From positions 1 through 41,013 of the forward strand of contig JAJPJN010000029.1 in assembly GCA_021324185.1 (NCBI GenBank): a DNA stretch of 41,013 nt. Direction: 5' to 3'. Of this stretch, positions 1 to 41,013 are shown in pieces (within the stretch, counting starts at the first letter, position 1; every line of letters begins with the position of its first letter). The notes below the pieces were generated by a model that was given only the letters and a program-made list of their open reading frames with translations, made no database searches and was not told the DNA's origin. The position numbers and the translations under genes were made by a program. Source of the stretch: Terriglobia bacterium (GTDB taxonomy: Bacteria; Acidobacteriota; Terriglobia; Bryobacterales; Bryobacteraceae).

Positions 1-54
1 AGTTTCAGTGGCCAGGGCCTTTGGAGTGCGCGGCGCGCGGTTCAAGTTAAGCAC
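1..54 (-). CDS. Molybdopterin-binding large subunit of an aldehyde/xanthine-type hydroxylase (5' end only)
   Basis: Only the first 18 codons are inside the window; the rest lies beyond the left edge. On the minus strand a GTG at 54-52 opens a frame without stops to base 1. It is preceded by a good ribosome binding site (AAAGGAG, about 7-8 bases upstream, inside the preceding gene). The start overlaps the stop of the [2Fe-2S] subunit gene by 8 bases, the arrangement expected for translationally coupled small and large subunits. An in-frame TTG at 45-43 is an alternative start. The identity is inferred from context: small subunits of the isoquinoline 1-oxidoreductase/CO dehydrogenase type are usually followed by a molybdopterin-binding large subunit. 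The visible residues themselves are not diagnostic. Confidence 0.5.
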   Translation of the reverse strand, partial: MLNLNRAPRTPKALATET

Positions 55-529
55 GGCGGTTCTCCTTTGCCTCGCTCAGCATCGTCTGCCGGGCTTTCTG
101 CACCGCCGTCAGAATGCGGTTGTAGGTTCCGCAGCGGCAAACGTTGCCTTCGAGAGCCTCTTTGATCTGCGCTTCGCTAGCCGCGGAATTTTTTCGCAGC
201 AAGGCGACGGAGGCAAGAATCATGCCAGGCGTGCAATAGCCGCACTGCATGGCATCGCATTCGATAAACGCCTCCTGAACGGGGTGAAGCTTGTCGCCAT
301 CGGCGAGGCCTTCGATGGTGGTGATCTCTTTACCGGCGACGGAACCCACCGTGGTGATGCAGGATTTGTGCGCAACACCATCGATGAGCACGGTACAGGC
401 GCCGCATTGTCCTTCCCCGCAGCCATACTTGGCGCCGGTGTAATCAAGCTCGTTGCGCAGTACGAAGAGAAGCGGGCGGCTCGGGTCTACGGAGACTCGG
501 GTGCGCGCGCCGTTAATCAGCAGATCCAT
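47..529 (-). CDS. (2Fe-2S)-binding small subunit of a molybdenum hydroxylase
   Basis: A 160-residue protein with the full two-cluster layout of xanthine dehydrogenase-family small subunits (IorA/CoxS type). The N-terminal plant-ferredoxin-like domain holds C37, C42, C45 and C57. The C-terminal four-helix domain holds C96 and C99 (CGYC) and C131 and C133 (CRC). It would pass electrons from the molybdenum cofactor in the large subunit to an acceptor. There is no signal peptide. The large subunit appears to begin immediately downstream with an overlapping start. The length fits two-subunit oxidoreductases that lack the FAD subunit, such as isoquinoline 1-oxidoreductase. The substrate cannot be read from this subunit. 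A link to purine oxidation through the ureide genes 24 kb away is possible but unsupported. Confidence 0.92.
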   Translation of the reverse strand: MDLLINGARTRVSVDPSRPLLFVLRNELDYTGAKYGCGEGQCGACTVLIDGVAHKSCITTVGSVAGKEITTIEGLADGDKLHPVQEAFIECDAMQCGYCTPGMILASVALLRKNSAASEAQIKEALEGNVCRCGTYNRILTAVQKARQTMLSEAKENRRA

Positions 530-576
530 AATTCAGCCCTGTGTTTATTCTAGATCCGAAAGGCCGGGGTTGATTC

Positions 577-582
577 TACAAT
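577..582 (+). promoter_or_regulatory. Candidate -10 element of a leaderless transcript
   Basis: TACAAT (five of six matches to TATAAT) lies 6 bases upstream of the ATG at 589. No Shine-Dalgarno sequence separates them, which would suit a leaderless mRNA for the DsbA-like gene. There is no convincing -35 hexamer at the right spacing, so this is weak. Confidence 0.25.
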
Positions 583-588
583 AGATAT

Positions 589-1485
589 ATGCACTTATCC
601 GTTCTGCGTATCTGCAGAATTGTTGCGTTGACGGCGCTGGCTGGTTTTTGTGTGCTGGCGCAGGATTGGAAAACGGCCACGACGCTGCCGGGGGTTGACT
701 TCAGCGGTCTTTCGGCCCAGCAGAAGACGGCGGTTCTGAACATTATGCGCGCGCAGCCCTGCTCGTGCGGCTGCGGGATGAAGATGGCCGAATGCCGTAT
801 CGCCGATCCCAAGTGCGATTACAGCAACAACATGGTTAAGATCATGATCGATTCGATAAAGCAGGGCAAGACGCCGGATCAGGCTCTGGAAGCGGCAGTG
901 AAATCGAAATGGGGACCGCTGAAGATACTGGACGATCCGGTGAAGATTCCGGTGGCCGGCGCGCCCGTGACCGGGCCTGCCGATGCTCCGGTAACGATTG
1001 TCGAATTTTCCGATTTTCAGTGCCCCTACTGCGCGGCGGCGGTGCCGCAGATCCGCGCGCTTTTGAAGGCGTACCCGACAAAGGTCAAGCTGATCTTCAA
1101 GCAATTTCCTTTGGAAGAACATCCGCAGGCCGATCTGGCTGCGACGGCAGCCGTCGCGGCGCAGAAACAGGGCAAGTTTTGGCAAATGCATGATGCGCTG
1201 TTCGCCCATAGCAACGATCTGAGCCGCAAATCGATCCTGAGCCTGGCAAAAGATATCGGCCTTGATGTCGACAAGCTGGAAGCGGATATGGACACGACGG
1301 AGATCCGCCATACGGTGGAGCGCGACGTTCAGGACGGCACGGATGCCAATGTAGAAGGCACGCCGACCCTCTTTATTAACGGCCAGCGCTACAACGGCGC
1401 ACTCACCTTTGAAGCGCTGAAACCGCTGTTAGACGCAGAACTAAAGCAGGCGGCGTCCGGTAACCGCGCGGTTGCGGCGCGCTAG
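589..1485 (+). CDS. Periplasmic DsbA-family thioredoxin with Cys-rich N-terminal module
   Basis: A 298-residue protein. An N-terminal hydrophobic stretch ending near residue 24 (VLAQ) looks like a cleaved signal peptide. Residues 55-80 carry an unusual cysteine cluster (C58, C60, C62, C69, C76). From about residue 125 follows a DsbA/DsbG-like thioredoxin fold with the redox motif CPYC (C145, C148), the helical insertion, and the cis-proline loop EGTPT near residue 258. Family knowledge points to thiol-disulfide oxidation or isomerisation in the periplasm. The multiheme operon downstream would need such chemistry for its CxxCH cysteines, but that link is inference. Similar Cys-rich extensions occur on DsbA proteins of related bacteria; the role, perhaps metal binding or a second redox centre, is unknown. 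Confidence 0.85.
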   Translation: MHLSVLRICRIVALTALAGFCVLAQDWKTATTLPGVDFSGLSAQQKTAVLNIMRAQPCSCGCGMKMAECRIADPKCDYSNNMVKIMIDSIKQGKTPDQALEAAVKSKWGPLKILDDPVKIPVAGAPVTGPADAPVTIVEFSDFQCPYCAAAVPQIRALLKAYPTKVKLIFKQFPLEEHPQADLAATAAVAAQKQGKFWQMHDALFAHSNDLSRKSILSLAKDIGLDVDKLEADMDTTEIRHTVERDVQDGTDANVEGTPTLFINGQRYNGALTFEALKPLLDAELKQAASGNRAVAAR

Positions 1486-1699
1486 CGAATTGTAATCTAC
1501 ACTGCTCTCGAACAACTAAATCTGCATCGCGCGGCGTCTAAGTTGGGCGCCAGCGGCAAGTATCTTCGAAAGTTCTTGCACCTCAAAGCGATCTGAGATA
1601 TTATCCGCTTACTCACGACGGCGGACGATTGGATTGATGCGCTGATCCAAGCACTCGGCCACTTGGAGTTTCCATTGCTAAGAAAGAGAGCCGGCACGA
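1486..1699 (+). other. Intergenic region with a decayed-looking reading frame
   Basis: This is 214 bases between the DsbA-like gene and the first diheme cytochrome. Directly after the TAG stop of the DsbA-like gene the same frame stays open with protein-like content to a TGA at 1594-1596. It then continues open through the start of the next gene to a stop near 1792. The first part (about 1504-1593) has a helix-turn-helix-like spacing of Ala, Leu, Gly and Arg. No start codon or ribosome binding site is evident. It may be a gene remnant or chance. No promoter or terminator is clear. Confidence 0.25.
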
Positions 1700-3877
1700 G
1701 TGCAAAACATGAGAACAGACGCGTGGGGTTGGGCGCAGCGGGCCGCGTTAGCCGCTATCGTTGCGCTTTGCAGTTTCGTAATCGCTTGTCCTGAGCAGAA
1801 TGGGCCGGCCGCAAAGTACCCGAATCCACAGGTGCGGTTTGCGAGTTATACGCAGACCTGCGACGGCATTCCCGGCAACCTGCCTAACCATTTTGGATAT
1901 TATCTATCTCCCGATCAGTTAGCGGGCGCTTGCACCTGGTACTTGTGGGTGGGCGGCGACCCGCTGCGAAAAACGGGAAGTCCGGTCAATGCGCGCGGTA
2001 ACCCGCGCTTCTGGCGCATGGCTGAAAAGAAGCTGGAAAACCTGATTCATGGTTTCGAGCTGCCCATTAACGTCAGCATGCTGAAATACGTGACCAGCAC
2101 GCCGCGTAACCAGCGCTTCGCCAAACTGGGCGTCATAAACGATCCGGGATGCAAAGCGGCGGCAAAACCGGATCCATACGGCTTGATGCTGGACGACTGC
2201 TCGGATCCTTATTCGAGCGGCATCATGGGCATCCGGCTGTTTCCGAATCCCGACTTCAAACCGGCGCAGTGGGATGCGAATAAGTTTCTAAATGTGGATT
2301 CTACGATCGAGCCGCCGTATCTTGCCGGGCTAACCTGCGGCGTTTGCCACATCTCATTTAATCCGGCCAAGCCTCCGGCAGATCCTGAAAATCCGCAATG
2401 GGAAAATCTCGCTCCGGCCATCGGCAATCAATACTTACGCGAAGGAGAGATGTTCAAAGGTGGCATATCGGACAGCTCCTTCCTGTATTGGATATTTCAG
2501 ACGCAGCAGCCGGGAACGTCGGATACGAGCCGCATCAACACGGACTTCATTAACAATCCGAACGCCATTAATTCCATTTGGTACATTCTTTCGGCCCGGC
2601 CTACACACGCTGAAGTAATGAACGATGGCACGACGAAACAGGTGCCGCATATTTTGAAGGACGGCTCGGATTCTATTGGCGCAGCGGGCGCCGGCTTGCG
2701 TGTGTACATCAATATCGGAAGCTGCCCCGATTACCGCTACAGTCTGGACTATACGTTTCTCGGGATTCCGAATACTGCCGAACCGTTGCTGCCTCCGGTC
2801 TCAAAGACAACGGCGCAGCGGCCGTTTGAAATTGCCAAGGCGGAAAAGGACTGCGTCGACTGGCAGCTCACGAATGCGCGCATCGATAAGGCGGCGAGTT
2901 TTCTGGATGCCAATCAGCCTTACCATCTGAAAGACGCGCCGGGAGGTAGCGGCTATCTTACAACGGATCAAGCTGTGTTGGATCTCGGCAAAACTACGTT
3001 CGCAGAGAACTGCGCGCGCTGCCATTCGAGTAAGTTGCCGCCGGAAGTGGCGCAAGGCGGTTTGAACAAGCATTCTGCGCAAGCAAAAGCAGCCTGGGTG
3101 AAGCTGGTGAAATCGCCCGATTTTCTGGACAAGAATTTTCTGTCGGACGATGAGCGGTATCCGCTGGTTTCGAAAGACCCGCGCATGGCGATTGGAACGA
3201 ATGCCGACCGCGCCGTGGGCAGCAATCCCCAGGCGAATCACATCTGGAACGACTTTTCTTCGAAGACGTTCAAGCAGCTACCGCCGCCCGGGAATATGAT
3301 TCTGCAGAACCCGTTCGCACCGGGCGAGACGATCACGTTTCCCATTCGCTACGGCGGATATTACCGGACGCCGTCACTTATTAACTGTTGGGCGACTGCT
3401 CCGTTTCTGCACAACAACATGCTGGGGTTATTTAATGGCGATCCATCGGTGGCAGGCCGCATTGCTGCGTTCAACGATGCAGCAGAGAAACTTTTGTGGC
3501 CCGAAAAGCGGGTGGGAAAGGCGACGATCAAAGTTACCGGCAAGGATTCGACCATCAAAATACGCGATATCGAGATCCATCTTCCGGCGGGGACGCCGAT
3601 TGATCTGCTGGCGAACATTAATCTTTACGCGGCGCTTCAGCCGGAACAGGTGGTGCAGACACTGCATCAGTTTGCGGATCATCCGGACCTGCTTGTGAGG
3701 CTTGTTCACGCGCTGAATAATCAGGGGCCGTATGACCAGGACTTACGAGCGTTCCTGCCGCTTCTGCTGGCGCAGAATCAATCGCCCGATTTCATTCAGG
3801 ATCACGGGCACACGTTCGGTTCTGATTTGCCGGACGATCAGAAGCACGCGCTGATTGAGTACATGAAGACGTTCTAG
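1700..3877 (+). CDS. Diheme cytochrome c lipoprotein, RoxA/cytochrome-peroxidase-like
   Basis: A 725-residue protein from a GTG start; an ATG three codons later (1709) is equally possible. The hydrophobic N-terminus ends in a lipobox (VIAC, lipid Cys at residue 30), so it should be an exported lipoprotein. Two c-type heme sites are visible: CGVCH at residue 213 and CARCH at residue 438, about 225 residues apart. That wide spacing is shared with its two paralogues downstream and is the layout of the rubber oxygenase RoxA and related 'diheme cytochrome c peroxidase' proteins. After the second heme comes a PFLHN motif (H571, a candidate axial ligand), and the protein ends in the same LPDDQK...EYMKTF tail as its neighbours. 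It is first in an operon with an ene-reductase 15 bases downstream. Electron carrier, peroxidase or oxygenase roles are all possible. It is the most divergent of the three. Confidence 0.85.
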   Translation: MQNMRTDAWGWAQRAALAAIVALCSFVIACPEQNGPAAKYPNPQVRFASYTQTCDGIPGNLPNHFGYYLSPDQLAGACTWYLWVGGDPLRKTGSPVNARGNPRFWRMAEKKLENLIHGFELPINVSMLKYVTSTPRNQRFAKLGVINDPGCKAAAKPDPYGLMLDDCSDPYSSGIMGIRLFPNPDFKPAQWDANKFLNVDSTIEPPYLAGLTCGVCHISFNPAKPPADPENPQWENLAPAIGNQYLREGEMFKGGISDSSFLYWIFQTQQPGTSDTSRINTDFINNPNAINSIWYILSARPTHAEVMNDGTTKQVPHILKDGSDSIGAAGAGLRVYINIGSCPDYRYSLDYTFLGIPNTAEPLLPPVSKTTAQRPFEIAKAEKDCVDWQLTNARIDKAASFLDANQPYHLKDAPGGSGYLTTDQAVLDLGKTTFAENCARCHSSKLPPEVAQGGLNKHSAQAKAAWVKLVKSPDFLDKNFLSDDERYPLVSKDPRMAIGTNADRAVGSNPQANHIWNDFSSKTFKQLPPPGNMILQNPFAPGETITFPIRYGGYYRTPSLINCWATAPFLHNNMLGLFNGDPSVAGRIAAFNDAAEKLLWPEKRVGKATIKVTGKDSTIKIRDIEIHLPAGTPIDLLANINLYAALQPEQVVQTLHQFADHPDLLVRLVHALNNQGPYDQDLRAFLPLLLAQNQSPDFIQDHGHTFGSDLPDDQKHALIEYMKTF

Positions 3878-3892
3878 CGAGGGCGGGCCCAG

Positions 3893-5260
3893 GTGGATAA
3901 CGACGTCATTTTTCAGCCGCTGAAGTTCCGCAATCTGACGGTGAAGAACCGGCTGTTCCGGTCAAATATTTCGGGGCGGTTCGATAACTATGACGGGTCG
4001 GGGACGCAGGCGCGTATTAACTGGGAAGAATCGTTCGCGCGCGGCGGCGTAGGCGCAATTATTTCGTCGTTTGTTCCGGTACACATTCGGGGGCGCATCC
4101 TTCCGAATTACGCCATGATCGACAGCGATGACAAGATTCCGTTCTGGCGCGCTGTGGGCGAAGCAGTGCACCGGCACGACTGCAAATACATTTTGCAACT
4201 GAGCCACTCCGGGCGCCAGCGCGATAACCCGGGAATCGAAAATTTCCGCGAGAAAGCTCTTTCGTCCACGAACCGGATGGATACGTTTCATGGGCTGCTC
4301 TGCGAGGCTATGACGCTGCAGCAGATCAAAGAAACGATCCAGCATTTCGCCGATGGGGCGCGCAGAGCGAGGGAGGCCGGACTGGATGGGGTTGAATTAC
4401 ACGCCTCCCATGGTTACCTGATTACGCAGTTTCTGAGTTCCGCCATTAACGACAGGAAAGACCAGTACGGCGGCGCGCTGCGGAATCGGGCTGCATTTCT
4501 GATCGAGATTATTCAGGCGATTCGAAAGGAAGCAGGCAGCGATTACCACTTACAGGCGAAATTGAATGCGGTGGATTTCGGTAATGCGCTGTATCCGTGG
4601 GAGCACAAAGGGAACACGCTCGAAGAAGGAATTCAGATAGCCAGGTGGGCTGAAGACGCGGGCGTGGACGCCATTCATGTCTCCATCGGCAGCATGTTCC
4701 CGCATCCGTTGCTGCCGCCCGGAGGCTTTCCGCCGGATGAACTGAACTGGTGGTACGGAAATATGATTTCGAGCGGCGTGCTCGGCTATTTCAACTACAC
4801 GATGTTTCACTTCAAGATTCTGCGGCCCATCTTCACATTCTTTTGGGCGCGGACGAAGAAGGATCATCCGGTTGAGGCGGTCAGCTCCGAATACTCGAAG
4901 GAAGTGAGGAAGAATGTCGGGGTTCCGATCATCAATACGGGCGGCTATCAGGATGGCCGGGTGATCCGGCGCGTGATTTCAGAAGGCTACACGGACGCGG
5001 TCTCGATTGCGCGGCCGCTTATCGCGAATCGCGACTTGCCGCAGATTCTTGCTTCCGGCAAGAACCTACCTGAAAGGCCGTGCTCCTTTTGTAACCGGTG
5101 TTTAGTGAATGCGGTTGCGAATCCGCTGGGCTGTTACGACGTGCGGCGGTTTGATGGCGATCACGATGCGATGGTCGCGAAGATTCTGGAGGTCTACCAT
5201 CCATCGCAGTTTTCAAATGCACCCGAGTTGGCGCCGCTTGGTTCCGCAATGAGGAGCTGA
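3893..5260 (+). CDS. Old yellow enzyme-type NADH:flavin oxidoreductase (FMN, probable Fe-S)
   Basis: A 455-residue (beta/alpha)8-barrel ene-reductase. Visible family motifs are QLSHSGRQ (FMN contacts), the substrate pair H170/H173 in HASHGYL, the NDRKDQYGG stretch with NR following, and the phosphate-binding RPLIANRDLP near the C-terminus. A cysteine set C397, C400, C403 and C414 matches the 4Fe-4S site of the 2,4-dienoyl-CoA reductase branch with slightly tighter spacing. That branch normally has about 650 residues including FAD and NAD(P) domains; these are absent here, so electrons must come from a partner. There is no signal peptide, so it is cytoplasmic. The GTG start at 3893 follows GAGG about 11 bases upstream. 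It lies 15 bases after one diheme cytochrome gene and 4 bases before the next, which implies one transcript. The substrate, probably an unsaturated carbonyl compound, is unknown. Confidence 0.88.
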   Translation: MDNDVIFQPLKFRNLTVKNRLFRSNISGRFDNYDGSGTQARINWEESFARGGVGAIISSFVPVHIRGRILPNYAMIDSDDKIPFWRAVGEAVHRHDCKYILQLSHSGRQRDNPGIENFREKALSSTNRMDTFHGLLCEAMTLQQIKETIQHFADGARRAREAGLDGVELHASHGYLITQFLSSAINDRKDQYGGALRNRAAFLIEIIQAIRKEAGSDYHLQAKLNAVDFGNALYPWEHKGNTLEEGIQIARWAEDAGVDAIHVSIGSMFPHPLLPPGGFPPDELNWWYGNMISSGVLGYFNYTMFHFKILRPIFTFFWARTKKDHPVEAVSSEYSKEVRKNVGVPIINTGGYQDGRVIRRVISEGYTDAVSIARPLIANRDLPQILASGKNLPERPCSFCNRCLVNAVANPLGCYDVRRFDGDHDAMVAKILEVYHPSQFSNAPELAPLGSAMRS

Positions 5261-5264
5261 TGTA

Positions 5265-6803
5265 ATGCGCGACGAGATGGTGATCAAGACCGCCGAGGGA
5301 AAGCTTGTCGATAACATCTATTCGAGCCCGGTCGATGAATGGCAGCACCGGGTGCGGGCGCTGGCTCTGCTCTTTATTGTGGGCGTGCTGGCGATACTCG
5401 CCATCTATCTGATCTGGTACTTTACGCACGATTCGACGCGCGAGTACTCCGATATTCAAGAGCATTTCAAATACGGCTCCATCGGCAGCGAGACTGGTGG
5501 AAGCATTTTCACGCCGGTGGGCGGCGTTCTGCCTCCGTATCTGGTGTTCAAGACGCTGCCGAAGGTGTGCCCGGACAAGCTTCCGGGTGGGTATGCGTCG
5601 CTCGGGCTGGTGTTTGAGCCGAATCACGATATGCCGGTTGGCGTCTCGCGGCGCTGGCGTCTGGGTGTCGAGCAGGTTGGATTGAATTGCGCTGTTTGTC
5701 ATACGGGCACGGTGCGAGAGACGCCGGGCAGCCAGCCGATGATTGTGCCCGGAATGCCTGCGCATCAATTACGGCTGGAGCAGTTTTTTCAGTTTGTGCT
5801 TTCCTGCAGCCTGGACGAGCGCCTGACCGCGGGCAATGTGATCGCGAAAGCTGAAGAAATGGGCGAGCACGTCAGCCTGATGCAAAAGTTGCTGCTGTAT
5901 ACGGCGCTGATCCAGCGATTGAAGCTGCAAACGTTGAATCTGCAGAACCGCATGGGCTATGCATTTAACGGCCCGCTGCCGCAGTGGGGGCCAGGCCGGG
6001 TGGACACCTTCAATCCATACAAAGCGCTGCAATTCAACTGGGACCTGACGCGCCTGCCGCGTGATGAGCTGATTGGCGCCGCTGATTTTCCCTCGCTTTG
6101 GAATCAGAAGCCGCGAGAAGGCATGCATCTGCACTGGGACGGCAACAATACTTCTGTCGATGAGCGCAATTTGAGCGCTTCACTGGGCGCAGGGGTCACG
6201 CCCGTGACGGTAGATCACGCAAGTCTGCAACGTATTCATGATTGGATCTGGACGCTGCCGCCGCCGAAATACCCGTTTGCGATTGATGAGGCGAGGAGCG
6301 CGCGCGGCAAAGCGATTTTTGCCCAGCAGTGCGCCGAGTGCCACAGCTTTTCAGGCAGCAAGACAGGAACGGTGGAACACCTGGCTTCCGTCAATACAGA
6401 TCCTTACCGGCTGAATTCCTATACGTATATCTTTTCCGTCAACCAGGCGACTCTGTATCCGAATAGCCGGTACCGCTTTACTCATTTCGTCAAGACCGAC
6501 GGGTACGCGAATCAGCCGCTGGATGGCATTTGGGCGCGTGCTCCGTATCTGCACAATGGTTCGGTTCCGACATTGCTTGATTTGCTTGCGGACCCGGCGA
6601 ATCGTCCCAAACAGTTCATCCGGGGTTATGACGTCTACGATCAGCAGCGCGCCGGGTTCGTCTACGACACGCCCGAAGCGCGGGCCGGCGGTTTTTTGTA
6701 TGACACGACGATTCCAGGAAACGGCAACGGCGGCCACCTGTGGGGCACCAGGCTTCCGGACGATCAGAAGCGCGATTTGGTCGAGTACATGAAGACCCTG
6801 TAG
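5265..6803 (+). CDS. Membrane-anchored diheme cytochrome c, RoxA/cytochrome-peroxidase-like
   Basis: A 512-residue protein with a short cytoplasmic N-terminus, one transmembrane anchor (about residues 31-53) and a large periplasmic part. Heme motifs are CAVCH at residue 142 and CAECH at residue 356 (214 apart). Conserved with the next gene are YGSIG near residue 70, PDKLPGGY, the LHWDGNNTS motif between the hemes, and APYLHNGSVPTL (H430, candidate axial ligand) after the second heme. The C-terminal NGNGGHLWGT and LPDDQK...EYMKTL are also shared. The start ATG lies 4 bases after the ene-reductase stop and is preceded by GAGGAGCT. Related proteins are annotated as diheme cytochrome c peroxidases, and the RoxA rubber oxygenases belong to the same broad group. 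The reaction cannot be decided from sequence. Confidence 0.87.
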   Translation: MRDEMVIKTAEGKLVDNIYSSPVDEWQHRVRALALLFIVGVLAILAIYLIWYFTHDSTREYSDIQEHFKYGSIGSETGGSIFTPVGGVLPPYLVFKTLPKVCPDKLPGGYASLGLVFEPNHDMPVGVSRRWRLGVEQVGLNCAVCHTGTVRETPGSQPMIVPGMPAHQLRLEQFFQFVLSCSLDERLTAGNVIAKAEEMGEHVSLMQKLLLYTALIQRLKLQTLNLQNRMGYAFNGPLPQWGPGRVDTFNPYKALQFNWDLTRLPRDELIGAADFPSLWNQKPREGMHLHWDGNNTSVDERNLSASLGAGVTPVTVDHASLQRIHDWIWTLPPPKYPFAIDEARSARGKAIFAQQCAECHSFSGSKTGTVEHLASVNTDPYRLNSYTYIFSVNQATLYPNSRYRFTHFVKTDGYANQPLDGIWARAPYLHNGSVPTLLDLLADPANRPKQFIRGYDVYDQQRAGFVYDTPEARAGGFLYDTTIPGNGNGGHLWGTRLPDDQKRDLVEYMKTL

Positions 6804-6817
6804 TTTGCGGCAACTTT

Positions 6818-8713
6818 ATGAATGACTACGCAAAGTGGTTCGGCCGGGTGGTGTGGTTGGGAATTATTGCCAACTTCGCGCTGGCGCTGCCGACGTTGTT
6901 TTTGCCCGATCAGATGCTGGCGCTGTATTCGCTGCCTTCGGCATCGCCATCGATGTGGCCGAGTTTTGCGGCGCTGCTGCTGATCCTGCTAAGTCTCTTC
7001 TATATTCCGGCGGCAAAAAGGCCGCTCTATTATCCGCTCGTTTCGTGGTTGACGGTACTGGCGCGCCTGGCAGGCGTTGTCTTTTTCTGCATCTTTAATC
7101 GCGAGTATTTCTTTTTTGGATTGTTCGATGGCATGTTCTTTGTGCCCGAGTGCATACTGCTGGCCCTCGCTACTGCAGAAGCCAAGAAAACAATTCATGG
7201 CGGCGCAGCCGGGCGGACGATTGCCGAAGCAACCCTGGGCGAAGGCGCGCCGCAAGGGGGCGGCAAATGGAAGATGCGGCTGGTGGCGATTGCGATTATT
7301 GCCGTTTCCGCAGGCGCCTTCCTGACCTGGTACGAATTTTTCCGAAGCGTGCCGCCGCCGTACTTCGCTTCCGACGAAGAGCATTTCATGTATGGCTCTA
7401 TCGGGACGGAAGGGAGCGCCGGAGTGCCGTACTGGATCTGGCTGGTGCTGCCGCGCATTTTTCCCGACAAGCTGCCGCAGCCGGGAGGCTATGAATCGCT
7501 CGGGATCGTTGCTCAGGAAGGGCGCGAGCTGCCGGTTGGTTTCTCGAAGCAAACGATCGGCATTGAGCGAGTAGGCATTAACTGCGCCTTCTGCCACACA
7601 GCGACTTATCGCGTGCATGCGGACGATAAGCCCGTGATTGTTCCCACTGCGCCAAGCCATACGACCAGCCCGCAGGACTATCTGCGCTTTCTGTTTGCGT
7701 GCGCGGCGGATCCGCGCTTCAATTCGTCGACGATTATGGCGGAGATCGCCAAAAACTATCGTCTGTCGCTGATTGACAGCCTGACTTACCGCTTTATACT
7801 CATTCCGTTTACTAAGATCACGTTGCTGCGGCAGCAGAATGAATATCAGCAATACGGCTGGATGAAAAAGAATCCGCCGTGGGGCTATGGGCGCATCGAT
7901 CCGTTTAATCCGGTCAAATATCGGATTTTGAATCAGCCCGTTGACGGAAGCATCGGCAACTCAGACATGGCGCCGTTGTGGAACTTAGGAGCGCACCAAG
8001 GCTTTTCCTTCCATTGGGATGGCTTGAATACCAGCCTTCAGGAAGTTGTGATCTCTTCCGCCATTGGCGACGGCACGCCGCCTGAGTGGGTGGACAAAGA
8101 CTGGAAGAAGTCCGACACGCAATCGAGTTTAAAGCGCGTGATGAATTACATCAGCCGTGTGCAGCCACCGAAGTTTCCGTTTCCGGTGGACGCTGCGCTA
8201 GCCGCCAGAGGACAGGTTCTGTATAAGCAGCAATGCGCGGAATGCCATGAGATTGGCGGCGCGCGCACCGGCCGCGTCGAGCCGATTGATAATCCCATGC
8301 TGCAGACGGACCGGCACCGGATTGATATGTGGACGCAGAATTCTGCTACGGCTTACAACAATTACGGCGCCGGCCATTTCTGGCGACTTACTCATTTTGT
8401 AAAGCAGAACGGCTATGTCAATGTGCCGCTCGAAGGGCTATGGTTGCGGGGGCCGTACTTACACAACGGTTCTGTCCCGACGTTGGCGGATCTGCTCTCT
8501 GAACCTGCCGCGCGCCCGAAGCTGTTTTATCGAGGGTATGACGTTCTGGACCCGGACAGAGTGGGTTTCGTATGGCAAGGCGCGGAAGCCGAGCGAGTCG
8601 GCTTCCGGTACGATACCAGCGTGCCCGGTAACGGGAACGGCGGCCATTTGTGGGGCACAACACTCAGCGCCGCGGATAAACGAGCCATGCTCGAATATCT
8701 AAAGACGCTCTAA
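6818..8713 (+). CDS. Multi-pass membrane domain fused to a diheme cytochrome c
   Basis: The frame is open from 6740, inside the preceding gene, but the ATG at 6818 just past that gene's stop is the likely start, giving 631 residues. Residues 10-145 form about four hydrophobic helices with a short FFFGLFDGMFF segment. A fifth helix (about 180-200) then leads into a periplasmic diheme cytochrome closely resembling the preceding gene product. CAFCH is at residue 256 and CAECH at residue 473 (217 apart), with FHWDGLNTS between them, GPYLHNGSVPTL (H549) after them, and the NGNGGHLWGT tail. The N-terminal domain is not one I recognise; it could bind a quinone or lipid substrate or serve only as an anchor. 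It is last in the four-gene operon and ends 5 bases before the convergent DUF2235 gene. Confidence 0.85.
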   Translation: MNDYAKWFGRVVWLGIIANFALALPTLFLPDQMLALYSLPSASPSMWPSFAALLLILLSLFYIPAAKRPLYYPLVSWLTVLARLAGVVFFCIFNREYFFFGLFDGMFFVPECILLALATAEAKKTIHGGAAGRTIAEATLGEGAPQGGGKWKMRLVAIAIIAVSAGAFLTWYEFFRSVPPPYFASDEEHFMYGSIGTEGSAGVPYWIWLVLPRIFPDKLPQPGGYESLGIVAQEGRELPVGFSKQTIGIERVGINCAFCHTATYRVHADDKPVIVPTAPSHTTSPQDYLRFLFACAADPRFNSSTIMAEIAKNYRLSLIDSLTYRFILIPFTKITLLRQQNEYQQYGWMKKNPPWGYGRIDPFNPVKYRILNQPVDGSIGNSDMAPLWNLGAHQGFSFHWDGLNTSLQEVVISSAIGDGTPPEWVDKDWKKSDTQSSLKRVMNYISRVQPPKFPFPVDAALAARGQVLYKQQCAECHEIGGARTGRVEPIDNPMLQTDRHRIDMWTQNSATAYNNYGAGHFWRLTHFVKQNGYVNVPLEGLWLRGPYLHNGSVPTLADLLSEPAARPKLFYRGYDVLDPDRVGFVWQGAEAERVGFRYDTSVPGNGNGGHLWGTTLSAADKRAMLEYLKTL

Positions 8714-8718
8714 AGGCG

Positions 8719-9807
8719 TTAGTGGCCGGTTCCCGCGCCGGCTTGTCCTGCCGCGCCCGCTGCCGCAACGGCCGGCTGGCTGCAGACACTCACAATTTTG
8801 TAAGTGGAGGCCAGTTTTCCGTTTTCGAAGGATAGATTTTTCGGGCGCCAGTTCGCCTCTTCTTCGCAGCGAATCAGCACGCTGTTGGCGATGGATGAAG
8901 TGGGATCGACATGCCGCCTGATGGGAAAGCCGCAAAAGATTTTCCAGGATTCGTGAAATACGTCGAGCGCGTACTCGGGGCTGACCGGGCAGTCATATTG
9001 CGCTTTGACGGCCGGATCGAAAACGAGTCCTAAACCGCTGCCCTTGGCCATCATCCAGGAAAGCGTGATATCCGACAGCGCGGTGGTTGCCGGCCCATCG
9101 CTGGGTTCGCCGCCGCCTACATCGCTGTGCGCGCCCGTGAACCAGACTTGCTCCAGAACCTGAGTGGGTCCCGCAGGGCCGCTCCAAAGAGTGGGCGGAA
9201 ACTGCGCCCGACGTTCGTCGAGGGCCAGCGCATGATAGCCGTGCTTGATTTTCGGGTTGAGACTGGTATCGAGAAAGCCGTAGGCAATGGGATCGATCTG
9301 GCCGATGGCGGATGGAACGCCGAGCGAGCCGACGGTGTCCCAGACGCCCACCATCTCGATACTCGGGTTGGGCTCCATCTTGCAATTGGCGAGCTGTTGC
9401 AGTTTTTGACGGCGAAGATCGGTGTTGCCGGCGCGGTAGGCATCAAAAGCGATGTCCACCATGTTGTCGCTGAAGTTCGCGGTCGGCAGACCTGCCGCAG
9501 CAATCATGCCCGCCAGGCTGCGCGCCGTATATGCGCCGCGGCTGAAACCAAAAAGATAAACCGAATCACCAGATTCGTAAAGATGGGCGATCTTTGAGTA
9601 GCCGTCTTTGATCTTTTGCCATAGCCCGGTTCCGAATGCTCCCCCAATAAGCCTCGTAATCGGGTCACCGTTTGCACCTACGCCGTCGTCATACAGCGGA
9701 ATTTGATCCGCGCTGACAGCTAAGGCTTTGTATAACTTGTACACGTTGGTGTGCGAAGTGGCAGAATCCCACGTTCCATCAGCACAAAAGGCGATTCGCT
9801 TAGGCAT
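8719..9807 (-). CDS. DUF2235 (Tle1-like) alpha/beta hydrolase
   Basis: A 362-residue protein opening with the DUF2235 signature (AFCADGTWD), then the nucleophile elbow GFSRGAYTAR with Ser89 and a later GAHSDVGGGEP motif that supplies acid/His positions. The family includes type VI secretion phospholipases of the Tle1 type and many housekeeping or peroxisome-type esterase-like proteins of unknown substrate. There is no signal peptide and no secretion genes nearby, so effector status is not supported. The ATG at 9807 has a strong ribosome binding site (AGGAGGGG, 9 bases away). It converges on the diheme cytochrome operon with a 5-base gap. The C-terminus is Ala/Gly-rich. Confidence 0.87.
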   Translation of the reverse strand: MPKRIAFCADGTWDSATSHTNVYKLYKALAVSADQIPLYDDGVGANGDPITRLIGGAFGTGLWQKIKDGYSKIAHLYESGDSVYLFGFSRGAYTARSLAGMIAAAGLPTANFSDNMVDIAFDAYRAGNTDLRRQKLQQLANCKMEPNPSIEMVGVWDTVGSLGVPSAIGQIDPIAYGFLDTSLNPKIKHGYHALALDERRAQFPPTLWSGPAGPTQVLEQVWFTGAHSDVGGGEPSDGPATTALSDITLSWMMAKGSGLGLVFDPAVKAQYDCPVSPEYALDVFHESWKIFCGFPIRRHVDPTSSIANSVLIRCEEEANWRPKNLSFENGKLASTYKIVSVCSQPAVAAAGAAGQAGAGTGH

Positions 9808-9813
9808 AGAATG

Positions 9814-9831
9814 TGTCCCCTCCTAGGGACA
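9814..9831 (-). promoter_or_regulatory. Inverted repeat around the ribosome binding site of the DUF2235 gene
   Basis: TGTCCC and GGGACA form 6-base arms around a 6-base loop. Read on the minus strand, the loop and adjoining arm contain the Shine-Dalgarno sequence of the DUF2235 gene, so the hairpin could modulate initiation. It is short, and chance is a real alternative. Confidence 0.25.
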
Positions 9832-9899
9832 GTGGCAGAAAATTATATCGAAATTACTTGCAAGTGGTGACCCAAAGGTCAGTACAGGAAAATAGAGGC

Positions 9900-11318
9900 G
9901 TGCGTCCTGGTCCTTTCTATCGTTGCATTTATCTAGTGCTTATAGTTTCGGCATCCCCGGCAAGTTATGCACAGGAAACAGCTATACCGCGCGCGCCGGG
10001 CGCGAAAGTTACGGAGGTTAGCAGTCCGGCGCGGTATTCCGAACCGAGCATCGCGGTGAATCCCAATGATCCGTCGCAAGTTGTCGTCGTGTATCAAGGC
10101 GGCCCGGCAGTTCAGGGCTCTGCCAATGCGGAGTACTCAACGGACGGTGGCAATACGTACACGCGAGCAGAAGGCACGCGCGATCCAAACTGGCGTGTGC
10201 AGGGCGATGTAACCGTTACGTTCGATAACAAAGGCCACGCATTTCTTTGTTATCTGGCGTTTGATCGTTTGGGAACGCCTTCTTACTGGGCGCACGGCGC
10301 AGGCCGCAATGGAATTTTCGTGCGGCGGTCCCTGGATGGCGGGAAGACGTGGGAGAAAGATGCGAATGCGGTAAAAGCCTGGCCCACGGGCCACGAACCC
10401 GGTCTTCAGTTCGAAGATGAACCGCGCATTTTTGCCGATAACTCGCCTGAAAGCCCGTATGCCGGGAACCTGTATGTCGGGTGGGTGGAATGGCAACTGG
10501 ATAAATCCGTGATGCTGTTTTCGCGCTCAACCGATGACGGCAAGAGCTGGTCCACGCCGCAACAGGTCAGCGTGCATCCAGGCCTTCCACGCGATGACAA
10601 TGGGTCCCTGGGAGGCTACTTGCAAGCGATTGGCTCCGATGGAAGTATGTATGCGATTTGGGATGACGGCAACAATATTGTGTTAACTAGTTCGCTCGAT
10701 GGAGGGCGCAGCTTCAGTACACCGCAAACTGTGCTCGAAGTAGGACCGCCGTATTTCGGCGACGTGCCCGGCGTGTCGCGTGTCGAAGGCTTCCCACAGA
10801 TCGCGGTGGATAGCAGCACGGGCCCTCATCGTGGCCGGCTCTATATCTGCTGGAGCGATTATCGCAACGGCGATGTGGACGTGTTTGTCTCTTCGGCAGA
10901 CAGTCCGGCTGGCCGCTGGACGGCGCCTGTGCGCGTTAATAACGATGCGATTCACAATGGCGCCGATCAGTTCTACCAGTGGATGACGATCGATCCGAAA
11001 ACGGGCGTGGTGTATGTGATGTTCTACGATCGCCGTGACGATGCCGCAGATCGAAAAACGCGTGTTACTTTGGCGCGTTCTGTGGATGGCGGGCGCAGCT
11101 TCGATAACTATGCGTGGACCGACACTGCATTTCAAGGCCAACAGAATACGTTTCTGGGCGATTACACCTGGCTCGCGGCATTCGACAGTCGCGTTTTCGG
11201 CGCATGGACGGAAAATGCTCCGCCGGCCGCGAATGCGCCGCAAAGCGCGGGGACGCGCAATGCGCAAGGCGCGGGCATGACGGTGATCCGCGCCGGCCGC
11301 GCCGAGTTTCCTAAATAG
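9900..11318 (+). CDS. Exported Asp-box (BNR) beta-propeller, sialidase-like
   Basis: About 472 residues from a GTG at 9900. The frame is open from 9813, but the 9900 start gives a clean signal peptide ending at SYAQ, with AGGA about 10 bases upstream. The mature protein has at least five Asp-box motifs of the S-x-D-x-G-x-[TS]-[WYF] kind (STDGGNTY, SLDGGKTW, STDDGKSW, SLDGGRSF, SVDGGRSF), each marking one propeller blade. Such folds occur in exo-alpha-sialidases and many secreted non-enzymatic proteins. I cannot identify a complete sialidase active site (arginine triad plus Tyr/Glu pair), so 'sialidase-like' is only a fold statement. It is divergent from the DUF2235 gene. An unrelated membrane protein gene follows within 8 bases. 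Confidence 0.82.
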   Translation: MRPGPFYRCIYLVLIVSASPASYAQETAIPRAPGAKVTEVSSPARYSEPSIAVNPNDPSQVVVVYQGGPAVQGSANAEYSTDGGNTYTRAEGTRDPNWRVQGDVTVTFDNKGHAFLCYLAFDRLGTPSYWAHGAGRNGIFVRRSLDGGKTWEKDANAVKAWPTGHEPGLQFEDEPRIFADNSPESPYAGNLYVGWVEWQLDKSVMLFSRSTDDGKSWSTPQQVSVHPGLPRDDNGSLGGYLQAIGSDGSMYAIWDDGNNIVLTSSLDGGRSFSTPQTVLEVGPPYFGDVPGVSRVEGFPQIAVDSSTGPHRGRLYICWSDYRNGDVDVFVSSADSPAGRWTAPVRVNNDAIHNGADQFYQWMTIDPKTGVVYVMFYDRRDDAADRKTRVTLARSVDGGRSFDNYAWTDTAFQGQQNTFLGDYTWLAAFDSRVFGAWTENAPPAANAPQSAGTRNAQGAGMTVIRAGRAEFPK

Positions 11319-11326
11319 TACGATTT

Positions 11327-12049
11327 GTGCAGGAGATGCAGTACACGGTCAGAGTCGAATACGCGCACCAGCGAAAAATACGAGCGCGCAATAAACTGAT
11401 TTACCGGCTGGCGCATTGGCCTATCTGGATCTGGGTTTTCTTTCTTGCGCCCGGCCCGCTCACGTTCAATCTGTTTGCGCATGGCGGCGGGCGCGGCAAT
11501 CTGATCTGGCTCGGAATTGTGATGTTGGGCACAGGCTTGGCCGGTTTGTTCGGCCAGCTACCGGGCGTTGAGCCGCAACCCTACATCCTGCGATTTTGCG
11601 AAGACAAACCAAATCCGCTGTACAGGCGCATCTGCTACACGTTTGCATGGAACGCTCTGCTCAATTTCGCCTGCCTCAATCTTGCGGGATTGGTGATTGC
11701 TGTTATGACAGGCAAATGGTTTATGCAGCAGATCTATGCTTACGCTTACCTGCCGCTATTGCTGGTGATTGTGGGTCTGGGAATGATGGGGCGTTTGCCG
11801 CGCGTGGGCACATCCACGAAAGGCGAGGGTTGGGAGCGCCGCTATTTTTACGGCGCCGTCTGGGCCATTACCAGCGCGCAAGCGGTGCTGCTGCTGCTTT
11901 GGAAGCTGTTGCCGCGATCGCATGCAGGCGATGTGTTGAAGCTGACAACCTTCATTTTGGTTTTAGGCAGTTTGGGCGCTGCCTCTGCAGTTGGTCTGCT
12001 GCCACGCACGCGGCCTATTTTGCCGGGTGAACTGATGGTGGCCGACTAA
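11327..12049 (+). CDS. Six-helix integral membrane protein of unknown function
   Basis: A 240-residue protein with about six hydrophobic helices and short basic loops; the N-terminal 35 residues are strongly basic and cytoplasmic. I do not recognise a family. Start choice is uncertain. The GTG at 11327 lacks a ribosome binding site, and the ATG at 11336 has AGGAG directly against it, which is too close. It follows the propeller gene by 8 bases and precedes an alpha/beta hydrolase by 9, so the three may be cotranscribed. No catalytic motif is apparent. Confidence 0.7.
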   Translation: MQEMQYTVRVEYAHQRKIRARNKLIYRLAHWPIWIWVFFLAPGPLTFNLFAHGGGRGNLIWLGIVMLGTGLAGLFGQLPGVEPQPYILRFCEDKPNPLYRRICYTFAWNALLNFACLNLAGLVIAVMTGKWFMQQIYAYAYLPLLLVIVGLGMMGRLPRVGTSTKGEGWERRYFYGAVWAITSAQAVLLLLWKLLPRSHAGDVLKLTTFILVLGSLGAASAVGLLPRTRPILPGELMVAD

Positions 12050-12058
12050 CTTTATCCG

Positions 12059-13069
12059 ATGATCCTGGTTCTGGTTCCGATTGCAGTTCTGCTTTCGGCT
12101 CTTCTCTACCAGACGGCGGGCGCGATTCGGGATCGCCGCGCCTATCCACCACCGGGACGCATCGTAAGAGTAAATCAGACTAACTTACATCTGCACGAGC
12201 AAGGCGAGGGGTCTCCTGCCGTCATTTTCGAATCCGGGATTGGAGCGAGTTCGCTGAGCTGGGCCGTCGTACAGCCCAAAGTTGCCGCTTTCACACGTAC
12301 AGCCAGCTACGACCGTGCAGGACTCGGCTGGAGCGCGCTGCCAAAAGCGCCGCGTACGGTTCCGGGCATGATTCAGGAACTGCATTCGCTGTTATTGCAG
12401 GCGAAGATTCCGCCGCCGTATGTGTTAGTGGGACATTCCTTCGGCGGGTTACTGGTTCGAGCTTATGCTGCGCAGTATCCGGATGAAGTAACTGGATTGG
12501 TGTTAGTGGATCCGGTCTCGGTTTCCGCCTGGTCAAATTGTGGCGAAGCAGAACTAAAGCGTTTGCGTTTGGGGCGGAATTTATCTTTGCGCGGCGGGTG
12601 GGCGGCGCGTTTCGGACTGGTTCGCGCCGCGCTGGCCATTTTGGTGAAGGGTGGCCGCTGGTTTCCGAAGCTGGCGGCCCGCATGAGTGGTCCGGAAGGC
12701 ACAACGGCATTGACAAACCTTACGAACGAAGTTCGCAAGCTGCCGCCCGAGTGCTGGCCGGCGGTGCGCTCACATTGGAGTGAGCCGAGGTGCTTCCGGG
12801 CGCTGGCTGCGTATTTGGATTGTCTGCCTGAAGCTGCCAGATATGCGGCGCAGATGCGGCCGGCCCAAAATATTCCGATTATTGTTCTTTCGGCTTCTAC
12901 TGCCACCAAGCAGGAACTGGAAGAACGCGAGCGTTGGGTTGCCGAAAGCGGAGTTGGTCGGCAGATTCAGGCGCCTAATTCCGGGCACTGGCTGCATCTG
13001 GACCGGCCTGAGCTGCTAGTGGATGCAATCCGGGAGCTGGTTCAATCACGTCGAAGCCTTCGGGCTTGA
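12059..13069 (+). CDS. Membrane-anchored alpha/beta hydrolase
   Basis: A 336-residue protein. A hydrophobic N-terminal segment (residues 1-20) acts as anchor or uncleaved signal. The alpha/beta hydrolase domain follows, with an oxyanion-side FESGIG motif near residue 57, the nucleophile elbow GHSFGG (Ser127) and a LVLVDPV strand. The catalytic His lies in NSGHWLHLDRP near the C-terminus. The family covers esterases, lipases and C-C hydrolases; the substrate is not predictable. It starts 9 bases after the membrane protein gene. Its 3' end overlaps the convergent gene at 13046 by 24 bases. Confidence 0.87.
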   Translation: MILVLVPIAVLLSALLYQTAGAIRDRRAYPPPGRIVRVNQTNLHLHEQGEGSPAVIFESGIGASSLSWAVVQPKVAAFTRTASYDRAGLGWSALPKAPRTVPGMIQELHSLLLQAKIPPPYVLVGHSFGGLLVRAYAAQYPDEVTGLVLVDPVSVSAWSNCGEAELKRLRLGRNLSLRGGWAARFGLVRAALAILVKGGRWFPKLAARMSGPEGTTALTNLTNEVRKLPPECWPAVRSHWSEPRCFRALAAYLDCLPEAARYAAQMRPAQNIPIIVLSASTATKQELEERERWVAESGVGRQIQAPNSGHWLHLDRPELLVDAIRELVQSRRSLRA

Positions 13070-13594
13070 GCCGTCTGCCGCTTCGTTCGACTTTTTCATA
13101 TGCTGAACCGCAATATAAGTGACCGTGTCCCAGGCGTTATGGATGCCGAGGAGTAGAAACAGGAGCGTATCTGCGGCAACGATATCGAGCGCATAGCCGG
13201 TGTTCCACAACAGCACCAGGGCGGCAGCCGCCAATGCGATATGGGCGATGAATGGAAGCACGGTGTACCAGATCCAATCTTCAAGATCGGGCGTGTAAGC
13301 AGCTCTGCGCGCGTGCACGAAAATGGAGAGCGAGTAAGCGATTCCGGCGATTCCGCACAGCGCCAGGCAAACATCGAATTCTGTAAGCGTCCGCCAAGGC
13401 ACGGTCATCAGCGCTGAAATGAGCAGCGCGGTGCAGAAATGAACGACCGTCGGCGTGCCGAAGGCGCGGATATCCTGCATGCCGCCCGCGGTTCTGGCTT
13501 GTGCGATCAGCGTGATGACAACAAACTGGAGGCCAGTGAGGGCTCCGGCAGAAGAGCCGGTAATGACGTAAAAGTTTTCCCAGTTGGAGAACAT
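13046..13594 (-). CDS. Small integral membrane protein of unknown function
   Basis: The frame is open back to 13708, but that would overlap the divergent deoC start. The ATG at 13594, which opens with MFSNWENFYVITGSSAGAL, is the better start and gives 182 residues. About five hydrophobic helices are visible. The first, with its GSSAGALTGLQFV stretch, resembles small membrane proteins common in soil bacteria with no known role. The C-terminus is polar (KKSNEA...). No ribosome binding site is obvious. It converges on the alpha/beta hydrolase gene with overlapping 3' ends. Confidence 0.7.
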   Translation of the reverse strand: MFSNWENFYVITGSSAGALTGLQFVVITLIAQARTAGGMQDIRAFGTPTVVHFCTALLISALMTVPWRTLTEFDVCLALCGIAGIAYSLSIFVHARRAAYTPDLEDWIWYTVLPFIAHIALAAAALVLLWNTGYALDIVAADTLLFLLLGIHNAWDTVTYIAVQHMKKSNEAADGSSPKAST

Positions 13595-13679
13595 ATCTTC
13601 AATTCGCCCGAGCCTCTGGCTAGGCAGTATAATGCACACGCCGCTGGAAAAAATCGGAACCATCAAGCCCGTAAGATAA

Positions 13680-14420
13680 ATGATGGTGCTCGATTCTGAC
13701 TTGACCAACCCGCAGGCGGTAGCAGCTTTGATCGATCACACGCTGCTTAAACCCGAAGCTACTCAAGAAGACATCGCCCGTGTGTGCAACGAGGCTCGCC
13801 AGTATCAATTTGCTTCGGTTTGCATCAATCCGTGTTGGGTAACGTTTGCTGCCGAGGCTTTGGCCGGCAGCGCCGTGCGGGTGTGCACGGTGGTGGGTTT
13901 TCCACTGGGGGCGAACGATTCGCGCACAAAAATTTCCGAGGCGGAGCTGGCGCTGGCGCAGGGAGCCGCAGAGATCGACATGGTGCAAAATATTGGCGCC
14001 CTACGATCGCGCGATTATCATCTGGTGGGAAAGGAAATCGGCGACCTGGCGGATATCGCGCACGCCTATGGCGGTTTCTTAAAGGTCATTCTCGAAACGT
14101 GCCTGCTGAGCGAGGAGGAGAAGCTCAGGGCCTGCAGCCTGGCGCAGCAATCGAATGCCGATTTCGTCAAGACCTCGACGGGATTTTCAACTGGCGGCGC
14201 TACCGTTGCCGATGTTCAACTCATGCGCCGCGCCGTGGGCGACAGGATGGGCGTCAAAGCATCGGGAGGCATTCGCACTCTCGCAAATCTCCGGACGATG
14301 GTTGCCGCCGGCGCGAACCGCATCGGCGCCAGCGCGAGCGTCGCCATCATGCGTGAACTGCAGAATGGCTCAGCGGCGGAGACTCCGGCCGCCGTGGGGC
14401 GGGAAACGAACTCATACTGA
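13680..14420 (+). CDS. deoC: Deoxyribose-phosphate aldolase
   Basis: A 246-residue class I aldolase that cleaves 2-deoxy-D-ribose 5-phosphate to glyceraldehyde 3-phosphate and acetaldehyde in deoxynucleoside catabolism. Motifs in order are IDHTLLKP at the N-terminus, VVGFPLG, EIDMVQNIG, the Schiff-base lysine K164 in VKTSTGF, and the activating lysine K193 in VKASGGIR. These correspond to K167 and K201 of the E. coli enzyme. The length is typical, with a short disordered tail. Two adjacent ATGs (13680, 13683) are possible starts; the ribosome binding site is weak. Its TGA overlaps the ATG of the phosphatase gene by one base. No other deoxynucleoside genes are adjacent. Confidence 0.95.
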   Translation: MMVLDSDLTNPQAVAALIDHTLLKPEATQEDIARVCNEARQYQFASVCINPCWVTFAAEALAGSAVRVCTVVGFPLGANDSRTKISEAELALAQGAAEIDMVQNIGALRSRDYHLVGKEIGDLADIAHAYGGFLKVILETCLLSEEEKLRACSLAQQSNADFVKTSTGFSTGGATVADVQLMRRAVGDRMGVKASGGIRTLANLRTMVAAGANRIGASASVAIMRELQNGSAAETPAAVGRETNSY

Positions 14421-16168
14421 TGCCCGTTAAACCCAAAGCCGAAGTCCGCTTCCGCGAGCGGGCCGACCTGCTCGACTTCCTTCTGGAAGTTAGCAGCATC
14501 ACGTCTGAGACGCTCGATCTCGACCGGCTTCTCAGCAACGTAGCTGAAATCGTGAAGGAAGTTATTCCGTACGAGCTGTTCGCGATTCTTCTGTATAACG
14601 AACGGTCGCGTACGCTTCGGATGCGTTATTCGATCGGCCATCGCGATGAGATCGCAAAAAATCTGGCCATACGTTTAGGCGAAGGGATTGTAGGGAACTC
14701 GGCTGCATTGCGCCAGCCGATTCTGGTTCGCGACGTTCGTCTAGACCCGCGCTATCTTAATGCGCTCGATGCGGTGCGGGCGGAACTCGCGGTTCCCATG
14801 CTGATGCGCGGCAAACTCGTCGGGGTTATTGATCTGCAGGCAACGCGCGTGGGGGCTTTTTCCGAACAGGACCGCGCGCTGCTTGCGCTCATCGCCAGCC
14901 GCGTTGGCCAGGCCATCGACAATGCGCGCTTGTACCGCCGGGTGGAGCGGCAGAACCGGACTCTGCGCGTGCTGGCGCACTTGTCGCACGAGTTCAGCTC
15001 CATTCTGGATATCGACGAGTTACTAACGAAGATCGCGGTCACAGTGCGCGCGCTGATCGCATTCGATTCCTTCAGCATTTTTCTCATTGAGGAAGACCGG
15101 CGCCGATTGACGTGCCGCTTTAGCCAGCGCTACGACCAGACGACCACGATGGAGAACATCGAATGGGGCAAAGGGATCACGGGGGCGGCGGCCGAATCGC
15201 GGCAAGTAATTCGCGTGCCGAATGTGAAGGAAGATCCGCGCTATATCGCTACGGAAAGCGACATTCGTTCGGAGGTGGCCGTTCCTCTGATTGTGCGGGA
15301 CCGGGTTATCGGGGTGATGGATCTGGAGAGCGTGCAGATTGGATTTTTCACTGAGGATCACGTGCGGGCGCTGAGCCTGCTTGCCCCGCAGATTGCAACG
15401 TCAGTTGAAAACGCGCGCCTCTACGCCGAGCTTGCGCAACGCGAGCAGCGGATGGAAGACGATCTTCAAGCCGCCTACAAACTGCAATCGGTTCTGCTTC
15501 CGCGCACTTTTTCGAATATTCGCGGCCTGGATTCGGCGATTCGCTCCCGGCCCGCGCGCCAAATCAGCGGGGATGTGTACGATCTGTTCGAGCACACAGA
15601 AAACTACAGCATTATCGCCTTTGGCGATGTCAGCGGGAAAGGCGCTGCCGCCGCTCTATTCGGCGCATTGATCTCGGGATTGTTGCGCATTCTGGCTGCG
15701 CGCCAGCGCGCTCCGGCCGATTTGATGAAGACGCTCAACGGCGCTCTACTGGAACGAAAGGTGGATGCGCAATATGCAACGCTTTGTCTGGCGCAGTGGG
15801 ATGCACCGCGGCGAACCTTCACGATTTGTAATGCCGGGTCGTTGCCGCCCCTGGTTTGCCGTGACGGCAAAGTGATCGAGACGTGGGCCGAAGGCGTACC
15901 CATCGGGCTTTTAGAAGATCAGGAATACGAACAGGTGCCGATCGCTGTCGAGCCCGGCGACCTGGTTCTGTTCTATTCAGACGGAGTTGAGGATCAGCTT
16001 GCAGATCACGATGAGTACGGGCGCGACCGGCTGGAACAGTTGATTGAAAAAAACTGCGCTAAACCGCCGGGCGAGATCGTCCAGGCTGTGTTCGACGATC
16101 TGGATGAATTTCGCGGGTCGACGTCGATTACCGACGACCAGACGGTGATCGCGTTCCGCGTGCTTTAG
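14420..16168 (+). CDS. GAF-GAF-PP2C (RsbU/SpoIIE-type) serine phosphatase
   Basis: A 582-residue cytoplasmic protein: two GAF sensor domains (about residues 20-170 and 190-335), a short coiled linker with the AYKLQSVLLP motif, and a PP2C-type SpoIIE domain (about 350-582). Metal-binding aspartates are visible at D385 (SGDVYD), D403 (GDVSGKG) and D521 (YSDGVED), and in the terminal DDQT. Such proteins dephosphorylate anti-anti-sigma factors in partner-switching stress or sigma regulation, or other phosphoserine proteins. No anti-sigma kinase or STAS gene is in the window, so the target is unknown. It overlaps deoC by one base and lies 14 bases before lysA, so it sits inside a metabolic operon. 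Confidence 0.92.
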   Translation: MPVKPKAEVRFRERADLLDFLLEVSSITSETLDLDRLLSNVAEIVKEVIPYELFAILLYNERSRTLRMRYSIGHRDEIAKNLAIRLGEGIVGNSAALRQPILVRDVRLDPRYLNALDAVRAELAVPMLMRGKLVGVIDLQATRVGAFSEQDRALLALIASRVGQAIDNARLYRRVERQNRTLRVLAHLSHEFSSILDIDELLTKIAVTVRALIAFDSFSIFLIEEDRRRLTCRFSQRYDQTTTMENIEWGKGITGAAAESRQVIRVPNVKEDPRYIATESDIRSEVAVPLIVRDRVIGVMDLESVQIGFFTEDHVRALSLLAPQIATSVENARLYAELAQREQRMEDDLQAAYKLQSVLLPRTFSNIRGLDSAIRSRPARQISGDVYDLFEHTENYSIIAFGDVSGKGAAAALFGALISGLLRILAARQRAPADLMKTLNGALLERKVDAQYATLCLAQWDAPRRTFTICNAGSLPPLVCRDGKVIETWAEGVPIGLLEDQEYEQVPIAVEPGDLVLFYSDGVEDQLADHDEYGRDRLEQLIEKNCAKPPGEIVQAVFDDLDEFRGSTSITDDQTVIAFRVL

Positions 16169-16182
16169 CCCGGCGATTCTAA

Positions 16183-17442
16183 ATGCTTGCGGAGAGTGAG
16201 TTCAATTATCGCGGTGGTGGTCTGGCTTGCGAAGGCGTCGATTTGGGGGCGCTTGCGGCCGAGTACGGAACGCCCGCCTATGTCTATTCGCGACACGGCA
16301 TCGCGAGCCGGTTTTGCGCTTACGAAGAAGCATTGCGCGACATCCCGCACCAGGTCTGCTTTGCCGTAAAAGCGAATTCGAACCTGGCGGTCCTTTCTGT
16401 TCTGGCGCGCGAAGGAGCAGGTTTCGATATCGTATCCGGCGGCGAATTGTATCGCGTTTTGGCGGCTGGAGGCGACCCGTCGCGCGTTGTCTTTTCAGGC
16501 GTGGGCAAAACCGAAGCGGAAATCCGCTTTGCGCTGCAGCAGGGCATCCACAGCTTCAATTGCGAATCGGAATTCGAACTCGATCTTCTTTCCCGCACTG
16601 CTGCGTCGCTGGGCAAGACCGCATCTATTGCGCTGCGCGTCAATCCAGATGTGGATGCAGTGACTCATCCGTATATCTCGACCGGCCTGCGCGAGCACAA
16701 GTTCGGGATCGATATTGCACATGCCGGGCGAATCTATGCGCGCGCGAAAAATTTACCAGGCGTTGTTCCTGAAGGGGTGAGTTGCCATATCGGCTCACAA
16801 TTACTGGACGTCAAGCCGCTGCTCGAAGCTGCGGATAAAATGCTTGCGCTGGTCGAGCGGCTCCGCTCGCAAGGCATCGCGGTTCGATATTTGGATCTGG
16901 GCGGCGGGCTGGGCGTGCCGTATCGTTCCACCGACCGTCCTTTAAGCGCGCGGACGCTAGTGGAAGAGATCAAGAACCGGATCGCCGGGCGCGGCCTCAC
17001 ACTGATGCTGGAGCCCGGGCGGTCGATTGTGGCTGAAGCGGGCATCCTGCTCACGCGCGTCCTGCTGGTGAAGAATAACGCGAAGAAAACCTTCGTCATC
17101 GTGGACGCGGCGATGAACGATCTGATTCGCCCGTCGCTGTATCAGGCACATCATGAGATCGTCCCGGTGAAGCAAAACGCAAGTGTTGAGGACATAACGG
17201 CCGACATTGTTGGCCCAGTCTGCGAAACCGGTGACTTTTTCGCGCATGGCCGCCAGATAGCTGCGGTGGAACCCGGCGATCTGCTGGCCATCCGCACCGC
17301 AGGCGCCTACGGCTTCGTGCTGTCGTCGAACTACAACTCGCGCCCGCGGCCGTGCGAACTTCTGATCGACGGGCAAGCAGTGCATGTGGCGCGCCGCCGC
17401 GAAACCTGGGAAGACCTGATTCGCGGCGAAGTTTCTTTTTAG
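16183..17442 (+). CDS. lysA: Diaminopimelate decarboxylase
   Basis: A 419-residue fold-type III PLP enzyme catalysing the last step of lysine synthesis (meso-diaminopimelate to L-lysine). The PLP lysine is K63 in FAVKANSN. Further motifs are SGGELYR, HIGSQL, the phosphate-binding GGGLGVPY, EPGRSIV, GPVCETGDFFA with the catalytic Cys, and GAYGF...SNYNSRPR. These match LysA more closely than other alanine-racemase-fold decarboxylases. The length is typical. The ATG is 14 bases after the phosphatase gene, without a clear ribosome binding site. Confidence 0.95.
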   Translation: MLAESEFNYRGGGLACEGVDLGALAAEYGTPAYVYSRHGIASRFCAYEEALRDIPHQVCFAVKANSNLAVLSVLAREGAGFDIVSGGELYRVLAAGGDPSRVVFSGVGKTEAEIRFALQQGIHSFNCESEFELDLLSRTAASLGKTASIALRVNPDVDAVTHPYISTGLREHKFGIDIAHAGRIYARAKNLPGVVPEGVSCHIGSQLLDVKPLLEAADKMLALVERLRSQGIAVRYLDLGGGLGVPYRSTDRPLSARTLVEEIKNRIAGRGLTLMLEPGRSIVAEAGILLTRVLLVKNNAKKTFVIVDAAMNDLIRPSLYQAHHEIVPVKQNASVEDITADIVGPVCETGDFFAHGRQIAAVEPGDLLAIRTAGAYGFVLSSNYNSRPRPCELLIDGQAVHVARRRETWEDLIRGEVSF

Positions 17443-17481
17443 CGAGTGCGTCTGGATAGTTTGTATTCGGCATCCTGCATA

Positions 17482-17496
17482 CTGGTTAGAAACCAG
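17482..17496. promoter_or_regulatory. Perfect inverted repeat upstream of the ABC transporter genes
   Basis: CTGGTT-AGA-AACCAG is a perfect 6-base palindrome with a 3-base spacer, ending 2 bases before the ATG at 17499 where a ribosome binding site would be expected. It could be a small operator or a 5' hairpin. A related TGGTT-CCT-AACCA sits at 28155-28167 upstream of the HAD phosphatase. Both are short. Confidence 0.3.
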
Positions 17497-17498
17497 CC

Positions 17499-18428
17499 AT
17501 GAATAGTTCAGTCGCAGTGTCCGTTCAGGATCTGCACAAATCGTATGGCGATTTCGAAGCCGTGCGGGGCATAGATCTGGAGATCGGCATCGGCGAAGTT
17601 TTTGGCCTTTTGGGCCCGAACGGCGCCGGCAAGACCACCACGATTGAAATTCTGGAGGGCTTGCGCCCGCGCACCAGCGGCAAGGTTTCGGTGCTCGGCT
17701 TCGATCCGGCTCTGCAGTCGCGCGAAATCAAGAATCGCATCGGCGTCTGCCTGCAAGCCACCAATTTGCCGGACAAGATCAAAGTGCACGAAGCGCTGGA
17801 GCTTTTTGACGCCTTCTACGACCGTCACACAGATTTGAACAAGCTGCTGGAACGGCTGCAGCTTTCAGAAAAGCGGGATGCGCTGTATAAATCCCTTTCA
17901 GGAGGCCAGAAGCAGCGCGTTGCGCTGGCACTGGCGCTGGTGAACGAGCCGAGTCTTCTATTCCTTGACGAGCCGACCACAGGGCTCGATCCGCAAGTGC
18001 GGCATGAGATCCATAACCTGATTCAGGAACTGCGGGCCGATCATCGCTCCATTCTGATTACGACTCACTACATCGAAGAGGCGGAGCGCCTTTGCGATCG
18101 CGTTGCCATTATTGATGCCGGCAAAATCATCGAACTGGGCAGCCCGCGCGAGATCCAGCAGCGCGTGCTTGGGCACACGCTGGTGGAGGTGGTGACCAAT
18201 GAGCCGATGCAGCTCGATCTTCTGCCTGAAAAGTTGCGCGCCGAAAAGCATTCGATGAATGGCGATGGGCGCACGTTATCCATGCAGACCGAAGAGCCCG
18301 CGGCATTGATTGTGGAGCTGGTGAAATGGATCGATCAGCAAGGCTTGCGACTGGTGGATATCCACATGAAACGGCCGACTCTGGAAGATGTGTTTATTGA
18401 ACTGACGGGAAAGAAGTTGCGCGAATGA
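17499..18428 (+). CDS. ABC-2 type exporter ATP-binding protein
   Basis: A 309-residue nucleotide-binding subunit. Walker A is GPNGAGKT at residues 39-46, the signature is LSGGQKQR, Walker B is LLFLDEPTTGLD, and the switch His is in ITTHY. About 90 extra residues follow the ATPase core (from about 215), as in DrrA/CcmA-type exporters. It powers the permease half of the next gene, whose ATG overlaps its TGA by 4 bases (ATGA), so the two are translationally coupled. The substrate is unknown. Confidence 0.93.
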   Translation: MNSSVAVSVQDLHKSYGDFEAVRGIDLEIGIGEVFGLLGPNGAGKTTTIEILEGLRPRTSGKVSVLGFDPALQSREIKNRIGVCLQATNLPDKIKVHEALELFDAFYDRHTDLNKLLERLQLSEKRDALYKSLSGGQKQRVALALALVNEPSLLFLDEPTTGLDPQVRHEIHNLIQELRADHRSILITTHYIEEAERLCDRVAIIDAGKIIELGSPREIQQRVLGHTLVEVVTNEPMQLDLLPEKLRAEKHSMNGDGRTLSMQTEEPAALIVELVKWIDQQGLRLVDIHMKRPTLEDVFIELTGKKLRE

Positions 18429-20623
18429 GACCGTATCTTGTCCAAATACGCACCACGTTGCGATTGATGCTGCGCGACCGGTCGGTGCTGTTCTTTAGCT
18501 ATCTGTTTCCGCTTTCGTTCTTTTTCATTTTTGCCCAGACCTTTGATGCCGGAAAAAGCCCGGCGGCCATGGCCCAGGTTATCGCCATGGTGGTGATGAT
18601 CGGCGTGCTCGGCAATGGATTTTTTGGCGCGGGCATGCGCACCGTGCTGGACCGCGAGACGAATGTTTTGCGGCGCTTCAAAGTGGCTCCCATTAATGCG
18701 GCGCCGATCATCACGTCGTCGATAGTTTCCGGACTGGCGGCATTTCTGCCCACCGTTTTCCTGTTCCTCTTTTTCGGCAGCGTGATGTATCACGCTCCTC
18801 TGCCGCGTGATCTGATCTCGTTTCTGGTGTTCGTCTGTATCGGAGTGATCGCGTTCCGGTCGTTCGGGATGATCATTGCGGCGGTTGTGAATTCCCAACA
18901 GGAAGCACAGATTCTGATACAGCTTCTGTATCTCCCCATGCTGTTTTTGAGCGGCGCTACCTTCCCCATCAGCATCATGCCGGTTTGGGTTCAGAATATT
19001 GCCCAGTTCTTACCGGCGACGTATCTTTTTCAAGGAATGCAGTCCATCATGATCGGCGGTGAGAGCATCGGCGCCAATTGGTTCGCTGTGTTCGCGCTTC
19101 TGATTACTTTTGCGGTCGCCATGTTCGTCGGCATCAAACTTTTCCGCTGGGAGAAGGAAGAAAAGATCTCCAACCGCGCCAAGCTGTGGATTGTAGCTGT
19201 TCTCGCCCCGTTTTTCATCATGGGCATCTATCAGGCGAAGACGCAGCAGAACAACGAACGCGCCCGCGTTCTCACGCGCAATGCCATCCGCAATCGCGCC
19301 ACGCTGTTCAATAACGCAAGAATATTCGTGGGCGACGGAAGAATGATTCAGAACGGGGCCGTTCTTGTCCGTAACGGCAAAATCGCGGAAGTGTTTCAGA
19401 CTCCGCCGGCCGACCCCAAATCGCTCAATGCGGATATTGTCGAAAGCTCCGGCAAGACTATCATTCCGGGCCTTATCGACATGCATGTCCACCTCGGGGC
19501 GCCGGGCGGCGTTTACGAAGATGAGAAGCGGTACATGGACCCATACGCGGGCGACAAACGGCTCGCGTCTTATTTATATAGCGGAATTACTGCCGTTCGC
19601 AGCACGGGCGATTTTCTCGATTCCTCGCTGAAGCTTCGCAATGATATTAACTCGGGGAAATATCTAGGCGCGCAGTTATTCGCCTGCGGGCCTCTGTTCA
19701 CAGCCGAAGGCGGCCACCCGACCGAGCTAATCAAGAATTTCCCGCAATCCATGCAGAAGGAAGCGTACGAACAGTTCGTGCGGCTGCCCAAATCGCCGGA
19801 CGAGGCGCGCAAACAGGTGGATGATTTGAAGATCGCCGGCGTCGATTGCGTCAAAGCCGTTCTAGAATCGGGCAACGCCGCCTGGGGTCTGTTCAATCAC
19901 CTGGACCCTGCAATCTATAGCGCTGTTATTTCGGAAGCCGCCAAAGATAATTTACCGAGCGCTACCCACACGGGCAATGCATCCGACGTGAAAGAGGCGG
20001 CCGACGCTGGTTCGAACAGCATTGAGCACGGCTCGGCCATCGATCGCATAGCGGAATCCACATTCGCGGAGATGAAGGCAAAGAATCTTGCGTATGATCC
20101 GACGCTTAGCGTCTTTGAAGGAATGGCCGACCTGGCGGCGGGCAATACGGAATTGCTGGACCGCTCGCTTCTGCAGCAGGCCGCGCCGGCAGATCTGATT
20201 TCTTCCACCCGCGCCTTCGTGCAGAAGCAAAAAAAGAATCCGAACCCGGTGTTTGCGCCGATGCTCGAACACGCGCGCCAAAACCTGTTGGCGGCTTACA
20301 AGGCGGGGCTCATGCTGATTACAGGAAGCGATGCCGGAAATATGCTGGTTATCCATGGCCCGACGGTGCAGCATGAAATGGAGCTGTGGGTGAAGGCGGG
20401 CATTCCTGCGGCCATTGCGCTGGAAGCGGCGACGTACAATGCGGCGCAGGTGCTTCGCGCCGCCGATCGCATCGGCTCGATTCAGAAAGGCCGCGATGCC
20501 ACACTGGTTGTCCTCGACGGCGACCCGCTGCAGGATATTGCGAACACGGAACGCATCTCGCAGGTGATGTTCCGCGGCGAACGCATCGACCGATCCGAGC
20601 TGTTTGAACAGGAACATCCATAA
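18425..20623 (+). CDS. ABC-2 permease fused to a complete metal-dependent amidohydrolase
   Basis: A 732-residue fusion. Residues 1-250 form a full ABC-2 permease: a basic N-terminus, about six helices, and the typical LSGATFPI...FLPATYLFQGMQSI region. Residues 252-272 form a further helix resembling a former signal anchor. From about 290 to the end lies an imidazolonepropionase/prolidase-like amidohydrolase with its whole metal site: H354 and H356 (DMHVHLG), a candidate carboxylated lysine K477, H515, H535 (IEHGSA) and D636 (GSDAGN). The C-terminus has the usual GSIQKGRDATLVVLDGDPL strand. With an odd number of helices the enzyme should face the periplasm, as do the signal-peptide-bearing relatives. 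The frame is continuous with no internal stop or compositional break. A hydrolase tied to an exporter suggests a substrate processed outside as it is exported, or simply two genes merged. Confidence 0.88.
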   Translation: MRPYLVQIRTTLRLMLRDRSVLFFSYLFPLSFFFIFAQTFDAGKSPAAMAQVIAMVVMIGVLGNGFFGAGMRTVLDRETNVLRRFKVAPINAAPIITSSIVSGLAAFLPTVFLFLFFGSVMYHAPLPRDLISFLVFVCIGVIAFRSFGMIIAAVVNSQQEAQILIQLLYLPMLFLSGATFPISIMPVWVQNIAQFLPATYLFQGMQSIMIGGESIGANWFAVFALLITFAVAMFVGIKLFRWEKEEKISNRAKLWIVAVLAPFFIMGIYQAKTQQNNERARVLTRNAIRNRATLFNNARIFVGDGRMIQNGAVLVRNGKIAEVFQTPPADPKSLNADIVESSGKTIIPGLIDMHVHLGAPGGVYEDEKRYMDPYAGDKRLASYLYSGITAVRSTGDFLDSSLKLRNDINSGKYLGAQLFACGPLFTAEGGHPTELIKNFPQSMQKEAYEQFVRLPKSPDEARKQVDDLKIAGVDCVKAVLESGNAAWGLFNHLDPAIYSAVISEAAKDNLPSATHTGNASDVKEAADAGSNSIEHGSAIDRIAESTFAEMKAKNLAYDPTLSVFEGMADLAAGNTELLDRSLLQQAAPADLISSTRAFVQKQKKNPNPVFAPMLEHARQNLLAAYKAGLMLITGSDAGNMLVIHGPTVQHEMELWVKAGIPAAIALEAATYNAAQVLRAADRIGSIQKGRDATLVVLDGDPLQDIANTERISQVMFRGERIDRSELFEQEHP

Positions 20624-21362
20624 AGAAAAGCGCCTGAAAACGCCGGACCGCGTGCTCTCAAAAGCGGGGCTCGGTTCGCGTACGGAAGCGAGAAGCTGGA
20701 TCGGCGCAGGACGTGTGCGCGTCAACGGCAAAGTCATCCGCACGCCGGATCATTGGGTGGATCTGGATCGCGATAAAGTGACGCTCGACGGCAAGCCCGT
20801 TGCCGAGGCCGAGCGGCGCTACATCCTTTTATATAAGCCGAAAGGCTATGTAACCACGTACCGCGATCCGCAGGGCCGCCCGACTGTGTATGATTTGCTT
20901 CCGGATGTGGATCAATTTGTCGGGACCGCCGGCCGGCTGGATCTCGATACTTCCGGTCTTCTCCTGCTGACGAATGATAATCAGCTTGCTGAAGCGTTGA
21001 CGAATCCTGAACATCGTGTGCCGAAGACGTATCTGGTGAAAGCGTCCACGCGCCTGAGCGACGGACAGCTTGAACAGCTTGCGGGCGGAGTCGAGCTTTC
21101 GGATGGCGTGACGCGTGCGGCCATCGTGCGGCGCATCCGCGAGTCGGAAAAGTACACGTTTCTCGAGCTCACGATCACGGAGGGTCGTAATCGTCAGGTG
21201 CGGCGCATGCTTGAAGCTGTTGGCAGTAAAGTGCTGAAGCTGGTGCGCACGAATATCGGCATTTTGAGCCTGACGGGCCTGCGGATCGGCGAATGGCGCG
21301 AACTTACAGCGCAGGAAGTTGCGGCGTTGAAGAAAGCGGCGCGAGTTACAAAGAGGGGCTGA
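20604..21362 (+). CDS. RsuA/RluB-family pseudouridine synthase
   Basis: A 252-residue enzyme with an N-terminal S4 RNA-binding domain (VLSKAGLGSRTEAR...AGRVRVNGK, residues 17-65). The catalytic domain has YILLYKPKGYVTT, the GRLDLDTSGLLLLTND motif with catalytic Asp113, and EGRNRQVRRM. It isomerises uridine in rRNA; whether the target is 23S (RluB-like) or 16S (RsuA-like) rRNA cannot be fixed here, so no symbol is given. The only long start is a TTG at 20604, overlapping the upstream fusion gene by 20 bases; a CTG shortly after is possible. Confidence 0.92.
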   Translation: MNRNIHKEKRLKTPDRVLSKAGLGSRTEARSWIGAGRVRVNGKVIRTPDHWVDLDRDKVTLDGKPVAEAERRYILLYKPKGYVTTYRDPQGRPTVYDLLPDVDQFVGTAGRLDLDTSGLLLLTNDNQLAEALTNPEHRVPKTYLVKASTRLSDGQLEQLAGGVELSDGVTRAAIVRRIRESEKYTFLELTITEGRNRQVRRMLEAVGSKVLKLVRTNIGILSLTGLRIGEWRELTAQEVAALKKAARVTKRG

Positions 21363-21393
21363 CGCGGCTCATGCGGGCCTGAATCTTCGGCCA

Positions 21394-23265
21394 CTAACTT
21401 GTTTTTAAGTACCAGGGCACATTGAGCACGGAGATTCGATCGTTGCCTTCCAATAATAAACGGGCTTTCAGCAGCGCTGCGCGTTGCGTATGGAGAAAGT
21501 ACTGATACCAGCGCTTTTCTACCAGCTCAGGAACAACAGCAATAATGCGGCGGTGTGGATTTTCCTGCGCGAGCCGTATCACGTAATTGACCATCGGCGA
21601 GATTACGAAGCGGTAAGGCGACTGAATCGCAACCAGCTCCGGTACCGGCAAATTGGCCTTTTTAGCCGGCGCGACCACTAACTCATTCCACTCCTTCAAA
21701 AACTCCTCGCCTGTTGTTTCTTCCGCCGCATGCAGAACTTTGATATCTTTACTGAGGCTCATCGCAAACTGCACAGCTTCCTTGGTGACACGGTTCCAGC
21801 TCTGCACCGTAACGACCAGTATCGGTTGCAGTAAATTGACCGGCTGCAACGGGGCTTTGGTCCCAATCTCACGCTCCACTTTGCGGTAATGCGAGCGAAC
21901 TCGCAGCATGAGTATCAGCAAAGCCGGAATCGCAATGACCGTGATCCAAGCGCCTTCGCTAAACTTCGCCACGATAATGACAATCACCGTGGCGCCGGTT
22001 GCCACCGCGCCTATGCCGTTAATGATCATGCTGTGTGTGGCACCGCGTCCCTTTTTTGCGCGCCAATGCGCCACCATGCCGGCTTGTGACATGGTGAATG
22101 CAAGAAACGCGCCCACAGCAAATAAAGGAATGAGCCTGTCGGTGATGCCGCCAAATCCGATAAGCAAAGCCGCGGTGATGATGGTGAGTACGATGATTCC
22201 TTCGGAGTAGACCAATCGCCTGCCGCGGTTCGCAAATGAAATTGGCAGGTATCCATCTTCGGCGAGCACACGGCAAACCCGGGGAAAGTCGGCAAAAGCG
22301 GTATTTGCGGAAAACACCAGCACCAAAAGGACGGACGCCATCGAGGTGTAATAGAACCAGCCCCGGCCGAGTACGGCGCCGAACATCATCGACAAAATAC
22401 TTTGATAACTATTGCCGTTCGGGTTAGTCGCAACAATGTGATAGCCGCGCACCAGAAATGCAATGCCGATCAGCATCAGAGCCAGTGCGGCGATGATGAT
22501 AGTTAGAGTTCGATGCGCGTACTTCACCGTGGGATCGCGAAATGCGCGAACGCCGTTGCTAACTGCTTCGACGCCGGTAAGCGCAGTGCAGCCGCTGGCA
22601 AAAGATTTCAGCAGCAGCCAGGCGCTGAATGCGGCAGCCGCTGTGGGAGGAGCCGGTGGCTGGACCACCGAAACGGGATGGCCGCCCGACAAGATCAGTT
22701 TGAATACGCCGGCCCCGATCTGGATCAACATGCACAGCAGGAAGAAGTAGGTGGGCGCCATGAAAACAATACCCGTCTCGCGGCTACCACGAAGATTAAC
22801 GAGGCTGAGAAGCGCCAGTGCCGCCAGGCACAGCCAGAGGGTCTGCGGGTGCAACTTGGGAACGGCCGATGTAAGCGCCCCGATTCCCGCCGATATGCCC
22901 ACGGCGGCATCCAACGTGTAGTCAATGAGTAGAGCCGTGCCCGCCAAAAGGCCGGGTAGCTGTCCGAGATTTTGATGAGCCACCGTATAAGAGCCGCCGC
23001 CTTGCGGGTAAGCAGCAATCGTTTGCCGGTAGGAAAAATACACGATAATCAGCAGAACAACGATGCTGAAAGTGAGCGGAAGAATATAGGAGAGGCCGGC
23101 GATGCCCAGCGGGATCAATATAGTTAGCGCCGCTTCGGGACCATATGCGGCCGAACCCAGAGCATCCAAGCCGAAAATGGGAATTCCCTGCGCTGCACCG
23201 ATCTGTTCCGCCCGCTCTTCCGAGGTCGCAAGCGGCCGTCCGAGTATGAGATCAAGAATAGACAC
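21394..23265 (-). CDS. APC-superfamily amino acid/cation permease
   Basis: About 623 residues from a GTG at 23265. A GTG at 23286 would add seven residues but would overlap the divergent SohB-like start. About twelve transmembrane helices fill residues 30-470, with APC-type features near the first helix (FGLDALGSAAYGPEAAL) and YPQGGGSYT. A soluble C-terminal region of about 150 residues includes ILVVTVQSWNRVTKEAV and a stress-protein-like alpha/beta pattern that could be regulatory. Such proteins transport amino acids or, in the KUP-like branch, potassium; I cannot choose. It is convergent with the pseudouridine synthase gene. Confidence 0.87.
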   Translation of the reverse strand: MSILDLILGRPLATSEERAEQIGAAQGIPIFGLDALGSAAYGPEAALTILIPLGIAGLSYILPLTFSIVVLLIIVYFSYRQTIAAYPQGGGSYTVAHQNLGQLPGLLAGTALLIDYTLDAAVGISAGIGALTSAVPKLHPQTLWLCLAALALLSLVNLRGSRETGIVFMAPTYFFLLCMLIQIGAGVFKLILSGGHPVSVVQPPAPPTAAAAFSAWLLLKSFASGCTALTGVEAVSNGVRAFRDPTVKYAHRTLTIIIAALALMLIGIAFLVRGYHIVATNPNGNSYQSILSMMFGAVLGRGWFYYTSMASVLLVLVFSANTAFADFPRVCRVLAEDGYLPISFANRGRRLVYSEGIIVLTIITAALLIGFGGITDRLIPLFAVGAFLAFTMSQAGMVAHWRAKKGRGATHSMIINGIGAVATGATVIVIIVAKFSEGAWITVIAIPALLILMLRVRSHYRKVEREIGTKAPLQPVNLLQPILVVTVQSWNRVTKEAVQFAMSLSKDIKVLHAAEETTGEEFLKEWNELVVAPAKKANLPVPELVAIQSPYRFVISPMVNYVIRLAQENPHRRIIAVVPELVEKRWYQYFLHTQRAALLKARLLLEGNDRISVLNVPWYLKTS

Positions 23266-23273
23266 AAGAAGAG

Positions 23274-24233
23274 ATGCAAACAACACTAATCACGTTAGAA
23301 ACAGTTTTTCTGATTCTTAGCATCCTGATCGCCCTGGCGGTCTTCGCAACGGCGCTTTTGTTACTATTGCGCGCCTTGAGGACCCGGCGCGATCACAAGA
23401 AGCATCCGGAAACGGATGTGGATGTGACCGATATAGGCGAAGAACTCACCGAACGGGCCAAGGCTGTTAAGCGCAGCCTTCTGCCGAAAAAGCAATGGAA
23501 AGCGCTGGTCAAGAAAAAGGAAGAGAAAACGTATACCGGCACGGTTTTTGTCGTGGATTTCCGCCCCAAGCTGAAAGCCCGCGAAGTGCAGGCGCTTCGC
23601 AAGGAAATCGATGTCATTACGCAGGTAGCTACACCGCAGGATGAAGTTGTTGTGCGCATCGATTCACCCGGCGGCACTGTTACCGGATATGGGCAGGCTG
23701 CATCGCAACTGCTCCGGGTTCATGAACTCGGCATTCCCCTGACGATCTGCGTGGATGAAGTCGCCGCCTCGGGCGGCTACATGTGCGCGGCCGTGGCCGA
23801 CAAAATAATCGCCGCCCCGTTCGCGTTCATCGGCTCCATCGGCGTGGTAGCAGGAATACCGAACTTTGTGGGTCTCATGAATAAGCTCGGGGTTCGCTAT
23901 CTGGAGCTGACTGCGGGTGAAAATAAACGCACTCTGACGCCGTTCTCCGAGCCCACGCCGCAGAAAGAGGCGGTCGAACAGGAACGCCTGGAAGCGATTC
24001 ACCGGGCGTTCAAGGATCTAATTAAGAAGCGCCGGCCCAACATCGATCTCGCCCGAGTTGCCGACGGGAATTACTGGCTCGCGGTCGATGCGAAAGAACT
24101 GGGGCTGGTGGATGTCATCCAGACCAGCGACGAATACCTGATCCAGCAATGGAAAGCGAACCGGCGGATATTGAAGGTCAGTTGCGAGCGCGAACGGAAA
24201 AAGATGCTCTTAGATCTGCTCGACTTGCTCTAG
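23274..24233 (+). CDS. SohB/SppA-type S49 signal peptide peptidase
   Basis: A 319-residue protein with an N-terminal transmembrane anchor (residues 7-32), a charged linker, and one S49 (ClpP-fold) protease domain. The RIDSPGGTVTGYG strand leads in; the nucleophile Ser166 lies in AASGGYM and the general-base Lys218 in GENKRTL. The Ser/Lys pair and the single domain match SohB better than the double-domain SppA. It degrades membrane-embedded peptides in or at the inner membrane. The ATG follows AAGAAGAG closely. The allantoate amidohydrolase gene follows by 2 bases. Confidence 0.9.
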   Translation: MQTTLITLETVFLILSILIALAVFATALLLLLRALRTRRDHKKHPETDVDVTDIGEELTERAKAVKRSLLPKKQWKALVKKKEEKTYTGTVFVVDFRPKLKAREVQALRKEIDVITQVATPQDEVVVRIDSPGGTVTGYGQAASQLLRVHELGIPLTICVDEVAASGGYMCAAVADKIIAAPFAFIGSIGVVAGIPNFVGLMNKLGVRYLELTAGENKRTLTPFSEPTPQKEAVEQERLEAIHRAFKDLIKKRRPNIDLARVADGNYWLAVDAKELGLVDVIQTSDEYLIQQWKANRRILKVSCERERKKMLLDLLDLL

Positions 24234-24235
24234 CG

Positions 24236-25456
24236 ATGGCATCTTCGGCTCGCGATGTGATCGCCCGTTGCAGGCGCATTGCCGGATTCAGCGAATCGCC
24301 TGGATGCACCACGCGCACGTTTTTATCTGCACCGATGCATCAGGTTCATGATTATCTGCGCGAGTGGATGGAATCGCTCGGAATGCAGGTGAGCATTGAT
24401 GCGATCGGCAATATCCGCGGGCTGCGGCCCGCGCCGGATGGCGCTAACAGCCGCCGGCTCCTGATCGGCTCCCATCTCGACACGGTGCCGAACGCGGGCG
24501 CTTTTGACGGCATCCTCGGCGTGGTGATCGGCACCGCGCTGATCGAAAGACTCGGGGGCAAAGCGCTGCCGTTCGCAATCGAGGTCATTGGTTTTTCTGA
24601 GGAAGAAGGCGTGCGTTTCGGCGTTCCGTTTCTCGGCAGCCGGGCGCTGGTGGGGCGCCTGGATGACGCGCTGCTTCAGACAACAGATAAAGACGGAATC
24701 ACCGTAACGGACGCGATTCGCCATTTCGGCCTGAATGCGGCTGAAATCGGGAACGCATTGGCGCACCCATGCGCGTTTGCCTATTTGGAGTTTCACATTG
24801 AGCAAGGGCCGGTCCTGGAACATCTCGACGAGCCCTTAGGCGTTGTAACAAGCATTGTGGGCCTGAGCCGTTATACCGTCTGTTTTATCGGGCGCGCTGC
24901 TCATGCGGGCACCACGCCCATGCATCTGCGCCGCGATGCGCTTGCTGCGGCGGCGGAATGGATCTCGAGCGTGGAAGCCGAAGTTAATTCAACCGCCGGG
25001 CTGGTTGCGACTGCCGGCGCGATTCACTCGGAACCACAGGCCGCAAACGTAATCTCCGGCTTCGTAAGAATGAGCCTGGATGTTCGGCATGCCAGCGATG
25101 AAAGCCGCAACAAGGCCGCCGCCCGATTTCTGGAGCGCGGCGCAGAAATCGCGCAGCGGCGCAAGCTGGAGTTTCGCGCCGAACTGCAACTCGATCAGCC
25201 CACTGTCCCGATGGACGCGGCACTTGTTTCTGCAGCGCAGCGTGCTGTTCTGAAAACCGGTTGCAAGGCTCCGCTGATGACGAGCGGCGCCGGTCATGAT
25301 GCAATGATCGTCGCCCAAAAACTTCCGGCGGCGATGATCTTTCTGCGCAGCCCCGGAGGCGTCAGCCATCACCCCGACGAGAATGTTCTGCCGGAAGACG
25401 TCGAACTTGCCCTGACCGCGGGCATGAATCTCATCTCTGAACTTGCAACCGGGTAA
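24236..25456 (+). CDS. allC: Allantoate amidohydrolase (M20 family)
   Basis: The frame is open upstream inside the protease gene, but the ATG at 24236, two bases after that stop, gives the family's normal length (406 residues). Di-metal site motifs are GSHLDTVPNAGAFDG (H80, D91), FSEEEG and FHIEQGP (H187), with a C-terminal GGVSHHPDE. The dimerisation/substrate segment GRAAHAGTTPMHLRRD is of the allantoate amidohydrolase/N-carbamoylase kind. The reaction is allantoate to (S)-ureidoglycine plus ammonia and CO2. The two following genes encode the next two ureide steps, which favours allantoate over hydantoinase-pathway carbamoyl amino acids. It is cytoplasmic. Confidence 0.88.
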   Translation: MASSARDVIARCRRIAGFSESPGCTTRTFLSAPMHQVHDYLREWMESLGMQVSIDAIGNIRGLRPAPDGANSRRLLIGSHLDTVPNAGAFDGILGVVIGTALIERLGGKALPFAIEVIGFSEEEGVRFGVPFLGSRALVGRLDDALLQTTDKDGITVTDAIRHFGLNAAEIGNALAHPCAFAYLEFHIEQGPVLEHLDEPLGVVTSIVGLSRYTVCFIGRAAHAGTTPMHLRRDALAAAAEWISSVEAEVNSTAGLVATAGAIHSEPQAANVISGFVRMSLDVRHASDESRNKAAARFLERGAEIAQRRKLEFRAELQLDQPTVPMDAALVSAAQRAVLKTGCKAPLMTSGAGHDAMIVAQKLPAAMIFLRSPGGVSHHPDENVLPEDVELALTAGMNLISELATG

Positions 25457-25467
25457 GCTGATACAAA

Positions 25468-25501
25468 CGCGCACAGCGCAGTTGTTAGTCCATTGTGCGC
25501 G
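25468..25501. promoter_or_regulatory. Perfect 8-base inverted repeat spanning the ureidoglycine aminohydrolase start
   Basis: CGCGCACA (25468-25475) and TGTGCGCG (25494-25501) form perfect 8-base arms around 18 bases, in the 38-base gap between two ureide genes and across the GTG at 25495. It may be an operator for a ureide regulator or an mRNA hairpin that controls downstream translation. There is no U-run, so a terminator is unlikely. Confidence 0.4.
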
Positions 25502-26232
25502 ATAAAAGAAACGTGCACAACCTGGGCCATACTCGCAGTGCGATCCGCCGCGATCACTACTTACAAACTCCGGACACATTCATACGTGCTCCGCTGCCCG
25601 GAATGAGCGCTGCCACGGCCATTGTCCACGCGGGGCCGCCGACGGGTGCGGGCTTCACAGAGTACACGGCCGAAATGCAGGCAGGCGGAACGCTTGGGCC
25701 TACTCAATGGCAGCGATTTGTTTACGTGATCACAGGCGAGATTGCGGCCGGAAATCAAAGCCTCGGTCCGGGAGATTTTGCCTATATTCCCCAAAGCTCA
25801 TCGCAGGTTGTGACGGCGCACGGAGCCGCCAGCATTATCGTCATCGAAAAAGACTTTGTGCCGGGGCCCGAAATGCCGGGCTTCTTTACCGGCAGCGAAT
25901 CACAGATCGCTTCGCAGCCGCTGATGGGAGATCCGTCGCTGCAGGTCCGCACGCTCATTCCCGACGCGCCGGAGTTCGATTTGGCAGTCAACACGATGAC
26001 GTTCGAACCGGGCGCCGCGCTCGCGCTCGTTGAAATGCACGTCATGGAGCACGGCCTGCTGATGCTCGAAGGCGGAGGCATTTACCGCCTCAGCGACTGC
26101 TGGTATCCGGTTCAAGCCGGCGATTTCATTTATATGGCGCCGTTCTGTCCTCAATGGTTCGGCGCTCTCGGTAAATCGCGGGCCAAATACCTGATCTACA
26201 AAGATTGGAACCGCCATCCGGCTGCGAGATGA
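25495..26232 (+). CDS. allE: (S)-ureidoglycine aminohydrolase (bicupin)
   Basis: A 245-residue double cupin. The N-terminal half begins NLGHTRSAIRRDHY and has FVYVITGEI and PGDFAYIP. The C-terminal cupin carries the metal site in EMHVMEHGLL and the diagnostic WYPVQAGDFIYM, PFCPQW and YKDWNR. These are hallmarks of the ureidoglycine aminohydrolase (YlbA/UGLYAH) family, which converts (S)-ureidoglycine to (S)-ureidoglycolate plus ammonia with Mn2+. The start is uncertain: the GTG at 25495 sits in an inverted repeat, and the GTG at 25513 (MHNLGHTRS) also fits the family. Its TGA overlaps the next gene's ATG. Confidence 0.93.
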   Translation: MRDKRNVHNLGHTRSAIRRDHYLQTPDTFIRAPLPGMSAATAIVHAGPPTGAGFTEYTAEMQAGGTLGPTQWQRFVYVITGEIAAGNQSLGPGDFAYIPQSSSQVVTAHGAASIIVIEKDFVPGPEMPGFFTGSESQIASQPLMGDPSLQVRTLIPDAPEFDLAVNTMTFEPGAALALVEMHVMEHGLLMLEGGGIYRLSDCWYPVQAGDFIYMAPFCPQWFGALGKSRAKYLIYKDWNRHPAAR

Positions 26233-27461
26233 AGATCGATATCCAGCGCGTGATGCGAGAACTGGCGGAACTGGCAGCGTTCTCTGACGCGCCCGCGCCC
26301 GCAGTGACGCGCATCGTTTTCACCGAACCCGATCGCGCCGCGCGCGCCTGGTTGAAAGATCTATGCAGGCCGGCCGGGCTCACCGTCCGCGAAGATGCTG
26401 TGGGAAACATGTTCGCGCGCTGGGTTGGCGCTGAACCGGATCTGCCCGCGGTTGGAACCGGCTCGCATATTGACGCCATCCCGAATGCCGGCCGGTTCGA
26501 CGGCACGGTTGGCGTGCTGGGCGGATTGGAAGCGATCCGCGCCTTGCAGAGCAGCGGGTTCCAGCCGCGCCGCTCTATTGAGTTGCTTCTGTTTACCTCG
26601 GAAGAGCCGACACGTTTCGGCGCCGGTTGCCTTGGCAGCCGGCTTTTGTCCGGGGCGCTGGATGCGGAACTCGCGGACCAGCTCGTAGACGAGAACGGAA
26701 CCACACTGCGGGAGGCGCGCCACAGCGCCGGATTTACGGGTCCGCTGGAGACGGCCCGGCTTCCTGCCGGTTACTACAGCGCGTTTGTCGAATTGCACAT
26801 TGAGCAAGGCCCGCTGCTCGAGCGCGACGGCATTGATCTCGGCGTTGTAACGCACATTGCCGCGCCTGCTGCGCTGCTAGTCGAAATTACCGGCGAGGGC
26901 GGCCATGCGGGCGCGGTCCTGATGCGTGAGCGGCGGGATGCGTTCGCTGCCGCGGCCGAATTAGCGCTTGCCATCGAAGCAGCCGCGCTCTCGAGCGGTT
27001 CTGCCGATACAGTCGCCACCACGGGCATCTGCAAAGTTTTTCCCGGCGCGGTGAACAGCATTCCCAGCCGCGTCGAACTCAGCGTGGATATTCGAGACAT
27101 CGATCTGGAGCGGCGCAACGGAACCTTAGAAGCCGTGAAAAGCGCGGCAGAGCGGATTGCCGCAGCCCGTCGCGTGAACATTGCCATTCGCGTGGTGAAT
27201 GCCGACCTGCCTGGCACCTGCGATCCGAACATTGTTGCCGCTCTCATTGCCTGCTGCCAGGAGCAGGGCCGCACTTACCGGCGCATGGTCAGCCGCGCCT
27301 ATCACGACTCGCTGTTCATGTCTCGCATCTGTCCGGCCGCGATGCTATTCATTCCCTGCCGCAAGGGCGTCAGCCATCGCCCGGACGAGTATGCGTCTGA
27401 GAAAGATATTGAGGACGGAATCAGCGTGCTGGCCGCTGCCCTGGCCCGGCTATCAGCCTGA
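26229..27461 (+). CDS. Ureidoglycolate amidohydrolase-like M20 hydrolase
   Basis: The ATG at 26229 overlaps the upstream stop (ATGA), giving 410 residues; a longer in-frame start upstream is unlikely. Metal-site motifs parallel the allantoate enzyme: GSHIDAIPNAGRFDG (H80), TSEEPTRFG, LHIEQGP (H190) and KGVSHRPDE. The lid segment reads GEGGHAGAVLM, as remembered for plant ureidoglycolate amidohydrolases, instead of the HAGTTPM of allantoate amidohydrolases. The expected reaction is (S)-ureidoglycolate to glyoxylate, ammonia and CO2. With the two preceding genes this completes allantoate breakdown without urea release. Allantoate or carbamoyl-amino-acid activity is the alternative. The 3' end overlaps the convergent HAD gene by 9 bases. 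Confidence 0.85.
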   Translation: MKIDIQRVMRELAELAAFSDAPAPAVTRIVFTEPDRAARAWLKDLCRPAGLTVREDAVGNMFARWVGAEPDLPAVGTGSHIDAIPNAGRFDGTVGVLGGLEAIRALQSSGFQPRRSIELLLFTSEEPTRFGAGCLGSRLLSGALDAELADQLVDENGTTLREARHSAGFTGPLETARLPAGYYSAFVELHIEQGPLLERDGIDLGVVTHIAAPAALLVEITGEGGHAGAVLMRERRDAFAAAAELALAIEAAALSSGSADTVATTGICKVFPGAVNSIPSRVELSVDIRDIDLERRNGTLEAVKSAAERIAAARRVNIAIRVVNADLPGTCDPNIVAALIACCQEQGRTYRRMVSRAYHDSLFMSRICPAAMLFIPCRKGVSHRPDEYASEKDIEDGISVLAAALARLSA

Positions 27462-28148
27462 AGCGCTTGTGAACTGCTGCCCGGGCGCGAGCGGCGTCTC
27501 TTCATAACGCCGGAGCAACTCTTCCGGCCCGCTATAAATCGCGATGCAACCGGCTTTCCGCAAATCTGCTTCGGGAAAACCGCCGCAGAGCACCCCGACA
27601 GTACGGAGCCCGGCTCGCTTGGCCGCCTCGGCATCGTGAGGGCTGTCGCCAACCACGATGACATCTTCCTTCCGGACGCCATCGCCTAACCGGTCCAGCG
27701 CCGCTTCGAAAATATCCGGGTGCGGCTTTGAGCGCTTCGCATCGGCCGAAGATGTTTCCACTTCCACCAGGTCTTCAATCTGCGCAATCTGCTCAAATTT
27801 TTTCAGTTCATCGCCCTTGGCCGATGAAGCCAGCGCCACCTGCTGGTTTTCGCTTTTCACTTTGAGAAACAAGTCGCGCACGCCGGGAAACGGCTTGACC
27901 CGCTCCAGATACTTGCGTTTGAACAGGTCACTGCGGTACTCCTCAATTTCCTTGCCGCGCCGCTTCAATTCGTCCTCTGAGAGAAATACCGGGAGCAACT
28001 GATCGCCACCCTTGCCGATCTGGCTTCGGATCTCCTCAAACGGGATCTCATGGCCGAAATGCCGGAACGCCTCCTGCCAGGCCTGCGCATGCAGATCGAC
28101 CGAATCAAGCAAGGTACCGTCGATATCGAAAATGATCGCTTTTGCCAT
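27453..28148 (-). CDS. HAD-superfamily phosphatase (phosphoglycolate phosphatase/beta-phosphoglucomutase-like)
   Basis: A 231-residue class I HAD hydrolase. Motif I is FDIDGTLLDS (nucleophile D8, acid D10), followed by a helical cap (about 15-85), motif II (ALASSAK), the motif III lysine in KPHPDIF, and motif IV (VVGDSPHDAEAA). It acts on a small phosphorylated metabolite. Phosphoglycolate would fit the neighbouring glyoxylate-producing pathway, but the two are on opposite strands and the link is speculative. A TGGTT-CCT-AACCA inverted repeat lies 6 bases upstream of its ATG. Confidence 0.88.
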   Translation of the reverse strand: MAKAIIFDIDGTLLDSVDLHAQAWQEAFRHFGHEIPFEEIRSQIGKGGDQLLPVFLSEDELKRRGKEIEEYRSDLFKRKYLERVKPFPGVRDLFLKVKSENQQVALASSAKGDELKKFEQIAQIEDLVEVETSSADAKRSKPHPDIFEAALDRLGDGVRKEDVIVVGDSPHDAEAAKRAGLRTVGVLCGGFPEADLRKAGCIAIYSGPEELLRRYEETPLAPGQQFTSASG

Positions 28149-28226
28149 GCGGGGTGGTTCCTAACCAATGCATCTGACGCCAGTCTCACAGTAGTGTTTC
28201 GACTGCAAACTGCATCACATAAGTAA

Positions 28227-29336
28227 ATGTCGAGTAATACACAGGCAGTACCGGCAGCCCTGGATGAGGTGAAATCGGCCCAGGAAGCCGGGTTGCGTTA
28301 CTTTATCCCGAAGGGACCGGGCATCCGCCGCCGCCGTACGGGGAGCGGGTTTGTCTATCTGGATGAAAACGACAAACCGGTTCACGATGAGGAGACTCTC
28401 AACCGCATTCGTTCGCTGGTGATTCCGCCTGCATGGACATCTGTGTGGATCAGCCCCAGGCCCAACACGCACATTCAGGCGGTAGGGCGGGATGCGCGAG
28501 GCAGAAAGCAATACCGCTATCACGCGAAATACCGCCAGATGCGCGACCTGGTGAAGTTCGACCGCATGCGCGCATTTGGTAAAGCGCTGCCGCGGATCCG
28601 GCGCATTGCCGGGAGAGATCTGGCGCGCCCGGGCATGCCAAAGCGCAAGATACTGGCAGCGATTGTGAAATTGCTCGAAACGACGTACATCCGCGTCGGC
28701 AATGAAGAGTACGCGGAACAGAACGGCTCCTTCGGCTTGACGACGCTTCAGAACCAGCACGTTCAGGTGCTCGGGGACACCCTGAAATTTAAGTTCCGCG
28801 GCAAGAGCGCGCAGCGGCATGAGATCACGGTCAAAGATCCGCGGCTGGCACGCATTATTCGCCGCTGCCGCGATCTGCCCGGCAGTTCTCTATTCGAATA
28901 CCTGGACGAAGAAGGCAAACCGGCTTCGATCGAATCCGGCGACGTGAACGATTATCTGCGCGAGATCAGCGGCGGCGAATTCACCGCCAAAGATTTTCGC
29001 ACCTGGGGCGGCACTTGTCTTGCTGCCAGTTGCCTGCTCGCGAGAGTTGCCGATAAGGCGGACAATCCGGCAACGAAATCGGTTCTGGTTGAGGTCGTAA
29101 AAGAAGTGGCCGAAAAGCTGGGGAATAAACCGGCAACTTGCAGGAAGTACTACATCCATCCGGCCGTGCTGGATTCGTTTTCCGCCGGTACGCTGCATGA
29201 TCTGGCCGAAAAATTTCGTGACAGCAAGAACAACTATGCTTACGAGCAGATTGTGCTTTCGCTTATCACTCCTTTGAAACGGTCGCGCGCGAAAGCCCCT
29301 GCAGAGGCAAGCGCGCCCTGTAACGCCGCAGCGTAA
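28227..29336 (+). CDS. DNA topoisomerase IB (poxvirus/bacterial type)
   Basis: A 369-residue type IB topoisomerase that relaxes supercoils through a 3'-phosphotyrosine. The N-terminal domain includes RRRRTGSGFVYLDE and IPPAWTSVWISP. The catalytic domain has YRYHAKYRQMRDLVKF, LLETTYIRVGNEEYA, GLTTLQNQHV, KDFRTWGGT and the terminal CRKYYIHPAVLDSF with active-site Tyr309. The length is near that of Deinococcus TopIB plus a short basic tail. It is monocistronic, with a 78-base upstream region shared with the divergent HAD gene. No ribosome binding site is clear. Confidence 0.94.
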   Translation: MSSNTQAVPAALDEVKSAQEAGLRYFIPKGPGIRRRRTGSGFVYLDENDKPVHDEETLNRIRSLVIPPAWTSVWISPRPNTHIQAVGRDARGRKQYRYHAKYRQMRDLVKFDRMRAFGKALPRIRRIAGRDLARPGMPKRKILAAIVKLLETTYIRVGNEEYAEQNGSFGLTTLQNQHVQVLGDTLKFKFRGKSAQRHEITVKDPRLARIIRRCRDLPGSSLFEYLDEEGKPASIESGDVNDYLREISGGEFTAKDFRTWGGTCLAASCLLARVADKADNPATKSVLVEVVKEVAEKLGNKPATCRKYYIHPAVLDSFSAGTLHDLAEKFRDSKNNYAYEQIVLSLITPLKRSRAKAPAEASAPCNAAA

Positions 29337-29370
29337 AATCTGATCTGACCGTTAAGCAAGAGGAGCTCAC

Positions 29371-30465
29371 ATGAACTGGACACGCCGGGAGTTTGCTCGC
29401 AGCCTGGGCGCCACGGCAGTGGCGTCTGCTTTCTCAGGACGTCTGCTATCTCAGGATTCCGGGCGGCGCCTGGGATATTGCATTGTGGGACTTGGCCGCA
29501 TCTCGATGGGTCATTTCATGCCTGCCTGTAAGATGTCGGCGAAATCCCGAGTGATTGCGCTCGTGAGCGGGCACCGCGACAAGGCAGAAAAAATGGCCGC
29601 CGAATATAACGTGCCCGCCAAGAACATTTATAACTACCAGGATTACGATCGCATCGCAGAGAACCCCGATATCGACGCGGTCTATATCGCGCTTCCCAAT
29701 AACATGCACGCCGAGTATACGATTCGCGCCGCCAATGCAGATAAGAACGTTCTCTGCGAAAAGCCGATGGCGACGACGGTGAAAGACAGCCAGGCAATGA
29801 TCGCGGCCTGCAAAGCGGCCAATAAGAAGCTGATGATTGCCTACCGCTGTCAATACGAGCCGTCAAACCTGCGCGCCATTCAGTTGATTCGCGACGGCGC
29901 GATTGGAACTGTACAGGCCATCGAGAGCGCGCATGGTTTCAACGAGCGTGCCGGCGAATGGCGATTGAACAAGAAAATGGCGGGCGGCGGCCCGCTGGTG
30001 GATGTGGGGATCTATTCGTTAAACGCCTGCCGCTATTTGACAGGCGAAAATCCGGAGCGCCTGGAGGGCTATTGCTCGGTCGTCGACCACGATGGCCGCT
30101 TCAACGAAGTAGAAGAAAACCTGAGTTGGGCGATGCGTTTTCCTTCGGGCGCCGTGGCGGCTTGTAACACCACATACGGTGCGCCGATGAACGGCTATTT
30201 CCGCGTGCACGGCTCAAAAGGCGTTATCGATATGGACTCGGCATTTGCCTATGAGGGCCAGCACCTCAAGGCAAACATTCAGGGACAGCCGCCTATTGAC
30301 GAACCCAATCCGAGGAAAGATCCGTATCAGTTTGTGATTGAGGCGGATTACTTCGCCCAGTGCGTTTTTGATAATACCGAACCGAAGAGTAATGGCGAAG
30401 AAGGTCTCCGCGACATGCAATACATGGCGGAGATTTACCGTTCCTGCGGCCGGACGCTGGGCTAG
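29371..30465 (+). CDS. Tat-exported Gfo/Idh/MocA-family oxidoreductase
   Basis: A 364-residue protein with a twin-arginine signal (TRREFARSLGATAVA, RR at 5-6) and an N-terminal Rossmann domain (YCIVGLGRISMGHF). The CEKPMA motif carries the catalytic-region lysine. The C-terminal alpha/beta domain includes GGGPLVDVGIYSLNACRYLTGE. It most resembles glucose-fructose oxidoreductases, which carry tightly bound NADP and act in the periplasm on sugars. The ATG has a strong ribosome binding site (GAGGAGCT). A paralogue without the Tat signal is at 33599. It is followed by a plausible terminator. Confidence 0.92.
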   Translation: MNWTRREFARSLGATAVASAFSGRLLSQDSGRRLGYCIVGLGRISMGHFMPACKMSAKSRVIALVSGHRDKAEKMAAEYNVPAKNIYNYQDYDRIAENPDIDAVYIALPNNMHAEYTIRAANADKNVLCEKPMATTVKDSQAMIAACKAANKKLMIAYRCQYEPSNLRAIQLIRDGAIGTVQAIESAHGFNERAGEWRLNKKMAGGGPLVDVGIYSLNACRYLTGENPERLEGYCSVVDHDGRFNEVEENLSWAMRFPSGAVAACNTTYGAPMNGYFRVHGSKGVIDMDSAFAYEGQHLKANIQGQPPIDEPNPRKDPYQFVIEADYFAQCVFDNTEPKSNGEEGLRDMQYMAEIYRSCGRTLG

Positions 30466-30497
30466 GCGCAGCTTCTACTGCTGTGCCGACTGTTTTT
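30465..30497 (+). terminator. Probable intrinsic terminator between convergent genes
   Basis: GGCGCAGC (30465-30472) pairs with GCTGTGCC (30480-30487) through eight pairs with one G-U, over a 7-base loop. A short T-run (GTTTTT) follows a few bases later. It sits at the 3' end of the Tat-exported oxidoreductase gene. The U-tract is offset, so strength is uncertain. Confidence 0.45.
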
Positions 30498-31026
30498 GGC
30501 TTGAGGGCGGCACTAAACCTTTGATCCGCAAGTAGGTCACGATATTTCCGTAGTGCTCCATGTTATGCGCGAAGTTGTAGTACAGAAGGCTGAGCTTCGG
30601 CGCTTTCATGCCGAAGAATTGAACGATTTGCGCGCCCTGCGGGTCGGTCATGCTGTTGTAGGCTTGATCGCAATAGGCAAACGCGTCCTGCAAAGCCTGA
30701 ATCAGATCCGCTTTCGTGGTCTTGTTTTTCTCAACTCCCGGCGATTGTTTCTCATCGCCCAGAACCGCGGAGCAGAATTCGTACTGACCATCGGCAACGT
30801 GCCCGATCAGCTGGCCGAAGGTGCGAACGGTATCGGCAGGGCGGAACGAGTAGTTTTCTTCCGGCATTTCCTGCGCCGATTTCAACACGTCCGCTTTGCT
30901 TTGGGCGTACATAAATTTTGCCGCCGTGCTCAGTGGATTGGCGGCAGCGCCGGACTGCGCTGTCGAATTCGACTGTCCGAAAGCGGACAAAGCCGCGAGA
31001 CTAATTACCACAATAGATTTGGCCAT
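30475..31026 (-). CDS. Exported DinB-superfamily protein
   Basis: A 183-residue protein with an N-terminal signal peptide (residues 1-17, ending near FGQ). The DinB/YfiT four-helix bundle begins around residue 35. The three metal-ligand histidine positions typical of the fold are visible: one in LIGHVADGQ and two in NFAHNMEHYG. DinB-like proteins are putative metal-dependent transferases or hydrolases, and exported versions are common in Acidobacteriota; the reaction is unknown. The ATG is preceded by AAGGGGA at about 8 bases. The C-terminal QKQSAQQ tail is disordered. Confidence 0.85.
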   Translation of the reverse strand: MAKSIVVISLAALSAFGQSNSTAQSGAAANPLSTAAKFMYAQSKADVLKSAQEMPEENYSFRPADTVRTFGQLIGHVADGQYEFCSAVLGDEKQSPGVEKNKTTKADLIQALQDAFAYCDQAYNSMTDPQGAQIVQFFGMKAPKLSLLYYNFAHNMEHYGNIVTYLRIKGLVPPSSQKQSAQQ

Positions 31027-31132
31027 GTGCTATTCCCCTTGAGTGTGTGTACCGTAGTTAAGCTACGCTGTCAAGCGGCGGAAAGATCCATGATTTTTCA
31101 GTTGCCGTGAATAAAGCGTGTATCAATAGTTC

Positions 31133-31576
31133 ATGGCGGCCGATCCGTTCCTGAACGAAGCGATCCGGGAGGCAAAACTCGGACTAATGGAAGGCGGCAT
31201 TCCGATCGGTTCCGTTCTGGTCTGCGATGGGCGCATTATCGGGCGGGGACACAATCGCAGGGTGCAATTGAAATCGGCCATTCTGCACGGTGAAATGGAT
31301 TGCCTCGAAAACGCCGGCCGGTTGCCTGCCACAACTTACGCCCGCTGCACGATTTACACCACGCTTTCACCGTGTCCCATGTGCAGCGGGGCCATTGTGC
31401 TCTACAAAATACCGCGCGTGGTGGTGGGAGAAAACCAAACCTTCCTTGGCGCGGAAGATTATGTCCGCTCGCACGGCATCCAGGTGGACGTGATGCAGGA
31501 TCCGGAATGCATCGAGTTAATGCGCCGCTTTATCGCCCAGCATCCGGATCTGTGGAACGAAGATATTGGCGTGTGA
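31133..31576 (+). CDS. Cytosine deaminase of the yeast Fcy1 type
   Basis: A 147-residue zinc-dependent CDA-fold deaminase. The zinc site is H52 (HGE, catalytic E54), C81 and C84 (SPCPMC). The 29-residue distance from H52 to C81 equals that in yeast cytosine deaminase (H62, C91). Fcy1 substrate-pocket residues are also matched: N41 in GHNRR, F104, and the C-terminal W141-x-E-D-I-G motif. It should convert cytosine to uracil plus ammonia in pyrimidine salvage, and the match argues against tRNA adenosine or guanine deaminase. E. coli uses the unrelated CodA. It stands alone and is convergent with the slipin gene, 3 bases apart. A TATCAA element 6 bases before the ATG might mean a leaderless message. 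Confidence 0.88.
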   Translation: MAADPFLNEAIREAKLGLMEGGIPIGSVLVCDGRIIGRGHNRRVQLKSAILHGEMDCLENAGRLPATTYARCTIYTTLSPCPMCSGAIVLYKIPRVVVGENQTFLGAEDYVRSHGIQVDVMQDPECIELMRRFIAQHPDLWNEDIGV

Positions 31577-31579
31577 GCG

Positions 31580-32380
31580 CTACGCCGGGGGTTCTGTTTT
31601 GCGTGACAGATTTTCGGTAATTCGTGTCAGGGCTGTAAACATATCCACCGGCACCGGAAACACCACGGTGGTATTCTTCTCCGCGCCGATATCGAGCAGC
31701 GTTTGGAGATAGCGCAACTGAATCGCAACCGGCTGCTTCTGAATGGTTTCGGCAGCCATGGCAAGCTTTTCCGCGGCCAGATATTCGCCTTCGGCGTGAA
31801 TGATCTTGGCGCGGCGCTCGCGTTCCGCCTCGGCCTGCCGCGCGATGGCGCGAATCATCTGATCCGGCAGATCGACCTGTTTCACTTCCACCATGCTGAC
31901 TTTCACGCCCCAGGGCCCGGTGTGCTGATCCAGCACGCTTTGCAAGCGGATGTTGATCTTTTCGCGCTGGCTCAGCAGCTCGTCGAGCTCCACTTCACCC
32001 AGCACACTGCGCAGCGTTGTCTGGGCAAGCTGGCTGGTGGCGTAGAGATAGTTCGCCACTTCAATGACAGCCTTGATGGGATCGACCACGCGAAAGTAAA
32101 TTACCGCGTTGACTTTGACGGTCACGTTATCGCGCGTGACCAGATCCTGCGGCGGCACTTCCATGGCTTCGATGCGGAGGGAGGTGCGCGCGATACGGTC
32201 CATGGGACCGAAGACCAGGATGACGCCTGGTCCTTTCGGCTCGCGAAGGACGCGGCCTAAACGAAAGATGACGCCGCGTTCGTATTCAGCCAGGATCTTG
32301 ATAGACGAGATCAAATAGAACAGGATGATGATGGCGACAATGATGATGACGCCTGAAACAAGCCCGCCCAGTTCGGCCAA
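31580..32380 (-). CDS. Slipin (stomatin/prohibitin-like SPFH membrane protein)
   Basis: A 266-residue protein with an N-terminal transmembrane segment (about 8-30), then the SPFH domain ([39 protein letters not shown]) and a helical region ending in [12 protein letters not shown]. The start is a TTG at 32380 with an ideal ribosome binding site (GGAGG, 6 bases away) inside the end of nfeD, one base after that gene's stop. Slipins organise membrane microdomains and are typical operon partners of NfeD. Confidence 0.93.
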
Positions 32381-32381
32381 T

Positions 32382-32969
32382 TTATGCCTCCGTAACCCAA
32401 ATGGTCATGTTTTCCACGCGTTCGACGCGCACGCGCCGGCCGGCTTCAATCAAGTGACTGCTGCGCGCCTGCCAGTACTCGCCGTTGACTAACACGGTAC
32501 CTTCCGGATCGAGCGCGGTGCGGCAGACACCGGTTTCGCCGACCAGCGTCTCCAAGCCGGTCAGATGCTTCGCCTTGCTGGCCCGCACGGCAAGCGAGCC
32601 AAGAAAGAGAATGATAATACCAAGCGCCGCCGAAACTGCAATGGCGAGCGCGGGCGATACGCGCTGCGGTCCTTGAAACAACAGAATAGTTCCGAAGGCG
32701 AGCAATGCCGCGCCCGCTATGCCCGAGATCATGTGCGTATACACTTTCAGCTCGATGGTGAGCAGGAGTCCCGCGGAAATCAGCAGCAGCAGGCCGTACC
32801 ATGTGGGCGAATCCTGGTACAGGCCATAAGCTCCGGCAACGATCAGAAATAAACCGACGAGTCCGGGCACAATCATCCCCGGAGCGTGCATTTCCCAATA
32901 CACACCCAGCGCTCCCAACACCAGCAGCAGGAAGGCAAGGTTTGGATCGGATAAGGCGGCCGGGAACAT
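32382..32969 (-). CDS. NfeD-family membrane protein lacking the protease domain
   Basis: A 195-residue protein. Four transmembrane helices (about 10-120) are followed by a C-terminal OB-fold domain (about 135-195: [23 protein letters not shown] and VENMTIWV). The N-terminus begins exactly where the membrane part of the long NfeD proteases starts ([20 protein letters not shown]), so the ClpP-like serine protease domain of the long form is missing and is not encoded upstream. It forms an operon with the slipin gene. It may cap or anchor slipin oligomers. Its own ribosome binding site is weak. Confidence 0.9.
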
Positions 32970-33108
32970 AATCTATTTCAGTTTGTCAGTTTCCCTGAAT
33001 GCAGGGAGAAGCGCTAAAGGAAAGTTAACAGCCTGCCAGCTAAACCCCTTGGTGCAATAGCCGTCTGATGAGGTAGAGATCAGAAAGGATCTTCACAAGG
33101 AAATTAAC

Positions 33109-33537
33109 ATGAAAAAGCAAATCATTACTTTAGCCCTAACCACCTTTTTCGGGCTTGGCGTCATCGGCGTAGCCGTGGCGGCGCCGCAGCAGGACCAGCA
33201 AGCGCCGGCTCCCACGCAAGCACGGGAGCATCGCCCGGTCGACCCGAACCGGCAGGTCAAAATGTTGAGCAAGCGTCTGAATCTCAGCGCAGATCAACAA
33301 AACCAGCTCCTGCCGATTCTGACCAATCGCGAGCAGCAGATTGCCGCTCTTCGGGCGGACAACACGCTTTCGGCCAAAGATCGTCACGCCAAGATGCGTG
33401 AGATCCGCGAGAGCAGCGACGCGCAGATTCGGGCGCTGCTGAACGATAACCAGAAACAGGCCTACGATCAGATGCTGCAGCAGCATCGCGAGCGCGCGCA
33501 GCAGCGCCGCGGCCAAGCCTCACAGGGACAGGCGTAA
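33109..33537 (+). CDS. Spy/CpxP-like LTXXQ periplasmic protein
   Basis: A 142-residue protein with a cleavable signal peptide (cut near VAAP, residue 25), a Pro/Gln-rich linker, and a helical hairpin region with NLSADQQNQLLPIL, an LTXXQ-like motif, plus ALLNDNQKQAYDQM. The C-terminus is Gln/Arg-rich. Proteins of this kind are periplasmic chaperones or metal-stress sensors (Spy, CpxP, CnrX-like). The ATG has AAGGAA 7 bases upstream. A strong terminator follows. The copper ATPase 1.3 kb away might be functionally related. Confidence 0.85.
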   Translation: MKKQIITLALTTFFGLGVIGVAVAAPQQDQQAPAPTQAREHRPVDPNRQVKMLSKRLNLSADQQNQLLPILTNREQQIAALRADNTLSAKDRHAKMREIRESSDAQIRALLNDNQKQAYDQMLQQHRERAQQRRGQASQGQA

Positions 33538-33556
33538 AGGTTAGCGATTAGCGGAA

Positions 33557-33592
33557 AAACTGAGCCGGGACCAAACCGCCGCGGCTCAGTTT
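33557..33592. terminator. Bidirectional intrinsic terminator
   Basis: AAACTGAGCCG and CGGCTCAGTTT are perfect 11-base arms around a 14-base loop. A-rich sequence lies on one side and TTTGTTTG on the other. It is placed between the convergent Spy-like gene and the oxidoreductase gene ending at 33599, so it can serve both. Confidence 0.75.
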
Positions 33593-33598
33593 GTTTGC

Positions 33599-34729
33599 CT
33601 ACTGCCCGGAAGCCGATTGCGCGTGAACCAGATCCTTCTCGGGTTTCACGGGCTTTTTCTCCATCTTTTGTTGTTCGGCCGGACGAGCGCTCTTTGTGAA
33701 CGGCTCCAGCTTCACTGTTCGGCCGGTGCGGGCCGATTCGAGCAGCGCCTGCACGATTCGTACATCCGCTAACCCTTCCTGCCCGGACGGCTCAGGCTCG
33801 CGATTTTCCAGAATGCAGCGCGAGAAGTATTCGATTTCGCCGCCGAACTGGTCCACTTTGTCGAACGTGCTCTCTTTTTCTTTACCTTCGATCTTCAATC
33901 GCAATTCCGGCTTGCTGTGATAATCGAAGGCCGGCTGGAGCCACATCTCGCCTTTGGCGCCGACCACCTGGTAAGCATCGGCGGGCGCTGCGCCAAAGCT
34001 GCACGTCAGTACCGCCAGTTTGTCTTTCGGATAGCGCAAGACGGCGGCAACCATCTCATGCACTTCGCTGAAACGCGGATCGCCGCTGTTGGCGCCCACG
34101 GCTGTGACCTCCAGCGGCTCTTCGCGGAAGAGATAGCGGCTGGCATTGATTGGATAGACGCCCATATCCATCAGCGGCCCGCCTGCTGCGGATTTCTTCA
34201 GCCGCACATTGCCTTCCGGCACCTGCTGGCTGAAGACCGAGCTGAAGATTCGCAGCTCACCCAGCTCGCCGCTTTGCGCGATTTCGATGGCGCGCAGATT
34301 CGCCGGCTCGAAATGCAGGCGATAGGCGATCATCAGCTTAATGCGGTTCTGCTCCACTGCGCGAATCATCTCTTCGCATTCTTCTACCGAGCCGGCCATC
34401 GGCTTTTCGCATAAGACATGAATGCCGGCCTGCGCGGCGCGCAGCGTGTAGTCCTTGTGCAGGTGATTCGGCAAGGTGATGTAGACGGCATCTACTTTGC
34501 CGCTGCGTAACAGTTCGTCATAGTGGTCGTAGTCGACTGTTTCGGAGACGTTGTACTTTTCGCCCAGCTCCTTTGCCTTTTCGGCATCGTCGGTAACGAA
34601 AGCAACCAGTTGGGAATTCTTAGCGCCGTGAAAGGCCGGCAGGATAACTTCCTGCGCAATCCAGCCGAGGCCTGCAACGGCATAGCGAATTTTCTTCGAT
34701 TTGCTCTCTTTCGAATCGGGTAGTGACAT
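33599..34729 (-). CDS. Gfo/Idh/MocA-family oxidoreductase (cytoplasmic)
   Basis: A 376-residue protein with a Rossmann domain ([13 protein letters not shown]), [13 protein letters not shown], the [11 protein letters not shown] motif, [14 protein letters not shown], and [21 protein letters not shown] in the substrate domain. It resembles glucose-fructose oxidoreductase and 1,5-anhydrofructose reductase-like enzymes acting on sugars with NAD(P). Unlike the paralogue at 29371 it has no Tat signal. About 30 Lys/Pro/Gln-rich residues form a C-terminal tail. The ATG is preceded by GGGAG at about 8 bases. It is divergent from the copper ATPase gene. Confidence 0.92.
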
Positions 34730-34802
34730 TGGGGTGCTCCCTATTGGCTGGATGAAATCCGGGACGCACCTGTTTCAGGGCCAGCTTCATCTAAGAACTC
34801 TG

Positions 34803-37022
34803 ATGCCAGCGGAAATCGATCCCGTCTGCGGGATGAAGGTAGATCCCGAACGAGCCAGCGCGCACAGCGAGCTCGCGGGCAAGACCTATTATTTCTGCTG
34901 TAACGGGTGCAAAACGAAGTTCGATAGCAATACGCAGCAGTATGTTGCGCAGGAGCCCGTCCCGGCGGTTAAAGTTTCAGGCACTGTTCCGGGCGCCGGT
35001 TCCGCTGCCGAATACACCTGCCCGATGCATCCGGAAATCCGGCAGAAAGGCCCGGGGGCATGCCCGCTCTGCGGCATGGCGCTGGAGCCGGTGGAAGTTA
35101 CCTCCGAAGAAGACACCACGGAACTGCGCGACATGCAGCGGCGCTTTTGGATTGCGGTGGCCTTCACGGCCGCGCTGCTCGCTTGCATGCGGTTCGGGCG
35201 CGCCTGGACGCAATTCGCTCTTGCAACCCCGGTTGTGCTTTGGGCCGGATGGCCTTTTTTCGAGCGCGCCTGGAGATCGATCCGCACGCGCAGCCTGAAC
35301 ATGTTTACGCTCATCGCTCTGGGCGTTGGAGCCGCCTATTTATTCAGTGTTGTTGTGCTGTTTGCAGCGTCGAATGCCGGTTTTTATTTCGAACCCGCTG
35401 CGGTGATCACCACGCTGGTGCTGTTGGGCCAGGTGCTGGAACTGCGCGCTCGCGCGCATACCAGCAGCGCGATCAAGGCGCTATTGAATCTGACGCCGAA
35501 AACAGCGCGGCGAATTGCGGGCGGTTCCGAGCAGGAAATTCCGGCCGATCAGATCCAGCCGGGCGATCTTCTGCGAGTACGCCCGGGCGAAAAGATTCCG
35601 GTTGACGGCATTGTCGTCGAAGGTAGCAGCGCGGTGGATGAATCGATGATCAGCGGCGAACCCATTGCGGCAGAAAAGGGCCGCGACAGCCGCGTGATCG
35701 GGGGAACCATCAACCGTACCGGCAGCTTCATCATGCGGGCGGAACGCGTGGGCCGCGACACCCTGGTTAGCCAGATTGTGCGCCTGGTGAGCGAAGCGCA
35801 ACGTAGCCGCGCGCCCATTCAGCGGCTGGCGGACGTGGTGTCCGGATATTTCGTGCCGGCGGTTGTGTTCACCAGCTTCATAACATTCGTTGCGTGGCTG
35901 ATCTGGGGGCCGGCGCCGGCCTTTTCGCATGCGCTGGTAAATGCAGTCGCCGTGCTCATCATTGCCTGCCCGTGCGCGCTTGGCTTGGCGACTCCGATGT
36001 CGGTGATGGTCGCGACAGGCCGGGGCGCCCAGGCCGGTGTTCTGATTCGCAAAGCGGAAGCGCTCGAAGCTCTCAGCAAGGTCGACACGCTGGTGGTGGA
36101 TAAGACCGGAACGCTGACGGAGGGCAAACCGCAAGTCACGCGCGTGGCCGGGGTCAACGGCTTTTCCGAGGCAGACGTTCTTCGCTATGCCGCATCGCTT
36201 GAGGCTGCAAGCGAGCACCCGCTCGCCCCCGCTATTGTGGGCGCCGCAAAATCGAAGAATCTTACTCTCTCATCTGCTGAACGGTTTGAATCGGTCACGG
36301 GAAAAGGGCTGAAGGGAAGGGTGGATGGGCACGGGATCGTTGTTGGTAATGCGGCTCTGCTGGGGGACTGCGGCATTTCGACGGATAGCGGCCAAACGAT
36401 TAGCGAAGAAGGAACCACCGTATTCGTCGCTATTGACGGCAAGTTAGCCGGCGCGATCGCGATAGCTGACCGCGTTCGGTCGTCCACAGCCGCAGCCATT
36501 CAAACTTTGCTTGCACACGGCATTCACGTGCGCATGCTCACAGGCGATAACTACCAGACGGCCAGCGCGGTGGCGAAGCGCTTAGGGATTGAAGAGTACG
36601 AGGCTGAGGTGCTGCCGGCCCGCAAAGCGGAAGTGATTCAGAAGCTGCGCGAGAGCGGGCGGAAGGTTGCGATGCTGGGCGACGGCATCAACGATGCGCC
36701 TGCGCTGGCGGCGGCAGATGCGGGCATTGCCATGGGCAAAGGCACCGATATCGCCATCGAGAGCGCCGCCATTACGCTGCTGAATTCCGACCTCAGCGCG
36801 GCGGTGCGCGCGTTTCGCCTGAGCTGGGCGACGATGCGCAATATCCGGCAGAATCTCTTCTTCGCGTTTTTCTATAACATTCTTGGCGTGCCCATCGCGG
36901 CGGGCATTCTCTATCCGTTTTTCGGCATTCTGCTGAGCCCGATGATCGCGAGCGCGGCAATGACGTTCAGCTCGGTTTCGGTCATCAGTAACGCACTGCG
37001 TCTACGGCGCCTGAAGCTCTGA
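34803..37022 (+). CDS. Copper-type P1B ATPase with YHS and heavy-metal-binding N-terminal modules
   Basis: The frame is open from 34701, but the ATG at 34803 ([13 protein letters not shown]) gives a natural 739-residue protein. Residues 5-45 are a YHS domain (DPVCGM...[12 protein letters not shown]). Residues 75-105 form a heavy-metal-binding domain (YTCPMHPEI...CPLCGM). Then comes the P1B core: CPC ion motif at C389/C391, phosphorylated D433 in DKTGT, the HP motif in SEHPLAP, and [11 protein letters not shown]. The last helix has [17 protein letters not shown], which fits Cu(+) export. No classic HMA domain is present. No CueR-like or CopY-like regulator gene is adjacent. It is convergent with an amidase gene. 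Confidence 0.93.
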
Positions 37023-37032
37023 TGCCTCGTGC

Positions 37033-38511
37033 TCAGCCTGTCACAACCGGCGGCCTGCGCTTGTGCCAACCGGTCATTTGCTGAAAGGCGTAAGCGGCTG
37101 CAAGCACGACAGGTTCGCCGTAGGGTGGTCCAACGATTTGCAGGCCGATGGGCAACCCGTCCTTGGAGAATCCACATGGCACGGTGATGGCGGGAGTGCC
37201 GAAGTGGTTAAATGCGCTGGTGTTGCTGGGAGGCCGCACGTGCGTCTCGTTGACCGTTTCCGAAATTAGCGGCGCCGGTTCGCGCTTGGTTGGTAATAAC
37301 AGCAAGTCGACTTGCTCGAAGGTGAAGCGAATGTCGCGGCGGCACTCGCGGATTCGCTTCAGCGTTTCCACATACGGAACTGCCTGCACATTTCTCAGCC
37401 GGTTCAACTGCCGCTGCGACCAGGGATGGTACAGCTCGGGAGTTTTGTCGAAGAACGGCTTCTGGAAATGCAGCAGCTCGACATCGTAACTACCGTTTTC
37501 GGGAATTTGCAGGCGCGGCAAAGCGACGTCACGCACCTCTTTCACCTGTCTGCGCATTTGACGAATGGCTTCTTCGACGGCTGCGGCGACATCGGGATGG
37601 AGATTTTCGAAGAAATAAGTGCGCGGCACGCCGATGCGCAGATGGGCAACGGGCTGGGTGAGGGCGCGCATGTAATCGGGGACGGGTTCGTTGGTGGTGA
37701 TGGCGTCGAGCGGATCGTTGCCGGCCAGAACCTGCAGAAGAGCAGCGGCATCTTCGACGCTGCGGCTAATGGGACCGATGGTGTCCATCGAGTAGGCCGA
37801 GGGCACGACTCCACGCGTGCTGACCCGCCCGTAAGAGGTTTTGAATCCGACCACTCCGCAGAAGGCGCCTGGAATGCGGACCGAGCCGCCGTCATCGCTG
37901 CCCACCGATCCGAAGCAGAGCCCGGCCGAAACCGCCGCCGCGGAACCTGCTGACGAGCCGCCGGTGATGCGCTCCAGATTCCAGGGATTGTGGACAGGAC
38001 CAAAGCAGCTTGTAGTTCCGGTGCCTTCGAAGGCCATCTCATCGAGGTTGAGCTTGCCTAGAAAGATTGCGCCCGCAGCTTTGAGCCTTCTGGTGACCTC
38101 AGCGTCTTTATCCGGTATGCGGTCCAGGAAGACGCGGCTGGCGGCGGTAGTTCGCACGCCGGCGGTGTCGATGTTGTCCTTCAGCGCGACAGGCATGCCA
38201 TAGAGCGGGCTCGCGGCTCCGGTTTTTGGCCGCTCGCGATCGCACTGCCGCGCCTGAGCCAAGGCGGTATCTTCCTGCAGTGTGATCACCGCATTCAGCG
38301 CCGGTTGCAGCTTGCGTATGCGATCGAAACAGAGCTTCGCCAACTCTTCCGACGAGATGGTTCTGCGGTCGAGAGCGTGGGCGGCTGCGAGCAGCGTCCA
38401 GTCGAGAGGTTCGCGGGCAGGCTCAGCGGCCGATGCGCGCGCCAAGGGCGCAAGAGCAGCAGCGCCGGAGCCGATGAGCAGCGCGCGGCGACTTAACGGG
38501 TCAGGGTTCAT
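37033..38511 (-). CDS. Amidase-signature hydrolase with Tat-like signal
   Basis: A 492-residue amidase with an SRRALLIGSGAAALAPLARASA export signal (RR at residues 8-9, Tat-like). The Ser-cisSer-Lys triad is complete: K111 (VALKDN), S186 in GGSSAGS and the nucleophile S210 in GSDDGGSVRIPG. The 75- and 24-residue spacings equal those of fatty acid amide hydrolase. The C-terminus has the family PIGLQIVGPPYGEP motif. It would hydrolyse amides in the periplasm; the substrate is unknown. The 6-Asp-like tRNA-loading GatA role is unlikely given the export signal and absence of gatB/gatC. A second amidase of the same class lies 1.5 kb away. Confidence 0.92.
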   Translation of the reverse strand: MNPDPLSRRALLIGSGAAALAPLARASAAEPAREPLDWTLLAAAHALDRRTISSEELAKLCFDRIRKLQPALNAVITLQEDTALAQARQCDRERPKTGAASPLYGMPVALKDNIDTAGVRTTAASRVFLDRIPDKDAEVTRRLKAAGAIFLGKLNLDEMAFEGTGTTSCFGPVHNPWNLERITGGSSAGSAAAVSAGLCFGSVGSDDGGSVRIPGAFCGVVGFKTSYGRVSTRGVVPSAYSMDTIGPISRSVEDAAALLQVLAGNDPLDAITTNEPVPDYMRALTQPVAHLRIGVPRTYFFENLHPDVAAAVEEAIRQMRRQVKEVRDVALPRLQIPENGSYDVELLHFQKPFFDKTPELYHPWSQRQLNRLRNVQAVPYVETLKRIRECRRDIRFTFEQVDLLLLPTKREPAPLISETVNETHVRPPSNTSAFNHFGTPAITVPCGFSKDGLPIGLQIVGPPYGEPVVLAAAYAFQQMTGWHKRRPPVVTG

Positions 38512-38563
38512 GGATCAACTTCGATGCTAACGCCAAGGAATGCTTGGATGCGTAGGATAGCTG

Positions 38564-38595
38564 TCAGCAAATCAGCAATCAGCTCTCTCAGCTAA
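38564..38595. repeat. Short CAGC-rich dispersed repeat, copy 1
   Basis: Imperfect tandem units of the kind GTCAGC/ATCAGC/ATCAGCTCT/CTCAGC lie upstream of the sensor kinase. The AGCTCTCTCAGC part closely matches the AGCTCTCAGC units at 39971-39994 at the kinase 3' end. The function is unknown. Confidence 0.45.
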
Positions 38596-38603
38596 TAAGG
38601 AAG

Positions 38604-38765
38604 ATGTTTTTTACCTTTAAGAAAAAGCTGATTGCCGGGCTGAAAGCCGATTGCTTCGTCATGCTGCCATTGGGCGAGGTTCTTGACGAAGTCAGGGCCC
38701 TCCGAAGCGCAGTTTTCTCGTCAGAAGGCGCCGGCTGGAAAGGCGGCGGCAGACTAAAAGCCTGA
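38604..38765 (+). CDS. Possible 53-residue small protein
   Basis: An ATG at 38604 opens 53 codons to a TGA at 38765. AGGAAG lies almost directly against the start, which is too near for a standard site. The product begins MFFTFKKKLIAGL, a short basic-hydrophobic stretch, and ends Gly/Lys-rich. No family is recognised. It may be chance. Confidence 0.25.
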   Translation: MFFTFKKKLIAGLKADCFVMLPLGEVLDEVRALRSAVFSSEGAGWKGGGRLKA

Positions 38766-38850
38766 CCCCACAAAAAGGCTGCGGGCCCACGAGAGAATTA
38801 TTGGGCGCGGATGGGTGGGCGCGACTGACGGCCCGGCGGTACCATTGCTT

Positions 38851-40050
38851 ATGCCGCGTGAGGAAGCGCAGAAGTTGCCGGAGCCATTGAACCGTCAGCC
38901 CCCCAGGTTGCAGGATCGCGAGGAGATGCTGCAGCTTGCGCAGAAAATTGCGGGAATCGGCACCTGGGAATGGCATATAGCCGAGAACCGGTGTTACTGG
39001 AGCGAATCGATGGGGCCCTTGTTTGGGCTACCGCTGGGCGCAAACGCGGGGAATCTGGAAAATTTTCTCGCCAGAGTTCATCCGGACGATCGGCCACATA
39101 TTGAAGCAGCGGTGCAGCGGAGCGTGGCGGAAGACGCGCCTTATGAGATCCAGTTCCGGGTCCGACGCCCCGATGGCTCGGAGCGGTGGCTGCGGGCTCA
39201 GGGGCGTATGCTTCGCGATGAACCCGGCAAGCCTCTGCGCATGGTGGGCGCGGCGATCGATATCACGGATCAGATGCGCATTGAGCAGGCCCGCCAGAGT
39301 GAACTGAATCGAACCAAGGATCAGTTACGCGGGGTGGCGGCAAAGCTGCTCAGCGCGCAGGAAGAAGAACGGGCCCGCATTGCGCGCGAGTTGCACGATG
39401 ATCTGGCGCAGGAACTGGCGCTGGTGGAAATCGAACTCACCAATATTGCGCAGAAGAGTTCTACTCACCCGGAAACCAGGGAGAAGCTGAAAATGACCAT
39501 CCAGCGAGTCAGCACGATTTCAGCGGCGGTACGGGATTTGAGTCATACACTGCATCCGGCTCTTCTCGACGATTTTGGGCTGCTGGCAGCGCTCCGGCAG
39601 TTGGTCCACGATTACGAACAGGCTTACGCGTTGAATATCCGGTTGCGCGCGACCAACGTTCCGCAGGAAATGCCGGCCAGGGTCGCGATGGCGGCATACC
39701 GCATCACGCAAGAGGCGCTTCGGAACGTAGCAAAGCATGCGGGCGGCGCGCTGATCACCATATCGCTTTCGGGCGAGGAACAACGGTTGCGGCTCCGGAT
39801 CAAAGATACCGGGCCTGGCTTTAACGTTGCAGCAGTGCAGGAAAAAGGAGGCCTGGGCCTGGTGAGCATGCAAGAGCGCGCGCTCGGACTAGGCGGCCGG
39901 TTGCGCATTCGCTCGAAACCGGGCTATGGGACGAAGATTATTTTCGAGTGCCCGATCGCCGATGGCTGCCAGCTCTCAGCTATGAGCTCTCAGCGTTACG
40001 GGGTAGAGGGCGGCGGGACGCGGCGCTTAGTTGCCTGCTCAAAAGCATAG
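38851..40050 (+). CDS. PAS-containing HisKA_3 (NarL-type) sensor histidine kinase
   Basis: About 399 residues from the ATG at 38851; a GTG at 38815 is an alternative. There is no transmembrane segment, so it is cytoplasmic. A PAS/PAC domain (about 30-145: GIGTWEWH, RVHPDDR, the FRVRRPDGSERW strand and DITDQ) is followed by a HisKA_3 domain with phospho-acceptor H182 in ARELHDDLAQE, then a HATPase domain with ITQEALRNVAKHA, KDTGPGF and GGLGLVSMQERA. It would pair with a LuxR-type response regulator, which is not in this window. After the natural domain end (about residue 370) the frame runs through the short repeat at 39971 and 55 bases into the antisense of the next amidase gene, so the tail looks acquired. 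Confidence 0.9.
   Translation: MPREEAQKLPEPLNRQPPRLQDREEMLQLAQKIAGIGTWEWHIAENRCYWSESMGPLFGLPLGANAGNLENFLARVHPDDRPHIEAAVQRSVAEDAPYEIQFRVRRPDGSERWLRAQGRMLRDEPGKPLRMVGAAIDITDQMRIEQARQSELNRTKDQLRGVAAKLLSAQEEERARIARELHDDLAQELALVEIELTNIAQKSSTHPETREKLKMTIQRVSTISAAVRDLSHTLHPALLDDFGLLAALRQLVHDYEQAYALNIRLRATNVPQEMPARVAMAAYRITQEALRNVAKHAGGALITISLSGEEQRLRLRIKDTGPGFNVAAVQEKGGLGLVSMQERALGLGGRLRIRSKPGYGTKIIFECPIADGCQLSAMSSQRYGVEGGGTRRLVACSKA
39971..39994. repeat. Short CAGC-rich dispersed repeat, copy 2
   Basis: Two identical AGCTCTCAGC units separated by TATG, inside the last codons of the sensor kinase frame and one base before the convergent amidase stop. It is related to the copy at 38564-38595 on the other side of the kinase. 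Confidence 0.45.
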
Positions 40051-41013
40051 GCGGCCTGGAGCAGTTTCGGCTCGCTGCAAGCCATGCCGGTGAAAGCGAC
40101 TCCAAACGGGCTGGGCTTGGGATCGAAGCCGGGCGGAAAGGGCGGGCGGCCGGTATTGGGAACCATCCCAAAGGGCACGAGTACGGTGGGATAGCCCGGC
40201 TTGGCTGCAATGGCCGCGCCGCTTGCGCCGGGAAACAGCAAGACATCCAGATTGTTGGCCTTCATCACCTCATCGATTCCGTGGGTGGCGGCGAGGTCGA
40301 TGTCTTTGGCCCGATCCTCGAGATAGCGGGCGCGATCAGCATCGACGTCCATTTCGTCTGAGATATCGAGATTCGATTCGCCGAAGCGCAGCGCGTTGCC
40401 ATTCAGGTGGGTGATGTTCCATTCGCGCAGTTCGGTTAAAGATTTTACGGGCGCGGCGGGACCGAGCGTGGCGAGAAATTTGTTGAAGTCGCGCTTCATG
40501 CCGTACTTGAGCACGATGGAGCAATTGGCGTCGTTACCTTTTCTTCCGTTCCAGCCGGAGCACTGATTCCAGAGCAGGAAGTTTTTGTCAGGGTCCTGGG
40601 TGGTGATGCTGGGGATGTCGGCGGGATCGACGATAATCGCGCCCTGCTGCTTCAGGATGGAGATGGCTTCCGTCATGAGGCGCATCTCTTCGGGATCGGG
40701 CCCGCGATTGAAGAAGCCTCCACCACCGCCGCCTCCGGCGCCGCCGCGCCCACCGGTGCCGAAGGGCGCTCCGCCGGGCGTAGTCCCAGGACCGCCGGTG
40801 GCGCTGGTGGCGCTTGCCGCCGGTGTAACAGGCGCGGGCGGAGCAGTGCGTTCGCCGGCACGCGAAGGCGGGGTGAAGTGCTCATAGAAGAAGGCGCGCG
40901 GGATTCCAATGCGCATTCCCTTGAGTCCGTCGACTTTCAGGAATTTGGTGTAGTCGCGTCCGGGCGGCGGCGTGCAGGTGCGGGTGGCGGGATCATTCGG
41001 GTCGGGCGAGGGA
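39996..41013 (-). CDS. Amidase-signature hydrolase, C-terminal part (5' end beyond window)
   Basis: The frame is open on the minus strand from the right edge to a stop at 39996. An internal ATG at 40916 is not the start, because PNDPATRTCTPPP...YTKFL, typical of the middle of bacterial amidases, is encoded upstream of it. About 338 residues are visible: RIGIPRAFFYEHF, DIPSITTQDP, LLWNQC, a long KYGMKRDFNKFL segment, LDVLLFPG, and the terminal SPFGVAFTGMACSEPKLLQAAYAFE. The catalytic Lys and Ser residues lie outside the window. A Pro/Ala/Thr then Gly-rich stretch (about 40692-40874) interrupts the domain. Its 3' end overlaps the kinase gene by 55 bases. The relatives I know are secreted amidases of Acidobacteriota and plants, substrate unknown. 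Confidence 0.88.
   Translation of the reverse strand, partial: PSPDPNDPATRTCTPPPGRDYTKFLKVDGLKGMRIGIPRAFFYEHFTPPSRAGERTAPPAPVTPAASATSATGGPGTTPGGAPFGTGGRGGAGGGGGGGFFNRGPDPEEMRLMTEAISILKQQGAIIVDPADIPSITTQDPDKNFLLWNQCSGWNGRKGNDANCSIVLKYGMKRDFNKFLATLGPAAPVKSLTELREWNITHLNGNALRFGESNLDISDEMDVDADRARYLEDRAKDIDLAATHGIDEVMKANNLDVLLFPGASGAAIAAKPGYPTVLVPFGMVPNTGRPPFPPGFDPKPSPFGVAFTGMACSEPKLLQAAYAFEQATKRRVPPPSTP

Follow-up and report, generated by a model that had tools for sequence, protein, structure and literature searches.

The cytochrome cyt2 and the Old yellow enzyme-family ene-reductase (OYE) encoded by a four-gene cluster of a Terriglobia bacterium form a gene partnership that is conserved in several bacterial phyla, and cyt2 has, judged by its structural model, the diheme fold of RoxA. 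The cluster comprises the co-oriented genes cyt1, OYE, cyt2 and cyt3 and spans 1700-8713 of the window (the whole stretch of 41,013 nucleotides that was analysed; Table 1). There is close to an even chance that it constitutes a membrane-face module for lipid or fatty-acid oxygenation, oxylipin-like in character, combined with cytosolic enone/enal reduction. The fold, heme ligands and gene partnership behind this reading were computed, and the substrate and chemistry are those that we infer.

Table 1. Features of the four-gene cluster and its convergent neighbour
Feature	Position	Strand	Basis
cyt1, 725-aa diheme c-type protein with lipoprotein-like signal	1700..3877	+	
cyt1 first heme motif CGVCH, residues 213-217	2336..2350	+	
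cyt1 second heme motif CARCH, residues 438-442	3011..3025	+	
OYE-family ene-reductase, PF00724, 455 aa; no TM or signal	3893..5260	+	hydropathy
OYE added hydrophobic/aromatic stretch, limits approximate	4730..4882	+	
OYE C-x2-C-x2-C-x10-C (C397, C400, C403, C414), putative Fe-S ligands	5081..5134	+	sequence
cyt2, 512-aa RoxA-fold diheme protein, one N-terminal TM; NF040606, PF21419	5265..6803	+	
cyt2 first heme motif CAVCH, residues 142-146; proximal His of presumed active heme	5688..5702	+	
cyt2 H290-W291-D292-G293, aligned with RoxA F301-W302-D303-G304	6132..6143	+	
cyt2 second heme motif CAECH, residues 356-360	6330..6344	+	
cyt2 MauG motif PYLHNG (H430)	6543..6560	+	
cyt3, 631 aa, diheme protein homologous to cyt2 with a fused multi-pass membrane domain; NF040606, PF21419	6818..8713	+	
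cyt3 N-terminal domain, about four TM	6818..7192	+	hydropathy
cyt3 first heme motif CAFCH	7583..7597	+	
cyt3 second heme motif CAECH	8234..8248	+	
DUF2235/Tle1-like hydrolase (PF09994), convergent neighbour	8719..9807	-	domain match

The open reading frame of cyt3 runs from 6740, with a likely start at 6818; taking this start, the gaps between the four genes are 15, 4 and 14 nt, as the first-pass annotation had given them. That annotation had also described two CxxCH motifs 214-225 residues apart in each cytochrome, a common C-terminal tail and three different membrane attachments, all of which were borne out. The motif pairs stand at 213/438 in cyt1 (225 apart), 142/356 in cyt2 (214) and 282/499 in cyt3 (217, counted in the 6740 frame), the tail is seen as EY-M/L-KT-L/F, and hydropathy predicts a lipoprotein, a single-pass and a multi-pass anchor, respectively. 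The N-terminus of cyt1 has a single hydrophobic stretch with the lipobox-like FVIAC at its end, the transmembrane segment of cyt2 is accompanied by a helix at 22-54 in the model, and the N-terminal segments of cyt3 are followed by a fifth ahead of the cytochrome part. The N-terminal domain of cyt3 occurs as a separate gene of ~140 aa in rhizobia, Nostoc and some other acidobacteria.

In a PDB search with the cyt2 model (pLDDT 90), RoxA of Steroidobacter cummioxidans (4b2n) was the sole match at E<=0.001 (E 9e-12). The likeness extends over the whole cytochrome part, including the wide heme spacing (Z 19.3 over 369 residues, 3.4 A, with 17-23% identity in the structural alignments), compared with Z 11-12 for the next fold families (the next 11.9; MauG 11) and 8-10 for CcpA-type peroxidases. 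The paralogue cyt3 probably has the same fold by homology. Both proteins exceed the 150-bit cut-off of NF040606 (193.9 bits for cyt2 and 176.1 for cyt3), whose family name, 'di-heme-cytochrome C peroxidase', was given only by resemblance, with no tested function; the cyt2/cyt3 family yielded no enzyme that has been characterised. All three cytochromes had been annotated as RoxA-type, which stood for cyt2 and cyt3 and fell for cyt1: the latter did not match PF21419 in the domain search, scored 37.6 bits against NF040606, and gave a model that tied between hydrazine synthase, MauG and RoxA (Z 11.6, 10.7 and 10.6). By these comparisons cyt1, with its lipoprotein-like signal, is a general relative within the wider diheme-peroxidase superfamily.

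The axial histidines of RoxA (H195, H394 and H641) and its MauG motif (PYFH517NGS, of the form PYxHNGS shared by RoxA, RoxB and cyt2) are matched by H146, H360, H491 (the axial His in the GGH tail) and H430 of cyt2, all present in 76 of 76 aligned rows. By comparison with RoxA, the first heme of cyt2 and cyt3 has one His and the second heme two. The W302 equivalent is also retained in the pocket; F301, however, is replaced by His (H290 of cyt2; His in 71 of the 76 rows) and F317 by Leu in cyt2 and Ile in cyt3 (27 L, 25 F, 12 I and 4 M in 68 rows). While the fold and the retained tryptophan would be consistent with cleavage of rubber or isoprenoid chains in the manner of RoxA/RoxB, these replacements make such a role scarcely credible, since most or all activity is lost when F317 of RoxA is replaced (available text of PMC6797691). 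Rubber-type cleavage by cyt2 and cyt3 was also rejected on their scores against the NCBIfam models of RoxA, RoxB and RoxC (56-72 and 59-77 bits, with 16-20 for cyt1), which miss the cut-offs of 900-1000 more than tenfold. Predicted membrane anchors and a recurrent OYE partner further distinguish cyt2 and cyt3 from RoxA/RoxB. With its RoxA frame and distal His, the heme site would lie between those of rubber oxygenases and peroxidases.

The main rival to lipid oxygenation is periplasmic peroxide defence, with the diheme proteins acting as cytochrome c peroxidases on H2O2 or on lipid hydroperoxides made elsewhere, and OYE clearing lipid-peroxidation enals in the cytosol. Old yellow enzymes reduce enals, the distal His is also suited to peroxidase chemistry, both cytochromes pass the cut-off of the peroxidase-named family, and a hydroperoxide consumer would suit the position beside an alpha-dioxygenase described below. 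Acid-base catalysts are, moreover, reported absent from RoxA (available text of PMC6797691). The nearness of cyt2 to RoxA rather than to CcpA-type peroxidases nevertheless argues against this role, and the retention of the paralogues and cyt1 together with lipase-type or GMC partners would favour a pathway; peroxide defence is considered unlikely.

The assignment of the second gene to the FMN/Fe-S type of Old yellow enzyme was upheld, the Fe-S cluster being putative. The protein matches PF00724 (E 9.7e-59, 199.8 bits), its Cys motif was found in all 26 aligned rows, and H170 and Y175, which we take to be the catalytic His and Tyr, are invariant among them. It resembles 2,4-dienoyl-CoA reductase (1ps9) in its FMN barrel family, catalytic His/Tyr positions and Cys-rich motif after the barrel, but is shorter (455 against 671 aa) and lacks the C-terminal FAD/NADPH domain, the second matched stretch ending at query residue 406. 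Its Cys spacing is its own, that of 1ps9 being x2-x3-x11, and it carries an added stretch of ~47 residues, present in 25 of the 26 rows, by which it is perhaps docked to the membrane, as alignment and composition suggest; hydropathy gives no transmembrane segment. The models for BaiCD and bilirubin reductase were both matched below cut-off.

The first-pass annotation had proposed a survey of the cytochrome-OYE order across genomes. Among the best 80 loci, from several phyla, 26 bear an OYE, in every case of one subfamily and directly upstream of cyt2 on the same strand. The order of the cluster is not due to chance, because it recurs across phyla. As the fetched stretches of the other 54 loci showed no OYE, the enzyme is not an obligatory part of the module; many beta-, gammaproteobacterial and Nitrospira loci carry families c4 and c2 in its place (23 and 29 loci). 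In a phylum sample of 396 genomes, cyt2/3 was found in 13 and OYE in 8, of which 6 carry both (P 9e-9). With the genome of the window set aside, both occur in 5 of 7 OYE carriers (P 2e-7; P 1e-4 with three congeners counted as one). One acidobacterial OYE locus (G379) has neither cyt2/3 nor an alpha-dioxygenase within 17 kb. The genomes with the module belong to the Acidobacteria, the Cyanobacteria and the Alpha- and Gammaproteobacteria, with one Myxococcota-type MAG besides.

This OYE subfamily, which has no signal, accompanies either cyt2 or a fatty-acid alpha-dioxygenase (aDOX), the latter in Acidobacteria, Cyanobacteria and Halomonadaceae. The two oxygenase candidates belong to distinct protein families, aDOX being PF03098 (PDB 4kvj, 4hhr; cyanobacterial CalDOX/LepDOX, PMC8720084), and have the OYE partner in common. 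All three genes lie on one strand in Franzmannia (L120), Halomonas (L086) and Nostoc (L070); elsewhere aDOX, OYE and DUF2235 are consecutive (G054), or aDOX lies 1.1 kb from a convergent OYE (G259). The aDOX identity is based on near full-length matches to 4kvj (E 1.4e-111 and 7.5e-123). Among 111 cyanobacterial genomes aDOX was found in four, two of them without OYE; apart from the centre genome, the only two genomes with OYE have aDOX 1.0 and 1.4 kb from it, and the centre genome, with OYE and cyt2, gave no aDOX match (P 1e-3 for OYE/aDOX co-occurrence alone). In the genome of the window no heme peroxidase, and hence no aDOX, was matched in a weak search in which no control matched either. 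Lipase-type genes at related loci include DUF2235, patatin, a lipase-like family (c12, five cyanobacterial loci) and a GMC-hydrolase family (c6, 12 loci), and homologues of the window's DUF2235/Tle1-like hydrolase stand at related loci in S. fredii, G269, L064 and G054. Oxidation of a hydrophobic substrate, as the annotation had suggested, gains ground because the same OYE subfamily adjoins aDOX and lipase-type genes elsewhere; judged by gene content, these neighbours point to lipid oxidation, not rubber.

A precedent is found in Pseudomonas aeruginosa, where the RoxA-related diheme enzymes 10S-DOX (PA2077) and 7,10-diol synthase (PA2078) oxygenate oleate in the periplasm (available text of PMC4496055 and PMC5155153). 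This tandem FadCcp pair has the heme and MauG motifs of cyt2/cyt3, but carries Gln at the F301 position, and its surrounding 10-kb stretch gave no match to OYE. A single clade with cyt2/cyt3 was ruled out by a branch of 2.09 (support 100/100), so that the FadCcp substrate is not simply transferable. In the tree the 624/634-aa pair of locus L170 clusters with three further Pseudomonas rows, apart from cyt2/cyt3, and RoxC-like rows join on the side of cyt2 through a branch of 3.28 with unsure placement.

In the lipid-oxygenation reading, lipase-type neighbours would free the acyl substrate. O2 or a hydroperoxide would be activated by cyt2 and cyt3 at their first heme, which has a distal His that RoxA lacks, and an unsaturated acyl chain or its hydroperoxide would be oxidised at the outer face of the inner membrane. 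The resulting enal or enone would be reduced in the cytosol by OYE, perhaps membrane-docked, and cyt1 might serve as electron carrier or peroxide handler. More tentatively, and with the balance somewhat against it, a cross-phylum bacterial oxylipin-like pathway may be envisaged in which membrane-anchored RoxA-fold diheme proteins with a distal His replace or accompany aDOX as oxygenase partners of a membrane-docking Fe-S OYE, lipase, dioxygenase and ene-reductase together being the bacterial counterpart of the plant dioxygenase-to-OPR sequence. No account of such a pathway was found in the literature searched, and to our knowledge few bacterial lipid oxygenases have been characterised. If true, the module would link membrane lipids to oxidised signals or nutrients by a route open to experiment, and the function of NF040606 would become testable.

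The first gene bears on two further explanations. cyt1 is related to a large cytC that in many cases shares a locus with a GMC oxidoreductase, and the MauG-motif His is then mostly absent. The cytochromes might accordingly only supply the respiratory chain with electrons from a periplasmic dehydrogenase, which in many loci is a GMC enzyme, with OYE as a metabolic passenger. This is distinctly improbable here: cyt1 retains that His (H571), as do 28 of 50 rows (the others being 18 Leu, 2 Ser and 2 Gln), the first heme site of cyt2 and cyt3 has a single His, cyt2 has the full-length RoxA fold, and no GMC oxidoreductase or MauG-partner-type dehydrogenase was found among ten proteins scanned around the cluster. 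The last result also counts against a MauG-like maturation role, in which a diheme protein would modify a partner, such as a GMC or quinoprotein dehydrogenase, by oxidising some of its residues; the fold tie of cyt1 and the GMC partner in relatives would fit that role, yet cyt2 is clearly nearer RoxA, and we hold it to be very improbable. Where the stretch of a cyt1-type row contains no GMC gene, the MauG-motif His is kept in all cases but L091, whose contig ends there, and in L046 and L047 the His is present despite a GMC gene.

The cluster of three diheme c-type proteins (cyt1, cyt2 and cyt3) and an old yellow enzyme-family ene-reductase (OYE) is best read as an acyl-lipid oxygenation/hydroperoxide module with reduction by OYE; its fold, ligands, predicted anchors and gene partnership are computed, and we infer the substrate, direction, electron flow and product. 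Each protein is a member of a known superfamily. Contig C160 (41013 bases), which forms the entire window, belongs to a 4.7 Mb assembly of 184 contigs that is 96.85% complete, and the five pieces of this genome that matched family model NF040606 at E ≤ 0.001 all lie inside the window. The wide two-heme spacing of 214-225 residues claimed in the first-pass annotation was borne out (225, 214 and 217 residues between the CxxCH motifs of cyt1, cyt2 and cyt3), as was a different membrane attachment for each cytochrome, hydropathy predicting a lipoprotein-like signal in cyt1, a single transmembrane segment in cyt2 and about five in cyt3, with OYE having none. A DsbA/thioredoxin-like protein whose N-terminal stretch is Cys-rich is encoded 5' of cyt1 on the same strand (589-1485); it was considered as a module member, its tblastn homologues being found only at the acidobacterial loci L052 and L053 (31-32%) and not beside the closest relatives. 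Elsewhere in the window, a single ORF (18425-20623) reads by eye as an odd fusion in which an amidohydrolase-like domain comes after an ABC-2-type permease.

Genes of the cluster and the neighbouring hydrolase gene in the window
Gene	Position	Strand	Remark
cyt1	1700-3877	+	
OYE	3893-5260	+	
cyt2	5265-6803	+	
cyt3	6818-8713	+	ORF from 6740; 6818 is the first Met past the cyt2 stop, giving a 14-nt gap
DUF2235/Tle1-like hydrolase	8719-9807		Convergent on the four-gene cluster

All three cytochromes had been described as RoxA-type, a label that holds for cyt2 from its model and for cyt3 from homology and fails for cyt1. Both cyt2 (193.9 bits) and cyt3 (176.1 bits) exceeded the 150-bit cut-off of NF040606 and also passed PF21419, neither of which was passed by cyt1. 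The cyt2 model, built from a 68-row alignment (pLDDT 90.0, pTM 0.88), had rubber oxygenase RoxA (4b2n) as its sole PDB match at E ≤ 0.001 (9e-12), with Z 19.3 over 369 residues at 3.4 Å, compared with Z 11.9 (hydrazine synthase, 5c2v chain C), about 11 (MauG) and about 8-10 (CcpA-type peroxidases). The cyt1 model (pLDDT 82.3) matched nothing in the PDB at E ≤ 0.001, MauG coming at 4.5e-3, and its Z values tied between hydrazine synthase (11.6), MauG (10.7) and RoxA (10.6); profile comparison joined cyt1 to cyt2 in the second-heme domain only (probability 98.4). On these family scores, PDB matches, Z values and profile comparison, cyt2 is predicted to have the RoxA fold, as by homology is cyt3, and cyt1 belongs to the diheme-peroxidase superfamily at large. 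Membership of the rubber oxygenases themselves was rejected, since the RoxA, RoxB and RoxC models gave at most 77 bits on cyt1-cyt3 against cut-offs of 900-1000 and the equivalents of F301 and F317 differ.

With RoxA numbering taken from the alignment of a RoxC-like protein with 4b2n and from the accessible parts of PMC10837239 and PMC4496055, H290-W291-D292-G293 of cyt2 aligns with F301-W302-D303-G304, and the F317 position is L307 in cyt2 and Ile in cyt3. H146, H360, H430 and H491 (cyt2 numbering) are invariant in 76/76 rows, 71 of which have His at H290 and 73 Trp at W291, and the F317 position holds Leu in 27, Phe in 25, Ile in 12 and Met in 4 of 68 rows. Judged from the axial His conservation, H290 and the F317-position residues, the first-heme site of cyt2 and cyt3 is a RoxA frame plus a distal His, which distinguishes it from the Phe/Phe pocket of RoxA and from the Pseudomonas aeruginosa diol-synthase pair (PA2077/PA2078), where the F301 position is Gln. 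RoxA F317 variants lost activity mostly or wholly, according to the available text of PMC6797691. A peroxidase role for cyt2/cyt3 is the main rival to lipid oxygenation because the distal His fits it. In the preferred oxygenation or hydroperoxide reading, lipase-type neighbours would feed acyl lipids to cyt2/cyt3, which would act on them as oxygenases or hydroperoxide-processing enzymes at the outer face of the inner membrane, and OYE would then reduce the conjugated carbonyl product. Functional precedent is provided by the P. aeruginosa pair, which oxygenates oleate in the periplasm (PMC4496055, PMC5155153, in the parts available), and section 7 of a review proposes lipid oxidation for the RoxC group also (PMC10837239).

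In 369 genomes of a single class RoxA itself did not exceed its cut-off, and two RoxC-like rows were used instead in a tree of 75 rows that also included Pseudomonas. The 12 cyt3 rows fell on one side of a branch (100/99) together with one unlabelled row from L112, while the diol-synthase pair, together with three further Pseudomonas rows, was split from the rest by a branch of 2.09 (100/100). The RoxC-like rows joined the cyt2 side via a branch of 3.28, their place being unsure because the fork is weak (92/72). The pair at locus L170 was taken as PA2077/PA2078 orthologues by tandem order, lengths (634/624) and motif positions in the accessible text of PMC4496055; Table 1 of that paper gives other heme-motif letters than those found in the 634-aa protein, and in the 624-aa protein the position of the MauG-motif His differs by one. 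The alignments comprised 76 (A3), 68 (A6) and 50 rows (A4 and A7 each), some rows being left out when aligned, and sequences with internal stops (cyt3 of L079 and L120, cyt1 of L079, OYE of L061) were excluded before counting.

The closest solved relative of OYE is 2,4-dienoyl-CoA reductase (E 1e-38), whose C-terminal domain it lacks. Across the window's protein and 25 of 27 candidates (alignment A5; L038 and L128 omitted), H170, Y175 and four Cys are kept in 26/26 rows. An added stretch (67 residues between matched blocks compared with 20 in 1ps9) is present in all rows except L065, and OYE may dock to the membrane through it.

A genome-collection scan gave at least 584 pattern matches and at least 570 relatives, of which the best 80, biased toward the query and many cut by contig ends, were retained; locus counts are not of independent genomes, since one MAG contributes two contigs (L128 and L129) and L062 duplicates the contig of phylum-sample genome G269. 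Among the matches listed, the nearest named relative (L060, a Bryobacterales MAG) has the full cyt1-OYE-cyt2-cyt3 order at 70-86% identity, and the next (L061) has OYE-cyt2-cyt3 without cyt1. By tblastn on these best 80 of at least 570, cyt2 and cyt3 were both found in 61 stretches, a homologue of cyt1 or of cytC (its large relatives found with GMC oxidoreductase genes) in 53, OYE in 26, GMC in 13 and an animal-type heme peroxidase in 5. The gene order suggested by the first-pass annotation recurs in its OYE-cyt2 part: all 26 OYE-bearing loci of this set have OYE immediately upstream of cyt2 and on its strand (5-531 nt by match ends), in Acidobacteriota, Cyanobacteria (Nostoc, Fortiea), Alphaproteobacteria, Gammaproteobacteria (Halomonas, Franzmannia, Aquisalimonas), a Myxococcota-type MAG (L112) and an unplaced proteobacterial MAG (L123). 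On rhizobial plasmids the order is OYE-cyt2-small membrane protein-cyt3-cytC-GMC-patatin, which in the laboratory strain Rhizobium johnstonii 3841 spans RL_RS32270 to RL_RS32240; the separate small protein corresponds to the N-terminal domain fused to the window's cyt3 (blastp 6.6e-25, Nostoc protein). The annotation of R. johnstonii TP5 (L038 10838-12312) divides the cyt3 homologue into two adjacent CDS, while its relative in strain 3841 (L180) is one gene. A cyt1/cyt2/cyt3 core has several partners, OYE among them, because many beta/gamma/Nitrospira loci have the order cyt1-c4-c2-cyt2-cyt3, with OYE not detected by tblastn in the fetched stretches. The neighbour groups c2 and c4 occur in 29 and 23 of the best 80 loci; at L096:7775-9937 and L083:6892-7896, c2 (720 aa, two CxxCH) and c4 (about 330 aa) lie between cyt1 and cyt2. 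Groups c2, c4, c10 and c28 had no match in Pfam or NCBIfam.

In a phylum sample of 396 genomes not chosen by query, the window's own included, a cyt1/cytC relative occurred in 19 (E ≤ 1e-20), the cyt2/3 family in 13 (E ≤ 1e-60) and the OYE subfamily in 8 (E ≤ 1e-100). OYE and cyt2/3 occurred together in 6 genomes (hypergeometric P 9e-9), in 5/7 OYE genomes without the window's own (P 2e-7), and in 3/5 when three genomes of one genus were also counted as one (P 1e-4). OYE adjoins cyt2 in five of the eight; of the others, G054 has alpha-dioxygenase-OYE-DUF2235 consecutively on one strand and a cyt2 on a different contig, G259 has an alpha-dioxygenase 1.1 kb from OYE and convergent, and G379 shows neither cyt2 nor alpha-dioxygenase in 17 kb.

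The alpha-dioxygenase link extends to Cyanobacteria and Gammaproteobacteria. At the OYE-cyt2 loci of Franzmannia and Nostoc, the peroxidases match plant alpha-dioxygenase nearly full length (E 1.4e-111 and 7.5e-123), and those at L086, L039, L117, L181 and L183 are 44-86% identical to them; bacterial alpha-dioxygenases acting on fatty acids have been published (PMC8720084, available text). Among 111 genomes of the class around a Nostoc centre genome, which was itself included and had been picked for carrying OYE, OYE occurred in three and alpha-dioxygenase in four. The centre had no alpha-dioxygenase match, the two other OYE genomes had one, at a distance of 1.0 kb on the same strand and of 1.4 kb in divergent orientation respectively, and the remaining two alpha-dioxygenase genomes had no OYE match. 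The window's own genome had no heme-peroxidase match, a weak negative as the control genomes likewise had none. Group c28 (about 302 aa; L086 4038-4946, L120 7640-8548) is flanked by alpha-dioxygenase and OYE in Halomonadaceae and adjoins the peroxidase in Qingshengfaniella. At L075 (5371-8331), a 986-aa ORF near cyt2 encodes an animal-type heme peroxidase with only 29% identity to the alpha-dioxygenases. The cyt2/cyt3 family is named, but no tested function was found in the literature searched, and titles and abstract starts of open-licence papers gave no account of a partnership with OYE and alpha-dioxygenase.

Of 50 cyt1/cytC rows, 28 keep the MauG-motif His and 22 have another residue in its place (Leu in 18, Ser in 2, Gln in 2); all of these 22 have a GMC gene, sometimes non-adjacent, in the same fetched stretch except L091, where the contig ends. 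L046 and L047 keep the His although a GMC gene adjoins. The window's cyt1 retains it, and GMC is absent among ten proteins scanned around the cluster. Because His loss tracks GMC in this way, the alignment suggests that GMC-linked cytC may have become an electron carrier while cyt1 retained a catalytic-type site. At L037 (12453-15224) and its relatives, the large cytC with a GMC gene in the locus is mostly without the MauG-motif His, whereas proteins of the cyt1 type retain it. Pseudomonas loci like L132 (5946-12695) encode a GMC domain (cholesterol-oxidase-like, below cut-off) fused to an alpha/beta hydrolase, and this fusion precedes a cyt2/3-family protein and a metallophosphoesterase-like gene.
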